Shown here: piece by piece, positions 1 to 64,000 of the stretch
Layout of the letters: each line of letters begins with the position of its first letter
How positions within the stretch are numbered: the first letter of the stretch is position 1
NCBI GenBank assembly: GCA_913774955.1
Contig: CAJYKV010000015.1
Location: 62,001-126,000, forward strand
DNA: 64,000 nt
DNA from: an uncultured Acidovorax sp.
Lineage (GTDB): Bacteria > Pseudomonadota > Gammaproteobacteria > Burkholderiales > Burkholderiaceae_C
Direction of reading: 5' to 3'
Translations under genes and position numbers: made by a program
The notes under the pieces: generated by a model
Database searches by the model: none
Told to the model about the DNA's origin: nothing
What the model saw: only the letters and a program-made list of their open reading frames with translations

Positions 1-72
1 GGCCACGGCGGCCGGCACGGCCACGGCCAGCCGGCACCGGCGCCCGTGGCGCCGCCTCCCGCTCCGCAGTGA
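1..72 (+). CDS. C-terminal tail of an unidentified gene (partial)
   Basis: Reading from base 1 in frame 1 gives 23 codons and then TGA. The peptide starts Gly-His-Gly-Gly-Arg-His-Gly-His and ends in a Pro/Ala-rich stretch. Such low-complexity tails are common at the ends of proteins in GC-rich genomes. The body of the gene lies outside the window, so no function can be given. Even the reading frame rests only on its being open with a plausible stop before the pagL promoter region. Confidence 0.35.
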   Translation, partial: GHGGRHGHGQPAPAPVAPPPAPQ

Positions 73-198
73 TGGGATGAGGCCGACGCGGCCGTCGCTG
101 ACGCGGCGGCCGCCTACAGTGGATGACCAGTCGCGGTTCTACAGTGTGCCGCGCCGAGTGTGCAACCTCACAGTCGCGATATAACTGGAAATTCACTC

Positions 199-789
199 AT
201 GAATCAATCATTCACGAAGCGCCTCGGCGCCACGCTGGTGGCCCGGGGCGCTTTCTTCGTTCTGGCGGCCGTCACGGCGATGGGCGTCCAGGCACAGACG
301 GCCGGCACGGCCGACACCCCATCGGTGTACCTGCAGGGCGGCTGGGCGGAGCACAGCACCGATGCGGCCACCCTGGGCGTCACCCTGCCCTGGGGCAACT
401 GGCGCAGCGAACTGCTGGGCCATGAGGTGCGCGGTTACTGGGACATCTACGCCAGCCGCTGGTCGTACGATGGTGTCGCGGGCGGATCCAGCCACGCCAC
501 GCTCGTCGGCGTCACGCCCACCTTCCGCCTGCGGCCCGACAACGGCCGCTCCGCCTTCTTCTGGGAAGGCGGCATCGGCGTCACCTACATGGACAAGCGC
601 TACGAAACGATCCACAAGGAGTTCGGCACGCGCTACAACTTCGCTTCCCACCTGGGCCTGGGCTACAGCTTGGGAGCGCAGCGCCAGCACGAGGTGATGG
701 TGCGTGTGCAGCACCTCTCCAACGGCGGCATCAAGAAGCCGAACCCCGGCGAGAACTTCGTCCAGCTGCGTTACGCCTACCACTTCTGA
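199..789 (+). CDS. pagL: Lipid A 3-O-deacylase, PagL family
   Basis: Outer-membrane beta-barrel esterase that removes the 3-O-linked acyl chain from lipid A. The 196-residue product has a signal peptide (cleavage likely after Ala32, Val-Gln-Ala). It ends in alternating aromatic/hydrophobic residues with a terminal Phe, typical of barrel proteins recognised by BamA. Near the C terminus His172-Leu-Ser174 with Asn175 and Glu185 match the His-Ser-Glu catalytic arrangement of PagL. ATG 199 is preferred over the in-frame ATG at 160 because it starts the signal peptide and has GGAA 8 bases upstream. A strong terminator follows. Family assignment is by motif; activity is inferred. Confidence 0.85.
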   Translation: MNQSFTKRLGATLVARGAFFVLAAVTAMGVQAQTAGTADTPSVYLQGGWAEHSTDAATLGVTLPWGNWRSELLGHEVRGYWDIYASRWSYDGVAGGSSHATLVGVTPTFRLRPDNGRSAFFWEGGIGVTYMDKRYETIHKEFGTRYNFASHLGLGYSLGAQRQHEVMVRVQHLSNGGIKKPNPGENFVQLRYAYHF

Positions 790-838
790 CCATCGAAACG
801 GCCAGCCGGCCCCGCTGCCGGCACCCGTCTTCCAGAGA

Positions 839-862
839 GCCCCGCCCCGCGGGGCTTTTTTT
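839..862 (+). terminator. Rho-independent terminator of pagL
   Basis: A perfect 7-bp stem (GCCCCGC at 839-845 with GCGGGGC at 849-855), a 3-base loop and seven T residues, 50 bases after the pagL stop codon. Confidence 0.9.
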
Positions 863-922
863 CGGGCGTGTTTTCCGCACATTGTGGATAAGTCTGGGGG
901 TATTTCTGGAGCAACTGCGGTG

Positions 923-1110
923 TTATCCACAGGAGCGGCCGGTCGGCCGAAGTTGTTATCGGTCGGCGCGCGGGTTGACCCCGATCTGCACCACAGGGTT
1001 GGGCCGCACCCAAGTCCGCGCAGCCATTGGACAAAAGACGCTTGTCCACAGAAGGGGCCGGTCCTTACTACTATTCCTATGGTTTTATAAAAGCTTTCAA
1101 GTAATAACAA
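923..1110 (+). repeat. Origin unwinding unit A (DnaA boxes, GC block, DnaA-trios, AT-rich)
   Basis: In order: DnaA box 923-931, the motif CCACAGGGTTGG at 991-1002, DnaA box 1042-1050, a 14-base GC-rich spacer (1051-1064), then TTA CTA CTA TTC CTA from 1065, and an AT-rich run from 1081. CTA on this strand corresponds to the 3'-GAT-5' DnaA-trio. Spacing is the same as in unit B, about 600 bp downstream. Confidence 0.65.
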
Positions 1111-1522
1111 GAACATCCGTCCGGGGCACCGAAAACGGTCCGCGGGCAGGTTTTTGCGCCGATCCGGCCGCGGGGCGGTGGCTGCCGCCGGACATGCGTG
1201 CGTGGTGCACGGCCGGCGGGGCTGGCAGCGGCGCTTGGTTTTGCCGACTGGCGGTTGCCAGGGGTCTTGGGAAGGGATTTCGGGCACCAGTGCCCGCTTC
1301 CGGCGCCATGGGCCGGTCGCCAGGGGTGCGTTCCGCGGGGCCGGCCCGCAGCGAGCGCCGTTGGAAGGCCGCCAGCCAGGGTTCCACCAGCCCGTTTCGG
1401 CGGATACATGCGCCCCGTATCCGTCCCCAAGCCCCATGGACCCGTGGATTTCGCCCTGGCAGGCTGCTCGACAGGCGCTCAGGAAGAACAACCCTGGGGA
1501 CATCTTTCGCACAAGCGCCCAG

Positions 1523-1710
1523 TTGTCCACACGACAAGGGCGGTGCGCAGATTTGTCCCCGCCGCGCGGACAGCGGCAGCCGGGTGCCACCCACAGGGTT
1601 GGTCTGCGTCAAAAACCGTTGCCACACAACGGAAATTTGCAGTTATCCACAGAACGGGCCGGTCCTTACTACTACGACTATGTTTTTATAAAAACTACAA
1701 AGAAGAAGAC
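1523..1710 (+). repeat. Origin unwinding unit B (imperfect direct repeat of unit A)
   Basis: DnaA box 1523-1531, CCACAGGGTTGG at 1591-1602, perfect DnaA box 1643-1651, a 14-base GC spacer, then TTA CTA CTA CGA CTA from 1666 and an AT-rich run from 1681. First box to motif is 68 bp in both units and motif to second box is 51 or 52 bp. Sequence between the landmarks has diverged, so the architecture looks preserved rather than freshly copied. Confidence 0.65.
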
Positions 1711-1977
1711 AGGGACAACCAGGGCGCGGAAATCAGGGGCCGTTCAACGTGCGGAAGGAGCGTGAGATCGACGCAGGAGAAGCCAGACAGGTACGGACGC
1801 ACGGCGCAGGCATTGCACAGGCCCCTGGAAGGGCCAGGAAGGCCGTTTGGCGGGTTTCACGTAGGGGGTGGGCACCCTGCCGCTGAAAAACGCTTCGCGG
1901 GCGTCTGGTGGGGTGTGGGAAGGTCGCCTGCGATGATCGCGGGGCGCATGGTGCCGCTCCAAGGGTGCGGCAGCGGC

Positions 1978-4900
1978 TCAGCGGGCGGTGATCCGGGCGC
2001 GCAGGAAGTCTTCGAGGGCCGTCTCGGGCAGCGGGCGGCTGAAGAAATAGCCCTGGTAGGCACGGCAGCCGGCATGTTCGAGCCAGCCGCGCTGTTCGAC
2101 GGTTTCGACGCCCTCGGCGATCACGTCCAGGCCCAGGCTGCGCGAGAGCGCGATGATCGTGTCCACGATGGCCGCGTCGTTCGGATCGGCCAGCAGGTCG
2201 CGCACGAAGCTCTGGTCGATCTTGAGCTGGTCCAGCGGCATGCGCTTGAGGTAGCTCAGCGACGAGTAGCCCGTGCCGAAATCGTCCAGCGAGAAACCGA
2301 CGCCATGGGCGCGCAGGGCCGACATGGTGGCGATCGTGGTTTCCATGTCCTCGACGAAGAGGCTTTCCGTCAGTTCCAGCTTCAGCCGGTTGGCCGGCGC
2401 GCCCGTGGACGTGATGGCGCGCACCACGTCCTCCACGAACGCCTCGTGGTGGAACTGGCGCGAGCTCACGTTCACCGCCATGCTGAGGTGGGCCCGCTGG
2501 GGGATGCCTTTCCAGCGGGCGAGCTGCGTGCAGGCGGTGTGCAGCACCCAGCGGCCCAGCGGCAGCACCAGGCCCGTTTCCTCCGCCAGCGGAATGAATT
2601 CGCCGGGCGAGACCATGCCGCGGTGCGGATGCGGCCAGCGCACGAGCGCCTCCACGCCGGTCACGCAGCCGCGGTGGTCCACCTGGGGCTGGTAGTGCAG
2701 CATGAACTGGTCGCGCGCCAGCGCGGCGCGCAGGTCGTTCTCGAGTTCGGCGCGGGCCGTCACCACCGCCTGCATGCCCGGGTCGAAGAAGCGCAGCGTG
2801 TTGCGGCCGGCGGTCTTGGCCTGGTACATGGCGAGGTCGGCCTGCTTGAGCAGTTCGCCCACGGTGGAGGTGCGTCCGTCGCCGAACGGCGCCACCCCGA
2901 TGCTGGGCGTGCTGCGGTAGTGGTAGCCCTGCAGCACGTAGGGCGTGGCCAGCACCGACAGGATCTTCTCCCCCACGGTGCGCGCGCTCATGGCGAGCTC
3001 GTCGGCATGGGCGCTCAAGCCCTCCACCATCACCACGAACTCGTCGCCGCCCAGGCGGGCGACGGTGTCCACCGAGCGTACGCAGGTGTTCAGGCGTGCC
3101 GCCACCTGCTGCAGCAGCACGTCGCCCTGGTCGTGGCCCAGGGTGTCGTTCAGGGTTTTGAAGTTGTCCAGGTCGATGAAGAGCAGCGCCCCGCCCTGGC
3201 GGCGGCGGTGCGCCGTGGCCAGGGCCTGGCGCATGCGGTCCATCAGCAGCATCCGGTTGGGCAGGCCGGTGAGCGAATCGTAGAACGCCAGGCGCTGGAT
3301 CTCCCGCTCGGTCGCCTTGCGCTGGCCGATGTCGGTGTTGATCGCCAGGATCGCGTCGGGCTGGCCCTGCTCGCCCGGGATCAGCGTCCAGCGGCCCTCC
3401 ACGTCCAGGCGGCGGCCGTCGCGGTGGAACTGCACGATCTCGCCGGACCATTCGCCGTGCTCGCGCGTGGTCTGGGTGGCGCGCAGGAATTCCTGCATGT
3501 CCTGGTAGAGCAGCGTGGCGATGGACTGGCCGGTCGCCTCTTCGCGCGTCCATCCGTACAGGCGCTCGGCGCCTTCGTTCCAGAACGTGATGCGGTGGTC
3601 CAGGTCGCGCACGATGATCGCGTCGCGCGCCTTGTCGAGCAGCGAGGCCTGCCGGCGGATGTGCGCGTCCGAGGCCTGGCGCGCCATCTCGGCGGCGGCC
3701 CGGGCCGCGAAGATGCGCAGCGTGGAAATCACCATGCCCGGCTGCTGCATCGGCTCGCGGAACACCACGAACACGAAGCCGATGGCGTGTCCCTCGGCAT
3801 CGCGCAGCTGCAGGCCGACGTAGGCCTGCGCGCCCATGCGCGCGGCGGGCGAATCGGGGTAGAGCTCCGAGATGCCGTGCGGTATCACGCACTCGGCCTC
3901 GTTCACGAGGCGCAGGCTCGGCGTGCCTTCCAGCGCGTACTCGGCATTGGGCTGCGCGACGCCCTCTTCCACGCGCGACAGCGTCACCGCGCGCGGCAAC
4001 TGGCCGCCCGGCTGCGGCAGCAGGCGCGTCACGCAACCCGCCTGCGCACCCAGCGCGTCGCACATGTGGCTGGCGAGCTGCTTGAAGAACTGCGTGCCGG
4101 TGCTGGCCGACACCGCGGCCGCCGCCTTGAGCACCACCGCCTGCAGGCGCTGCTGGTCTTGGCGCGTGCGCAGGCTGCCCAGCCCGAAGGCGATGTCGTT
4201 GGCGAGCTGCTGCAGCAGCTCGGTTTCCTCGGCGCCGGTCTCCAGCACATCCTCGGGATAGAGCGTGAGCAGCCCGAACACCTGTTCCGCATCGCGCAGC
4301 GGCAGGCTGATGACGGCGGGCAGGCCCTGCTCCATGAGCGGCTGCGCCCAGAGGTCCGCGTCCGGGGCCTTGGCCAGATCGTGCACGATGACCGGGCGGC
4401 CGGTGCGCAATGCTTCGCCAGAGGGGCCGGGGCTGTGCGGTGTCCAGGGAGCGTCCTGCCGGCCATGGGGGCGCAGGGCCTCCACGGCCACGGTCGTCAG
4501 GCCGGCCCATGCCACCGGCTCGATGCTGCGGCGCTCCGTGCCCCCGACGGTCCAGCTGCGCACCATGCCCACCCAGGCACTGCGGTAGCCGCCGACCTCG
4601 CGCGCGATGCGGCACACCTCCGAGAGCAGGGCCGATTCGCTGGTGGCGCGCACCAGCGCCTCGTTGCAGGCGCTCAGCAGCCGCTGCACCGTGCCGACGC
4701 GCGCCAGCTCGCGCTCCACGCGCATGCGCTGCGTCACGTCGGTGGCGAGCACCTGCCGCGCGGACCGTCCGGCAAAAGTGGTGTCGCCCGCGTAGACCTC
4801 CATGTCGATCAGCGTGCCGTCCTTGCGGCAGTGGCGGCGGTGCACGCCGTCGCGCCGCTCCCCGGGCGGCAGGGCGCGCGCTTCCACTTCCCGCTGCGCG

Positions 4901-6483
4901 CGTTCCTGCGGGGGCCAGAGCTGCGCGGTCGTCATGCCCAGCAGTTCGGCTTCCGTGTAGCCGTAGTGGCGCACCATGGCGCGGTTCACCGCGAGGATGC
5001 GCAGGCTGCCGCGTTCATAGACCCACATCGGCTGCGGATGGGCATCGAAGAGCGAGCGGTATTGCTGCTCCGACGCGCTCAGCTGCGCGGCGTAGCTGCG
5101 CAGCTGCAGCACGGCGCCCAGCGATTCGGCCAGGATCTGCACGTAGGCCACATGGCGCTGCGTGAACGTGAACAGCGGATCGGCGTTCACCTTCAGCATG
5201 CCCAGCATGTTCTCGCCGGCACGCAGCGGCGCCGCGATGAACGACAGCGCTCCGTGCCGGCCTCCGTCGGTGGCCAGCAGCGCCTGCGGCTGCGCGCCGT
5301 CGCTGTGCAGCACGGTCTGCCCCGCGCCCAGCTGCTCCCAGAGCGGGTAGCCGAGCACGGGCCGCGATTCGTCCAGGGGTTCGGAGCGGCGGCCGGTGCC
5401 GGCGCGCACGCGCAGGCGTTCGCCCTCGCGCAGCACCACCATGGCGCCGTGGCCGTCCGCGAGGTCCATGGCGGTGCGGGCCGCCAATTGCAGCACTTCG
5501 TCCAGCGGCAGCTCGGGGGCGCTCATGCGCTGCTGCACGCGCACCAGCTCGGCATGGGCGCTCGCGTCCCGCTGCGCCTGCAGGGCACTCTGCTTCTGGC
5601 CGCTGATGTCGGTCATGCCGCCCACCATGCGCACCGCCGTGCCCTCGTCGTCGCGGATCACGAAGCCGCGGTCGCGTACCCAGGCATAGGTGCCGTCCTG
5701 GCGGCGGAAGCGGTATTCGTCGGTCCAGTGCCGGGACGTTCCCTCGATGGTCGCATGGATGCCCTCGAGCACGTGGTCGCTGTCGTCCGGATGCAGTCGC
5801 TGCGTCCAGGAGGTGCTGTCGTGCGGCAGCGTGTGCAGCGGCACGCCGAACAGGGTTTCCATGCCCTCGTTCCACCACATCGAATCATCGGTGAGGTTCC
5901 AGTCCCAGATCGCGTCGGCCGTGGCGCGCGCCACGAGGTGGAAGCGTTCCTCGGACAGCGCGCGCTCCTGCGCGCGCCGCACCCAGCCCCGCCGCTGCCG
6001 CCGCAGCTCCAGCAGCGCCATCGTCTGCTCGGCGATGGCCGCGAGCGCCTCCTGCCGCGCGGCATCCAGCGTGCGGACCGCCGTGTCCATGGCCACCACG
6101 GCGCCCAGCACCAGCCCATCGGCGTTGCGGATCGGCATGCAGGCGCACATGCGGATGCGGGGCGGCCCCAGCACCAGGGGATGGCTGCACAGCGTGGCAT
6201 GGGCGCGGGCGTCTTCGACCTGCACGAGCTGCCCGCCCTGCGCGAGCGTGCAGAGCGTGTGGGCGCCGGCCAGTTTCTGCAGCATGTCGACGGCCATGCC
6301 CGTGCTCGCCTTGAACCACTCGCGGTCCGCGTCCACGAAGCCGATCACGGCCAGGGGCGCATCGCACAGGTGCGCAGCGAGGCGGGCCAGCTGGTCGAAG
6401 GTGTCCTCGGTCGGAGTGTCGAGGATGGCGCAGGCGTGCAGCGCATCCAGGCGCCGGCCGGGAGCGTCCGTGCGGGCCCCCAT
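1978..6483 (-). CDS. Multi-sensor GGDEF-EAL protein (cyclic di-GMP turnover)
   Basis: A 1501-residue cytoplasmic signalling protein without obvious membrane segments. Approximate domain order: GAF (10-165), PAS (175-310), GAF (330-460), PAS (475-590), GAF (600-770), GAF (785-930), PAS (945-1065), GGDEF (1070-1235), EAL (1245-1495). The cyclase signature is intact (Gly-Gly-Asp-Glu-Phe near 1146). The phosphodiesterase part keeps Glu-Ala-Leu near 1278 plus the downstream DDFGTG and EGVE motifs, so both activities are possible. ATG 6483 is used because the longer frame would need a TTG start at 6504. No neighbour shares its strand closely, so it is probably monocistronic. Sensed ligands are unknown. 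Confidence 0.9.
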   Translation of the reverse strand: MGARTDAPGRRLDALHACAILDTPTEDTFDQLARLAAHLCDAPLAVIGFVDADREWFKASTGMAVDMLQKLAGAHTLCTLAQGGQLVQVEDARAHATLCSHPLVLGPPRIRMCACMPIRNADGLVLGAVVAMDTAVRTLDAARQEALAAIAEQTMALLELRRQRRGWVRRAQERALSEERFHLVARATADAIWDWNLTDDSMWWNEGMETLFGVPLHTLPHDSTSWTQRLHPDDSDHVLEGIHATIEGTSRHWTDEYRFRRQDGTYAWVRDRGFVIRDDEGTAVRMVGGMTDISGQKQSALQAQRDASAHAELVRVQQRMSAPELPLDEVLQLAARTAMDLADGHGAMVVLREGERLRVRAGTGRRSEPLDESRPVLGYPLWEQLGAGQTVLHSDGAQPQALLATDGGRHGALSFIAAPLRAGENMLGMLKVNADPLFTFTQRHVAYVQILAESLGAVLQLRSYAAQLSASEQQYRSLFDAHPQPMWVYERGSLRILAVNRAMVRHYGYTEAELLGMTTAQLWPPQERAQREVEARALPPGERRDGVHRRHCRKDGTLIDMEVYAGDTTFAGRSARQVLATDVTQRMRVERELARVGTVQRLLSACNEALVRATSESALLSEVCRIAREVGGYRSAWVGMVRSWTVGGTERRSIEPVAWAGLTTVAVEALRPHGRQDAPWTPHSPGPSGEALRTGRPVIVHDLAKAPDADLWAQPLMEQGLPAVISLPLRDAEQVFGLLTLYPEDVLETGAEETELLQQLANDIAFGLGSLRTRQDQQRLQAVVLKAAAAVSASTGTQFFKQLASHMCDALGAQAGCVTRLLPQPGGQLPRAVTLSRVEEGVAQPNAEYALEGTPSLRLVNEAECVIPHGISELYPDSPAARMGAQAYVGLQLRDAEGHAIGFVFVVFREPMQQPGMVISTLRIFAARAAAEMARQASDAHIRRQASLLDKARDAIIVRDLDHRITFWNEGAERLYGWTREEATGQSIATLLYQDMQEFLRATQTTREHGEWSGEIVQFHRDGRRLDVEGRWTLIPGEQGQPDAILAINTDIGQRKATEREIQRLAFYDSLTGLPNRMLLMDRMRQALATAHRRRQGGALLFIDLDNFKTLNDTLGHDQGDVLLQQVAARLNTCVRSVDTVARLGGDEFVVMVEGLSAHADELAMSARTVGEKILSVLATPYVLQGYHYRSTPSIGVAPFGDGRTSTVGELLKQADLAMYQAKTAGRNTLRFFDPGMQAVVTARAELENDLRAALARDQFMLHYQPQVDHRGCVTGVEALVRWPHPHRGMVSPGEFIPLAEETGLVLPLGRWVLHTACTQLARWKGIPQRAHLSMAVNVSSRQFHHEAFVEDVVRAITSTGAPANRLKLELTESLFVEDMETTIATMSALRAHGVGFSLDDFGTGYSSLSYLKRMPLDQLKIDQSFVRDLLADPNDAAIVDTIIALSRSLGLDVIAEGVETVEQRGWLEHAGCRAYQGYFFSRPLPETALEDFLRARITAR

Positions 6484-6737
6484 GGTCAGCGTTCCAGGCG
6501 GCAAGTGAAAGCCCTGCGCTCAGGAACGTGCGACGTCGGAGGCGGGGGCGGCTGCACCTGCATGGCGTGGGCGTGGTGATGGTTGGACGGGGACTGGCAC
6601 GGCCGGAGCCGCCCGCTGTCGGAAGCGGGTGATCCAGGGACTGCGTGTTTCCGAATGTACACCCTGGCCGCCCGGTACGGACGTTACTGCAGGATGGAAT
6701 CCGTGCAGAAAACAACAGCCCGGCGGGCGAAACCGGC

Positions 6738-7892
6738 TCAACCGTGGCGGCGCCGCGTACGCACGGCCGATGCCAGCCCCTCCAGCACCGGAACCGTCTG
6801 GGCGAGACTGATGCAGGCATCCGTCACCGACACCCCGCGCTGCAGCGGCTGGCCTGCGACGATGTCCTGGCGGCCCTCTTCGAGGTGGCTTTCGATCATC
6901 AGGCCGGTGATCCGCGCATCGCCGGCCGCGATCTGCGCCGCCACGTCGGCCGCCACGTCGATCTGGCGGCGGTGCTGTTTGCTGCTGTTGGCGTGCGAGA
7001 CGTCGATCATCACCTGCTCGCGCAGGCCGGCGCCGCGCAGCAGCGCGCAGGCCGCGTCCACATCGGCTGCCGCGTAGTTGGGCTGCCGGCCGCCGCGCAG
7101 GATCACGTGGCAGTCGCGGTTGCCGCGCGTCTCGAAGATCGCCGCCTGTCCCATCTTCGTCATGCCCATGAAGGCATGGGGCGCCTGGGCCGCGAGGATG
7201 GCGTCGGAAGCCACCTTCACACCGCCGTCGGTGCCGTTCTTGAACCCCACCGGGCAGGAAAGGCCGCTGGCCAGCTGGCGGTGGCTCTGGCTCTCGGTGG
7301 TGCGGGCGCCGATCGCGCCCCAGCTGACCAGGTCGCTGATGAACTGCGGCGAGAGCAGATCGAGGAATTCCGTGCCCACGGGCAGGCCGAGCGCGAGCAC
7401 GTCCAGCAGCAGTGCCCGCGCCATCTCCAGTCCTTCGTTGATGGCGAAGCTGCCGTCCAGGTGCGGGTCGTTGATGTAGCCCTTCCAGCCCACGGTGGTG
7501 CGGGGCTTCTCGAAATACACCCGCATCACCACGAGCAGGTCGGCCGCCAGCCGGTCGGCATGCTCCTTGAGCGCCCTCGCGTATTCCATCGCCTGGCCGT
7601 GGTCATGGATGGAGCACGGCCCCACCACCACCACGAGCCGGTCGTCCTCGCCGTGCAGCACGCGCGAGAGCGCGGCACGGCTCGATTCCACCAGCGCCTG
7701 CGCGCTGTCGGGCGCCGGCAGCCATTCCTGCAGCAGCGCCGGCGTGATCAGCGGCCGCACGGCCTTGATGCGCGTGTCGTCGATGCGCGTGGTGTCGTGG
7801 GTGCCGGGCTGCGGCGCGGTGCGGTGGACGTGCGAAGCGGAAACGGAAGCGGATGCGACGCCGGCGGCGTCCTGGGAAAGGGTGGGGTTCAT
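6738..7892 (-). CDS. aroG: 3-deoxy-7-phosphoheptulonate (DAHP) synthase, class I
   Basis: Catalyses the first step of the shikimate pathway: phosphoenolpyruvate plus erythrose-4-phosphate to DAHP. The 384-residue protein follows the AroF/AroG/AroH type along its length, with GARTTESQ, the PVGFKNGTDG segment, the RGG motif and a SHANSSK stretch carrying metal and substrate ligands. The start is ATG 7892; upstream in-frame codons have no family-like sequence. Which aromatic amino acid inhibits it cannot be read with confidence, so the symbol denotes family rather than isozyme. No Trp, Phe or Tyr leader peptide was seen upstream. Confidence 0.92.
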   Translation of the reverse strand: MNPTLSQDAAGVASASVSASHVHRTAPQPGTHDTTRIDDTRIKAVRPLITPALLQEWLPAPDSAQALVESSRAALSRVLHGEDDRLVVVVGPCSIHDHGQAMEYARALKEHADRLAADLLVVMRVYFEKPRTTVGWKGYINDPHLDGSFAINEGLEMARALLLDVLALGLPVGTEFLDLLSPQFISDLVSWGAIGARTTESQSHRQLASGLSCPVGFKNGTDGGVKVASDAILAAQAPHAFMGMTKMGQAAIFETRGNRDCHVILRGGRQPNYAAADVDAACALLRGAGLREQVMIDVSHANSSKQHRRQIDVAADVAAQIAAGDARITGLMIESHLEEGRQDIVAGQPLQRGVSVTDACISLAQTVPVLEGLASAVRTRRRHG

Positions 7893-7975
7893 GGGCGGCG
7901 ATTGTCGCGCGCCGGCATGACGGCACCCTTGCGCCAGGTCGCTCCGGGCCGCCTGCACCGCCCGGTCCGGGATCT

Positions 7976-8539
7976 TCAGGGCCTGCGGAACGCGATCGGC
8001 TGGCGGGACCAGTAGCCCGAACTGAAGCGGTCCAGCTTCACCGTGCCGCCCGTGGAGGGCGCATGCACGAAGCGGCCGCCTTCCACCACGATGCCCGCAT
8101 GCGTCGGCCGCCCGGAGCCGAAGATCACCAGGTCGCCGGTGCGCTCGTCGCCCGCCGGCACGGGGGCGCCGAAATCGCTCAGCTGCGCCACCGTGCGCGG
8201 CGGCGGAATCCCCGCGAGGCTGCGGTACACATAGCCGATCAGGCCGCTGCAGTCGAAACCGCCCTCGGGCGTGTTGCCGCCGTAGCGGTAGGGCGTGCCG
8301 ACCAGGCCCATCGCGTGGATCGCGATGTCGCTCGATTGCTCGGGCGTGAGGCGCGAATACGCATAACCGGGCGCCGCGCCACGCCGGCCGCGGGAGGGCG
8401 ACGTGCCGCAGGCGGGCAGCAACAGCACGGCCGCCAACGATGCCGCGGCGAGCACGGTGCGGCGGGAAGAACTGCCCACCGCGGCGGCGTCACCACGGGC
8501 ACTGCGGGCGCTGCGGGCAAAGGGGGACTCGGTCTCCAT
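7976..8539 (-). CDS. NlpC/P60 family cell-wall peptidase, putative lipoprotein
   Basis: 187-residue C40-family cysteine peptidase likely to cut peptidoglycan stem peptides. The N terminus has an Arg-rich start, a hydrophobic segment and a lipobox-like Leu-Leu-Pro-Ala-Cys, suggesting a lipid-anchored envelope protein. The catalytic Cys lies in the Phe-Asp-Cys-Ser-Gly motif and the His in Thr-His-Ala-Gly-Ile-Val, with a second conserved His in Phe-Val-His-Ala-Pro. Its start lies only about 70 bases from the leuA stop on the same strand, so read-through from leuA is possible. Confidence 0.85.
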   Translation of the reverse strand: METESPFARSARSARGDAAAVGSSSRRTVLAAASLAAVLLLPACGTSPSRGRRGAAPGYAYSRLTPEQSSDIAIHAMGLVGTPYRYGGNTPEGGFDCSGLIGYVYRSLAGIPPPRTVAQLSDFGAPVPAGDERTGDLVIFGSGRPTHAGIVVEGGRFVHAPSTGGTVKLDRFSSGYWSRQPIAFRRP

Positions 8540-8607
8540 GGCGCCGCAGATTACCGCAGGTGCGGAAACCGGCGGCGTTCACCGGATTTCCGCGGGGCTC
8601 TGGAACG

Positions 8608-10329
8608 TCAGGCCGTGGCCGGAGCCGCCTGCGCCGCTTCGGCTTTCGCGCCACGCCGTGCGATCAGCCGGTTGGCCACCGCCACCACCGCCTGCACCGA
8701 CGCGCTCACGATGCTGTGATCCAGGCCGACCCCGAAAGTGGCGCCCGGCACGCCCTCGAGCGCGGCCTCCACGATCGCGAGCGCCTGGGCGCCCGCCCCC
8801 GCGCCGGTGGCGCGCTCCTCGTAATGGTCCACGCGCAGCGGCAGGCCGATCGCGTCCACCGTGGCATCGATCGGTCCGTTGCCCCGGCCCTGCAGCGTCT
8901 GGCGCACGCCGTCGATCGTCACGTCGAGCGCGATGCCCTGCCCGTCTTCCTCCAGCCGCTGCCCGTGCAGCGTGAGCGTGCCGGGGGCCGCGCCGCCCGG
9001 GGCCCGGCCGTGTGCCGGCGCGATGTAGTGCTGCTCGAAGAGGTTCCAGAGCGCGCCGCCGTCCATCTCGCCTTCGCTCGCGTCGGTCGCGCGCTGCACC
9101 ACGGCGCTGAACTCCACCTGCAGCCGGCGCGGCATCACCACGCCGCGTTCGCGCTCCAGCAGGAAGGCGATGCCGCCCTTGCCCGACTGGCTGTTCACGC
9201 GGATCACGCTGTCGTAGGTGCGGCCGAGGTCGGCCGGATCGATCGGGAGGTAGGGCACTTCCCACAGGCCCGCCGGGTCCTGCGCGGCGAAGCCCTTCTT
9301 GATCGCGTCCTGGTGCGAGCCAGAGAACGCGGTGAAGACGAGGTCGCCCGCATAGGGATGGCGCGGATGCACCGGCAGCGAAGTGCATTCCTCGGCCACC
9401 CGCGCCACGTGCGTGATGTCGGAGAAGTCGAGGTTCGGGTGCACGCCCTGCGTGTACATGTTGAGCGCGAGCGTCACGATATCCACGTTGCCGCAGCGCT
9501 CGCCGTTGCCGAACAGGCAGCCTTCCACGCGGTCGGCGCCGGCCATCATCGCCAGCTCGGCCGCGGCCACGCCCGTGCCGCGGTCGTTGTGCGGATGCAC
9601 CGAGAGCACGATGTGCTCGCGCGGCGCGAGCCGGCGGTGCATCCATTCGATCTGGTCGGCGAACACGTTCGGCGTAGCGTTCTCCACCGTGGTCGGCAGG
9701 TTGATGATGATCGGCCGGCCCGGGCCGGCGCCCCACGCCGCGATCGCCGTCTGGCAGGCGCGCAGCGACACCTCGGGCTCGGTGGCGCTGAACGTCTCGG
9801 GCGAATACTGCAGCGTCCAGGCCGTGGCGGGCTGCGCGTCGGTGAGGCGCTTGAGCAGCGAGACGTGGTGTCCGATGAACTCCATCACCTGCGACACGTT
9901 CATGCCGAACACGATGCGCCGCCAGGCCGGCGCCGTGGCGTTGTAGAGGTGCACGATGGCGCGCGGCGCGCCCTGCACGGCCTGCACCGTGCGCTCGATC
10001 AGGTCCTCGCGCGACTGGGTCATGACCATGATGGTGACGTCGTCGGGAATGCGGTTTTCCTCGATGAGGCGGCGCACGAAATCGAAATCGGTCTGCGACG
10101 CGGCGGGGAAGCCCACCTCGATCTCCTTGAAGCCGATGCGCACGAGCTCCTCGAAGAGGCGCATCTTGCGCTCACCGTTCATCGGCTCGAAGAGCGCCTG
10201 GTTGCCGTCGCGCAGATCGGTGGACAGCCAGATCGGCGCCCGTGTGATGCTGCGCGTGGGCCACGTGCGGTCGGGCAGCGACACGGCGGCGGTGGGTTGG
10301 TACTTGGTGGCGGGCTTGGAAATCATCAT
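8608..10329 (-). CDS. leuA: 2-isopropylmalate synthase
   Basis: First committed enzyme of leucine synthesis: acetyl-CoA plus 2-oxoisovalerate to 2-isopropylmalate. The 573-residue protein is the long form. It has an HMGL-like TIM barrel (about 30-320: [29 protein letters not shown]) and a C-terminal regulatory domain that in this family binds leucine. The first of two tandem ATGs (10329, 10326) is chosen because GGAG lies 8-9 bases upstream; a longer frame reaches back into the leader but has no conserved sequence. A leader peptide rich in rare Leu codons and paired RNA elements lie upstream, pointing to leucine-controlled attenuation. Confidence 0.95.
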
Positions 10330-10383
10330 GACGGGCTCCACGAAACGAAAGAGAAGGGAAGAAAACCGGTGCGACATTCCCTG

Positions 10384-10511
10384 CAGCCCTCCACATGCGT
10401 GGAGGCTGGTTCGTGGGCCGGGGTCAGGGGAAGGTCGGTGTTGCGCGGGCTGGTGGCACGGGGGCCGGATCAGCGGGCAACGGGGATGGCGAACGCAGGC
10501 AGACCCCGGCC
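10384..10511 (-). promoter_or_regulatory. leuA attenuator-type RNA elements
   Basis: Two structures lie in the leuA leader, described on the transcript strand. GGCCGGGGTC (10511-10502, inside the leader peptide after its Leu codons) is perfectly complementary to GACCCCGGCC (10425-10416). Just downstream a hairpin with an 11-bp stem, one bulge and a 4-base loop spans 10408-10384. A pyrimidine-rich but not pure-U stretch follows, so it may be an atypical terminator, or act by masking or through Rho. Complementarity is seen directly; the mechanism is inferred. Confidence 0.6.
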
Positions 10512-10559
10512 AGGCACTAGGCCTAGAGCTAGGGTGGATAGGATGCGGCTGCGTTGCAT
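10470..10559 (-). CDS. leuA leader peptide (leucine attenuator)
   Basis: A 29-codon frame in the leuA 5' leader. Leucines at positions 7, 10, 12 and 14 are all encoded by CTA, a codon scarcely used by the surrounding genes, which favour CTG and CTC. A fifth Leu (CTG) is at position 20. Clusters of rare codons for the pathway's own product are the hallmark of ribosome-mediated attenuation. It stops at TGA 10472-10470, 140 bases before leuA. A 10-base segment over codons 17-20 can pair with RNA further down. Its ribosome binding site is weak, as in many leader peptides. Confidence 0.75.
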
Positions 10560-10580
10560 GGTGTGCGGGATCGAGCATTC

Positions 10581-10610
10581 ATGCTAGCACAGGCGGCGTG
10601 CCGCGGTAAA
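10581..10610 (-). promoter_or_regulatory. Putative leuA leader promoter
   Basis: On the minus strand a TTTACC -35 element (10610-10605) is separated by 18 bases from a TAGCAT -10 element (10586-10581). Initiation would fall near 10574, about 15 bases before the leader-peptide ATG. Confidence 0.4.
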
Positions 10611-10672
10611 GCCCGCGTGATGGTGATTCCCGCGGGGCGCGGCCGCACCCGCCGCACGCCCTGCGGGGCAGG

Positions 10673-11617
10673 TCAGTCGGCGCGCATTCCCGACGGGCCC
10701 TGCCCTCGCGGCATACCGGCGGCGTCCGTTGCGCCACTGCCCAGCGCCAGCAGCTGCCGCCGCAGGCCCGGCGCCAGCTTCGATCGCCGGCGCGCCGGCT
10801 CGAACAGCCACACGTCGTAGAGCGGCAGGGATTCCTGCAGTGCCAGCGGCACCAGCGTGCGGGCATCCGCGCCGAGCAGCGCGGGATGCGGCACCACGGC
10901 CAGCAGATCGGATTGCGCCGCCAGCCGCAGCATGCTGGCGAAATCCGGGCAGTGCACGGCCACGCGGGGCGGCGGCATGCGGCGCACGCGGTGGGCTTCC
11001 GCCAGCACGTCCACCGGACCGCTGGCACTGGGATCCACGCGCGCCCAGGCCGCGCCGCGCAGTGCATCCAGCGACCGGGCCCCGGCCAGCGGATGGCTGC
11101 GCCGGGCCACCACCTGCGGGCGGAGCGCGTACAGCCGCTCCTGCACGACGCCGTGGTGCGCGAAGCCGCGGGGGCGCGGTGCGATGGCGCAATCGAGCGT
11201 GCCTTCCAGCAGATCCGCCAGCAGGCGGCCCTCGTCGGCGCACACCATCTCCAGCGCGCGGCGGGAACGGCCCTCGCACCAGCCGGCATACAGCAGCGGG
11301 CCGCACACCAGCGCTGCCGACGGCGTCACGCCCACCCGCAGCACCCGGGGATTGCCGGTGCCCGCCTCTTCCGCGCCGGCCACCAGCGCGTCGATGCCTT
11401 CGGACAGCGGGCGCGACTGCGCGGCCAACCTCAGCGCCAACGCCGTGGGCACGCGGCGGCGGCCGTCCCGCACCAGCAGCGGCGTGTCGAACCGGGCCTG
11501 CAGCATGCGCATGCCGTGGCTCACGGCCGGCTGCGACACGCCGCAGGCGCGGGCCGCGGCGGCGAACGAGCCGTGCTCGATGACCGCGCGGAGATAGGCG
11601 AGGTGAGGCAGATACAT
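10673..11617 (-). CDS. LysR-family transcriptional regulator
   Basis: 314 residues with an N-terminal winged helix-turn-helix (about 1-60, including AAARACGVSQPAVSH) and a periplasmic-binding-protein-like effector domain. It is divergent from the SnoaL-like gene at 11738, with a 120-bp shared intergenic region holding an AT-rich TTTATATAT patch at about 11627-11635. Such divergence often means the regulator controls its neighbour. The effector is unknown. Confidence 0.88.
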   Translation of the reverse strand: MYLPHLAYLRAVIEHGSFAAAARACGVSQPAVSHGMRMLQARFDTPLLVRDGRRRVPTALALRLAAQSRPLSEGIDALVAGAEEAGTGNPRVLRVGVTPSAALVCGPLLYAGWCEGRSRRALEMVCADEGRLLADLLEGTLDCAIAPRPRGFAHHGVVQERLYALRPQVVARRSHPLAGARSLDALRGAAWARVDPSASGPVDVLAEAHRVRRMPPPRVAVHCPDFASMLRLAAQSDLLAVVPHPALLGADARTLVPLALQESLPLYDVWLFEPARRRSKLAPGLRRQLLALGSGATDAAGMPRGQGPSGMRAD

Positions 11618-11737
11618 CGATGCCGTTTATATATCCCGCACCTCGGCGCTTGCGGGCGCGGCGGCGGACGGTGATGCTGCGGGGCGCGTTCCCTCCCTGT
11701 TGTCCCGCTGTTTTCTTTGTCCCTGAAAGACCTCGCC

Positions 11738-12148
11738 ATGACCTATCCACAGCTCGCCACCGTGAAAACCTACCTCGCCTGCCTGCATGCGGGCGACACC
11801 GACGGCCTGATCGCCTGCTTCGACAGCGAGGGCCAGGTGCATTCGCCGTTCCTCGGAACGATGCGGGCCCGGGAGTTCTTCCTGAAGCTTGCCCGGGCTT
11901 CGGCTGCCAGCGTGATCACGCCGATCGATCTCATGGTCTCGGCCGAGCCGGCCGCGGATACCGTGCGCGTGGCCGCGTATTTCCGGTACGACTGGACGCT
12001 CGCCGACGGGCGGATCGTGCATTTCACGTGCGTGGACGTGTTCCGCTTCGCCGCGGGCAGCGGCCGGATCCAGGAAATGCACATCGTCTACGACACGCAC
12101 CCCCTGCGCGAACAGGTGGGCGACAAATACGCGCCCGACCCTGCATGA
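11738..12148 (+). CDS. SnoaL-like / NTF2-fold protein
   Basis: 136-residue cytoplasmic protein of the NTF2-like superfamily. The N terminus (tyrosine-rich helix, HAGDTDGLIACFDSEGQVHSP) and the later beta-strands with 'VAAYFRYDW' are typical of SnoaL-like domains, which serve as small-molecule enzymes or binding proteins. ATG 11738 is used; an in-frame TTG at 11717 is a weaker choice. It is divergent from the LysR gene and is followed by its own terminator. No substrate can be assigned. Confidence 0.75.
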   Translation: MTYPQLATVKTYLACLHAGDTDGLIACFDSEGQVHSPFLGTMRAREFFLKLARASAASVITPIDLMVSAEPAADTVRVAAYFRYDWTLADGRIVHFTCVDVFRFAAGSGRIQEMHIVYDTHPLREQVGDKYAPDPA

Positions 12149-12215
12149 GCGCCCGCCGGTGCGCGCCAGTGCCCGGCGCCGCCCGCTGATCCGTCGGGTT
12201 CTTTCCCTCGCTTCT

Positions 12216-12240
12216 GCCCCACTTTTTCGGGGCTTTTTTT
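12216..12240 (+). terminator. Terminator after the SnoaL-like gene
   Basis: GCCCC (12216-12220), an 8-base loop, GGGGC (12229-12233) and seven T residues. Confidence 0.8.
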
Positions 12241-12334
12241 CGCCTTTTTGCTACTCGAACCCCAGTTTTTTCTGCCGTTGCCCGGATTTCCCGGCATCCA
12301 TGCATTCCGCTCCCGATCCAGGGGCGAGCAATGT

Positions 12335-12363
12335 TTTCACACAATGGGATTTTGTACTAATAC
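12335..12363 (+). promoter_or_regulatory. Putative promoter of the MocR-type regulator
   Basis: TTTCAC (12335-12340), a 17-base spacer and TAATAC (12358-12363). The predicted start near 12370 leaves only about 8 bases before the ATG at 12378 and no Shine-Dalgarno sequence, so the mRNA may be nearly leaderless. Confidence 0.5.
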
Positions 12364-12379
12364 ATTAAAATGAATGTAT
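12360..12379. promoter_or_regulatory. Inverted-repeat operator overlapping the MocR-type start codon
   Basis: ATACATT (12360-12366), a 6-base spacer and AATGTAT (12373-12379) form a perfect 7-bp inverted repeat. It overlaps the -10 element and the first two bases of the start codon, fitting an autorepressor site for a GntR-type regulator. Confidence 0.55.
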
Positions 12380-13697
12380 GAAGACATTGCATTTCGATGG
12401 ATCGACCGCGGCGGAGATAGCGGATAGCATCGAATCCCATCTGCGCTCCGGTGCGCTGTCGTGCGGCGATGCGTTGCCGGCCGTGCGTGCGTTGGCGGCG
12501 GAGCTGAACGTCAATCCGAACACCGTGGCAGCCGCCTACGCTCGCCTGCGCGACGCCGGCCGGGTGGTGACCGATGGCCGCCGCGGTACCCGCGTGGCTC
12601 CGGCGCGGCTGCCCGTGGCCGATGCCACGGCGGTGGCCCTGCCCCATGGCCTGCGCGATCTCGCGGGCGGTGACGGGGACCGCGCCCTGTTGCCGCGGCC
12701 CCCGTCCACCGACTGGCCTGGTCTGCAGACCGACACAGGCTACGGCGGGCCCGCCGAGGCACCGCTGTGGCAGGCAACGGCCCGCGACTGGCTGGAAGGC
12801 CAGGGCCTGCCCGCCGGTGCCACGGGCGTGTTCTCGGGAACGCTCGATGCGGTGGAGCGGGCGCTGCGCTACCATGCCCGGCCGGGCGACCGGGTTGCGG
12901 TGGAAGACCCGTGCTGGCCCCCGATGGCCGCGCTGCTGCATGCGCTGCGGCTCAAGGCCGTGCCGTTGCCGGTCGATGGGCAGGGCGTGCAGATACCGGC
13001 CGCCGAATGCCTGGACGGCTGCAGCGCGCTGGTGCTCACGCCGCGTGCGCACCACCCCACCGGCTGTGCGCTGTCGGAGGCGCGGTGGAGGGCGCTGCGC
13101 CGCCTGCTGCAAAGCCGCCCGCATCTGCTGTGCATCCTCGACGACTACTGGGGCCCGCTCAGCCAGGAACCGCTGGCGCCGGCCGCCGGCCTTCCGCCGC
13201 TCTGGCTCTACGTGGTGTCCGTGGGCAAGTTCCTCGGGCCGGACCTGCGCGTGGCGCTCGCCGCCGGCACGCCCGCGCTCATCGAGGCCATGCGCGCGCA
13301 GCAGGCCGTCGGTGCGCGCTGGGTGAGCCGGCTGCTGCAGACGCTCGCGGCCCGGCTCTGGCAGGAGGCACGGCGATCGGGCCAGCTCGCGCACGCCACC
13401 CAGGCGTATGCGCGGCGGCGCCAGGCGCTGGAGTTTGCGCTCCGCTCACGGCCGGACGCCCAGGTGCCCACGGGTGGCGAAGGCCTGCACCTGTGGATAC
13501 CCGTGCATGACGAAAACGCCGTGCTGTCCGCGCTCGCGGCCCGCGGCTGGGCGGCCCAGGCCGGCGCGCCGTTCCGCATCGCCAGCGGCCCGGCCGTGCG
13601 CATCAGCCTCGGGGATCTCACGGGCGCGGAAGTCGGCCCTCTGGCGCGGGATCTGGCCGAGGCGCTGGCGCCGATGCCGTCACGGCCCGTGTTCTGA
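12378..13697 (+). CDS. MocR-type (GntR/aminotransferase) transcriptional regulator
   Basis: 439-residue fusion of a GntR winged helix (about 1-75, with 'VNPNTVAAAYARLRDAG') and a fold-type I aminotransferase domain (about 95-435). The likely PLP lysine is Lys284 in Val-Gly-Lys-Phe-Leu-Gly-Pro. MocR proteins use PLP or its amino-acid adducts as effectors; GabR and PdxR are known examples. It begins at an ATG embedded in an inverted repeat. The neighbours do not reveal its target. Confidence 0.88.
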   Translation: MKTLHFDGSTAAEIADSIESHLRSGALSCGDALPAVRALAAELNVNPNTVAAAYARLRDAGRVVTDGRRGTRVAPARLPVADATAVALPHGLRDLAGGDGDRALLPRPPSTDWPGLQTDTGYGGPAEAPLWQATARDWLEGQGLPAGATGVFSGTLDAVERALRYHARPGDRVAVEDPCWPPMAALLHALRLKAVPLPVDGQGVQIPAAECLDGCSALVLTPRAHHPTGCALSEARWRALRRLLQSRPHLLCILDDYWGPLSQEPLAPAAGLPPLWLYVVSVGKFLGPDLRVALAAGTPALIEAMRAQQAVGARWVSRLLQTLAARLWQEARRSGQLAHATQAYARRRQALEFALRSRPDAQVPTGGEGLHLWIPVHDENAVLSALAARGWAAQAGAPFRIASGPAVRISLGDLTGAEVGPLARDLAEALAPMPSRPVF

Positions 13698-13780
13698 ATC
13701 CGGAGGGGGATGGCCCAGCGGCGGTTCGCGGTGCCTGGCCAGAACACTCCCGCTGGGCTCTGTCGGCGGTTCTTGGTGGG

Positions 13781-14437
13781 CTACACGGGCAGTCGGCCGA
13801 GTGACGAAGACAGCAGATCGTCGCCCGCCGCATACCGCGCCAGCATCTTGCCCAGCCCCTTGCGCGCGCAGCGCTGCAGAGCGCTGAGTACCGCGTGGTC
13901 GGGATCGGCGATACCGTGCCGGGTGCGCAGATCGTGCTGCATGCGGCCGAGCAACGCGGCGGCCATTTCCGCGTCGGCAAGGGCCCGGTGGGCACGCTCG
14001 GCACGCGGCAGGCCCAGGTGCGTGACGATGCGCCCGAGCTGGTGGCTCGTCGCTTCGGGATACAGGCGCCGTGACAGCAGCACGGTGCAGGCGAACGCAT
14101 GCGGTGCCGGAACGTCCGCCAGGGCCAGTTCCGCCGCCCAGAAGCGGCTGTCGAACGAGGCGTTGTGCGCCACCATGGGCGCATCGCCCACGAAGCGGGC
14201 CGCGTCGCGCATCACGCTCTCGGCCGATGGCGCCGTTTCCAGCATGGCCGGCGTGATGCCCGTGAGCTGGACGATGAACGGCGGAAGCCATGCCCCGGTT
14301 TTCATGAGGCTCTGAAAACGGTCCACCGGCCGGCCCGCTTCCATCAAAACGATAGCGATCTCGGTGGCGCGTGCGCCCTGGGCGGGCGTCATGCCGGTGG
14401 TTTCGAAATCGATGACGGCGATGCGGGAAGAAGGCAT
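13781..14437 (-). CDS. 3'-5' exonuclease of the DnaQ/DEDDh family
   Basis: 218-residue exonuclease with the three expected motifs: Asp-Phe-Glu-Thr-Thr-Gly near the N terminus (metal ligands), His-Asn-Ala-Ser-Phe-Asp in the middle, and His-Arg-Ala-Leu-Ala-Asp-Ala near 165. It is a stand-alone protein, not obviously the polymerase III epsilon subunit, and could act in DNA repair or RNA turnover. The start at 14437 is the first Met before the catalytic motif; the longer open frame upstream is a shadow of the small gene at 14481. Confidence 0.88.
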   Translation of the reverse strand: MPSSRIAVIDFETTGMTPAQGARATEIAIVLMEAGRPVDRFQSLMKTGAWLPPFIVQLTGITPAMLETAPSAESVMRDAARFVGDAPMVAHNASFDSRFWAAELALADVPAPHAFACTVLLSRRLYPEATSHQLGRIVTHLGLPRAERAHRALADAEMAAALLGRMQHDLRTRHGIADPDHAVLSALQRCARKGLGKMLARYAAGDDLLSSSLGRLPV

Positions 14438-14480
14438 GGGGCGATTGTCGCCCCTTCCCTCGAGTGACGCTGAGGGCCCG

Positions 14481-14690
14481 TCAGCCCGCGCCGCGGCCAC
14501 CGCCGCCGGTGGAGGGGCCGCCGCCACCCTGGCGCGACTGCGCCTGGTTGCCGCTGCCCACGTGCGCATCGCGGTCGTGGCGGCTCTGCGGCGTGCGCTG
14601 GCCTTCGTTGCGCTGCGTGGGTTCCTGGTGGCCTTGCTGGTTGTGGTCGTTCTCGACCTTGCCCGTGCCGGGCTGCTGCTTGTCGGACAT
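14481..14690 (-). CDS. Small hydrophilic Gln/Gly-rich protein, unknown function
   Basis: A 69-residue product rich in Gln, Asn, Arg and His, ending in a Gly-rich tail; it is probably disordered. Support for it being real: a good Shine-Dalgarno (GGAG) 8 bases before the ATG, and a compact position between two same-strand genes. No family is recognised; similar short Gln/Gly-rich proteins are often stress-related. Confidence 0.55.
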   Translation of the reverse strand: MSDKQQPGTGKVENDHNQQGHQEPTQRNEGQRTPQSRHDRDAHVGSGNQAQSRQGGGGPSTGGGGRGAG

Positions 14691-14774
14691 GGCGTTGTCT
14701 CCTTCCAGAAAGTCGAAGCGAATGCAACGGCGGAGCGCGGAGCGCCCACCATTGCGGTCAGGCCGGACCGGTGC

Positions 14775-15272
14775 TCAGGACAGCGAGAGTTCCTTGTGCT
14801 CGCCCATGTCCGGCGGGTTGCCGGTGACGGCCGCCTTGGCCATCTTGAAGAGCTGGGTCATCTTGCTTTCCTTCACGTCCCAGTACTCCGCGTGCTGGAT
14901 GCGGACCACGAGCAGCGCCAGGTTCGGGTCGTCGATGCCCTTGGGGAACCAGGCCTTGGCCGCGGGCGACCACAGGGCCTCCTTGCGGGCCTTGTCCTCG
15001 ATGAAGCCGGCCGTGCCCGAGAGCGACACGTAGCTGTCCTTCTCGGGATTGGCGTAGGTGACGTTCGTCTGCGCGTCGGCCTTCAGGCGCTGGGCGAGTT
15101 CGCCGTCGTGGGGAATGAAGAAGTACAGCTCAGATTGCTCGTCGATGTCCTTGTTCTGCGTCGTCAGCGGGTGCGCATGCAGCTGGCCCGTGGCCGAGCG
15201 GTGCGTGAGCATGCCGAAACGGATGTCCTTGATCAGCTTCCAGAGCGTGGTCTGGGGGGAATCCTGGGTCAT
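14775..15272 (-). CDS. Pyridoxamine 5'-phosphate oxidase-related (general stress) protein
   Basis: 165-residue split-barrel flavin-binding fold of the PNPOx-like group. The sequence 'FGMLTHRSATGQLHAHPLTTQ' followed by 'LYFFIPHDGELAQRLKADAQTNVTYANP' is typical of the general stress protein 26 type. The start at 15272 has GGAG 9 bases upstream. These proteins bind FMN or FAD; the physiological reaction is usually unknown. It lies next to the small Gln-rich gene on the same strand. Confidence 0.82.
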   Translation of the reverse strand: MTQDSPQTTLWKLIKDIRFGMLTHRSATGQLHAHPLTTQNKDIDEQSELYFFIPHDGELAQRLKADAQTNVTYANPEKDSYVSLSGTAGFIEDKARKEALWSPAAKAWFPKGIDDPNLALLVVRIQHAEYWDVKESKMTQLFKMAKAAVTGNPPDMGEHKELSLS

Positions 15273-15398
15273 GGGGAGAGCCTCCGGTGGGTGCGTTGCC
15301 GGGTGCTTCGCCCCGGTGCGAGAGCCCACTGTAGGCCGCGCGCGTTCGGGCACGGGTCGGCCCTGCCCCCGCCTGTCTGTCGGGTCCGTCCGACAGCG

Positions 15399-17615
15399 CT
15401 AGCCCGCGGCGCGCCGCTCCAGCGTGAATGGCGGCAGGCCCTTGAGCAGCCGCTGCCCGTAGGCCGTGCGCACCAGGCGCTTGTCGTAGCAGTAGACGTG
15501 GGCCCGGTCTTCCTCGGTGCGGATGGCGCGGCCCACCCACTGCGCCAATCGGATCGCCGTGGCCGGCACCACGAGTTCGCTGAACGGATCGCGCCCCGCC
15601 CCGCGCAGCCACTCGGCGCGCGCTTCGCCCACCGGGTCGTCGGGCGGCGCGAACGGCAGCTTGGTGATGAAGAGCGATTCGCAGAGCGCGCCCGGCAGGT
15701 CCAGGCCCTCGCCGAACGACTGCATGCCGAAGATGATCGACGGCTCGCCCGCCGCCACGCGTTCGCGGTGCCGCGCGAGCAACTGGGCGCGCGGCATCTG
15801 CGTCTGTACCAGCACGGTGCCGCGCATCGCGGTGGGCAGCGTGTCCACCGCCTGCCGCATCTGGTCGCGCGAGGTGAACAGCACCAGCGCCCCGGCCTCG
15901 ACCATCGCCAGATCGCTCAAGAGCGCATCCACCATCTCGGCCGTGTAATCGGCGGCCTGGCGCGGATCGGCCTGGGTTTCCGAGGCGATCAGCGTGCCCT
16001 GCAGCGCGTAGTCGAACGGGCTGGGCACTTCCAGCGCGGTCACCGCCTCGTCGCCGTGCAGCCCGGCCTCGCGCAGGAAGAAATCGAACTGGCCGCAGCT
16101 CGTGAGCGTGGCCGAGGTGAGCACCGCGCCGCGCACGGCCGACCAGAGGTGGTTGCGCAGCGTATTGCCCGGCAGCACCGGGCTGGCATGCGCCTTCACG
16201 ACGATGAAATCGCCGTCCACCGCCAGCGTGAACCATTTGGCCGCCGGCACCGCGCCCTCCGGCGCATCCTGCAGCAGCAGCTGGGCGGTGTCGTGCACGC
16301 CTTCCAGCCGCGGCGCGAGCGCGCCGATCTGCGCATACAGCGTGGAAAGGCGCCGCGCCTCGTCGGGCTTGTCGCGCATCTCGGTGCGCAGCGCCTTGGC
16401 GATGGCGCGCAGCGCGTCCAGAAAGCCGGCCGCATGGTGCGCCACCTGGCCGAACGGCTCCACCAGCGCCTCGGGCAGCGCGCCGCCGGCCACGCGCGCG
16501 CGCGTGGGCATGGCCGTGGCCTGCGGGCGTGTGGCGGCCGAACGCGCACCGCCCCAGGCGGGCCGGGGCGAACGCAGTTCGTTGCCGTACACGTCCATCA
16601 CGATGCGCGCGGCGTCCTGCAGCGCCGTGCGCAGGCGGGCGGAATGGTTGGGGATGTCGGCCACCTCCTCCACTTCCATCAACGTGCCGATGCGCAGCGC
16701 GCGGCTCGCGAGCTTGTCGATCCAGGTCAGCCGGCTCAGGTCGGCCTCGCAGGCGAACTGGTCGAGCGCGGTGGAAGGCAGGTGGTGCGCCTCGTCGATC
16801 ACCAGCAGGCAGTTGTCCAGCTCGGGCAGCAGCCGCGCGCCGAGCGAGGACAGCAGCAGGTCGTGGTTCGCCACGATCACCTGCGCGGCCACCAGCGCCT
16901 TGCGGCGGTCGTAATACGTGCACTGGCTGAAGGCGGGGCAGTGCTTGCCGGTGCAGGAACTGGCCTCGGCCGCCACGGGGCTCCACACCTCGGGCTCGGG
17001 CGGCGATTCGAGCGTGTCGCGGTCGCCGTCCCAGGCGCCGCGCGCGAGCACGTCGGCCATGGTGGCGTAGAACTTCATGCGCGCCTCGGTCTCGTGGCGC
17101 GGGCGGGCCGCGCGCGCGGCGGCCTCTTCCTCGGCGAAGAGATCGTCTTCCGGCGCTTCGTCACCCGCCTCGCCGGTGCCCGCCAGGCGTTCGAGCTTGA
17201 GCTTGCACACGTAGCGCCCGCGCCCCTTGGCGAGCGCGAACTGGAACGGCTGCGGCATGCGGGCGGCGAGCGCGGGCAGATCTTTTTGCACCAGCTGCTC
17301 CTGCAGCGCCACCGTGGCGGTGGAGATCAGCACGCGCGTGCCGCGCGCGAGCGCCATGGCGATCGCCGGCACGCTGTACGCGAGCGACTTGCCCACGCCC
17401 GTGCCGGCCTGCACCACGGCGATGGAGCGCGCGGGCGGTGGCGGTGCGCTGTCCCCATCTTCGGCTTCCACCTTGCCGAGCTGGGCGCGGGCGAACGTGT
17501 GCGCCACCTGCTCGGCCATGCGCCGCTGCCCGCCGCGGCTGCGGAAGCCTTCGGTGGCCTGCACCACCGCATCGAAAGACTGCAGGGCCTGCGCGGCCCA
17601 CTCCTGTTGAGACAT
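15399..17615 (-). CDS. dinG: ATP-dependent DNA helicase, DinG/YoaA type (XPD-like, Fe-S)
   Basis: 738-residue superfamily 2 helicase that probably unwinds 5'-tailed duplexes, R-loops or G-quadruplexes during repair. It shows Walker A (AGTGVGKS), DEAH (VIDEAHH), the late motifs QSFGEGLDLPG and WVGRAIRTEEDR, and four cysteines spaced as in E. coli DinG (one after Tyr-Val, then Cys-x4-Cys-x5-Cys near residues 215-227), which should hold a 4Fe-4S cluster. An alternative ATG at 17633 adds six residues; neither start has a good ribosome binding site. It is divergent from the small gene at 17873. Confidence 0.9.
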   Translation of the reverse strand: MSQQEWAAQALQSFDAVVQATEGFRSRGGQRRMAEQVAHTFARAQLGKVEAEDGDSAPPPPARSIAVVQAGTGVGKSLAYSVPAIAMALARGTRVLISTATVALQEQLVQKDLPALAARMPQPFQFALAKGRGRYVCKLKLERLAGTGEAGDEAPEDDLFAEEEAAARAARPRHETEARMKFYATMADVLARGAWDGDRDTLESPPEPEVWSPVAAEASSCTGKHCPAFSQCTYYDRRKALVAAQVIVANHDLLLSSLGARLLPELDNCLLVIDEAHHLPSTALDQFACEADLSRLTWIDKLASRALRIGTLMEVEEVADIPNHSARLRTALQDAARIVMDVYGNELRSPRPAWGGARSAATRPQATAMPTRARVAGGALPEALVEPFGQVAHHAAGFLDALRAIAKALRTEMRDKPDEARRLSTLYAQIGALAPRLEGVHDTAQLLLQDAPEGAVPAAKWFTLAVDGDFIVVKAHASPVLPGNTLRNHLWSAVRGAVLTSATLTSCGQFDFFLREAGLHGDEAVTALEVPSPFDYALQGTLIASETQADPRQAADYTAEMVDALLSDLAMVEAGALVLFTSRDQMRQAVDTLPTAMRGTVLVQTQMPRAQLLARHRERVAAGEPSIIFGMQSFGEGLDLPGALCESLFITKLPFAPPDDPVGEARAEWLRGAGRDPFSELVVPATAIRLAQWVGRAIRTEEDRAHVYCYDKRLVRTAYGQRLLKGLPPFTLERRAAG

Positions 17616-17872
17616 ACAGTGGTAGTGTGACATGGATGGGCGGCGCGGTGCCAGTGCAGGGACGTAAGCGGCCGGCCTCGCTCCTGAATCGATAGCTGAA
17701 AATACAGCAGCAGCGCAGCCACGGACATGGAGCTCGGCAGGAACGCAGCCGTCCCCTCCAGGGCGCGGCCACCTACAGACGCCCGTGGGCGTGCTGCCTA
17801 GCATGGGACACCTGCAATCGTCCGCTTCGCGGCGATGCACCCCCAGCACACAGAGACAGACAGGAGTTGCCC

Positions 17873-18178
17873 ATGGCCCAGCAAGATCCCCGCCCCAACG
17901 ACCGCCCGCCCACCGACCCCACGGCCTCGGCACCCATCCCCGAGCGCGTCGAGCGCCGCGTGGACACGACGCAGGACCATCCCGCGCCCGACGCCGAGCA
18001 GAACGACCTCAACAGCCCCGAAGGCCGCCTGCCCCACGAGCGCGACCAGGCCGTAGCCATGACCGACGGCAAACCCAATGCCGAGATGAAGCAGGCGCAC
18101 GACGACCTGGAGCGCGGCTTGAAGGACACCGACCGCGGCCTTCCGGCGCACGAGGCATACCAGAAGCAGAAGCGCTGA
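17873..18178 (+). CDS. Conserved small acidic/hydrophilic protein, unknown function
   Basis: 101-residue product full of Asp, Glu, Pro, Arg and Gln, without Cys or a membrane segment, probably disordered. The ribosome binding site AGGAG lies 7 bases before the ATG, which supports a real gene. The stop codon TGA (18176-18178) abuts the hom stop on the other strand (TCA at 18179), giving convergent genes with no spacer and no visible terminator. Confidence 0.6.
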   Translation: MAQQDPRPNDRPPTDPTASAPIPERVERRVDTTQDHPAPDAEQNDLNSPEGRLPHERDQAVAMTDGKPNAEMKQAHDDLERGLKDTDRGLPAHEAYQKQKR

Positions 18179-19627
18179 TCAGTCCAGCCGTTCCACGCGC
18201 AGGTGCGACGCAGGCGCGGCGCACCCTGCCAGGCCGGCCGCAGCCGCCGCCACTGCGCGCACGGCGCCGTCCCGCGCGGGCCGCGTGAGCGCCAGCAGTT
18301 GAGGCAGGGCCGCTTCGCCGGCCACACAGCGCGGCTGCCACACCTCCAGCCGTTCCACGCCGACTCCAGCCCGCGCCAGCGCATCGGCCACTGCCGCCAG
18401 CGCCGCACCCGCCCCGCCTTCTGCTGCTGCTGCCGAACCCGCCGGCAGGCGCAGCAATGGCACGCGCAAAAAGTGCCGCGTCACTACGTCCTCCATCGCC
18501 ACCACGGGCCGCTCCACCAGCGTATCCACAGGCCGGCCCAGCGGCAGCACCGCGCAGCGCGCCGGCCCACCCGCCTGCGCCACCGTCTGGCGCGCCACGT
18601 CGACCAGGTCCGCCACCACGGCCGAGGCCGTCGGCCCCGCGCCCGCGCCCGCGCCGCAGTGCAGCAGGGTGCCCTGCGCATCGCCGTGTACCAGCACCGC
18701 GTTCATCGCACCCTCCACCTGGGCGACCAACTGCGTTGCCGGCACCAGGGCCGGGTGTACGCGCAACTCCACCGCTTCGCCCTGCCGCCGCGCGATGCCC
18801 AGCAGCTTCACCGCATAGCCCCAGTGCGCCGCGGCCGCCACGTCCAGCGCGTCCAGCCCGCGGATGCCCTCCACGTGCGCCCGGTCGAAGCCCACTGGCG
18901 TGCCGAAGGCGTTCGCCGCGAGCAGCGCCGTCTTGTGCGCGGCATCGATGCCGTCCACGTCGAACGTGGGATCGGCCTCCGCATAGCCCAGCGCCTGCGC
19001 CTCCGCCAGCGCGTCGCCGAAGGCGAGTCCAGCGGCACGCATGCGGCTGAGGATGTAGTTGCTCGTGCCGTTGACGATGCCCGCCAGCCATTCCACCCGG
19101 TTCGCCGCCGCGCCCTCGCGCAGCGCCTTCACGATGGGGATGCCGCCGGCCACCGCCGCCTCGTAGGCCAGCGGCACGCCGCGCGCCTCCGCCTGGGCGA
19201 AGAGCGCGTTGCCGTGCACCGCCAGCAGCGCCTTGTTGGCCGTCACCACCGGCTTGCCGTGGGCGATGGCTGCGGCCACCCAGCCGTGCGCCGCGCCGAT
19301 GCCGCCGGCCACTTCCACCAGCACGTCCACGTCGGCGTGCGTGGCCACGCGCATCGGGTCGTCAGTCAGGTCCACCGAGGCGGCGCCATCGCCCAGCACG
19401 CGTGCGGCACGCTCCAGATCGCGCGCCGCCACGGCCACGACGCGGATGCCCCGCCCGGCACGCGCGGCGATGTCCGCCTGGTTGCGCGACAGCAGCTCCC
19501 AGGTGCCCCGGCCCACCGTGCCGATGCCGATCATGCCCACGCGCAGGGGACGGAGGGCGCCGCGGCCGGACGTCGCGGTGGTGCCGGCGGTGGCGGGAAC
19601 GGGCCGCCATTGGGGGTCGTTGAACAT
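18179..19627 (-). CDS. hom: Homoserine dehydrogenase
   Basis: Reduces aspartate-semialdehyde to homoserine with NAD(P)H, the branch point to threonine, isoleucine and methionine. The 482-residue protein has a Rossmann start (VGMIGIGTVGRGTWELL), Asn-Lys-Ala-Leu, the catalytic region 'GIVNGTSNYILSRM' and EADPTFDVDGIDAAHK, and a degenerate ACT-like C-terminal domain. The C-terminal part is Ala-rich and more divergent than usual, so feedback inhibition is uncertain. The leader encodes a Thr/Ile-rich peptide followed by a terminator, suggesting attenuation control. Confidence 0.9.
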   Translation of the reverse strand: MFNDPQWRPVPATAGTTATSGRGALRPLRVGMIGIGTVGRGTWELLSRNQADIAARAGRGIRVVAVAARDLERAARVLGDGAASVDLTDDPMRVATHADVDVLVEVAGGIGAAHGWVAAAIAHGKPVVTANKALLAVHGNALFAQAEARGVPLAYEAAVAGGIPIVKALREGAAANRVEWLAGIVNGTSNYILSRMRAAGLAFGDALAEAQALGYAEADPTFDVDGIDAAHKTALLAANAFGTPVGFDRAHVEGIRGLDALDVAAAAHWGYAVKLLGIARRQGEAVELRVHPALVPATQLVAQVEGAMNAVLVHGDAQGTLLHCGAGAGAGPTASAVVADLVDVARQTVAQAGGPARCAVLPLGRPVDTLVERPVVAMEDVVTRHFLRVPLLRLPAGSAAAAEGGAGAALAAVADALARAGVGVERLEVWQPRCVAGEAALPQLLALTRPARDGAVRAVAAAAAGLAGCAAPASHLRVERLD

Positions 19628-19679
19628 CGCGTCACTCTCTTTCTTGCTGCCGAACGGAGGGCCCGCAGGCCCGGAAAAC

Positions 19680-19705
19680 AAAAAACCCGGCGGTCGGGCC
19701 GGGTT
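19680..19705 (-). terminator. Attenuator terminator in the hom leader
   Basis: On the transcript strand: AACCCGGC, a 6-base loop, GCCGGGTT and further T residues, an 8-bp stem ending about 50 bases before the hom ATG. CGACCG within its loop and 3' arm is complementary to CGGTCG around 19738-19733, which also belongs to a small upstream hairpin (19747-19736), giving a possible antiterminator switch. It could alternatively serve only as the osmC terminator, but its position after the Thr/Ile peptide argues for attenuation. Confidence 0.7.
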
Positions 19706-19763
19706 CGTTCGGGGAGAAGGAATGACACCAGGCGACCGTCGGGACGGCCACCCAGCACGCAGG

Positions 19764-19871
19764 CTAGGCAGCCGCGGTGGTAATGGTGATCATCGTCATT
19801 CGCGCGCAGGCGGCCACGTGCCGCGCCGGGAGGGCGCAGGGCAGATGGCCGGAGGTGCGTGCGAACGACAT
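19764..19871 (-). CDS. Thr/Ile-rich leader peptide of hom
   Basis: The frame ends in Met-Thr-Met-Ile-Thr-Ile-Thr-Thr-Ala-Ala-Ala and stops at 19764. Four Thr and two Ile codons fall within eight consecutive positions, strikingly like the ThrL leader of enterobacteria. Translation may start at the internal ATG 19799 (11 residues) or at ATG 19871 (35 residues). A possible -10 element (TACACT, 19884-19879) would place the transcript start at or next to ATG 19871, making a leaderless leader peptide. Neither ATG has a clear Shine-Dalgarno. Confidence 0.65.
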   Translation of the reverse strand: MSFARTSGHLPCALPARHVAACARMTMITITTAAA

Positions 19872-19921
19872 GGCGGCCAGTGTACCGGAACGCGGCGGTG
19901 GCCGGCGATGTTTCGTGGCGA

Positions 19922-20359
19922 TCAGCCGACGAGCTGCGCGTCGAGCGTGATCTCGGGCACGGACGCCAGCGCCTTCGACAGCGGGCAGTTCGCCTTGGCG
20001 TCGGCCGCGATCTGCTGGAACTTCGCATCGTCGATGCCCGGCACCTTCGCCTTCAGCGTGAGCGCGATGCGGTCGATCTTGAAGCCCTCGCCTTCCTTGG
20101 CCAGACGCACCTTGGCAGTCGTATCGAGCGTCTCGGTGGAAATGCCGGCCTTCTCGCAGGCGAAGGCGAATGCCATCGTGAAGCAGGCCGCGTGCGCGGC
20201 GCCCACGATCTCCTCGGGGTTGGTGCCCGTGCGGTCGTCGCCGAAACGGCTGCCGAAACCATAGGGGTAGCTCTTGAGCGCGCCGGTTTCGGTGCTGATC
20301 TGGCCCTGGCCGGACTTGCCGGCGCCTTGCCAATGGACGGATGCGGTTTTCTCGGACAT
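19922..20359 (-). CDS. osmC: OsmC family peroxiredoxin
   Basis: 145-residue OsmC/Ohr-fold thiol peroxidase that reduces organic hydroperoxides. The two reactive cysteines are in Ala-Ala-Cys-Phe-Thr-Met and Asn-Cys-Pro-Leu-Ser-Lys. The YPYGFGSRF segment is typical of OsmC rather than Ohr. Start 20359 has AAGGAG 6 bases upstream. It stands alone between the collagen-like gene and hom, all on the minus strand. Confidence 0.92.
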   Translation of the reverse strand: MSEKTASVHWQGAGKSGQGQISTETGALKSYPYGFGSRFGDDRTGTNPEEIVGAAHAACFTMAFAFACEKAGISTETLDTTAKVRLAKEGEGFKIDRIALTLKAKVPGIDDAKFQQIAADAKANCPLSKALASVPEITLDAQLVG

Positions 20360-20472
20360 GCGGACTCCTTTTGCGGTGGGGGTGGAACAAACCTCCATCA
20401 CAGCATGGCCTGCGTCCGGGCCGCGTGGGCGCAGGGAGCGCCCACGGCCCCGTCCGCGTCCTACAGTTCAGT

Positions 20473-21456
20473 TCAGTTCAACTGTTGCACGACCATCGTC
20501 GCGCCGGCGCCACCGTCGAGCACGACGGTTCCCAGCATTCCGAAGAGCTGCAGCTGCAGCACGGAGCCGGCCGCCAGCGTCACGATGGTCTCGGCGCTGT
20601 AGCGGGTCGTCGAGGTGCTGGGAGTTTCCGTCAGCGCCGCCAGCGAGGCGCCGTTGACCAGCAGGCGCGCACTGGCGATCGTGGCACTGGTCGTGCGGAT
20701 CGTGTACTTCACGCGATACCGGCCCGAAGAGGATACGGTGAAGCTGTCGTTCGACCCGTTCACCGTGAAGCCGCTGCTGCCCAGGTTCTGTGCATTCGGC
20801 AGGGGAACCGCCGTGCCGCCGAGCAGTACGGGGATCGTAGTGCCCGACGTGTTGTGCGCTGCCATCGACGCCATGCTGCCGCCGGCCGGGCCGGTGGCGC
20901 CCGTCTCGCCCGCCGGCCCCGTGGCACCCGTGGCGCCAGCCGGGCCCGTCACGCCGGCGGGACCTTGAATTCCCTGGAGTCCCTGGGGCCCGGTCGCACC
21001 GGCGGACCCTGCGGCCCCCGTCGCACCCGTGGGGCCGACCGACCCGGTGGCCCCGGTCGCGCCCGTCGGCCCCGTGGCACCCGTCGCCCCTGCGGGCCCG
21101 GTGGCCCCGGTCGCACCCGCCGGGCCGGTCGCACCAGGAGCCCCCGCCAAGCCCGACGTGGCCGCAGGCGAACAGCCGCCCAGCCGTCCAGAGGCACTGT
21201 CGAAGCAGGTCAACTGGCCCTGCTGCGGCGCGGCCGGCAGCGCAGGCAGCAGCACCGCGCCATCGGTCTGCACGCGCAGGCGCTCTTCCGCCGTGCTGCT
21301 GCGCACGCTGAAACCGCCGCCCTGCGGCAGCGTGATGCTGACGTCCGCCGCCCGCACGGAAGGTGCGCTGGAAAGAGCGGCCAGCACGACCGCGGACGCG
21401 GCCAGGGTGGACAGCCGGGAATGCTGGGGCCCGAAGGAAAAGAGAGTGGGGTACAT
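20473..21456 (-). CDS. Secreted collagen-like protein with a BclA-like C-terminal domain
   Basis: 327 residues: signal peptide (cleavage near Ala36), a short N-terminal domain with two cysteines, about 29 Gly-X-Y triplets (roughly 102-190; mostly Gly-Ala-Thr and Gly-Pro-Ala), and a beta-rich C-terminal domain (200-327). The last resembles the trimeric jelly-roll of the Bacillus exosporium protein BclA, which nucleates triple-helix folding. Threonine instead of hydroxyproline in the triplets is usual for bacterial collagens. The likely role is a surface or secreted fibre in adhesion or biofilm. The DNA repeat makes the triplet number prone to slippage. The stop codon lies in a small tandem repeat of GTTCA. 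Confidence 0.82.
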
Positions 21457-21783
21457 GGAGCAGGCCTTGTCGTCGTTTTTGGAATGTGCGGAATTTCTTC
21501 TCGCCCTGCCGGCCACGGAACCCTCGATATCCACGGAAAGCCCTTGCGGCAGAGCACAGAGGGCCGCTGTCGCGCGGTCCAAGCCATGCATGGGGCCCGC
21601 TCGACGGGCGCCCTGCATGCCTTTTCCGCTCTCTCCCCCTCTGTCCTTCCAATTTAAAGGACACCGCTTCCGCCGGCAACAGAAGTGGTCGCGGCCATGC
21701 ATGCAGAGCAACGCAAGGAAGAGCGCCACAACTCTTCCGTGCACAAAGGGGCGGAGGGATGTACCCCCTCTGCGACGCGATGC
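21457..21783. other. Intergenic, no gene recognised
   Basis: 327 bp between the collagen-like gene and the Cys-cluster gene, both minus strand. It holds a 7-bp inverted repeat (GGAAGAG 21717-21723 with CTCTTCC 21732-21738) and one AT-rich patch near 21649-21660 that could belong to the collagen gene promoter. No clear -35/-10 pair or T-tract terminator was seen. Confidence 0.5.
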
Positions 21784-22212
21784 TCAGCGCTGCCGCGTAC
21801 CGCCGGGCTGCCCCTGGGTGGCCGAGCCGTAGGCACACCAGCCGGGGCGCGGGCTCTTCTTCTGCGGATGCAGCCGGCAGGTCTCCGGCCGCACGTCGTA
21901 CACCGTGCAGCGCCGCGTGGCCGCGTCCAGAAAATGGCAATCCCCGCTCGCCCGCCGCGCCATCGTGAACACCACGTTCTTGTGGTTGAAATGGTCGATC
22001 AGCCGCGCCTTCTGCAGCCGCTTCGCGATGTGCCGCGGCTCCTCGTGCTCCGCCTCGAACGCATCCACCAGCCCGAGCCGCACCAGATCGGACAACTGCA
22101 CCTCGAGCGGCATCGTGCAGCAGTTGGCCGCGCAGGTGGTGCACAGGCCCGCGCGGTAGCGGGTCCAGGTGGCGGGGTTGTCGACGTCGACAATGGAGAT
22201 GGGGGAACGCAT
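21784..22212 (-). CDS. YkgJ-type zinc/iron-chelating Cys-cluster protein
   Basis: 142-residue protein of the YkgJ family. It has a Cys-Thr-Thr-Cys-Ala-Ala-Asn-Cys-Cys cluster near residue 25, later single Cys residues in 'GDCHFL', 'RRCTVY' and 'ETCRLHP', and a final Trp-Cys-Ala-Tyr. This Cys pattern defines a family thought to bind an Fe-S cluster or zinc; the biochemical role is not established. The start at 22212 lacks a Shine-Dalgarno but precedes the conserved region by the usual distance. Confidence 0.8.
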   Translation of the reverse strand: MRSPISIVDVDNPATWTRYRAGLCTTCAANCCTMPLEVQLSDLVRLGLVDAFEAEHEEPRHIAKRLQKARLIDHFNHKNVVFTMARRASGDCHFLDAATRRCTVYDVRPETCRLHPQKKSPRPGWCAYGSATQGQPGGTRQR

Positions 22213-22436
22213 GGGAGGGCGATTGTGCCCGGCGACGTGCGTGAGCGGCTGGTCGGCGATTTCCGGGCGCCTTGAGGAACATTGCCAGCCGGCCAGCCAG
22301 CCAGACCGCTTGCCTCGACCGGCGCCCCCAAGCGCGCTTGACCTACGCCGGACCCCGCCACGCCTGTGCACCATGAACTGGCAGTGAATGCATCCCTGCA
22401 TGTCACTTCACTTACCAGCTATTCGAGGAGCACAGC

Positions 22437-22928
22437 ATGAACCACCAGAACCAAGGCCACAGCACCACCGAATCCGTGGCCGACGCGGCCAAGGCACACC
22501 CCATTGGTACCGGCGTCGGTGCCGCTGGAGGTGCCGTGACAGGCGCAGCCGCAGGCTCCATCGGCGGGCCGATCGGCACGGCCGTGGGCGCGGTGGTCGG
22601 CGCCGTCGTCGGCGGCCTGGCCGGCAACGGTGCGGCCGAGGCCGTCAATCCCGCCACCGAAGACGCCTACTGGCGCGACGCCCATGCCCGCGAGCCCTAC
22701 TACACCGACACCTACGACTACGACGACTATGCGCCGGCCTACCGCTCCGGCTACCAGAACGTCATCGACGGCGGCCGCGACTGGAACCAAGCCCGCACCG
22801 ACCTGGAGCGCCGCTGGGACACCGACCACCGCGCATCGAGCCGCCTGAACTGGAAAGACGCCGAACCTGCGGCCAAGGCAGCGTGGGAGCGTGCCGACCG
22901 GATCTGGAAGCAGACGAAGCAGGAATGA
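22437..22928 (+). CDS. Glycine-zipper domain protein
   Basis: 163 residues. Residues 20-70 form a glycine-zipper with small residues every third or fourth position (Gly-Ala-Ala-Gly-Gly-Ala repeats), which could make a membrane-associating hairpin. The C-terminal half is hydrophilic with Tyr/Asp-rich 'YYTDTYDYDDY' and many Trp and Arg residues. GGAG lies upstream of the ATG. Such proteins are often induced by osmotic or envelope stress. No signal peptide is visible. Confidence 0.75.
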   Translation: MNHQNQGHSTTESVADAAKAHPIGTGVGAAGGAVTGAAAGSIGGPIGTAVGAVVGAVVGGLAGNGAAEAVNPATEDAYWRDAHAREPYYTDTYDYDDYAPAYRSGYQNVIDGGRDWNQARTDLERRWDTDHRASSRLNWKDAEPAAKAAWERADRIWKQTKQE

Positions 22929-23225
22929 TCTTGGACGCTCATGGGGCGGTTGCAAGAGCCATCGTGCACGCGCGAACGTTCTTCGTGAAAGTGGCTGCCC
23001 AGCTGCGCTTGCAGCGGGCGTCATGTATACAAGGCTAACAACCTTGAGATTGCACAAAGGTTGGTGCGGCAAACTGAATTCGCAAGCGTCCCGCCGTCAG
23101 GCTTTCTTTGGACGAGCGCCGGTTTCAGTCGGGCCGTCACCGATGCGGTAGCAGGTTCCTCTCGGATAATGATCCTTCATGCCCTGGATAGGTGAGGCCA
23201 GGGCTGTAGGAATGGGCGAGGAGCC
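22929..23225. other. Intergenic, island boundary, no gene
   Basis: 297 bp between the glycine-zipper gene and the HsdR-N gene. Composition is visibly less GC-rich around 23030-23100. No complete gene, repeat or clear promoter was recognised. It probably contains the junction between core chromosome and the acquired nuclease/ATPase pair. Confidence 0.4.
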
Positions 23226-23738
23226 ATGGACAAGAAAAACTGGAGCGAAACCGACGTTTGCGAGAAGCGTATCAGTCCGGCCATTGCCAGCGCAGGCTGG
23301 AATCTGATCGCTCAGGTGCTTCGCAAGTACACGTTGCGCGCCGGACGGGTGATGGTGCGCGGAAACACGGCGTTTCGCGACAAGAACAGCATCCTGCGTG
23401 CGGACTACGTTCTGTTCCACAAGCCCAATGTTCCGCTGGCAGTGGTCGAAGCCAAGGATCCCCATCATGCGGTAGGAGCCGGAATGCTACGGGCAATCCA
23501 GTATGCCGAATTGCTCGGAGTACCTTTCAGCTTCGCGAGCAGTGGCGAAGGCTTCGTCTTCCGCGATACCACGCTCTCGGATGGTGTGCTGGAGCGACAC
23601 TTCACGCACACCGAGTTTCCTTCCTCTGACGAACTGTGCGCCGACTTGCGCCAGCGCCTGGCCGAGCGCGGGGCAGTGCAGGCCCGTCTGGCCGAGGCAC
23701 TGGTGGAGACCGCCTGCTTTTCTTCGGGGCCTTTTTGA
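23226..23738 (+). CDS. HsdR N-terminal-like PD-(D/E)xK nuclease (stand-alone)
   Basis: 170 residues matching only the N-terminal nuclease domain of type I restriction subunit R. Asp60 and Glu75-Ala-Lys77 form the PD-ExK site, followed by 'GAGMLRAIQYAELLGVPFSFASS', the usual helix after it. The helicase motor and C-terminal part of HsdR, about 800 residues, are absent. The catalytic residues are intact, so it may be a functional minimal nuclease or a recent truncation. Its stop overlaps the next start (TGATG), implying translational coupling. GGAG precedes ATG 23226. Confidence 0.72.
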   Translation: MDKKNWSETDVCEKRISPAIASAGWNLIAQVLRKYTLRAGRVMVRGNTAFRDKNSILRADYVLFHKPNVPLAVVEAKDPHHAVGAGMLRAIQYAELLGVPFSFASSGEGFVFRDTTLSDGVLERHFTHTEFPSSDELCADLRQRLAERGAVQARLAEALVETACFSSGPF

Positions 23739-25444
23739 TGAGTCCCATCGCCCTGCGAGCCATGTTGGAGTCCTTGCGGAGCCTGCCGCGCGAGCAGGCG
23801 GTGGTGGAGTTCAAGTCGAATTTGGTCGATCCCGAGAAGATCGGGGCCTACATTTCAGGGCTGGCCAACACGGCTGCATTGCAAGGCCGCGACCGTGCCT
23901 GGCTGGTGTGGGGCGTGGAAGATGAAAGCCATCGGGTGCTGGGTACGGTGTTCGATCCGTTCGGGCAGAAGATTGGCAATCAGTCTTTACAGATGTGGCT
24001 GCAGGTGATGACGCAGCCCCGTGCCGACTTTGCCTTCCACGAGCTGGACTGTGACGGTCTGCGGGTGGTGATGCTGGAAATTCACCCCACACGCGCTGCG
24101 CCCACGGCCTTTCAACACACACGCTACATCCGCGTGGATACCCACTTGGTGAAACTGGCGGACTACCCCAGCCATGAAGCGCGCTTGTGGAATGCTCTGG
24201 GCACATCAGAAGACTGGACGGGCGTAGTAGTGCCTGAGGCAACGCTGGATGATCTGGACCCTCAGGCCGTTGCTGCCGCACGGGTGCGCTACGCCGAGTA
24301 CTTGGTGCGTGGTGAGCCCGACGCTTCGAAGCATGGGGCGATCCGTACCGAAGTGGCGGCATTGACGGTGCCCACGCTTCTGAACAAGGCCCGTGTGACC
24401 AAGCAGGGACGGGTAACCAGGGCAGCCCTGCTGCTGTTGGGCAAGGATGAGTCCTCGCATTTCCTGGCTCCTGCGGACGCGAAGATGACCTGGGTGCTGC
24501 GCGATGCGGGCAACGATACGGTCACGTCACAGCCCTTTGGCGTCCCCTTCCTCCTGGCCACGGAGCAGTTGTGCGCCCGCATTCGCAATGTGACGCTGGA
24601 CCACATGCCCGATGGTTCGCTGTTCCCCACGCCTGTGCCGCAGTACGACAACTGGGTGCTGCGCGAGGCGCTGCACAACTGCGTGGCGCATCAGGACTAT
24701 GTGCTGGGCGGCAAGATCAATGTGGTGGAACATCCGGATCGGCTGGTGTTCAGCAATCTGGGGCAGTTCATACCGGAGAGCGTGGCGTGGATGCTGGAGC
24801 ACCAGTCGCCGCCAGAGCACTATCGCAACCAGTGGCTTGCCGACGCGATGATTCGGCTGAGAATGATCGAGCAGGCGGGCAGCGGAATACGGCGGATGTT
24901 CACGACCCAGCGCCAGCGGCAGTTTCCGTTGCCCGACTACGAGTTTGGTCAGACCCCGCAGGGGTTTCCGCGCGTGGAATTGACCTTGCAGGGGCGGATG
25001 CTGGATTCCAAGTTCGCGCGGGTGTTGATGGCGCGCCCGGATTTGAGCTTGGGCCAGGTTCTGCTGCTGGACAGGGTGCAGAAGGGCCTGACTCTCTCAC
25101 TTTCACAGGCCCGGAGTTTACGCGATCTTGGGCTCATTGAAGGACGTGCGCCCGGCTATTTCATCTCGGCCAAGATGGCGGATGCGTTGGGGCAGAAGGC
25201 CAAGTACATCCACCAGCGGGGTCTGGATGACCGGTACTACCAAAAATTGGTGCTGGACTACCTCCAGCAGTATGGTCAGGCCACTAGAACGGATCTGGAC
25301 GCCTTGTTGCTTCGGAAGCTACCAGATGTTCTGACTGACGTGCAGAAGGCCAACAAGGTCAAGAACTTGATGCAAAGCATGAAACGGGCTGGGCTGATAC
25401 AGCCTCATGGAGCCCGCTCCGCTGCGGTTTGGCGGTTGTGTTGA
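23738..25444 (+). CDS. Schlafen-AlbA_2 / HATPase (RecG-C-like) protein
   Basis: 568 residues. An AlbA_2 (Schlafen-like) nucleic-acid-binding domain spans about 10-135 (VVEFKSN, then ISGLANTAALQGRDRAWLVWG). A GHKL/HATPase_c_4-type domain lies at about 300-420 (LREALHNCVAHQDY, EHPDRLVFSN, AGSGIRRMF). The C terminus looks like winged helices. Proteins of this type sit within type I restriction loci and other defence islands; their precise role is unsettled. Translation is coupled to the upstream nuclease gene by a one-base overlap. Codon use is less GC3-biased than in neighbours, consistent with transfer. Confidence 0.8.
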   Translation: MSPIALRAMLESLRSLPREQAVVEFKSNLVDPEKIGAYISGLANTAALQGRDRAWLVWGVEDESHRVLGTVFDPFGQKIGNQSLQMWLQVMTQPRADFAFHELDCDGLRVVMLEIHPTRAAPTAFQHTRYIRVDTHLVKLADYPSHEARLWNALGTSEDWTGVVVPEATLDDLDPQAVAAARVRYAEYLVRGEPDASKHGAIRTEVAALTVPTLLNKARVTKQGRVTRAALLLLGKDESSHFLAPADAKMTWVLRDAGNDTVTSQPFGVPFLLATEQLCARIRNVTLDHMPDGSLFPTPVPQYDNWVLREALHNCVAHQDYVLGGKINVVEHPDRLVFSNLGQFIPESVAWMLEHQSPPEHYRNQWLADAMIRLRMIEQAGSGIRRMFTTQRQRQFPLPDYEFGQTPQGFPRVELTLQGRMLDSKFARVLMARPDLSLGQVLLLDRVQKGLTLSLSQARSLRDLGLIEGRAPGYFISAKMADALGQKAKYIHQRGLDDRYYQKLVLDYLQQYGQATRTDLDALLLRKLPDVLTDVQKANKVKNLMQSMKRAGLIQPHGARSAAVWRLC

Positions 25445-25562
25445 CCGTAACTAGATAGACAACAACCACGGTTGTTTAACCATGGATGTTTTCCTAAGTT
25501 GTTGATTTGTATATTGTCTAGCGCGTTTTGAGGCGCTATTTAGACAAGAAAGATCGATGTCG
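25445..25562. other. AT-rich repeat cluster between the island and gyrB
   Basis: This 118-bp AT-rich spacer contains TAGACAA at 25456-25462 and 25541-25547 (plus) and 25514-25520 (minus). There is a palindrome AACAACC-AC-GGTTGTT at 25461-25476 and a hairpin TAGCGC/GCGCTA (25519-25524 with 25533-25538). The gyrB stop follows at once. It may hold a terminator shared by the convergent genes and could mark the insertion point of the nuclease/ATPase pair. Confidence 0.45.
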
Positions 25563-29380
<3,818 letters not shown>

Positions 29381-29544
29381 GTCTTCAACCCCTAGTGATT
29401 TGTGCGACGGTGCCGGGCCGCCCGGCGGCCGCGGGGAAACGGCCTGCGCGGGCCTCCCCCGGCCAACCTGGCATTTTGCCCGGGAACCGGGTCGTTTCCT
29501 GGGCGCGGGCGGGCGTCACCGTGGTCTTGTGGTGGCGGGCCGCG

Positions 29545-30966
29545 TCAGCCCTTGAGCGTCTGTTCCAGCACGTGCAGCTGCTGGTTCAGTTCGGTGAGCT
29601 GCTGGCGCTCGGCCGCGATCTTTCGCACCGCGTGCAGCACCGTCGTGTGGTCGCGCCCGCCGAACAGCTCGCCGATCTCGGGCAGGCTCTTCTGCGTGAG
29701 TTCCTTGGCGAGGTACATGGCGATCTGGCGCGGCCGGGCGATCGAGGCGGGGCGCTTCTTGCTGTACATGTCGGCCACCTTGATCTTGTAGTAGTCGGCG
29801 ACGGTCTTCTGGATGTTCTCCACGCTGATCTGCCGGTTCTGGATCGACAGCAGATCGCGCAGCGCCTCGCGGGCGAGCTGGATGGAGACTTCCTTCTGAT
29901 TGAAGCGCGAATAGGCCAGGATCTTGCGCAGCGCGCCTTCGAGCTCGCGCACGTTGGAGCGCACGTTCTTGGCGACGAAGAAGGCGACCTCCTCGGGCAT
30001 CTCGGCGCTCTCGGCGCGGGCCTTGTTGATCAGGATGGCCACGCGCATCTCGAGCTCGGGCGGCTCGATGGTGACGGTGAGGCCGGAGTCGAAGCGCGAG
30101 ACGAGCCGCTCGTGGATGTTCGCGAGGCCCTTCGGGTACGTGTCCGAGGTCATCACGATGTGGCTCTTCTTGGCCAGCAGCGCCTCGAAGGCGTTGAAGA
30201 ACTCCTCCTGCGTGCGGTCCTTGTTCGCGAAGAACTGCACATCGTCGATCAGCAGCAGATCGAGCGAGTGGTAGTGCGCCTTGAATTCGTCGAAGGTGCG
30301 TCGCTGGTAGGCCTTAACCACATCCGAGACGAACTGCTCGGCATGGATGTAGAGAACTTTCGCGTCGGGCTTGTCCTGCAGCAGGCGGTTGCCCACCGCA
30401 TGCACCAGGTGGGTCTTGCCCAGGCCCACGCCGCCGTAGATGAAGAGTGGGTTGTAGAGGTGCCCGGGCGAGCCCGCGACGTGCATCGCGGCGGAGCGCG
30501 CCATGCGGTTGGCCGTACCTTCCACCAGGGTCTCGAACGTGAGCGCCGGGTTGAGGCGCGAGCGGAACGGCACGGCCGTGGGCTCGTCCGACGGGGTGGC
30601 GCCGATGGGGGTTTCGGACGGGGCGGCCGGCTGGGGTGCAGCGGGACGGACCACCGTGCGGGCCACGGTTTCACGCTGAGCGAGCGCTAACTCCAGCGTG
30701 ACCGGCTGGCCGTACAGGCCCTCCAGCAGGGCGGTGATGCGGCCCGCGTACTGGGCGCGGATCCAGTCGAGCTTGAAGCGGTTGGCCACCAGCAGGGTGA
30801 CCTTGGAGAAATCGGGGGCGACCTGGGCGACGAGCGGCTTGATCCAGGTGTTGAACTGCTGCTCGGGCAGGTCTTGTGCGAGCTGTTCTGCGCAGGCCTG
30901 CCAGAGCCCCTGGCCGGGATCGGCGCCGGTGTCGAGGTCGGGGCTGCGGGAGGGTTCCTCGGTCAT
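29545..30966 (-). CDS. dnaA: Chromosomal replication initiator DnaA
   Basis: 473-residue AAA+ initiator that binds DnaA boxes and melts the origin. It has an N-terminal DnaB/partner-binding domain, a Pro/Thr-rich linker (about 95-130), Walker A (GGVGLGKTH), Walker B (LLIDDVQF), sensor motifs, and a C-terminal helix-turn-helix with the signature '[11 protein letters not shown]'. The promoter overlaps a perfect DnaA box and a one-mismatch box lies in the 5' leader. Gene polarity flips just upstream, at rpmH. Confidence 0.98.
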
Positions 30967-31014
30967 GAAGGCGGTTTTGTTGTTGTGGATAGGAGGAACG
31001 GATCAGGGCCTGGG

Positions 31015-31043
31015 ATTGTAGCTTTTCAAGGGGTTATCCACAA
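31015..31043 (-). promoter_or_regulatory. dnaA promoter overlapping a DnaA box
   Basis: Minus strand: TTGTGG (-35, 31043-31038), a 17-base spacer and TACAAT (-10, 31020-31015). The -35 shares its bases with the perfect DnaA box 31034-31042, so DnaA binding should block RNA polymerase. Confidence 0.65.
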
Positions 31044-31095
31044 GCTGCGAGGGGTGCTCCGGGGTCTGCTATAACCCGGCCATGCCGCCCGAGCA

Positions 31096-31124
31096 TTGCC
31101 ACGTGGCCCCAAGCCTGTGATAAT
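31096..31124 (+). promoter_or_regulatory. rpmH promoter
   Basis: TTGCCA (31096-31101), a 17-base spacer and an extended -10 TGT-GATAAT (-10 hexamer 31119-31124). This is a strong sigma-70-like promoter; initiation near 31131 gives a leader of about 160 bases before rpmH. Confidence 0.65.
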
Positions 31125-31290
31125 CGCCGGTTTCCCTGAATGCGTTCAGGGCGATGAAGCCCGGGCGGCTTCCTGGCCATGCGTGGCCGGGCGGCGCGTG
31201 CGGCTCGCGCGGTCCTTCGGTGGTCCGCGCAACGGGCGCGGCCGATCGCAGCCGTGCCTGCCAAACCCCAAGAACCTTCGAGGATCGATC

Positions 31291-31425
31291 ATGAAACGTA
31301 CCTACCAGCCTTCCAAGACGCGCCGTGCGCGCACCCACGGTTTCCTCGTGCGCATGAAGACGCGCGGCGGCCGTGCCGTCATCAACGCACGCCGCGCCAA
31401 GGGCCGCAAGCGCCTGGCCGTCTGA
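31291..31425 (+). CDS. rpmH: 50S ribosomal protein L34
   Basis: 44-residue, Arg/Lys-rich ribosomal protein beginning [18 protein letters not shown] and ending KGRKRLAV, identical in pattern to bacterial L34 proteins. It heads the rpmH-rnpA-yidD-yidC series, with rnpA 160 bases further on. Confidence 0.98.
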
Positions 31426-31588
31426 TACGGCTCCCCGACCGGAGGGCGCGCTGCATTGCGACGCCCTGCCATCCGGCCGCGCCACGGCACCGCCTGTGGA
31501 TCGCATCCGGCGGGCCCTCGCTTGCCGGTCGCGGTTCCGTATGAGGCCGCCGCGGTGTCCGGCCCGGTCCTCCGGGAGTGGTGGTTCC

Positions 31589-32152
31589 ATGCATCGGCTC
31601 AAGACCCGCCCGCAGTTCCAGGCCGCCATGGCCGGGGGAACCGTTTCCCGGACGGCGCACTTCGCGCTGCACCGCCTGCGCCTCGGCGCGGGTGCGTCCG
31701 CCAGCCCTGCTGCCGCCGCCACGCCCGACACCCGACCCCCGGGGCCCGGTGCCCTGCCTCCACCGCAGGGCCCGCAGGCCCTTTTCGTCGTTCCCGGTTC
31801 CGGCGAGGCTGCCGGCGAACCCTGGCTGGGCGCGATGGTGCCCAAGCGCTGGGCGCGCCGCGCGGTGACGCGCAACACCATCAAGCGGCAGATCTACGCG
31901 GTGGCCCCCGGCTTCGCCGCGGAGCTCGGCACGGCCGCCCACGTGGTGCGCCTGCGCGCCGGATTCGACCGCAAGCAGTTCCCGAGCGCCACCTCCGACG
32001 CGCTCCGGCAGGCCGTGCGCGCCGAGCTGCTGCAGCTCTTCGCGCAGGCCGTGCGCCGGCCCGGAGGCCACAAGCCCCCGGCGGCGAAGGCCGCTGCAGA
32101 GGCCGACGCGCCCGCTGCGGCGCTGCCCCTCGCGGAAGCGGCCCGTCCGTGA
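31589..32152 (+). CDS. rnpA: Ribonuclease P protein component
   Basis: Protein subunit of RNase P, which trims tRNA 5' leaders. At 187 residues it is much longer than the usual 110-130. The N-terminal 'RLKTRPQFQAAM' and the RNA-binding 'RRAVTRNTIKRQIY' helix are recognisable. A Pro/Gly/Ala-rich insertion of about 40 residues (about 35-70) and an Ala-rich C-terminal tail account for the extra length. ATG 31589 starts the conserved part; the frame is open further upstream but lacks similarity. The stop overlaps the yidD start (TGATG). Confidence 0.9.
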   Translation: MHRLKTRPQFQAAMAGGTVSRTAHFALHRLRLGAGASASPAAAATPDTRPPGPGALPPPQGPQALFVVPGSGEAAGEPWLGAMVPKRWARRAVTRNTIKRQIYAVAPGFAAELGTAAHVVRLRAGFDRKQFPSATSDALRQAVRAELLQLFAQAVRRPGGHKPPAAKAAAEADAPAAALPLAEAARP

Positions 32153-32469
32153 TGCGCGCGCTGCTCATGGCGCTGGTGCGCGGCTACCGTTTCTTCCTGA
32201 GCCCCTGGCTCGGGGCATCCTGCCGTTTCGAGCCCACCTGCTCCGCCTATGCGCTGCAGGCGCTGGAGCGGCATGGCGCCGCGGCCGGCAGCTACCTCAC
32301 CGTGCGGCGGATCGCCCGCTGCCATCCCTGGTGCGACGGCGGCCACGATCCGGTGCCCGCCGAGGCGCCGCGCGCGATGCGGATGTTCTCGCGGCTGACA
32401 TCCCGGCCCCCGGAGGCCTCCTCCGTGGCCGGGACTCCCACCCCTTCCTCTCCAAAGAAGTCTTCATGA
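32152..32469 (+). CDS. yidD: Membrane protein insertion efficiency factor YidD
   Basis: 105-residue small membrane-associated protein assisting YidC. It shows the family core 'YRFFLSPWLGASCRFEPTCSAYALQALERHG' in parts, followed by 'RRIARCHPWCDGGHDPVP'. The conserved cysteines are present. It overlaps rnpA by one base and yidC by four (ATGA), so the three are translationally coupled. Confidence 0.93.
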   Translation: MRALLMALVRGYRFFLSPWLGASCRFEPTCSAYALQALERHGAAAGSYLTVRRIARCHPWCDGGHDPVPAEAPRAMRMFSRLTSRPPEASSVAGTPTPSSPKKSS

Positions 32470-34169
32470 ACGACATTCGCCGTACCATCCTGTGGGTGAT
32501 ATTTGGCTTTTCCATGGTTCTGCTGTGGGACAAGTGGCAAGTGCACAACGGCCACAAGGCCACGTTCTTCCCGTCGCCCGAGCCGGTGGCCACGGCGCCC
32601 GCCGCCGCCGGCGGCGCGAGCGCCCCGGGCAGCGTGCCCGCGCCCGGCGCCGCGCCCGCGGCCGGTGCGCAGCAGGTGCCGGGCGGCGCAGTGCCCGCAC
32701 CCGTGGCCGCCACCAGCGCGCCGCGCGAGCGCGTCACCGTCACCACCGACGTGCTGCGCGTCACCTTCGACAGCGAAGGCGGCACGGTCACGCACGGCGA
32801 TCTGCTGGGCTACCCCGACATGGCCGACAAGTCGCGCCCGTTCACGCTGCTGGACGACAGCACGCAGCGCGTCTACGTGGCGCAGACGGGCCTGATCGGC
32901 GGCGCGAACTACCCCACGCACAAGACGCCGATGACCGTGGTGCCGGGCAACCGCACGCTGCAGGACGGCCAGAACGACATCAGCATCCGCTTCGAGTCGC
33001 CCGACCTCGGCGGCGTGAAGCTGGTCAAGACCTGGACGCTCAAGCGCGGTGCCTACGACATCGCGGTGAAGCACGAAGTGGTGAACACCGGCACCGCCCC
33101 GGTCTCGCCCCAGCTCTACATGCAGCTCGTGCGCGACGGCAACAAGCCGCCCGGAGAGTCGTCGTTCTACTCCACCTTCACCGGCCCGGCGATCTACACC
33201 GAGGCCAAGAAGTACCACAAGGTCGACTTCAAGGACATCGAGAGCGGCAAGGCCGAGATCGACAAGTCGTCGCCCAACGGCTACGTGGCCATGGTGCAGC
33301 ACTATTTCGCCACGGCCTGGCTGCTGGGCGACGGCATCCAGCGCGAGATGTTCGTGCGCAAGGTGGACGCCAACCTCTACGCGGTGGGCATGATCACCTC
33401 GCTGGGCGAGATCGCTCCCGGCCAGACCAAGGCGCTGGATTCGCGCCTGTTCGCGGGCCCGCAGATCGAGACCATGATGGAGAAGCTGACGCCCGGCCTG
33501 GAACTGGTGAAGGACTACGGCTGGCTGACCATCCTGTCCAAGCCGCTCTACTGGCTGCTCGACCAGCTCCACAAGATCCTGAACAACTGGGGCTGGTCGA
33601 TCGTGGCGCTGGTGCTGCTGCTCAAGATCGCGTTCTACTGGCTCAACGCCAAGGCGTACGCCTCGATGGCCAAGATGAAGGCCATCAACCCCAAGATCAT
33701 GGAGATGCGCGAGCGCCTGAAGGACAAGCCGCAGCAGATGCAGCAGGAGATGATGCGCATCTACCGCGAGGAGAAGGTCAACCCGATGGGCGGCTGCTTC
33801 CCCATCATGATCCAGATCCCCGTGTTCATCGCGCTCTACTGGGTGCTGCTGTCGAGCGTGGAGATGCGCAACGCGCCCTGGATCGGCTGGATCCGCGATC
33901 TCTCTTCGCCCGACCCGTTCTTCATCCTGCCCCTGCTGATGACGGCCAGCTCGCTGCTGCAGACCGCTCTCAACCCCGCACCGCCGGACCCGATGCAGGC
34001 CAAGATGATGTGGTTCATGCCGCTGATCTTCAGCGTGATGTTCTTCTTCTTCCCGGCCGGCCTGGTGCTGTACTGGCTGACGAACAACATCCTGTCGATC
34101 GCTCAGCAGTGGATCATCAATAAGCGGATGGGCGTCCCCCCGCAGTTCAACTTGCCGAAGTTCCGCTGA
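32466..34169 (+). CDS. yidC: Membrane protein insertase YidC
   Basis: 567-residue inner-membrane insertase of the Oxa1/Alb3 family. An N-terminal membrane anchor (about 5-22) precedes an Ala/Pro/Gly-rich linker, the large periplasmic domain of Gram-negative YidC (about 90-345) and five C-terminal membrane segments with 'NPMGGCFPIMIQIPVFIALYW'-type core sequence. The TGA stop codon overlaps the end of a 94-bp repeat element. It is followed by a hairpin terminator at 34323. Confidence 0.97.
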   Translation: MNDIRRTILWVIFGFSMVLLWDKWQVHNGHKATFFPSPEPVATAPAAAGGASAPGSVPAPGAAPAAGAQQVPGGAVPAPVAATSAPRERVTVTTDVLRVTFDSEGGTVTHGDLLGYPDMADKSRPFTLLDDSTQRVYVAQTGLIGGANYPTHKTPMTVVPGNRTLQDGQNDISIRFESPDLGGVKLVKTWTLKRGAYDIAVKHEVVNTGTAPVSPQLYMQLVRDGNKPPGESSFYSTFTGPAIYTEAKKYHKVDFKDIESGKAEIDKSSPNGYVAMVQHYFATAWLLGDGIQREMFVRKVDANLYAVGMITSLGEIAPGQTKALDSRLFAGPQIETMMEKLTPGLELVKDYGWLTILSKPLYWLLDQLHKILNNWGWSIVALVLLLKIAFYWLNAKAYASMAKMKAINPKIMEMRERLKDKPQQMQQEMMRIYREEKVNPMGGCFPIMIQIPVFIALYWVLLSSVEMRNAPWIGWIRDLSSPDPFFILPLLMTASSLLQTALNPAPPDPMQAKMMWFMPLIFSVMFFFFPAGLVLYWLTNNILSIAQQWIINKRMGVPPQFNLPKFR

Positions 34170-34262
34170 CACGAGCCTTCTGACGTCGTTGCCGCATCTT
34201 GTCGTACGGCTTGTACTGCCTGCGATGCGGCGCCTCGCCAGAACCGCTTCGCTGGCTCGTGT
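34169..34262 (+). repeat. Interspersed 3'-end repeat element, copy 1
   Basis: A 94-bp element starting in the yidC stop codon, bounded by a perfect 9-bp inverted repeat (ACACGAGCC 34169-34177 with GGCTCGTGT 34254-34262). Its interior is nearly identical to the reverse complement of 39235-39348. Shared landmarks include TCTTGTCGTAC, TGCGATGCGGCGCC and CCAGAACCGCTTCGCTGG. No coding function is apparent. Confidence 0.75.
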
Positions 34263-34322
34263 GACACGAGTGCTCCAGGATGGTGCGCCGCCCGCGCGGC
34301 ACGCCATCCGGGCAATCCCCAA

Positions 34323-34350
34323 CGGCCGCCCTCGGGCGGCCGCTGTCTTT
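34323..34350 (+). terminator. Probable terminator downstream of yidC
   Basis: Perfect 9-bp GC stem (CGGCCGCCC 34323-34331 with GGGCGGCCG 34334-34342) and a short loop, followed by CTGTCTTTT, a weak T-tract. Confidence 0.6.
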
Positions 34351-34416
34351 TCGGTACGTTCATTGCTAGGCTCTCCGGTTCCTGACTGAACCCTTTTTCC
34401 CCTGGAGGCTTGGCCG

Positions 34417-36003
34417 ATGAAGCAGCGTTTGAAATTTTCCCTGGGCGTGGTGGCTGTCGCCGCGTTCATGGCCGCCGGTTCCGCCCACGCGGCCACCCTG
34501 CGATGGGCCGGCGCGAACGACATCCTGACGGTGGACCCGCACGCGCAGAACCACCAGACCACGCACGCTTTCCTGCAGCAGGTGTACGAGAGCCTAGTGC
34601 GCTACGACAAGACCTACCAGATCGAACCGGCCCTGGCGACCAAGTGGACGCAGGTTTCGCCCACGCAGGTGCGCTTCGAGCTGCGCAAAGGCGTCAAATT
34701 CCACGACGGCGCGCCGTTCACGGCCGATGACGTGGTGTTCTCGCTCACGCGTGCGATGACGCCGCCCTCGAACATGCAGTCGTCGGTGCAGAGCGTGAAG
34801 GAGGTCAGAAAGGTGGACGACTTCACCGTCGACCTGATCCTCAAGGGCCCGAGCCCGGTGCTGCTGCGCGAGCTGACCGAAGCGCGCATCATGAACAAGG
34901 CCTGGGCCGAGAAGAACAACTCGACCAAGGCGCAGGACTATGCGGGCAAGGAAGAGAACTTCGCCTCGCGCAACGCCAACGGTACCGGTCCCTTCATCCT
35001 GGTGGGCTGGCAGCCCGACGTGAAGGTCACGATGAAGAAGAACCCGGCCTGGTGGGACAAGCCGACGGGCAACATCGACGAGGTGGTGTTCACGCCGATC
35101 AAGTCGGCCGCCACGCGTTCGGCCGCGCTCATCTCCGGCCAGGTGGACTTCGTGCCCGATCCGCCGCCGCAGGATCTGGCGCGCATGAAGGCCAGCCCCG
35201 ACATCAAGCTGATTGAAGGCGCCGAGAACCGCACCATCTACCTGGGCCTGGACCAGTTCCGCGACGAGCTGCCCGGCGCCGGCACGCCGGGCAAGAACCC
35301 GCTCAAGGACAAGCGCGTGCGCCAGGCGCTCTACCAGGCGATCGATTCCGCGACCATCCACAGCCGCACGATGCGCAACCTCTCGGTGCCGACCGGCACC
35401 ATGGTGGCGCCGATGGTGCACGGCTGGAGCAAGAGCCTGGAAGAGCGTGCCTCCAAGTACGACGTCGAGGCCGCGAAGAAGCTGCTGTCCGATGCCGGCT
35501 ACCCCAACGGCTTCTCGATCAAGCTCGACTGCCCGAACGACCGCTACGTGAACGACGAGGCGATCTGCCAGGCCGTGACGGCCATGTGGACGCGCATCGG
35601 CGTGAAGACCACGCTGCAGACGGCACCGATGTCGCAGTTCGTCACGCGCGTGATGAACAGCGACGTGAACGCCTACCTGTTCGGCTGGGGCGTGGCCACG
35701 TTCGATGCGCTCTATTCGCTCGATTCGCTGATGTCCACCAAGGACGGCAAGACGGCCGCGGGCGTCTACAACGGCGGCCGCTTCAGCGACGCCAAGCTCG
35801 ACGGCATGATCGGCCAGATCAAGGTGGAGATGGACCCGGCCAAGCGCGATGCGCTGATCGCCGATGCGCTGAAGCTGGTCAAGGACGAGTACTACTACCT
35901 GCCGATGCACCACCAGATCCGCCCCTGGGCGATGCGCAAGGGCGTGGAGACGCAGCACCGCGCGGACGACCGCCCGATGCCCACCTGGACCACCATCAAG
36001 TAA
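34417..36003 (+). CDS. ABC transporter substrate-binding protein, peptide/oligopeptide (SBP_bac_5) type
   Basis: 528-residue periplasmic binding protein. Signal peptide is about 1-25 (cleavage after Ala-His-Ala). The mature start 'ATLRWAGANDILTVDPHAQN' and the later 'LRKGVKFHDGAPFTADDVVFSL' are diagnostic of the DppA/OppA family. Strong ribosome binding site GGAGG 9 bases upstream. No permease or ATPase genes lie alongside, so it is an orphan component that must work with a transporter elsewhere. The ligand cannot be inferred beyond peptide-like. Confidence 0.92.
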   Translation: MKQRLKFSLGVVAVAAFMAAGSAHAATLRWAGANDILTVDPHAQNHQTTHAFLQQVYESLVRYDKTYQIEPALATKWTQVSPTQVRFELRKGVKFHDGAPFTADDVVFSLTRAMTPPSNMQSSVQSVKEVRKVDDFTVDLILKGPSPVLLRELTEARIMNKAWAEKNNSTKAQDYAGKEENFASRNANGTGPFILVGWQPDVKVTMKKNPAWWDKPTGNIDEVVFTPIKSAATRSAALISGQVDFVPDPPPQDLARMKASPDIKLIEGAENRTIYLGLDQFRDELPGAGTPGKNPLKDKRVRQALYQAIDSATIHSRTMRNLSVPTGTMVAPMVHGWSKSLEERASKYDVEAAKKLLSDAGYPNGFSIKLDCPNDRYVNDEAICQAVTAMWTRIGVKTTLQTAPMSQFVTRVMNSDVNAYLFGWGVATFDALYSLDSLMSTKDGKTAAGVYNGGRFSDAKLDGMIGQIKVEMDPAKRDALIADALKLVKDEYYYLPMHHQIRPWAMRKGVETQHRADDRPMPTWTTIK

Positions 36004-36021
36004 GCCGGGCCGGCGGGCCGC

Positions 36022-36050
36022 GGAAGGCGCGCTTATCATGCGCGCCTTCC
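36022..36050. promoter_or_regulatory. Perfect 11-bp inverted repeat between the SBP gene and mnmE
   Basis: GGAAGGCGCGC (36022-36032) and GCGCGCCTTCC (36040-36050) flank TTATCAT. It lies 19 bases after the SBP stop and 38 before the mnmE start. No T-tract follows, so it may be a Rho-assisted terminator, or an operator around a -10-like TATCAT for mnmE. Confidence 0.55.
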
Positions 36051-36087
36051 CCTCTCATCCCATGCCGCCGCCGCGGCCGTCCCGCCC

Positions 36088-37554
36088 ATGCTGCCCCGCC
36101 ACACCGATCCCATCGCCGCCATCGCCACCGCACCGGGGCGGGGCGCCGTGGGCATCGTGCGCGTGTCGGGCCGGGGTGTGGGGCCGCTGGTGGAGGCGCT
36201 CTGCGGGCGCGCGCTGCGCCCGCGCGAGGCCACCTACCTGCCGTTCCGCGATGCCGCGGGGCAGTCCATCGATCAGGGACTGGCGCTGTACTTTCCCGCG
36301 CCGCACAGCTACACGGGCGAGGACGTGCTGGAACTGCAGGCGCACGGCGGGCCCGTGGTGCTGCAGTTGCTGCTGGCCCGCTGCCTGCAGGCCGCCGCCG
36401 AGGCGGATGCGGCCACCGGCCGGGCGCGCCTGCCCGGCCTGCGGCTGGCGCGGCCCGGCGAGTTCACCGAGCGTGCGTTCCTGAACGACAAGATCGATCT
36501 CGCCCAGGCCGAGGCGATCGCCGACCTGATCGACGCCAGCACCGAGGCCGCGGCGCGCAGTGCCAGCCGCTCGCTGGCGGGCGCCTTCTCCGACGAGATC
36601 CACCGCCTGCGCGACGCGCTGGTGCACCTGCGCATGCTGGTGGAGGCCACGCTCGACTTCCCCGAGGAAGAGATCGATTTCCTGCGCAAGGCCGATGCCC
36701 ATGGCCAGCTGGCGGCGCTGCAGCGCACGCTGGCGGAGGTGATGGGCCGCACGCGCCAGGGCGCGCTGCTGCGCGAGGGCATCAAGGTGGTGATCGCGGG
36801 CCAGCCCAACGCGGGCAAGAGTTCGCTGCTGAACGCCCTGGCGGGCGCGGAGCTGGCCATCGTCACGCCGATCGCCGGCACCACGCGCGACAAGGTGCAG
36901 CAGACCATCCAGATCGAGGGCGTGCCGCTGCACGTGATCGATACCGCCGGCCTGCGCGAGAGCGACGACGAGGTCGAGCGCATCGGCATCGAGCGCGCCT
37001 GGCAGGAGATCGCGGCCGCCGATGCGGTGCTGTTCCTGCACGATCTCACGCGCGCGGGCGAGAGCGGCCACGACGCGGCCGACGCGGCGATCGCGGAACG
37101 GCTCGCGCACAAGGTGCCGGAGGCGGTGCCCGTGATCGACGTGTGGAACAAGAGCGACCGTGCCCCGGGCATGGATGTGGACGGAGGCGGGAACGGCGGT
37201 GCCGCGGCGGTGCCCGGGACGCCGGCCGCCACCCGCGCCGGCACCGCCGTGCGCCTGTCCGCACGCACCGGCGACGGGCTGGACGCCCTGCGCCGCGTGC
37301 TGCTGGACATCGCCGGCTGGCAGTCCGCCGCGGAGGGCATCTATACGGCCCGCGCGCGCCACGTCGAGGCGCTGCAGGCGGTGGATGCGCACCTGATGGA
37401 GGCGGCCGCGCAGCTGGCGGCCGAAGGACCGGCGCTGGACCTGCTGGCCGAGGAGCTGCGCCTCGCGCAGCAGGCGCTGAACGCCATCACCGGCGAATTC
37501 ACGTCCGACGACCTGCTGGGCGTGATCTTCTCGAGCTTCTGCATCGGAAAGTAG
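36088..37554 (+). CDS. mnmE: tRNA modification GTPase MnmE
   Basis: 488-residue GTPase that with MnmG forms the 5-carboxymethylaminomethyl group on wobble U34. The N-terminal folate-binding domain is followed by a helical domain, a G domain ([32 protein letters not shown]) and the C-terminal Cys-Ile-Gly-Lys. A Gly/Ala-rich insertion of about 25 residues lies between NKSD and the switch-proximal '[12 protein letters not shown]'. mnmG is not in the window. Confidence 0.96.
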
Positions 37555-37662
37555 CGGCCCCGCCAGCGGTGGGGGGGCGGCATTCCGGCAGGCGGGGCGC
37601 GGTTGTAAAAAACGTAAGGCCGCCTTGTGCGTACCGCCCTGCGCGGCTACCGTGCCGCCACC

Positions 37663-38172
37663 ATGAATGCCGTGCTGCCCGTCACCCCCACGTCCTCTTC
37701 CGCCGCCCGGGCGGATCTCGGCGGCCTCGCGCAGGCCGTGTCCCAGTCCGTGGCGGAAGACGGCCTGCTGAACCCGTTCACGCCCGAGCAGTGGGAGCTG
37801 CTGGCGGGCTACCTGCTGCCCATGCAGGTGGAGGCGGGCCACACGCTGTTCGCCCAGGGCGTGCAGGACCGCACGCTGTACTTCATCGAAAGCGGCAGCT
37901 GCAGTGTGCATTACGAGGACGAGAAGGGCCGGCTGCGGCTCGCCATCGTCGGCGCGGGATCGGTGGTGGGTGAGGGCGCGTTCTTCTCGCACCGTCCCCG
38001 TAGCGCCACGGTGCAGGCCGGTGCGCCTTCCCGGCTCTGGACGCTGACGGCGCTGCGGTTTTCGGAGCTGTCGAATCGCCAGCCGGCGGTGGCGCTGGCG
38101 CTGTCCATGGCGGCGGGGTCGGTGCTGGCGCGCCGCCTGGGCAACCGCCGTCGGCGTGTTGCGGCAACCTGA
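37663..38172 (+). CDS. Cyclic-nucleotide-binding domain protein without HTH
   Basis: 169 residues containing one cNMP-binding beta-roll (about 55-150; 'LFAQGVQDRTLYFIESGSCSVHYED', 'VGEGAFFSHRPRSATVQAG'). The usual Crp/Fnr DNA-binding helix-turn-helix is missing, and the protein ends after the dimer helix with a basic Arg tail. It may be a sensor or anchoring protein rather than a transcription factor. ATG 37663 is used; an upstream GTG frame at 37627 is less likely. Start codon and stop are well placed and no frameshift was seen. Confidence 0.8.
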   Translation: MNAVLPVTPTSSSAARADLGGLAQAVSQSVAEDGLLNPFTPEQWELLAGYLLPMQVEAGHTLFAQGVQDRTLYFIESGSCSVHYEDEKGRLRLAIVGAGSVVGEGAFFSHRPRSATVQAGAPSRLWTLTALRFSELSNRQPAVALALSMAAGSVLARRLGNRRRRVAAT

Positions 38173-38287
38173 CACCGACTCGACAGTCGGCAGAGATGCG
38201 CAGGCCTTCGGGGGTGGGAGGCGGGCAGCGTGGAAAGCCACGGCTACACTGCCGGCATCCGCCCGCACCATCGCAAGAAGGCCCCGC

Positions 38288-39217
<930 letters not shown>

Positions 39218-39234
39218 TCGGCCGGCCCGCGTTC

Positions 39235-39348
39235 AGAGCGGCTCACACCGCCCAGCGAAGCGGTTCTGGCTAGGCGCCGCATCGCAGACAGTACGAGTAG
39301 TACGACAAGATGTGGCAACGACGCCAGAAGGGTCGTGTTAGCCGCTCT
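39235..39348 (-). repeat. Interspersed 3'-end repeat element, copy 2
   Basis: A 114-bp element in the opposite orientation to copy 1, with 14-bp terminal inverted repeats carrying one mismatch (39235-39248 and 39335-39348). It begins at the last base of the flavoreductase stop codon, just as copy 1 begins in the yidC stop codon, in the same orientation relative to the gene. It sits between two convergent genes. Confidence 0.75.
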
Positions 39349-42113
39349 CAGTAGACGTCGCGGCGGTAGCGGCCATCGGCGATAAGGGCCTCGACGCCTT
39401 CGTCGCCGAGCAGATCCGCCAGCACCCGGTCCACACCGGCCGCCATGCCTTCGGCACTGCCGCAGACGAACACGATGGCGCCGTCGTCCAGCCAGGCGCG
39501 CAGTTCCATCGCACTCTCCCGCAGGGCATCCTGCACGTAGCGGTGCGGAGCGCCCGGGTCGCGCGAGAACACCCGATCGAGCCGCGGCAGGAAGCCCTGT
39601 GCCTGCCAGGCGCCGATTTCCGCGGCGCAGAGGCTGTCGGCCGCCCGCTGGCGCTCGCCGAACAGCAGCCAGTTGTTGCGCTGGCCGGCCCGGACGCGGG
39701 CGCGCAGGTGCGCGCGCAGGCCCGCCAGGCCCGAGCCGTTGCCGATGAAGAGGCAGGGGCGCCCGTCCGTGTCTTCCGGGCCGAAGCGCGGGTTCTCCAC
39801 GAACCGCAGCCATTGCACGCTGCCCTGCGGTGCATGGGCCGTGAGCCATCCGGAGGCGATGCCTAGGCCCAGGCCCAGGCCCTGGGCATGGCGCTCCTGG
39901 CGCACCAGCAGCTGCAGTGCGCCGTCCTCGGGCAGCGAGGCGACGGAGTAGGTGCGCGGCGCCAGCGGTGTGAGCGCGTCGGCGCAGGCCTGCGGATCGT
40001 CGATGCCCGGCGGCAGCGGCAGGGTCGGCAGCACGCTGCGGGCCAGCACGTCGGCCAGCGGCGCCTGGCCGGCCGGGTGCTGCACCAGGGCCAGGCCGTC
40101 GAGCCCGCAGGCCTGCAGCCATGCGGCCACCGCGTCGGCCGGATGGCGGGGCGCGATGTCCACCAGGGCGCCGGGCTGCCAGCGGGCCGTCGTGGCGGCC
40201 TCCGGCCCGGCGGGGCGCAGCGTGATTTCCACCAGGGGGCCGCCCAGGCTGCCGGGGTTCAGCAGCTCGCGGCCTTCGAGCCGCCAGGGTTCACGGCAGG
40301 CGAGCGTGGCGGGGGCTTGCGTCGCCGTTGGTGCGGCCACGGGCCATGCCTGCACGCCGTCCATCGCCGCCAGGGCCTCGTGCCAGCGCGCCAGGGCGGC
40401 CGGATCGCCGTCGTCCACCTCGATCAGCGGAAACAGCGGCTCCGCCCCCCAGCGGCGCAGTCCCGCGTCCAGCGCATGGCCGAATCCGCAGAAGTGCGCG
40501 TAGTGCCGGTCACCCAGCGCCAGCAGCCCATGGCGCACCGCCGCCAGCGGTGCCGTGCCGGCCGCCGGCCCCTGCTGCAGGGCGCGCATGAAGCGGCGCG
40601 CGGCATCCGGCGCCTCGCCCTCGCCGAAGCTGCTGGCCACCAGCAGTACGCGCGCATGGCCGGCCAGGTCGTGCGGTGCCAGATCCTGCAGCGGGCGCGC
40701 CTGGGCGGGCAGACCCGCCCGCTGCAGCGCGGAGGCCGTCTGCAGGGCGATGCGCTCGGCCGTTCCGGCCTGGCTCGCATAGGCCACGAGCAGCGTGCGT
40801 TCACCGGGGGGCGCACCCGCCGGGTTCGCCCGGTGCGGGGCGACGGCCTCTGCCGCATGCCGTGCCGCGTCGGCCGCGCGGCGCTGGCGCCTCCGGCCCA
40901 GGTACAGCATCCAGCCCGTGACCGCGAACAGCGGCAGCGCCAGGCTGGCCGCGGTGACCGCGATGCGGCCGGGCAGCCCGAGATACGTGCCCATGTGCAG
41001 CGGGTAGATGGTGGCGAGGGCGCGCGCGCCGGCACTGCGCTGGCCGTAGCGGTCGTCCGTGGCGATCGCGCCGGTCGCCAGATCGACCAGCATGCGGTTG
41101 CGGGCCCGGCCGTGCGGTGCATCACGGTCCAGCCAGAGGATCTGCAGGGGCTGGTCCGCACGCTGCGGCAGGCGCAGCACGGCCGTCGTCCAGTCCGGCG
41201 CACGTCCGGCGAAGGCCTGCCAGGCAAGAGCGATGTCCGGGGCGGAGCCCTGCGCCGTGCCCGCCCTGGCGGTACCGGCAGGGGTGCCCGTGCCGCGGGC
41301 GCCGGGCGCCATCGCCGTGCGCGCCGGCCGCGGTTGCCCGGCCCAGCCGTCGACCGTGTCGCGCACCGCATCGAACGACCAATAGAGCCCCGTGGCGGTG
41401 AGCACCACGTACACCACCAGGGCCCAGGTGCCGGCCACGGCATGCAGACTCCAGAGGAAGGGCCGTCCCTTGAGCCGCGTGTCGAACGCCAGCCACGTGC
41501 GCCAGCGCAGCGGGTTCCGGGGCCAGCGCAGGTACAGCCCGGACAGCGACAGGCCCAGCAGGCACAGGGCGAGCGTGCCGGCGGCGATGCGGCCCGGCTC
41601 GCGCGGCAGCAGCAGCCAGCGGTGCAGCGATTCGACCCACTCGAAGGCATCGTCGCCACGCAGCGCCGGCTGCACCGCGCCGGTGTAGGGGTTCAGGTAC
41701 ACGGTTTCACCACGGCGCTCGCCCGCCCGGGCCGCGAAGCCGACGCGCGGCGCCGCGCCCGGTGCGGACTGCACGGTGACCGTATTGATGCGACGGCCCG
41801 CCGCGTCGCTGCGCGTGAGCGCCTCCACGAGCTGGGGCGGCGCCAATGCCGGGCCGGCCTGCGGCGCGACCTGGCGCACACCGGGATTGATCAGGTCCAG
41901 GATCTCCTCGCGGAACGCCAGCAGCGCGCCCGACAGGCCGATGGCGATGAGCACCGTTCCCGCCGTGATGCCGATGAACCAATGGAGCTGGAAGAGGATC
42001 GCCCGCAGACCGGGCCAGGCGAACGTCCGGCGGGGGAGTCCCGGTGCCGCCGGGGGGACTGGCGCAGGCGGGCGGACGGGCGCTGCGTGCGGATGCGCGG
42101 GATCGATGGCCAT
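39348..42113 (-). CDS. PepSY-flavodoxin-FNR fusion, probable ferric/siderophore reductase
   Basis: 921-residue membrane flavoprotein. The N-terminal part (30-430) is a PepSY_TM module with about four membrane segments and paired histidines (LHWFIGITAG, ESLHRWLLLP, LHAVAGTWALVVY). Next comes a flavodoxin domain (about 470-620; 'VAYASQAGTAERIA'), then an FAD-binding domain (RTYSVAS) and an NAD(P)H-binding end (LFIGNGSGLAGLRAHL). This order is seen in reductases that move electrons across the inner membrane to ferric chelates. A Fur box lies 60 bases upstream. ATG 42113 is chosen; a GTG at 42158 is an alternative. Confidence 0.87.
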   Translation of the reverse strand: MAIDPAHPHAAPVRPPAPVPPAAPGLPRRTFAWPGLRAILFQLHWFIGITAGTVLIAIGLSGALLAFREEILDLINPGVRQVAPQAGPALAPPQLVEALTRSDAAGRRINTVTVQSAPGAAPRVGFAARAGERRGETVYLNPYTGAVQPALRGDDAFEWVESLHRWLLLPREPGRIAAGTLALCLLGLSLSGLYLRWPRNPLRWRTWLAFDTRLKGRPFLWSLHAVAGTWALVVYVVLTATGLYWSFDAVRDTVDGWAGQPRPARTAMAPGARGTGTPAGTARAGTAQGSAPDIALAWQAFAGRAPDWTTAVLRLPQRADQPLQILWLDRDAPHGRARNRMLVDLATGAIATDDRYGQRSAGARALATIYPLHMGTYLGLPGRIAVTAASLALPLFAVTGWMLYLGRRRQRRAADAARHAAEAVAPHRANPAGAPPGERTLLVAYASQAGTAERIALQTASALQRAGLPAQARPLQDLAPHDLAGHARVLLVASSFGEGEAPDAARRFMRALQQGPAAGTAPLAAVRHGLLALGDRHYAHFCGFGHALDAGLRRWGAEPLFPLIEVDDGDPAALARWHEALAAMDGVQAWPVAAPTATQAPATLACREPWRLEGRELLNPGSLGGPLVEITLRPAGPEAATTARWQPGALVDIAPRHPADAVAAWLQACGLDGLALVQHPAGQAPLADVLARSVLPTLPLPPGIDDPQACADALTPLAPRTYSVASLPEDGALQLLVRQERHAQGLGLGLGIASGWLTAHAPQGSVQWLRFVENPRFGPEDTDGRPCLFIGNGSGLAGLRAHLRARVRAGQRNNWLLFGERQRAADSLCAAEIGAWQAQGFLPRLDRVFSRDPGAPHRYVQDALRESAMELRAWLDDGAIVFVCGSAEGMAAGVDRVLADLLGDEGVEALIADGRYRRDVY

Positions 42114-42172
42114 GGAGGAGGGGACGGAAAGCGCGGCCAGGCCGGCGGAACAGGCCACCAGCCCTGTGTTTT

Positions 42173-42191
42173 GAGAATGATTGTCATTCTA
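42173..42191. promoter_or_regulatory. Fur box upstream of the flavoreductase
   Basis: AGAATGA (42174-42180), TTG, TCATTCT (42184-42190): a perfect 7-bp inverted repeat with 3-base spacing, close to the 19-bp Fur consensus. It should repress the reductase when iron is plentiful. Confidence 0.85.
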
Positions 42192-42251
42192 CCGCCGGAC
42201 CCCCGTCAGGCCCTGCGGTGCCGCGCCGCGGGCGGCACTTGCCCAGAGCTC

Positions 42252-42806
42252 TCAGTGCCCTGCGAAATCCACCAGCGTGAAGAGCGGCAACCCCGACGCC
42301 TTCAGCCGCGTGGAGCCGCCCAGCTCGGGCAGGTCGACGATGGCGGCGCCTTCGGTCACCGTGGCGCCCAGGCGCTCCAGCAGTTTGCGGCCGGCCATCA
42401 TGGTGCCGCCCGTGGCGATCAGGTCGTCGATCAGCAGCACCCGGTCGCCGGGTTTCACGGCATCGGCGTGCAGCTCGACCGTGGCGCTGCCGTACTCCAG
42501 TTCGTAGGTTTCCTCGACCGTGGTGAAGGGCAGTTTGCCCTTCTTGCGGATCGGCACGAACCCGACGTTGAGTTCGTAGGCCACGACGGCGCCCAGGATG
42601 AAGCCGCGCGCATCCAGGCCCGCCACCACGTCGGGGCGCAGGGCCCGGTCCATGTAGCGGTGCACGAAGGCATCGATGAGCACGCGGAACACCTTCGGAT
42701 CCTGCAGCAGCGGGGTGATGTCGCGGAACTGCACGCCCGGCGCGGGCCAGTCGGGCACGGTGCGGATGTACTGGCGGAGGTAGTCGTTGACGCTGAGGTC
42801 TTGCAT
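42252..42806 (-). CDS. apt: Adenine phosphoribosyltransferase
   Basis: Salvages adenine to AMP with PRPP. 184 residues, beginning [21 protein letters not shown], with the family's '[11 protein letters not shown]' and the PRPP loop [13 protein letters not shown]. Length and motifs fit the family throughout. Start 42806 rather than the longer frame to 42884, whose extra residues are low-complexity. It sits between the reductase and antiporter genes on the same strand, but 130-bp gaps argue for a separate promoter. Confidence 0.96.
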
Positions 42807-42945
42807 GGCGGGCGGGGAGGGAACAGGGGTGGGCGCGGCGGGCGGACCCGCGTGCGAAAGGGCGGCAGTGTAGTGCGACGGCACTGCGTAGAGCGGCCCG
42901 TGCGCCGCGCGTTCCCGTGCGGGTGGCAGGCTGCGCGACCGTGGC

Positions 42946-44931
42946 TCAGCCGCGCAGCAGCGCGTCTTCCGCCAGCGCGAGTGCGGTCGGATGGCCGGAG
43001 ATCACCAGCGTGTCGCCCTCGGCCAGCACGCTGTCGTCGGTGGGGGTGGAGCTGCGCCCGTCCTTGTGCCGCAGGTTCACCGCACGCACGCCCATGGCGT
43101 GCAGCGGCAGCTCCGACAGCGGCCGGCCGATGGTGCCGGCACCGGGCGGCAGGGTGACGGTGGCGAGGCGCTCCTGGTCGCGCTCGGAGGCGGTGTCGTC
43201 GTCGGCCCCGTGGAAGTAGCCGCGCAACAGGTTGTAGCGGGCCTCGCGCTGGTCCTGCACCAGCCGCAGCACGCGCCGCATCGGCACGCCCACCAGCGCC
43301 AGCGCATGGCCCGCGAGCATGAGCGAGCCTTCGATGGCTTCGGGTACCACCTCGGTGGCGCCGGCCGCCTGCAGCCTGTCGAGGTGGAGGTCGTCCTGCG
43401 TGCGGACCACGACGGGCACCTGCGGCGCGTGCGAACGCGTGTTGGCCAGCACCTTGAAGGTGGCCGGGATGTCCAGGTAGGTGACGGCCACGGCGCTCGC
43501 GCGCACCAGGCCCGCGGCCATCAGCGCCTGCAGCCGCGTGGCGTCGCCGTACACCACGGCATCGCCCGCGGCGGCGGCCTGCCGCACGCGGTCGGGGTCC
43601 AGGTCCAGCGCCATGTAGGGGATGTGCTCGCGCTCCAGCATGCGCGCCAGGTTCTGGCCGCAGCGGCCGTAGCCGCAGATCAGCACGTGGCCGCTGGTGT
43701 TGATCGCCTTGCGCGCGATGGTGGTCATCTGCAGCGACTGCTGCAGCCAGTCGCTGGCCACCAGCTTCATCACGATCGGGTTGCTGTACTGGATCAGGAA
43801 CGGCGTGGCGAGCATGGACAGCACCATCGCGGCCAGCACCGGGTTCATGAGCGCGGGCTCGACCAGGCCGTGCTCCTGCGTGAGCGAGAGCAGCACGAAG
43901 CCGAACTCGCCGGCCTGCGCGAGGTAGAGCCCGGTGCGCAGCGAGACGCCGGTCGTCGCGCCCATGCCGCGCGCCAGCAGCAGGATGACGCCGGCCTTGA
44001 GCAGCAGCGGCACCGTCAGCAGCACCAGCACCAGGGCCCAGCGCTCCAGCAGGATGTGCCAGTCGAGCATCATCCCCACGGTGATGAAGAACAGCCCCAG
44101 CAGCACGTCGTGGAAGGGGCGGATGTCGGTGCCCACCTGGTGCCGGTATTCCGTCTCGGACACCAGCACGCCCGCGATGAAGGCCCCCAGCGCCAGCGAC
44201 AGCCCGGCCAGTTCGGTCAGCCAGGCGAGGCCGAGCGTGATCAGCAGCAGGTTCAGCATGAAGAGTTCGTCGCTCTTGCGCCGCGCCACCAGGGTGAGCC
44301 ACCAGCGCATCACGCGCTGCCCGCCCACCAGCAGCACGCCGACCAGCACGGTGGCCTTGAGCAGCGCGAGCCCCAGCGCCACCAGCAGCCGCTCGGGCGA
44401 GGAGCCCAGCGCGGGGATCAGCACCAGCAGCGGCACCACCGCCAGATCCTGGAACAGCAGCACGCCCAGCACGCGGCGGCCGTGCTCGCTCTCCAGCTCG
44501 GCGCGCTCGCTCATCAGCTTGACCACGATGGCCGTGCTGCTCATGACCAGGGTGCCGCCGAGCGCCAGCGCGGTCTGCCAGCCCATGCGCCACAGCCCGC
44601 CCACGAAATGGGACAGCAGCAGCATGCCCACCATGCCGGCCGTGAGGGTGAGCACGACCTGCAGCAACCCGAGCCCGAACACGAACCGCCGCATGGCCCG
44701 CAGCTTCGACAGGCTGAACTCCAGCCCGATCGAGAACATCAGGAACACCACCCCGAATTCCCCGAGGTGGCGCACGCCCTCGGAGTTCTGGGTGAGCGCG
44801 AGCGCGTGGGGGCCGATCAGGATGCCCGCGGCCAGGTAACCGAGCATCGGCGGCAGCTTGAGGCTGCGGCAGGCCACCACGCCCAGCACGGCGGCCAGCA
44901 GGTAGAGCAGCGTCAGGGCGAGCGAAGACAT
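42946..44931 (-). CDS. CPA2-family cation:proton antiporter (KefB/KefC-like)
   Basis: 661-residue inner-membrane protein: about 12 membrane segments (1-385) with the CPA2 signatures '[15 protein letters not shown]', '[12 protein letters not shown]'-like and '[12 protein letters not shown]', then an RCK N-terminal (TrkA-N, Rossmann) domain about 410-530 ([13 protein letters not shown]) and a TrkA-C domain at the end. This is the layout of glutathione-gated or nucleotide-regulated potassium efflux systems. No KefF/KefG ancillary oxidoreductase gene is next to it. It is divergent from kdsD with 141 bases between. Confidence 0.9.
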
Positions 44932-45072
44932 GCCCGATGCTAGCCGAGCGCGGCCCACCCGCAGTTGCCCGCCGTCATGCATTTCCGGGGCGCCGCGGCG
45001 GCGGCCGGAGCGTTCCCAGGGGTTTCGAATGCGCGGGCCGGCGGCCCGGGGCCCGCCGCATAGAATCCGCGG

Positions 45073-46095
45073 ATGCTTTCCGCCTCTCCCGCGGCGGGGC
45101 CGGCCCCGGTGCCGCCCGCGCTGTTTTCCGCCGAGCGGGCCCTGCGCCTGGCCCGTGACACCTTCGAGACCGAAGCCGCCGCGCTGACGGGGCTCGCCGC
45201 GCGCGTGGGCGATGCCTTCGCGCAGACCGTGCAGCGTGTGCTCGCCACCACCGGGCGCGTGGTGGTGATGGGCATGGGCAAGAGCGGCCACGTGGGCCGC
45301 AAGATCGCCGCCACCCTGGCCTCCACCGGCACGCCGGCGTTCTTCGTGCATCCTGCCGAGGCCAGCCATGGCGACCTGGGCATGGTGACGGCCGGCGACC
45401 TGGTCCTGGCGATCTCCAACAGCGGCGAGAGCGGCGAACTCACCGTGCTGCTGCCGGTGCTGCGGCGCCTGGGCGTGCCGATGGTGGCCATGACGGGCGG
45501 GCTGCAGTCCACCCTGGCCCGCCATGCCGACCTGGTGCTCGATTGCAGCGTGGAGCGCGAGGCCTGCCCGCTCAACCTGGCGCCCACGGCCAGCACCACG
45601 GCCCAATTGGCCATGGGCGACGCGCTGGCGGTGGCGCTGCTGGATGCGCGCGGCTTCCGCTCCGAGGATTTCGCGCGCTCGCACCCCGGCGGCGCATTGG
45701 GCCGCAAGCTGCTGACCCTCGTGAGCGACGTGATGCGCTCCGGCGCCGAGGTGCCGCGCGTGCCGCCCGGGGCATCGTTCAGCGAACTGATGCGCGAGAT
45801 GAGCGCCAAGCGGCTCGGGGCCTCGGCCATCGTGGATGCGCAGGGCCGCATCCTGGGCATCTTCACCGACGGCGACCTGCGCCGCCGCATCGAGGCGGGC
45901 GACGAACTGCGCGGCGTCTCGGCCGGCGACGTCATGCATGCCGGCCCGCGCACCATCGCGCCCGACGCGCTCGCGGTCGATGCCGCCGAGATGATGGAGC
46001 GCCATGCCATCACCAGCGTGCTTGTCGCGGGGCCGGACGGCGTGCTCCTGGGCGTGGTGCACATCGGCGACCTGATGCGCGCGAAGGTCATCTGA
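45073..46095 (+). CDS. kdsD: D-arabinose-5-phosphate isomerase (KdsD/KpsF/GutQ)
   Basis: Converts ribulose-5-phosphate to arabinose-5-phosphate, first step of KDO synthesis. 340 residues: N-terminal SIS domain (GMGKSGHVGRKIAATLASTGTP, HPAEASHGDLGM) and two CBS domains (about 215-335). The stop overlaps the kdsC start (TGATG). The coupled order kdsD-kdsC-lptC links KDO production to LPS export. Confidence 0.95.
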   Translation: MLSASPAAGPAPVPPALFSAERALRLARDTFETEAAALTGLAARVGDAFAQTVQRVLATTGRVVVMGMGKSGHVGRKIAATLASTGTPAFFVHPAEASHGDLGMVTAGDLVLAISNSGESGELTVLLPVLRRLGVPMVAMTGGLQSTLARHADLVLDCSVEREACPLNLAPTASTTAQLAMGDALAVALLDARGFRSEDFARSHPGGALGRKLLTLVSDVMRSGAEVPRVPPGASFSELMREMSAKRLGASAIVDAQGRILGIFTDGDLRRRIEAGDELRGVSAGDVMHAGPRTIAPDALAVDAAEMMERHAITSVLVAGPDGVLLGVVHIGDLMRAKVI

Positions 46096-46703
46096 TGCCC
46101 GGCACGTCGCTTTCCTCCCCTCCCACCGCACCGCAGGACGCCGCCGCCCTGGCGCCCCTGCGGCCGTCGCTGCAGTTCGACCCGGCGCTGCTGCTGCGCG
46201 CGCAGGACGTGCGCGTCGCCTTCTTCGACGTCGACGGCGTGCTCACCGACGGCGGGCTCTATTTCTCCGAAACGGGCGAGACGCTCAAGCGCTTCCACAC
46301 CCTGGACGGACACGGCATCAAGCTGCTGCAGAAGGCCGGCATCGTGCCCGCGGTGATCACGGGGCGCGACGCGCCCGCGCTGCGCCTGCGGCTGCAGGCC
46401 CTGGGCGTGGTGCACGCGCGCTTCGGCACCGAGGACAAGCGCCCCGCGGCCGAGGCCATCCTGGCCGAACTGGGGCTCGGCTGGCATCAGGCGGCCGCCA
46501 TGGGCGACGACTGGCCCGACCTGCCGGTGATGCGCCGCTGCGCGGTGGCCTGCGCGCCGTTCCATGCGCATGCCGAAGCCCGCGCCGTGGCCCACCACGT
46601 CACCACCGCCCCCGGCGGCAACGGCGCCGCGCGCGAATTCTGCGATCTGCTGCTGGTGGCCTCCGGCCGCTACGCAACGCTGCTGGAGGCGTACGCCGCA
46701 TGA
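46095..46703 (+). CDS. kdsC: 3-deoxy-D-manno-octulosonate-8-phosphate phosphatase
   Basis: HAD-family phosphatase giving free KDO. 202 residues with the catalytic Asp-Val-Asp-Gly-Val (FFDVDGVLTDGGLYFSETGE), 'VITGRDAPALRLRLQALGV' and MGDDWPDLPVM. An Ala/Pro-rich extension of about 35 residues precedes the catalytic motif. Overlaps kdsD by one base and lptC by four bases. Confidence 0.95.
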   Translation: MPGTSLSSPPTAPQDAAALAPLRPSLQFDPALLLRAQDVRVAFFDVDGVLTDGGLYFSETGETLKRFHTLDGHGIKLLQKAGIVPAVITGRDAPALRLRLQALGVVHARFGTEDKRPAAEAILAELGLGWHQAAAMGDDWPDLPVMRRCAVACAPFHAHAEARAVAHHVTTAPGGNGAAREFCDLLLVASGRYATLLEAYAA

Positions 46704-47320
46704 CGCTGATGGGACGCGCGCGCCAGGCGTGGGAGCGGATCTCCCTGTACCTGCCGGTGGTGCTCATGGGCCTGATGGCGCTCAGCACCTGGTGGCTGGT
46801 GCGCAATGCCCCCAAGCCCCTGCGCCCGGCGCAGGTGGTGGCGCCCACGCACGAGCCCGACTATTTCATGCGCGGCTTCTCGGTGAAAAGCTTCGACGCC
46901 AACGGCCGGCTGCAGAGCGAGATCCGCGGCGACGTCGCACGGCACTATCCCGACACCGACACGCTGGAGATCGACCGCGCCCACATGCGCTCGGTGGCGC
47001 CGGACGGCCGCGTCACCGTGGCCACGGCCAACCGGGCGCTGACGAACTCCGACGGCTCCGAGGTGCAGCTCTTCGGCAACGCGGTGGTCACGCGCGAGCC
47101 GCTCAAGCGCCCGGGGCGCGAGCCCCTGCCGCGGCTGCAGTTCAAGGGGGAGTTCCTGCATGCGTGGCTCAACAGCGAACGCGTGAGCTCCAACCAGCCG
47201 GTCACGCTGACGCGCGGCAACGACCAGTTCACCGCGGACAGCATGGACTACGACAACCTCGACCAGATCATGCAGATGCGCGGCCGGGTGCGTGGTTCGC
47301 TCATACCGCCCGCGCGCTGA
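46700..47320 (+). CDS. lptC: LPS export ABC transporter periplasmic protein LptC
   Basis: 206 residues: an N-terminal membrane anchor (about 16-35) and a periplasmic beta-jellyroll (EPDYFMRGFSVKSFDANGRLQSEI, then repeated beta strands) that passes LPS from LptBFG to LptA. It starts in the kdsC stop codon (ATGA). lptA, which often follows, is not here; the next gene is a dehydrogenase. Confidence 0.92.
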   Translation: MTLMGRARQAWERISLYLPVVLMGLMALSTWWLVRNAPKPLRPAQVVAPTHEPDYFMRGFSVKSFDANGRLQSEIRGDVARHYPDTDTLEIDRAHMRSVAPDGRVTVATANRALTNSDGSEVQLFGNAVVTREPLKRPGREPLPRLQFKGEFLHAWLNSERVSSNQPVTLTRGNDQFTADSMDYDNLDQIMQMRGRVRGSLIPPAR

Positions 47321-47372
47321 CCGGCACCCCGCCTTCATCCCGTTCCCTCTCTTCACGCAAAGGCCGCCCGCC

Positions 47373-48194
47373 ATGCCACCACGCCCCCTGGTCTTCATCA
47401 CCGGCGCGTCCAGCGGCATCGGCCAGGCGCTCGCGCTGCGCTACCACCGGGACGGCTACCGGCTGGCCCTGGTGGCACGGCGCACGGCGGACATCCAGGC
47501 CTGGGCGCAGGCCGGCGGGCTGGGCGCGGACGACTTCCGCATCTACGGGGCCGACGTCTCGCAGCCGGACGACATCGTCGCGGCGGGCGCGGCCTGCATC
47601 GCGGAGCAAGGCGTGCCGGATGTGGTGATCGCCAACGCCGGCATCAGCGTGGGCATGGACACCGCGGAGCGGGGCGACCTCGACGTGATGGCGCAGACGT
47701 TCGCCACCAACAACCTGGGCATGGCGGCCACCTTCCATCCGTTCATCGCCGCCATGGTGCAGCGCGGCAGCGGCACGCTGGTAGGCATCGGCAGCGTGGC
47801 CGGCATCCGGGGCCTGCCGGGGCACGGTGCCTACTGCGCAAGCAAGGCGGCCACCATCAGCTACTGCGAGAGCCTGCGCGGCGAGCTGCGCGCCAGCGGC
47901 GTGCGCGTGGTGACGATCTGCCCGGGCTATATCGACACGCCACTCACGCGGCAGAACCGCTATGCCATGCCCTTCCTCATGCAGCCCGGCGATTTCGCGG
48001 ACAAGGCCCATGCGGCCATCGCGGCCGGGGCCAGCTACCGCGTGATCCCCTGGCAGATGGGTGTGGTGGCCAAACTGCTGCGCGCACTGCCCAACGCCTG
48101 GTTCGACCGCCTGCTGGCCGGGCGTCCGCGCAAGCATCGGCGCGGCGCTTCGGATGGCGGAGCCGGGGGCGGCAACGCGTCCGAGCGCGGGTGA
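47373..48194 (+). CDS. Short-chain dehydrogenase/reductase
   Basis: 273-residue NAD(P)-binding SDR: glycine motif ITGASSGIG near the start, Asn-Ala-Gly motif 'VVIANAGISVG', and catalytic Ser-Tyr-Lys with Tyr in 'HGAYCASKAA'. The C-terminal extension (about 225-273) is basic with a possible amphipathic helix, as in YqjQ/DltE-type membrane-associated SDRs. Only 52 bases after lptC, so probably in the same transcript. Substrate unknown. Confidence 0.87.
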   Translation: MPPRPLVFITGASSGIGQALALRYHRDGYRLALVARRTADIQAWAQAGGLGADDFRIYGADVSQPDDIVAAGAACIAEQGVPDVVIANAGISVGMDTAERGDLDVMAQTFATNNLGMAATFHPFIAAMVQRGSGTLVGIGSVAGIRGLPGHGAYCASKAATISYCESLRGELRASGVRVVTICPGYIDTPLTRQNRYAMPFLMQPGDFADKAHAAIAAGASYRVIPWQMGVVAKLLRALPNAWFDRLLAGRPRKHRRGASDGGAGGGNASERG

Positions 48195-48201
48195 CGTAGC
48201 A

Positions 48202-48231
48202 AAAAGAAAAGGCCCCCGTTGGGAGCCTTTG
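48202..48231. terminator. Bidirectional terminator between the SDR gene and the RNA-binding-protein gene
   Basis: AAGGC (48210-48214) pairs with GCCTT (48226-48230), extended by CCC/GGG around a GTT loop. Purine-rich A5GAAA lies on the left, giving a T-rich tract on the minus strand; the right side is weaker. Confidence 0.6.
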
Positions 48232-48284
48232 CTGGGAACCCGGCAGATGTCGCTCTGCCGGTTCCGCGGTCGCCGTGCGGCCGA

Positions 48285-48842
48285 TCAGTAGCCGCCGTTG
48301 CCGCCGCCACCGTTGCCGTAGCCGCCGCGGCCACCACCGCCGCCGCCGCCATTGCGGGCGCCGGAGCCGTAAGGGCTGCGGAAGCCGCCGTCGCCGCGGC
48401 CGCCGTATCCACCGCCGCCGCCGCCGCCGTCGCCGCGGCCACCACCGTAGCCGCCGCCGCCATCACGGCCACCGCCGTAGCCACCACCGCCGCCGCCGCC
48501 ATAACCACCGCCGCCGCCGCTGCGGCCACCACCGCCGTAGCCGCCGCCACCACCACCGCCGCCGAAGCCGCCACCGCTGCGGGGCGGGCGCGCCTCCATC
48601 GGGCGGGCTTCGTTGACGACGATGCTGCGCCCACCCAGGGCCTGGCCATTCATGCCTTCGATGGCGGCCTGCGCCTCCGGGTCACTGCCCATCTCGACGA
48701 AGCCGAAGCCCTTCGAGCGACCGGTGTCGCGCTCCATCATCACCTTTGCGCTGGTCACGGCGCCGAACTGGGAGAAAGCCTGCTCCAGATCGCTGTCGCG
48801 CACGGAGTACGGCAGGTTGCCGACGTACAGTTTGTTGCCCAT
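48285..48842 (-). CDS. Glycine-rich RNA-binding protein (RRM), copy 1
   Basis: 185 residues: one RRM (1-80; RNP2 'KLYVGNLPY', RNP1 'KGFGFVEM') and a long Gly/Tyr/Arg-rich tail (about 90-185). Such proteins are typically cold-induced RNA chaperones in proteobacteria and cyanobacteria. The adjacent gene at 49105 is a shorter paralogue with near-identical RRM, so they arose by tandem duplication. The ribosome binding site GAGGAG is within a conserved hairpin. Confidence 0.93.
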   Translation of the reverse strand: MGNKLYVGNLPYSVRDSDLEQAFSQFGAVTSAKVMMERDTGRSKGFGFVEMGSDPEAQAAIEGMNGQALGGRSIVVNEARPMEARPPRSGGGFGGGGGGGGYGGGGRSGGGGGYGGGGGGGYGGGRDGGGGYGGGRGDGGGGGGGYGGRGDGGFRSPYGSGARNGGGGGGGRGGYGNGGGGNGGY

Positions 48843-48845
48843 CAC

Positions 48846-48885
48846 GGGACTCCTCAAAAACACATGGAAAAAGCGATGGAGTCCC
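48846..48885 (-). promoter_or_regulatory. RBS-masking hairpin, RNA-binding-protein gene copy 1
   Basis: On the transcript, GGGACTCC (48885-48878) pairs perfectly with GGAGTCCC (48853-48846), which overlaps the Shine-Dalgarno GAGGAG (48855-48850), across a 24-base A/U-rich loop. The 8-bp stem would hide the ribosome binding site. Confidence 0.65.
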
Positions 48886-49042
48886 GAAAACGCAGCCGGA
48901 CGGTCGCAAAGAGCCCCTGCGCGCGAAACTGACGGATCCCCGCAATGCAACGCGAAAAAAGATTTTTCGCCGAAGCATTATGGGCCATAAGTGGGGGGGG
49001 AGATCAAGCGTTCCCAAGCGTCCGTTTGTAGCTCGCATGAAT

Positions 49043-49071
49043 AAAAAAAGGGTCCCGAGGGACCCTTTTTT
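49043..49071. terminator. Bidirectional terminator after RNA-binding-protein gene copy 2
   Basis: Seven A, GGGTCCC (49050-49056), GA, GGGACCC (49059-49065) and six T. It works as a terminator on either strand and ends the transcript of the gene at 49105-49482. Confidence 0.88.
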
Positions 49072-49104
49072 GTATCTTTTGGCAACCAAACAGTTGCCGG
49101 CCGA

Positions 49105-49482
49105 TCAGTAGCCGCGGCCGCCGCCGTAGCCGCCGCCATTGCCACCGCCGTAACCGCCGCCACCGCTGCGGCCACCGCCGTAGCCGCCGCCGCCATTGCC
49201 GCCGCCGAAGCCACCGCTGCGGGGGGGACGGGCTTCCATCGGACGGGCTTCGTTCACGACCAGGTCGCGGCCGCCGAAGTTCTGGCCGTGCGCGCCCTGG
49301 ATGGCGGCTTGCGCCTCGGCATCGCTGCCCATTTCGACGAAGCCGAAGCCCTTCGAACGGCCGGTGTCACGTTCCATCATGACCTTGGCGCTGGAGACGG
49401 AGCCGTACTGGCTGAACGTCTGTTGCAGGTCTTCATCGCGGAAGGAATAGGGCAGGTTGCCCACGTAGAGTTTGTTGCCCAT
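49105..49482 (-). CDS. Glycine-rich RNA-binding protein (RRM), copy 2
   Basis: 125 residues: RRM (1-80) differing from copy 1 at only a handful of positions, and a shorter Gly/Tyr-rich tail (about 90-125). The 5' leaders of both copies share a Shine-Dalgarno-masking hairpin and an upstream block including TTTCGCG. Separate terminators suggest independent regulation. Confidence 0.93.
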   Translation of the reverse strand: MGNKLYVGNLPYSFRDEDLQQTFSQYGSVSSAKVMMERDTGRSKGFGFVEMGSDAEAQAAIQGAHGQNFGGRDLVVNEARPMEARPPRSGGFGGGNGGGGYGGGRSGGGGYGGGNGGGYGGGRGY

Positions 49483-49485
49483 GAA

Positions 49486-49522
49486 GGACTCCTAAAAAAA
49501 ACATGAAAACGCGATGGAGCCC
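49486..49522 (-). promoter_or_regulatory. RBS-masking hairpin, RNA-binding-protein gene copy 2
   Basis: Transcript strand GGGCTCC (49522-49516) pairs with GGAGTCC (49492-49486) around a U-rich loop of 23 bases. One pair is G-U where copy 1 has A-U, so pairing is kept despite the sequence change. GGAG of the stem is the ribosome binding site. Confidence 0.65.
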
Positions 49523-49728
49523 GACGCAACCAGCAAACCTGTGACGATCTCAGAGACGCGAAACCGACAATCACCGCAACTGCATTCCTGCGAGCAGAAA
49601 AGCGAGACCATTATCAACCATGTGATCCGGATCGGCGCAAGGAAATTGGCGTGCCTGCAACGTTCATTGTGGGTATTTACCCGCACTTTCCGGCGTCCGG
49701 GCCCGCCCCCACGCACTACAATCGCGGC

Positions 49729-49839
49729 AGTCTCTGGGGAGTAGCCCGCCCGGCGCCGCGCGCGCACGGGGGCATGCGTCAACAAACTTGGGCCTGCGCG
49801 GCCCATGGCGCCTGCGGTTCGACCGAACTGGGCGAGACC
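49729..49839 (+). ncRNA. yybP-ykoY (Mn2+) riboswitch
   Basis: Matches the family layout: TCTCTGGGGAGTAGCCCGC at the 5' side, CATGCGTCAACA near 49773-49784, GGCGAGACC at the 3' side. P1 is GTCTC (49730-49734) with GAGAC (49834-49838). It precedes a TMEM165-type transporter gene, a common Mn-controlled target, so manganese should raise its expression. Confidence 0.85.
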
Positions 49840-49921
49840 ATTGGCTGTGCACCGATCCATAGGCCGGAGTCGGGGCGCAGTCGATGCTGTCCGCTTTATC
49901 CGGCCGGATAAACCCCACCCC

Positions 49922-50500
49922 ATGGAAGCCTTCCTCGTATCCACGTCCATCGTCGCGCTCGCGGAGATGGGCGACAAGACCCAGCTCCTCTCCCTCGTCC
50001 TCGCGGCCCGCTTCCGCAAGCCCTGGCCGATCGTGCTCGGCATTCTCGCGGCCACCACCGCCAACCATGCGCTGGCCGGTGCCGTCGGTGCCTGGGTCAC
50101 CACCGTGATCGGGCCGCAGATGCTGCGCTGGATCCTCGGCCTGTCGTTCATCGCGATGGCGGTGTGGATGCTGATTCCCGACAAGCTCGACGACGACGAG
50201 ACCGGCGGCACCCCGCGCTTCGGCGTGTTCGGCACCACGCTGGTGGCGTTCTTCCTCGCCGAGATGGGCGACAAGACCCAGATCGCCACGGTGATGCTGG
50301 CCGCGCAGTACAGCGCGTACTTCTGGGTGGTGGCGGGAACCACGCTCGGCATGATGCTCGCCAACGCGCCCGTGGTCTGGCTGGGCGAACGCATCACGCG
50401 GCGCGTGCCGATCCGCGCGGTGCACGTGGTGTCGGCCGTCATCTTCCTGGTGCTGGGGCTCGCCGCGCTGTTCGCCCCCGCCGCCGGTCCTTTGGCATAA
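49922..50500 (+). CDS. UPF0016/TMEM165 family Mn2+/Ca2+ exporter
   Basis: 192 residues and six membrane segments in two repeats, each with the signature Glu-Met-Gly-Asp-Lys-Thr-Gln (near 14-20 and 115-121). These proteins carry Mn2+ or Ca2+ out of the cytoplasm. The Mn riboswitch upstream supports a manganese role. The stop codon overlaps the putative -10 element of metX and lies 10 bases before its SAM-II aptamer. Confidence 0.92.
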   Translation: MEAFLVSTSIVALAEMGDKTQLLSLVLAARFRKPWPIVLGILAATTANHALAGAVGAWVTTVIGPQMLRWILGLSFIAMAVWMLIPDKLDDDETGGTPRFGVFGTTLVAFFLAEMGDKTQIATVMLAAQYSAYFWVVAGTTLGMMLANAPVVWLGERITRRVPIRAVHVVSAVIFLVLGLAALFAPAAGPLA

Positions 50501-50501
50501 T
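50496..50501 (+). promoter_or_regulatory. Probable -10 element for metX
   Basis: CATAAT overlaps the stop of the upstream gene; initiation near 50508 coincides with the start of the SAM-II fold. The -35 is weak (TTCGCC at 50471-50476). Confidence 0.4.
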
Positions 50502-50509
50502 TGCCGCAC

Positions 50510-50558
50510 ACGCGCCGATTTGCCACCGCTTGCGGGCGCTTTATAAATCCAGCTAAAG
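50510..50558 (+). ncRNA. SAM-II riboswitch
   Basis: The sequence runs GCGCCGATTT, a loop, CTTGCGGGCGC, then TATAAAT and AGCTAAA. This is the H-type pseudoknot pattern of the SAM-II (metA/metX) aptamer. P1 is GCGCC (50512-50516) with GGCGC (50535-50539). S-adenosylmethionine binding should reduce expression of the methionine gene downstream. Confidence 0.9.
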
Positions 50559-50583
50559 ACCCGACCGTTGGTGCAGTGCGACG

Positions 50584-50618
50584 ACCCGGCCTCGTTTTTA
50601 GCGATGCCGGGTTTTTTT
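50584..50618 (+). terminator. Expression-platform terminator before metX
   Basis: ACCCGGC (50584-50590) and GCCGGGT (50606-50612) with inner TCG/CGA pairs, followed by seven T just before the metX ATG. It is well placed to abort metX transcription when the SAM-II aptamer is occupied. Confidence 0.8.
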
Positions 50619-50623
50619 CATCC

Positions 50624-51823
50624 ATGTCGTTCATCGCCACACCGCAATCCATGCACTTCGCGGAGCCGCTGCCCCTGCAGGGAGGCGCGTCGATCCGCGA
50701 CTACACGCTCGCCTACGAAACCTACGGCACGCTGAACGCCGACCGCTCCAACGCGGTGCTGGTGTGCCATGCGCTCAACGCGTCGCACCACGTGGCCGGC
50801 GTCTACGAGGGGCAGGCCCGCAGCGAGGGCTGGTGGGACAACATGATCGGCCCGGGCAAGCCGGTGGACACCGACCGCTTCTTCGTGATCGGCATCAACA
50901 ACCTGGGTTCGTGCTTCGGCTCCACCGGGCCGATGCACACGCACCCCGATACCGGCGAGGTGTATGGCGCCGACTTCCCCGTGGTGACGGTGGAGGACTG
51001 GGTGAACGCCCAGGCGCGGCTGCTGGACCGCCTGGGCGTGCAGCAGCTCGCCGCGGTGCTGGGCGGCAGCCTGGGGGGCATGCAGGCGCTGTCGTGGGCG
51101 CTGCAGTACCCCGACCGCATGCGCCATGCCGTGGTGGTGGCGAGCGCGCCCAACCTCACCGCCGAGAACATCGCGTTCAACGAGGTGGCGCGCCGCGCGA
51201 TCGTCACCGACCCGGACTTCCACGGCGGGCACTTCTACCGGCACGGCACCATCCCGAAGCGCGGCCTGCGCATCGCCCGCATGATCGGCCACATCACCTA
51301 CCTGTCGGACGACGTGATGAACGAGAAGTTCGGCCGGCAGCTCCGGAGCCGGGTGCTCGATCGCGCGGCTCCTGGCACCGCGGCTTCCCTGGCGCACGGC
51401 GCCGAGCCGGTGCCGGGCGCGGGGTCCTACCTCTACAGCACGCAGGACATCGAGTTCCAGATCGAGAGCTACCTGCGCTACCAGGGCGACAAGTTCAGCG
51501 ATTACTTCGACGCCAACACCTACCTGCTCATCACCCGGGCGCTGGACTATTTCGATCCGGCGCTCGCCTTCGGCGGCAACCTCACGCGGGCGCTGGCCCG
51601 CGCCTGCGCGAAGTTCCTGCTGGTGAGCTTCACCACGGACTGGCGCTTCTCGCCCGCGCGCAGCCGGGAGATCGTCAAGGCGCTGCTGGAGAACCGGCGG
51701 GACGTGAGCTATGCGGAAATCGACGCGCCGCACGGCCACGACGCCTTCCTGCTGGACGATGCGCGCTACATGAACCTGATGCGTTCCTATTTCGACGGCA
51801 TTGCCAGGGAGTCCGCCGCATGA
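50624..51823 (+). CDS. metX: Homoserine O-acyltransferase MetX
   Basis: 399-residue alpha/beta hydrolase that acylates homoserine for methionine synthesis. It has 'LAYETYG', '[15 protein letters not shown]', the nucleophile Gly-Gly-Ser-Leu-Gly-Gly-Met, catalytic Asp in the '[11 protein letters not shown]' stretch and His in 'HGHDAFLL'. Proteobacterial MetX paired with MetW often uses succinyl-CoA, so acyl specificity is left open. ATG 50624 has no Shine-Dalgarno, consistent with a leader governed by the terminator. Overlaps metW by four bases. Confidence 0.95.
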
Positions 51824-52404
51824 GCGATCCATCCACCATGCACGCGATCGCGCGGCTCGTGCCCCACGGCGCGCGCGTGCTCGACCTGGGCTGCGGCGAC
51901 GGCGCGCTGCTCGACATGCTGCAGCGCGAGCGCGGCTGCAGCGGCTACGGCGTGGAGATCGCCGACGACAACGTGCTCGCCTGCGTGCGCCGCGGCGTGA
52001 ACGTGGTGCAGCTCAACCTCGACGAAGGCCTCGCGATGTTCGGCGACAACTCGTTCGACGTGGTGCTGCAGATCGACACGCTGCAGCACCTGCGCAACGC
52101 CGAGGTGATGCTGCGCGAGACGGCGCGCGTCGGGCGGGCGGGCATCGTCGCATTCCCGAACTTCGCGCACTGGCCGAACCGGCTGTCGGTGCTGCGCGGG
52201 CGCATGCCCGTCACGCGCCGGCTGCCCTACCAGTGGTACGACACGCCGAACATCCGCGTCGGGACGTTCAAGGATTTCGAGGTGCTGGCGCACAAGAACC
52301 GCCTGCGCGTGCTCGACGCGTTCGGCCTGCAGCGCGGGCGGGAGGTGCGCTTCCTGCCGAACGCGCTGGCCGGCACGGCCGTGTTCCATTTCGAGCACGA
52401 CTGA
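51820..52404 (+). CDS. metW: Methionine biosynthesis protein MetW
   Basis: 194-residue methyltransferase-fold protein ([15 protein letters not shown], then [12 protein letters not shown]) that is needed together with MetX in many proteobacteria. Starts in the metX stop codon (ATGA), so translation is coupled and the SAM-II switch governs both. Confidence 0.95.
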
Positions 52405-52523
52405 CGGCCCGCGGCGCACTGCACGCCGGAATCCGCGCAGCGGGGCGGCCCGGGCGATGGCGCGCGCCAGCGCGTTCGCTTATTCTGCGCCCCGCACGAC
52501 CGTTCTTTTTTCCGTTCCGCGCC

Positions 52524-53735
52524 ATGCCGTCCCAGCCCCTGCTGCACCTGCCGACCCTGCTGGCGATGACCGTGGTGGGGTCGCTGGTGATGGCGGCCGG
52601 GCTGCTGCTGGTGGGCGCGCGCCGGCGGGGCGAGGGGCAGGGCCTGTGGGCCACGGCCCTGCTGATGCAGTCGCTGGCCTATGTGCTGCTCGCGCTGCGC
52701 GGCCGGATTCCCGACGTGCTCTCGATCGTGGTGGCCAACGGACTGCTGGGCGGGGTGTTCGCGAGCCTGCTCGCGGCCGTCTACCAGTTCCAGCGCCGGC
52801 CCCTGCCGTGGCGGCAGCTCGTGCCGCCGGTGCTGGTGACGCTCGCCCTGTTCGTGGCCTTCCGTGAAGACTACGCGGCGCGGCTGGTGCTGGCCGGCGT
52901 GATCTACACGGGCCAGCTCGGCCTGGTGCTGTGGGCGCTGCGGCAGCACCCTTCGGAAGGCCGCGGGGCCCGCATGGTGGCGATCGGCATCTGGCTGCAG
53001 TGCGGCATGCTGGTGGTGCGTGCCGTGGCCGCGGCCACGGGGCACATGCCCACGGCCGGGCTGCTGGAGGAGAGCCTCTGGCAGCACGCGACCTTCCTCA
53101 CCACGTTCATCACCGTGCAGGCCTCGTCGTTCGGTTTCATCTTCATGGCGCGCGACCGGGCCGACGCCATCAACCAGCGCATGGCCGCGCGCGATCCGCT
53201 CACCGACGTGCCCAACCGCCGGGCGACCATCGCGGCGCTGGACCGCGACATCGGCCGCGCCGTGCGCTCGCGCGAGCCGTTCTCGCTCATGATGGTCGAC
53301 ATCGACCACTTCAAGCGCGTCAACGACGAGCTGGGGCATCTGGCGGGCGACGAGGTGCTGCGCGGCGTCGTGGACCTGATGGGCACGCGCGTCCGCGCGC
53401 AGGACCTGATCGGCCGCTACGGGGGCGAGGAGTTCGTGGTGCTGCTGCCGGACACCCCCCTGGACGGCGCGCAGCGGCTGGCCGCCGACCTGTGCGCGGC
53501 GGTGGAGCGCACCACCTTCGACACCGCCGCGGGGCCCGTGCGGGTCACCCTGAGCATCGGCGTGTTCGGCGGCCGCCTCGACGCGGAAGACCACTGGGAC
53601 GCGCTCATCGCGGCGGCCGACCGGGCCATGTACGACGCCAAGCACGGGGGACGCAACCGCGTCGTCGTCGCGGACATGCCCCTGGGCGCGGTGGCGCGCG
53701 GTGCCGGACCGGGCGACAATCCCGTGAACGGCTGA
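52524..53735 (+). CDS. Membrane diguanylate cyclase (GGDEF)
   Basis: 403 residues. About six N-terminal membrane segments (10-215) lead to a GGDEF domain (about 230-385). The active site Gly-Gly-Glu-Glu-Phe is intact and the inhibitory site Arg-Ala-Gln-Asp lies five residues before it, so it should make cyclic di-GMP under product inhibition. The signal for the membrane part is unknown. It follows metW on the same strand, 119 bases on. Confidence 0.92.
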   Translation: MPSQPLLHLPTLLAMTVVGSLVMAAGLLLVGARRRGEGQGLWATALLMQSLAYVLLALRGRIPDVLSIVVANGLLGGVFASLLAAVYQFQRRPLPWRQLVPPVLVTLALFVAFREDYAARLVLAGVIYTGQLGLVLWALRQHPSEGRGARMVAIGIWLQCGMLVVRAVAAATGHMPTAGLLEESLWQHATFLTTFITVQASSFGFIFMARDRADAINQRMAARDPLTDVPNRRATIAALDRDIGRAVRSREPFSLMMVDIDHFKRVNDELGHLAGDEVLRGVVDLMGTRVRAQDLIGRYGGEEFVVLLPDTPLDGAQRLAADLCAAVERTTFDTAAGPVRVTLSIGVFGGRLDAEDHWDALIAAADRAMYDAKHGGRNRVVVADMPLGAVARGAGPGDNPVNG

Positions 53736-53874
53736 CAGGGCCCTTGCGGCACGGTGCCGTGTCCCGCGGCATCGCGGCGCGGGCCACGCACGGCCCGCCC
53801 TGCGGCGCCCCGCCGGCACGAACCTGCCGCGTCCCACCCTGCGCCCCGCGCCATCCGCCAAGGAACGAACGACC

Positions 53875-55353
53875 ATGAACGCCCCCCTCGCCCCGCACCT
53901 TCTTCAGCCGGCCGACGCGCTGGACCACGTCAGCCGCCAGTGGGACGGCGACATCCTGCGCCAGCTCACCGACTACATCGCGATTCCCGCCAAGTCCCCC
54001 GGCTTCGCGCCCGACTGGGAACAGCTCGGCCTGCTCGACACCGTGCTGCGCAATGCGGCGGCGTGGGTGGAGGCCCAGAAGGTGCCCGGGCTGCGCCTGG
54101 AAGTGCTGCGCATGCCGGGCCGCACGCCGGTGCTGTTCTTCGAGGTGGAGGCCACGCGCGCCGGCTCGCAGCAGACGGTGCTGATGTACGGCCACCTGGA
54201 CAAGCAGCCCGAGTTCGACGGCTGGCGCCGCGACCTGGGCCCCTGGACGCCCAAGTACGAGGACGGCAAGCTCTACGGCCGCGGCGGCGCGGACGACGGC
54301 TACGCGGTGTACGCCAGCATCGCCGCGGTGCAGGAGATCAAGCGCCAGGGCGTGCCGCACCCGCGCATCGTGGGCCTGATCGAGACCTGCGAGGAAAGCG
54401 GCTCGCGCGATCTGCTGCCCTACATCGACCTGCTGCGCCCGCGCCTGGGCGACGTCACGCTCGTGATCTGCCTGGATTCCGGCGCGGGCAACTACGACCA
54501 GCTCTGGCTCACCACCAGCCTGCGCGGCATGGTGAGCGGCACGCTCAAGGTGCAGATCCTGACCGAGGGCGTGCATTCGGGCGATGCCTCCGGCCTCGTG
54601 CCGTCGTCCTTCCGCATCATGCGGCAGGTGCTCGACCGGCTGGAGGACAGCGCCACGGGCCGCCTGCTGCCCGCGAGCTTCCACTGCGAGGTGCCGCCCG
54701 ACCGCCTCGCGCAGGCGCGCGCCACGGCCGCGATCCTGGGCGACGAGGTGACGAAACGCTTCCCCTGGGCGCACTACGACTGCGGCGGCTCGACCAGCTT
54801 CGCGCTGCCCACCACCACCGACCCGGTGCAGGCGCTGATCAACCGCACCTGGACGCCGACGCTCAGCGTGACGGGCGCCGAAGGCCTGCCGGCGCTGCAG
54901 GATGCCGGCAACGTGCTGCGGCCCTACACCGCCTTCAAGCTCAGCCTCCGCCTGCCGCCCGTGGTGGACGCGGCCGAAAGCGTGCAGACGCTCAAGGCCC
55001 TGCTGGAGGACAACGCGCCCTACCAGGCCCGCGTGACCTTCGAGCCCGGCAGCGCCGCCAGCGGCTGGAATGCGCCGGCCATCACGCCCTGGTTCGAGAA
55101 GGCGCTGAACGCCGCGAGCCAGGCGCATTTCGGCGCCCCCTGCGGTTACATCGGCCAGGGCGGCACCATCCCGCTCATGAACATGCTGAGCCAGGGCTTC
55201 CCGACGGCGCAGATGATGGTCTGCGGCGTGCTGGGCCCCAAGAGCAACGCGCACGGCCCGAACGAGTTCCTGCACGTGCCGTATGCCAAGAAGCTCACGG
55301 CCGCGGTGGCGCAGGTGGTCGCGAGCCTGCCGGAGCCGGGTGCGGACGCCTGA
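53875..55353 (+). CDS. M20-family metallopeptidase (dipeptidase-like)
   Basis: 492-residue cytosolic zinc peptidase. Metal and catalytic residues are visible in 'LMYGHLDKQPE', 'YGRGGADDGY', 'IETCEESGS' and 'VICLDSG'. 'GQGGTIPLMNML' and 'GPKSNAHGPNEF' near the C terminus complete the family pattern. It resembles carnosinase and M20 dipeptidases. AAGGA precedes the ATG. Substrate unassigned. Confidence 0.9.
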   Translation: MNAPLAPHLLQPADALDHVSRQWDGDILRQLTDYIAIPAKSPGFAPDWEQLGLLDTVLRNAAAWVEAQKVPGLRLEVLRMPGRTPVLFFEVEATRAGSQQTVLMYGHLDKQPEFDGWRRDLGPWTPKYEDGKLYGRGGADDGYAVYASIAAVQEIKRQGVPHPRIVGLIETCEESGSRDLLPYIDLLRPRLGDVTLVICLDSGAGNYDQLWLTTSLRGMVSGTLKVQILTEGVHSGDASGLVPSSFRIMRQVLDRLEDSATGRLLPASFHCEVPPDRLAQARATAAILGDEVTKRFPWAHYDCGGSTSFALPTTTDPVQALINRTWTPTLSVTGAEGLPALQDAGNVLRPYTAFKLSLRLPPVVDAAESVQTLKALLEDNAPYQARVTFEPGSAASGWNAPAITPWFEKALNAASQAHFGAPCGYIGQGGTIPLMNMLSQGFPTAQMMVCGVLGPKSNAHGPNEFLHVPYAKKLTAAVAQVVASLPEPGADA

Positions 55354-55356
55354 GCG

Positions 55357-55905
55357 TCAGGGCGCACGCCGGTCCGGCACGATCCATACCGCCACGCCCG
55401 CGCGCCGGCACTGCCTGAGGATGCGGTCGGCCCAGGCCCGGGTGACGAGGAAGCTGCTGCCGAAGCGCTCGGCATCGGTGTCCACGACCCCGTCCCTCAG
55501 GTCCGCCGACCGGCTCCAGGCCAGCGCCTGTCCCGCGAAGACGGGGTTCTCGTCCCGGTTGCCGGGGCGTGGCGGCCACGGCAGGGTGTAGAGGCGCCCT
55601 CCCGTGGCCCACACCATGTGCAGGGCCTGCCGCGGCTGCGGCGTGGCCGGGTCGGCCGGCATGCGCTCGACCACGAAACAGAAGCGCTGCGTGCCCCGGG
55701 GCCGGCCCAGGGTGGCAAGAAACGCCTGCAGCACGCCGACGCCGGGCACGTGCCGCCGGTCGGGCGGGGAGAAGGCCGGGTCTGCAGTGATGGTGGCCGG
55801 CCCCGTGCCCGACGTGCCCGCCGGAGCGGGCAGGGCGCCACCGGCCAGGCAGGCGGCGAGCACCGCCGCGCGCCGGCGGGCGGTCCACGCTCCGGGCAGT
55901 CTCAT
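55357..55905 (-). CDS. Secreted protein of unknown function
   Basis: 182 residues with an Arg-rich N terminus and hydrophobic signal segment (about 14-29, likely cleaved after Ala-Pro-Ala). The mature part has 'FCFVVERMPADP' and 'RFGSSFLVTRAWADRILRQCRRAGVAVWIVPDR'; no domain is recognised. It starts within the stop of the MFS gene (ATGA), as the third member of a GGDEF-MFS-secreted protein operon. Its stop lies three bases from the M20 stop on the opposite strand. Confidence 0.7.
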   Translation of the reverse strand: MRLPGAWTARRRAAVLAACLAGGALPAPAGTSGTGPATITADPAFSPPDRRHVPGVGVLQAFLATLGRPRGTQRFCFVVERMPADPATPQPRQALHMVWATGGRLYTLPWPPRPGNRDENPVFAGQALAWSRSADLRDGVVDTDAERFGSSFLVTRAWADRILRQCRRAGVAVWIVPDRRAP

Positions 55906-57098
55906 GCTGCGGCCTGCCGGCGGCGCTGCCGCAGCGCCAGCCACGCGAGCCCCGCGCCGGTGAGCGCGATCGGCACGAGCGAGCCGTAGTTGAGCAACGT
56001 CCAGCCCTGGGTGGTGACGAGTGCGCCGGAAGCGAACGAAGTCAGCGCCATGGTGGCGAACACGCCGAAGTTGATGGCGGCCTGCGCGCGGTCCTTCTCC
56101 TCGGGCCGGTAGGCGCGCAACGCCAGGGTGGTGCTGCCGGTGAAGAGGAAGTTCCAGCCCACGCCCAGCAGGAACAGCGCGGCCGTGAAGTGCTGCACGT
56201 CCACCCCGCGCAGCGCGATCGCCACGCAGCCGGCGTTGAGCGCCACGCCGGCGCCCATCACGCGCAGCACCCCGAAGCGCCGGATCAGGCTGCCGGTGAA
56301 GAAGCCCGGCGCGAACATGCCGATCACGTGCCACTCCAGCACGAAGGCCGCGTCGCCGAACGCATGCCCGCAGACCTGCATGGCGAGCGGCGTGGCCGCC
56401 ATGAGCAGGTTCATCACGCCGTAGCCCAGCGCGGCGGCCAGCATGGCGACGGCGAACGCGGGCTCGCGCAGCAACTGCGCCACCGAACGGCCCGCGCTGC
56501 CGTCCGCATCGGCCGCGCGCGCCGCCACGGGCGGAAAGCGCAGCGCGGCCATGCAGGCCATGGACACCAGCGCCACACCGACCAGCGCCAGGTACGCGCC
56601 CGCGAACGGCACGCCGAGCAGGTCGCGGGTGTGGTGCGCGAGGTTCGGGCCGGCCACGGCGCCCAGCAGGCCGCCAGCCATGACGAGCGAGACGGCCGTG
56701 TCGCGCTGGGATGCCGGAACGATCTCCGCGGCCGCGAACCGGTAGAGCTGGCCGTTGGCGCTGTAGTAGCCGGCGATCACCGTGGCCGTGCACAGCAGCC
56801 AGAACGCATGCGTCCATACGGCCAGCGCGCACAGCAGCGCCGAGCCGGCGGCCACGGCCAGGCCGATCTGGAACGAGGTTTGCCGTCCCCAGCGCCGCTG
56901 GGCCCGCGCCACGAGGCCGGTGGACAGCGCGCCGCCCACCACGTAGCCCATCACCGGCAGGGTCGCCATCCAGCCGCGCGGCGCGAGCTGCAGGCCCACC
57001 AGGCCGTTGATGGCGATGAAGACGACGTTGTTGGTGAGGAACAGGCCCTGGCACAGGGCGAGCAGGCCGAGCGGGCGGCGGTGGTTGGGGAGCGTCAT
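55902..57098 (-). CDS. Major facilitator superfamily transporter
   Basis: 398 residues, about 12 membrane segments with a cytoplasmic loop after segment 6 (about 190-210). It belongs to the drug/metabolite MFS type by general pattern; no substrate-specific motif is visible. It overlaps both neighbours by four bases (ATGA), between the diguanylate cyclase and the secreted protein, so the three are very probably one operon. Confidence 0.88.
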   Translation of the reverse strand: MTLPNHRRPLGLLALCQGLFLTNNVVFIAINGLVGLQLAPRGWMATLPVMGYVVGGALSTGLVARAQRRWGRQTSFQIGLAVAAGSALLCALAVWTHAFWLLCTATVIAGYYSANGQLYRFAAAEIVPASQRDTAVSLVMAGGLLGAVAGPNLAHHTRDLLGVPFAGAYLALVGVALVSMACMAALRFPPVAARAADADGSAGRSVAQLLREPAFAVAMLAAALGYGVMNLLMAATPLAMQVCGHAFGDAAFVLEWHVIGMFAPGFFTGSLIRRFGVLRVMGAGVALNAGCVAIALRGVDVQHFTAALFLLGVGWNFLFTGSTTLALRAYRPEEKDRAQAAINFGVFATMALTSFASGALVTTQGWTLLNYGSLVPIALTGAGLAWLALRQRRRQAAA

Positions 57099-58321
57099 GC
57101 GCCGATCCTGCCCGATGCCACGGTGTCAGGGTCAAGCGGAACAGTCTCCGCCACGGTGCGGTCGCGCCCGCCGGCCTTGGCCGCGTAGAGCGCGCGGTCG
57201 GCGCGTTCCAGGGTGGCTTCGACGCGTTCTCCGGGCACGTGCAGGGCGAAGCCGATGGAGATGGTGATGCGCAGGGGCACCGGCGCGGCATCCCGGCAGG
57301 CCGGCGCACCGGACGGCTCCGCCGGGTGCACAACATGCAGCTGCGCCACGGTCTGCCGCAGCCGCTCCAGCAGGGTCCGGGCCGCATCGGGCGGCGTGTT
57401 GCAGAGCATGACGACGAACTCTTCTCCGCCCCATCGGGAGATGACGTCGCCGTTGCGCAGGCATTGGCGCACCGCCTGGGCGAACGCCTGGAGCACGCGG
57501 TCGCCGGCCGCGTGGCCGTGGGTGTCATTGACCGCCTTGAAATGGTCCAGGTCGAGCAGCGCGAGCACCAGCGGCAATCCCGAGCGCATCGCGCGCCGCT
57601 GCTCCAGGCGCATCAGCTCCAGCATGTGGCGGCGGTTGAGCAGCCCGGTCAGCTCGTCGTGCGTGGCCAGCTCGCGGATGTGCTCGAGCGCGCGGGCCAG
57701 CTCGTGCTTCTGCCGGCGCAGTTCCTCGCGCGTGGCCTGCAGCCGCGTGGTGAGGAAGGTGCTGCCCATGAGCACCACGGCGGTCATGATCCCGTAGGCC
57801 ATGGACAGTCCCGTGGAATGACCGAAGTCGCCCTGCCATTCCACGGCCGCCGTCGCGAGCCCGAACGCGGCCATGGCGTAGAGCATGACGCCGAACATCT
57901 GGCGCGTGGACAGGCCGAACATGCCGAACATCAGGATCACGGCCAGGATCGGCAGGGCGATGCCGCGTGCCTGCCCGCCGATGGCGTAGGCCGCGGCGTC
58001 GCACGCGATCGCGTAGACGATCTGCGGCAGCGTGAGCGATGGATCGGGCCAGCGCTGCGACACGCCGCTGCGGATGAGCGCATACACCACCAGCAGCCCG
58101 GCGCCCGACAGGACGGTCCAGACCCGCACCGGCCCCGGCGCCGTCAGCCCCGCGGCCACCGCGATGTGCATCGCCGCCATGCAGCAGACCATCAGCAGCG
58201 CGGCGAGGCCCGCCATGGAGAGCCGCTGGCGCTGGCGCGGCTCGGCAGTCAGCAGGAGGTCGAGCAGTCGCGACCCTGCGGTGGGTCTGGAGGGCATGGA
58301 CCTGGCTGGCCGCTCTGACAC
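57095..58321 (-). CDS. Membrane diguanylate cyclase (GGDEF), operon leader
   Basis: 408 residues: about six membrane segments (35-200), a coiled-coil (200-230) and GGDEF (about 235-390) with Gly-Gly-Glu-Glu-Phe. No Arg-x-x-Asp inhibitory site is present before the active site (the position reads Arg-Asn-Gly-Asp-Val, three residues off), so feedback may differ. The GTG start at 58321 is preferred over the ATG at 58297 because a very strong GGAGGAG ribosome binding site lies 7-9 bases upstream. Confidence 0.88.
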   Translation of the reverse strand: MSERPARSMPSRPTAGSRLLDLLLTAEPRQRQRLSMAGLAALLMVCCMAAMHIAVAAGLTAPGPVRVWTVLSGAGLLVVYALIRSGVSQRWPDPSLTLPQIVYAIACDAAAYAIGGQARGIALPILAVILMFGMFGLSTRQMFGVMLYAMAAFGLATAAVEWQGDFGHSTGLSMAYGIMTAVVLMGSTFLTTRLQATREELRRQKHELARALEHIRELATHDELTGLLNRRHMLELMRLEQRRAMRSGLPLVLALLDLDHFKAVNDTHGHAAGDRVLQAFAQAVRQCLRNGDVISRWGGEEFVVMLCNTPPDAARTLLERLRQTVAQLHVVHPAEPSGAPACRDAAPVPLRITISIGFALHVPGERVEATLERADRALYAAKAGGRDRTVAETVPLDPDTVASGRIGA

Positions 58322-58434
58322 CGTAACTCTCCTCCGGGAACGCGGGACTGCGCCGCCGAAGGGTTGTACCCCAGGCCACCCCTCCGGAACAATGCCTGCG
58401 CCGCAGGTCGCGGGGAAACCCTACAAAGCCGCCC

Positions 58435-61269
58435 TCAGGCCGGCACCGGCTCCAGCTGCGGCACCCCGCGCCGCTTGGCCACGGCGATGGGCGGTGCCCA
58501 GCGCGAGCCCTGGGGCTTCTTGCTGGTCACGAGCGTGATCTCGGCCGGCTCGAACACTTCCAGGTTGTGGGTGATGGGCGTGGTCAGCACGTACTGCGCC
58601 TGGGTGGAGCGCAGGAAGTGGCCCACGAGCTGGATGTTGCGCACGTCCAGGTGGGCGAAGGGCTCGTCGATGAAGACGAAGCCGCCGGAGCCGCTTTCCT
58701 CGTCCTTGAGCAGCCCCACCAGCAGGATCAGCGACTTGATGACCTGCTGGCCGCCGGAGGCTTCGCCGTCGTTCAGGCCGATGCTGCCCTTGCCGTCAAA
58801 CGCGAAATGCACCTTGAGGCCCGCCTGCGCCAGCACGGTGTCGTCGTTCTCCAGCAGCGGCAGGTCGGCCGCCACCTCCACGCCCGCCAGCGCGCCCAAC
58901 TCCTGGATGTTCTTGCGGTAGCGGCGCACGGTGCTGCGCAGCACCTCGATGTAGCTCTCGCGCGCGTTCATCACCGCGGTGCCGGCCTGTGCGTTCTTCA
59001 CCTGGTGGTCCGACAGGCTCAGGCCCTGCTCGCGCACGGTGGCCTCCATGCGGCGGAAGCGTTCCTCCACCGTGGCGTCCTGCTCCCAGGTGCCATGCTC
59101 CAGTTCCTGCTCGACGGCGGCCAGGCGCAGTTTCGCCTGGGTGTCGTTCACGTAGTCCTTCTCGAGCGCGCGCAGCGTCTCGGGCGCCGTCCAGCGGGCC
59201 GGGAACTGGCGGCGCTGCGCCTGGCTGCGCCGGGCGTGGTCCAGGTGGCCGCGGCGGCGGGCCGTCCATTCCTGCGCGGCGCGGTCGGTGTCGCCGCGCG
59301 AGCGGCGCAGCTGCTGCTCCAGCCGCTGGTGCTCGTCGGTGAAGGCGCGGTGGCGGTCGTGGGCGCGCGTGGCCTCGGTGTCCAGCCGCTGCCAGCGCTG
59401 GGCCGCGGCGATGCGCGCCTGCTTGGCGGCCGGCAGTTCTTCGCGGGCCTGGGCGAACTCGTCGCTGCGGCGCGCGAGCTCTTCCGCGGCGCTGTGGCCT
59501 TCGAGCGCGCGGCGGGTGTCGGTGGCCTGGCGCTTGAGCGCCATCAGGCGGTCGAGCACGGGCGCGAGTTGCGCGTCGATCTGCGCGAGGTCGCGCTCGG
59601 CGGCGGCGCGGCGCGCATGCACGGCGGCGGCGCCGAACTGGTGGTCGCGCGGCTCGACCCACATGGAGCGCGCGCCGCGGCCGTCGTGCATGTAGGCCTG
59701 CGGCGTGATCCAGGTGCCGCCCAGGCGCTTGCCCTCGCGCGGATCGGCCACGCAGCGCAGCTGCTGCAGCTGCTGCACCAGCCAGCGCGGCACGGGCGCG
59801 GTGAAGCGCACGTGGGCGAGCAGTGTGCCGGGTTCGCCGCGCAGCGGCTTCTCGCCGGGGCCGACGAGGTAGTGGCGGTAGCGCTCGCGCTCGCCGATGT
59901 CGTAGGCCTCGGCCAGGTCGCTTTCCTTGTCGAGCAGCACCACCCAGCGGTGGCCGCGCAGCACGCCTTCGATGGCGGCGCGCCAGGCCTCGTCCGCCAC
60001 CTCGATCACCTCGGCCACGAACTGGTGGCCGATGCCCTGGGCCACGAGCCGCTTGCGGAACTGCTGCACTTCGGGCGGCAGCGGGGGCAGGCTCTGGCCT
60101 TCGAGACCCTTGAGCGCTTCCTGCGCGATGCGGCGGCGCTGCTGCAGCGCGGAGCGCTCGTCCTGCGCGGCGGATTCCTGCTCCTGGAGCTGCCGCAGGT
60201 GGGCCTGCAGTTCGTCGGCGTTGCTGCCCTTGTCCACCAGCGCGAGCAGCTCGGCCTCGCGTTTCGCCAGTTGCTCCAGCGGGGCCTCGTGGCGCGTGGC
60301 GCCGTCGAGCGCGGAGCGCGCTTCGTCGCGCTCGGTGCGCAGGCGCTCGGCATCGGCCTGCGAGCGGGCGCTCTCGTCCAGCAGCGTGAGCAGGCGCTTG
60401 TTCTGCGCGGCCTGCTCGGCCAGCGCGGCGCGGTGCTGGGTCTTCTGGCGGCGCAGCTCGCGCGCCTGCTTCGCCAGGCCCTCGCGCTCGCCGTGCCAGC
60501 CGAGCACCGGCAGCACCTCGGTCGCCAGGCGCTCGCGTTCGGCGAGCTTGAGCTGCCAGGTCTTGTAGTTGGCCACGCGGTTCTGCAGCTCGGCGAGCTG
60601 GGCGCGGCTGTGGTCGAGCTCGCGCTCGGCCTGCACCATCTCGCGCGAAAGCTGCTGCTGGTGCTCGCGCGCCTGGTCGTAGGCGTCGAGCACCTGCTGG
60701 TCGCCGAACACGTCGAAGACGAGGCGCAGCAGCTCGCGCGGGCTGAATTCGCACAGCCGGTCGGTCTGGCCCTGCTCGAGCGACAGCACGCGCGCGATGG
60801 CGGGCGACAGGCCCGCGGCGCCGAGCACGCGGCCCCAGGCCTCCACGCCCATGAAGCCGAGGTCCTTCTCGGGCGTGTCGCGCAGCTGCTCGATGGAGAC
60901 GTCGCCGTCGAGCAGGCAGTAGCGGCGCTGCCAGTCGCCGCCGTTCTTGTCGATGCGGCAGGCGAGCGTGACCTGGTCGGCGTACAGCAGCCGGCGCGCG
61001 AACGGCCGGCTGGAGGTCTGGCGGCCCTGCGGGCGGTTGTCCACCACCGCGCGCAGCCAGGCGGTCTGCGCCCCGGCATGGCGGGCGTAGGTGCGGTAGT
61101 CGCGCGGGGCCGAGCAGCGCAGGCCCAGCAGCGTGCGCATGGCGTCCAGCAGCGTGGTCTTGCCCGAGCCGTTGGGGCCGGCGATGGTGATGATGGAGGC
61201 GTCCAGCGGCAGCGCGACGCGCTGGCAGTAGTCCCAGTGGACGAGTTCGAGGGATTGCAGGTGGAACAT
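58435..61269 (-). CDS. SMC-like condensin ATPase (MksB/JetC type)
   Basis: 944 residues. Walker A (AGPNGSGKTT) is near the N terminus, ABC signature 'ASGGQQVIKSL' and Walker B 'GFVFIDEPFAHLD' are near the C terminus, with two long coiled-coil regions (about 210-420 and 560-740) around a compact hinge-like middle. It is the third gene of the set with the kleisin-like (62072) and kite-like (61290) genes. Length and order fit the MksFEB condensins of pseudomonads; Wadjet JetC has the same architecture. No nuclease (MksG/JetD) follows. Confidence 0.85.
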   Translation of the reverse strand: MFHLQSLELVHWDYCQRVALPLDASIITIAGPNGSGKTTLLDAMRTLLGLRCSAPRDYRTYARHAGAQTAWLRAVVDNRPQGRQTSSRPFARRLLYADQVTLACRIDKNGGDWQRRYCLLDGDVSIEQLRDTPEKDLGFMGVEAWGRVLGAAGLSPAIARVLSLEQGQTDRLCEFSPRELLRLVFDVFGDQQVLDAYDQAREHQQQLSREMVQAERELDHSRAQLAELQNRVANYKTWQLKLAERERLATEVLPVLGWHGEREGLAKQARELRRQKTQHRAALAEQAAQNKRLLTLLDESARSQADAERLRTERDEARSALDGATRHEAPLEQLAKREAELLALVDKGSNADELQAHLRQLQEQESAAQDERSALQQRRRIAQEALKGLEGQSLPPLPPEVQQFRKRLVAQGIGHQFVAEVIEVADEAWRAAIEGVLRGHRWVVLLDKESDLAEAYDIGERERYRHYLVGPGEKPLRGEPGTLLAHVRFTAPVPRWLVQQLQQLRCVADPREGKRLGGTWITPQAYMHDGRGARSMWVEPRDHQFGAAAVHARRAAAERDLAQIDAQLAPVLDRLMALKRQATDTRRALEGHSAAEELARRSDEFAQAREELPAAKQARIAAAQRWQRLDTEATRAHDRHRAFTDEHQRLEQQLRRSRGDTDRAAQEWTARRRGHLDHARRSQAQRRQFPARWTAPETLRALEKDYVNDTQAKLRLAAVEQELEHGTWEQDATVEERFRRMEATVREQGLSLSDHQVKNAQAGTAVMNARESYIEVLRSTVRRYRKNIQELGALAGVEVAADLPLLENDDTVLAQAGLKVHFAFDGKGSIGLNDGEASGGQQVIKSLILLVGLLKDEESGSGGFVFIDEPFAHLDVRNIQLVGHFLRSTQAQYVLTTPITHNLEVFEPAEITLVTSKKPQGSRWAPPIAVAKRRGVPQLEPVPA

Positions 61270-61289
61270 GGTCGGGTGGAGCGGCCCGG

Positions 61290-61988
61290 TCAGGCCGTGG
61301 GGGTCTCGGACCCGGAGGAAGAGGGAATGGCGGCCGCGGCGTCCGGTGCCGGCGGCGCCGCGGCGCGCTCGCGCGCGAGCACGCCGGCCAGCGCGCCGTC
61401 GAGGATGCGGGGGGCGAGCACGTCGTAGTCGAGCAGCACGTCCAGCAGCGGACCTTCGCCGATCTCGTCCTGGCGGCGCGTGATGAAGCCGTGGCGCTCC
61501 AGCAGCTTCAGGTTGGCGTCCAGCCGCAGCTTCTTGCCGAGCTGGTTGCCGTAGTCCTCCAGCAGCGTCTTGTACGACAGCATCGGGCTCACGAGCCGCG
61601 CGGAGGGCAGGGGCTTGGCGCCCGGGAAGAAGTCGTTCTGCCCGTCGCCCTCGGCCTCGGTGCGGCTGGTCTGGCGCTCGCGCTTCGGCAGCACGATGAG
61701 CGCCCAGAGCACCACCAGCAGGGCCTGGGCATCGCGCGGCAGATCCAGATTGTTGTTGGCGTTGAGCGCGCCTTCGCCGAGCACGGCGTTCTGCGCGGGG
61801 GGCAGCAGCGCGAGGCTGACGTGGTCGGCATAGATGCTGTCCACGAAGCGCAGGCCGGACTGCGCCAGGCGCTGTTCGACCTGGGCGAAGAGTTCGGCAT
61901 CCACCAGCGCGCGCTTGACCCGCGGGTGGCTGCGCGGCAGCCAGCGGCGCGTGAGGAGTTCTGCGATCAGCAGGGCGGCATCGTCCAT
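61290..61988 (-). CDS. MksE/JetB-like kite subunit
   Basis: 232 residues with tandem winged-helix character: 'RRWLPRSHPRVKRALVDAEL', 'ALLVVLWALIVLPKR', 'LDANLKLLERHGFI'. The small size and position between kleisin-like and SMC-like genes match the MksE/JetB (kite) subunit that bridges the complex. The C-terminal 25 residues are low-complexity Ala/Pro. Identification is by position and fold pattern, not a strong motif. Confidence 0.72.
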   Translation of the reverse strand: MDDAALLIAELLTRRWLPRSHPRVKRALVDAELFAQVEQRLAQSGLRFVDSIYADHVSLALLPPAQNAVLGEGALNANNNLDLPRDAQALLVVLWALIVLPKRERQTSRTEAEGDGQNDFFPGAKPLPSARLVSPMLSYKTLLEDYGNQLGKKLRLDANLKLLERHGFITRRQDEIGEGPLLDVLLDYDVLAPRILDGALAGVLARERAAAPPAPDAAAAIPSSSGSETPTA

Positions 61989-62071
61989 GGGCAGCGGTCC
62001 ATCCGAAAAGGCAAATGCAGGGAATCGAAAACGAAACGAAAAGAGGCGAGAGGAAGCGGCGGGCCGGGGCG

Positions 62072-63520
62072 TCAGCCGGCGGCATCCCGGGAGGTGTCCG
62101 GCGGCGCATCCGCCGGCACCAGCCGGCCCCGGCTTACCAGCTCCACCTGCGCGTGGTCCAGCGGCTGGATGGCCGCTTCCCACTCCACCCGCCAGGGCTG
62201 GCGCGCGAGCGCGCCGGTGGCGCCGGGCAGCACGCCCGCCTGCGGGTCGCCGAGCAGCGGCAGCAGCTGGGCCTTGTAGGCCACCTGGGCGTAGCGGGCG
62301 GCATCGGGCTCGGCACCCAGCAGCGCCGCGGCCACGTCGCGGGGGGAGTCGGCCCCGTCGGCGGTGGCAGGCTCGAGCGACCAGGCCGACAGCAGATCGG
62401 CGAGGTCGCCCAGTTCGCGCGGCAGGGCCACGGCGGCGAGCGTGCCGGCCGGGGCCTCCTGCGCGCCCGGCAGGTCTTCCGCCGGGCCCTGGGTCGGGCG
62501 GTCGCGCTCGAATTCCGCCTCGGTCACGTCCAGCAGCTCGTGCGGGGCGAGCGCGCACAGGCTCACCGGCATGGCGAGCGCGGTGTCGAGCAGCGCCGCG
62601 GGCTGGCGCAGTGTCTGCAGCCAGCGCTTCACGTCGGTGCTGGTGATGCCGGTGGTGCCGAGCGTCACGCGCTGGCGGTCCACCTGCTGGAGTGCGCGAT
62701 TGAACTGGCTGGCCATCGCGAGCAGGCGGGACTGCGCCTGGCCCAGCGCGCGCGCCGCGCGCTCCATCGCGATGTGGCCGTGGGCATGGCCGATGATGGC
62801 CGTGATCGCGTCCGAGGCGCGGTCGATGAGCTGGGCCGCGCGGTCGTAGCGCAGGCGCGCCGCGCGCAGCCGGAATTCCGAGCCGCTCGCGATCGCGTCG
62901 GCGAACTCGCCGTGCAGCCGCGTGAGTTGCGCCTGCAGCATCTGCAGCTGGCCGGGATCGAGCGCGCCGAGCTGGTTCGCGCCCACCACCTGCCCGAGCA
63001 GGGCGGCCAGCTCGCCCCCTTCGGCATCCTGCGCGGCCGCGTCGCCGCTCGCCAGCGGCGCCAGCAGGCCGGCCACGCGCTGCGCGAGCGGCGGCAGCGC
63101 ATAGGAGCGCAGGCTGTCGTCCCAGGCCAGCAGCCCGACGTCGCGGAACCGCTTGAGCACCGTGTCCAGTGCCTCCGGGCGCAGGGCATGGAAGAGTTCG
63201 TCGATGCGTTCGCGCGGCCATTGCGCCTCGCCCTGGCGTGCCAGCTGCAGGAACACCCACAGGCGCAGTTGCACCAGCGCCGCGGGGCCGTGGAAGAGGC
63301 CGCTGAGCGCCTGCGACAGCTCCTGCTCGCGCGCGATGCGCCACAGCAGGGCGTCGTCGGTCGCGGCATCCGTATCGCGGAAGAAGTCGAACAGCGCGCC
63401 GGCCGATTCGTCCGGGCCGCCCGGTGCGGCCGCGTGGGCGTCCGCCAGTTCGGCCCAGGGCATGGGCGTGTCGGCGCCCGGCGGCAGCGGCCAGGCGGCG
63501 TCGGTGCGTGCGGCCGTCAT
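62072..63520 (-). CDS. MksF/JetA-like kleisin subunit
   Basis: 482 residues, largely alpha-helical, with winged-helix-like N-terminal segment (about 75-150; 'FLQLARQGEAQWPRERIDELFHAL', 'LKRFRDVGLLAWDD') and a C-terminal beta-rich end. Length and operon position fit the kleisin subunit MksF/JetA. Its start overlaps the rsmE stop (ATGA), so translation is coupled to an rRNA methyltransferase. No DNA-cleavage motif is visible. Confidence 0.75.
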   Translation of the reverse strand: MTAARTDAAWPLPPGADTPMPWAELADAHAAAPGGPDESAGALFDFFRDTDAATDDALLWRIAREQELSQALSGLFHGPAALVQLRLWVFLQLARQGEAQWPRERIDELFHALRPEALDTVLKRFRDVGLLAWDDSLRSYALPPLAQRVAGLLAPLASGDAAAQDAEGGELAALLGQVVGANQLGALDPGQLQMLQAQLTRLHGEFADAIASGSEFRLRAARLRYDRAAQLIDRASDAITAIIGHAHGHIAMERAARALGQAQSRLLAMASQFNRALQQVDRQRVTLGTTGITSTDVKRWLQTLRQPAALLDTALAMPVSLCALAPHELLDVTEAEFERDRPTQGPAEDLPGAQEAPAGTLAAVALPRELGDLADLLSAWSLEPATADGADSPRDVAAALLGAEPDAARYAQVAYKAQLLPLLGDPQAGVLPGATGALARQPWRVEWEAAIQPLDHAQVELVSRGRLVPADAPPDTSRDAAG

Positions 63521-64000
63521 GCGCAGGCCAGCAGCGACAGCGCCGCGACGGAGGCCGTCTCGGCCCGCAGCACGCGCGCGCCCAGTCCGGCGGGCAGGAA
63601 GCCCTGGCCCAGCGCCAGGTCTTCCTCGTGCGGCGCGAGGCCGCCTTCGGGGCCGTGCAGCACCTGGACCGTGCCGGCGGGGCCCGCGGCCTCGCGCAGC
63701 GGGCGGCTGCCTTCGCGCAGCGACAGCACGAGGCGGGTGGCCTCAGGCTCGGCCGGCAGGCGCAGCCATTCGGCGAGCGTGGCGGGGGCGCCGACCTCGG
63801 GCACGCGATTGCGCCCGCACTGCTCGCAGGCCGCCACGGCGATCGCCTGCCAGTGCGCCTGGCGCTTCACGGCCCGCTCGCCCGACAGTTTCAGCACGCT
63901 GCGCGCCGCCGCCACGGGCTGGATGCGGGCCACGCCGAGCTCGGTCGCCTTCTCGACGAGCCAGTCCATGCGCTCGTTGGCCGGCATGCCCACGATGAGG
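63517..64000 (-). CDS. rsmE: 16S rRNA m3U1498 methyltransferase RsmE (partial)
   Basis: The visible 161 codons are the C-terminal SPOUT part of RsmE: 'MDWLVEKATELGVARIQPV', the SAM-binding 'GPEGG' and 'LGARVLRAETA' with the knot. The N-terminal PUA-like domain lies beyond the right edge. The enzyme methylates N3 of U1498 in 16S rRNA. The gene heads or joins the condensin operon. Confidence 0.93.
   Translation of the reverse strand, partial: LIVGMPANERMDWLVEKATELGVARIQPVAAARSVLKLSGERAVKRQAHWQAIAVAACEQCGRNRVPEVGAPATLAEWLRLPAEPEATRLVLSLREGSRPLREAAGPAGTVQVLHGPEGGLAPHEEDLALGQGFLPAGLGARVLRAETASVAALSLLACA

Follow-up and report, generated by a model that had tools for sequence, protein, structure and literature searches.

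Two similar groups of DnaA boxes, each followed by DnaA-trios and an AT-rich run, lie side by side in the chromosome of an uncultured Acidovorax, about 28 kb from dnaA. By the textbook rule, a bacterial chromosome has a single origin. We were therefore interested in whether this locus is the replication origin, and whether it holds one origin or two. The stretch analysed (the window; 64,000 nucleotides) corresponds to bases 62001-126000 of a 442-kb contig, and its features are collected in Table 1.

Two complete copies of a probable origin unit in the window

An earlier note on this DNA described two modules with a shared order of elements and with spacings of 68/68 and 51/52, and these were exact in the sequence (boxes at 923, 1042, 1523 and 1643; CCACAGGGTTGG at 991 and 1591). 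The duplication that it put at about 190 bp is real, but the repeat is larger, about 230 bp, and extends further left. Two unwinding modules are present as claimed, but the doubling goes beyond the unwinding part and takes in the whole origin unit. In copies from related genomes, the unit of about 230 bp runs from a reverse DnaA box through 40 bp, a forward box, a weak box-like site, CCACAGGGTTG and CAAGT to a core box, which follows the first forward box at a distance of 118-120 bp and is itself followed by 14 bp, the DnaA-trios and the AT-rich run. In the window, the last box of each unit is followed by 14 bases, then TTACTACTA, then the AT-rich run. At up to one mismatch, unit 1 has three boxes and unit 2 has two. 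No supported gene call was found between the two units.

Table 1. Features of the locus in window coordinates; own-unit matches of profile R1 are by construction, since this genome supplied a training unit.
Feature	Position	Strand	Basis or remark
pagL-like gene (lipid A deacylase family), left neighbour	160..789	+	Pfam PagL, E 1e-32; relatives adjoin unit in other genomes
Origin unit 1, copy-1 type	883..1113	+	Profile R1 match C15:62883-63113, E 4.4e-47
Reverse DnaA box, unit 1 (TTATCCACA on - strand; reads TGTGGATAA forward)	883..891	-	Degenerate at equivalent place in unit 2
DnaA box, unit 1 (TTATCCACA)	923..931	+	Box search
CCACAGGGTTGG element, unit 1	991..1002	+	Sequence comparison of copies
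Core DnaA box, unit 1 (TTGTCCACA)	1042..1050	+	TT[AG]TCCACA exact in 16/16 copy-1 sequences
14-bp spacer, unit 1	1051..1064	+	Sequence
DnaA-trios, unit 1	1065..1081	+ (lower strand read)	TTA CTA CTA TTC CTA
AT-rich run, unit 1; presumed opening site	1082..1112	+	Sequence
Origin unit 2, copy-2 type	1485..1715	+	Profile R1 match C15:63485-63715, E 1.8e-42
DnaA box, unit 2 (TTGTCCACA)	1523..1531	+	Box search
CCACAGGGTTGG element, unit 2	1591..1602	+	Sequence comparison of copies
Core DnaA box, unit 2 (TTATCCACA)	1643..1651	+	Exact in 17/17 copy-2 sequences
14-bp spacer, unit 2	1652..1665	+	Sequence
DnaA-trios, unit 2	1666..1682	+	TTA CTA CTA
AT-rich run, unit 2	1683..1713	+	Sequence
PAS/GAF/GGDEF/EAL gene, right neighbour	1978..6504	-	Pfam
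dnaA, about 28 kb right of unit 2	29545..30966	-	Pfam and whole-genome search

This anatomy was compared with the basal unwinding system (BUS), in which DnaA bound to the trio-proximal box engages the trios of a single strand and opens the duplex, so that helicase can be loaded (PMC8287927, PMC6669920). Under the search rule of PMC8287927, a DnaA box must have three or more 3'-NAN-5' trios no further than 16 bp away; both units conform to it, at a distance of 14 bp. The GC content of the spacer was not taken as defining, because a word search of PMC6669920 gave no 'GC-rich'.

A 32-base pattern drawn from both sites (box, spacer letters and trios) occurred, at up to three mismatches, at only these two places in the 4.78-Mb genome, and its reversed control nowhere. 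With a free spacer and up to two mismatches, the pattern gave two matches in the own genome and at least one in 93 of 299 family genomes, the reversed control being 0 in every row. TT[AG]TCCACA was found six times in the 442-kb contig, five times inside the two units and once upstream of dnaA. Plasmid-borne sequence was considered as well and rejected, since a search of 72,556 plasmid records gave no hit at E 1e-5.

Probable position of the origin

The negative-to-positive switch of GC skew that serves as a criterion of a chromosomal oriC was found at the units in 5/5 genomes with 40-, 60- and 90-kb flanks. With 40-kb flanks, the step at the units was +0.035 to +0.063, and that at dnaA was negative in 4/4 genomes (-0.006 to -0.042; the dnaA of G112 lies outside the examined stretch). 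A flip at 31 kb only, named by the earlier note as evidence against its reading, was not seen, the 40-kb-flank step standing at the units with none at 31 kb. With 60- and 90-kb flanks, the unit step exceeded the dnaA step in 4/4, while the latter turned positive in the own genome, G000 (+0.015 at 60 kb, +0.012 at 90 kb), and slightly so in G002 and G020 at 90 kb. The largest 40-kb step fell at -2.8 kb (G000), +8.5 kb (G006), -0.4 kb (G002) and -0.1 kb (G020) relative to the unit, and in G112 the largest local step was about 135-137 kb from the units. The largest 60-kb step was 11-23 kb off the units in G000, G006, G002 and G020, and in G000 it was closer to dnaA.

Within the examined stretches, cumulative skew minima lay 0.2 kb (G020), 5 kb (G112), 19 kb (G002) and 27 kb (G006) from the units, compared with 39, about 255, 93 and 102 kb, respectively, from dnaA. 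On the own contig the minimum was a flat trough at 84.8 kb (window 22.8 kb), with dnaA 7 kb away and the units 21 kb away, which counts against an origin at the units; the cumulative skew of this genome alone would not decide the origin position. Clusters of three to five parS-like sites, defined by the parS consensus with one mismatch allowed, were located 14-36 kb from the nearest unit in 5/5 genomes and at least 54 kb from dnaA. Four parS-like sites lie about 26-32 kb to the left of unit 1, outside the window (L116:11278-17327; contig C15 31.3-37.3 kb). Oligomer skew with the motif GGGNAGGG gave too few counts. In G006 both arms measured from the units were about 2.7 Mb, a fit from coarse sampling that a start at dnaA would also allow.

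The skew steps, the parS-like clusters and the concentration of boxes thus place oriC most likely at the units, and we hold it very probable that oriC is this locus, between pagL and the EAL/GGDEF gene. An origin at dnaA (31 kb), with some other role for the units, appears extremely improbable and is disfavoured by GC skew. A box at 31034, a one-mismatch box at 30984 and the nearer cumulative minimum of the own contig would speak for it; against them stand the negative 40-kb-flank step at dnaA in all four genomes, which is reversed only with the wider flanks given above, and the parS-like sites and boxes clustered near the units. gyrB, dnaN and dnaA occupy 25.6-31.0 kb of the window (Pfam), and a search for a remnant origin between dnaA and dnaN there gave no box at up to one mismatch. 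The two boxes before dnaA (window 30984-31042) probably serve autoregulation, as in other bacteria.

Distribution of the unit and its distance from dnaA

Related genomes were searched at the DNA level with an 871-bp query. Both copies were present in 16/16 other genomes of the genus, with matches that spanned the units but left the intervening DNA uncovered; those in G001 were partial, and G010 gave one extra 29-base match. A sequence-only profile, R1, was built from 19 units and 235 positions. Profile searching found two units in 12/12 named records, a set that overlaps in part with the G-numbered genomes; A. soli and A. kalamii both carry the pair. In the family, R1 matched 280 of 299 genomes, 188 with one unit, 83 with two and nine with three (hand count among the matches listed; seven candidates were scored per genome, and genomes that supplied training units match by construction). 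In the remaining 19 of the 299, several of them incomplete, R1 found no unit. Since 188 of the 280 matching genomes show a single unit, one unit is generally enough. Two copies in one origin, which the earlier note held to be unusual, recur in this family. An order-wide sample gave R1 matches in 31 of 200 genomes, 26 of them from other families and with weaker scores (best 1.6e-12). In G366, from another family of the order, three weak unit-like matches were seen within 1.6 kb (L182:1515-2480); this locus may be another multi-unit origin.

Unit-dnaA distances were taken from 30 genomes, of which 28 were measurable (G120 and G292 were left out), using the matches listed only. The nearest listed unit was about 16-300 kb from dnaA in 23 of the 28, and less than 1 kb from the end of dnaA in the other five (G096, G130, G138, G198 and G213). 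In G268, dnaA is about 300 kb away. A location away from dnaA, as the earlier note had it, was therefore borne out in the window, but it is common in the family, not unusual. The origin of B. subtilis lies between dnaA and dnaN. In 3/3 genomes inspected at that interval, units were found there (one in G138, two each in G198 and G213); because these match the B. subtilis position, the dnaA-dnaN interval may be the older place of the unit. In G198 the units are divergent and back to back between the two genes (L206:2198-2402 on the - strand; 2478-2674 on the + strand).

Separate inheritance of the two copies

A tree was made from 91 units of 54 genomes or records; matches covering no more than 150 profile positions were excluded, as were duplicate loci for a single place. 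In 26 genomes or records chosen for having two close units in this order (17 of the genus, four named Acidovorax, and G019, G125, G177, G226 and G300), first and second copies fell on opposite sides of one split (26/26 and 26/26), which had an ultrafast bootstrap of only 71; a FastTree tree of 38 units likewise separated the copies. The separate lineages in 26/26 indicate that the duplication is old and that both copies were kept. The pairs in G232, G109, G032, G213 and G198 were mutual nearest relatives (support 83-100), which may reflect separate duplications or conversion between copies. The pairs of G187, G201, G112 and G257 were split in the tree, and G020 had one unit within the copy-1 clade and two outside it.

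Some relatives are rearranged. In G020, G112, G181 and G332, the unit behind pagL falls within or beside the copy-1 clade (G112 joins at support 41); in G020 and G112, some 20 bp separate it from the end of the pagL match. A second unit lies 4-9 kb away in all four, and in G020 and G112, the two typed, it is outside the copy-1 clade. Several open reading frames occupy the gap between units in G020. This genome shows three complete units on the same strand and with the same inner spacing, 9 and 20 kb apart (L085:46-276, L085:9247-9476 and L086:9314-9544), and its skew step falls at the unit nearest pagL. As to which copy is used, skew in G020 over the 40-50 kb stretch was mixed and confounded by gene direction. 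The units of G201 are 46 kb apart on opposite strands (L208:937-1159, -; L209:865-1089, +).

Selection on both copies

Mean pairwise identity within the genus was calculated for 16 copy-1 and 17 copy-2 sequences, the incomplete copy 1 of G005 being left out. The core box reached 1.00 in copy 1 and 0.94 in copy 2, and the trios 0.88 and 0.95, compared with 0.45 and 0.55 for the spacer and 0.54 and 0.56 for other positions. The trio start was kept in 16/16 copy-1 and 16/17 copy-2 sequences. The exception was copy 2 of G016 (L012), whose trio run, CTTACTACGACTACTATG, is shifted in phase relative to other copy-2 sequences. Conservation in copy 2 fell below that in copy 1 at the reverse box (0.57 vs 0.63), the first box (0.64 vs 0.69) and CCACAGGGTTG (0.63 vs 0.80), and CAAGT was also weaker. 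Judged from its sequence, the pair of origin units is real, old and under selection, and it occupies the most likely oriC.

Discussion

We consider that the locus is most likely an ancient twin origin. Our main reading, to which we give a probability of roughly 0.7, is that two complete 230-bp units in the same orientation are both under selection and each able to open, with either or both serving in a given round. Origin position, anatomy, duplication age and conservation were computed, while DnaA binding, melting and the competence of both units are what we infer. DnaA would bind the outer boxes of each unit; its assembly would then reach the core box, span the 14-bp spacer and capture the trio strand, upon which the AT-rich run would open and the helicase be loaded. 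Selection would keep both units, each of which could open, and per round either unit or both might serve. Both units are probably able to unwind; that both are in regular use is more doubtful, though possible. If both fired within 0.6 kb, the inner forks would meet at once and one outgoing pair would remain, so that close twins would presumably cost little.

Alternatively, the units could form one bipartite origin in which they must cooperate, for example through DnaA that spans the roughly 0.4 kb between them, and in which one trio run opens through their joint action only. Cooperation between box clusters has been described for bipartite origins (PMC4403523), and the units are less than about 1.6 kb apart in same-genus genomes, but trios and an AT-rich run are present in each unit, the units of G020, G112, G181 and G332 are 4-9 kb apart, and the family majority has a single unit, so we regard obligate cooperation as unlikely. 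Less likely again is that one unit is the origin and the other a DnaA-binding control site of the titration or reactivation type, from which forks are no longer started. The smaller number of strict boxes in copy 2 (two against three at up to one mismatch) and its several weaker outer sites would fit such a site; a pure binding site would not need trios and a core box, and copy 2 keeps these as well as copy 1 does. Lineage-specific pairs elsewhere in the family would fit a second unit that is the relic of a recent duplication or move, but a pair that is common to several genera, with both cores conserved, makes this very improbable here.

With the BUS (PMC6669920, PMC8287927), the locus shares a DnaA box, a spacer of up to 16 bp, at least three DnaA-trios and an AT-rich run; in contrast to that system, it is far from dnaA and has two complete sets 600 bp apart, each of them part of a larger array with a fixed length of 230 bp. 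The bipartite origins of B. subtilis and H. pylori (PMC4403523) likewise have two DnaA-box clusters at one origin. There the clusters are split by dnaA, whereas here dnaA is 28 kb away and no dnaA gene intervenes, trios occur in both clusters, and the halves are copies. Gao 2015 lists putative double origins, one of them in Ralstonia pickettii 12D, where the two sites are at hemE and at dnaA (PMC4403523). These cases resemble ours in having two origin-like places near the skew minimum of one chromosome, but they concern single genomes and are often hundreds of kb apart, while ours is a conserved pair of related units. The double-origin criteria of that paper (replication-gene neighbours, a disparity switch and at least three boxes at up to one mismatch each) do not describe the locus as a whole: the switch is present, the neighbours are pagL and the EAL/GGDEF gene, and the boxes number three in unit 1 and two in unit 2. 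Family units between dnaA and dnaN (G138, G198 and G213) match the same profile; unlike the window pair, which is far from dnaA and has its copies in separate lineages, the pairs of G198 and G213 adjoin dnaA and are mutual nearest relatives. Among the matches listed in the PMC literature, with subscription journals and DoriC outside the scope, no paper dealt with an oriC from Acidovorax or the Comamonadaceae, or described a DnaA-trio unit that is duplicated in nature.

For the Acidovorax family, dnaA is a poor landmark of the origin. Two complete units lie side by side across several genera and 4-9 kb apart in some relatives, and in at least five other lineages the units group pairwise on their own, through either new duplication or conversion. 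A bolder reading, possible but less likely than not, is that in a sizeable bacterial group the chromosome is replicated from complete oriC units, two or in some species three, which are inherited separately, lie between 0.3 and more than 9 kb from each other and would have been maintained as functional start sites since before the genera split. Double firing would matter at a spacing of 4-46 kb, which makes the genomes so spaced the informative ones. In Acidovorax-like bacteria with twin units, the use of two origins and the prevention of double firing become directly testable questions, and the twin unit offers a natural setting in which to ask if a bacterium can use more than one start site. 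If both units do work, this would be a natural multi-origin bacterial chromosome.
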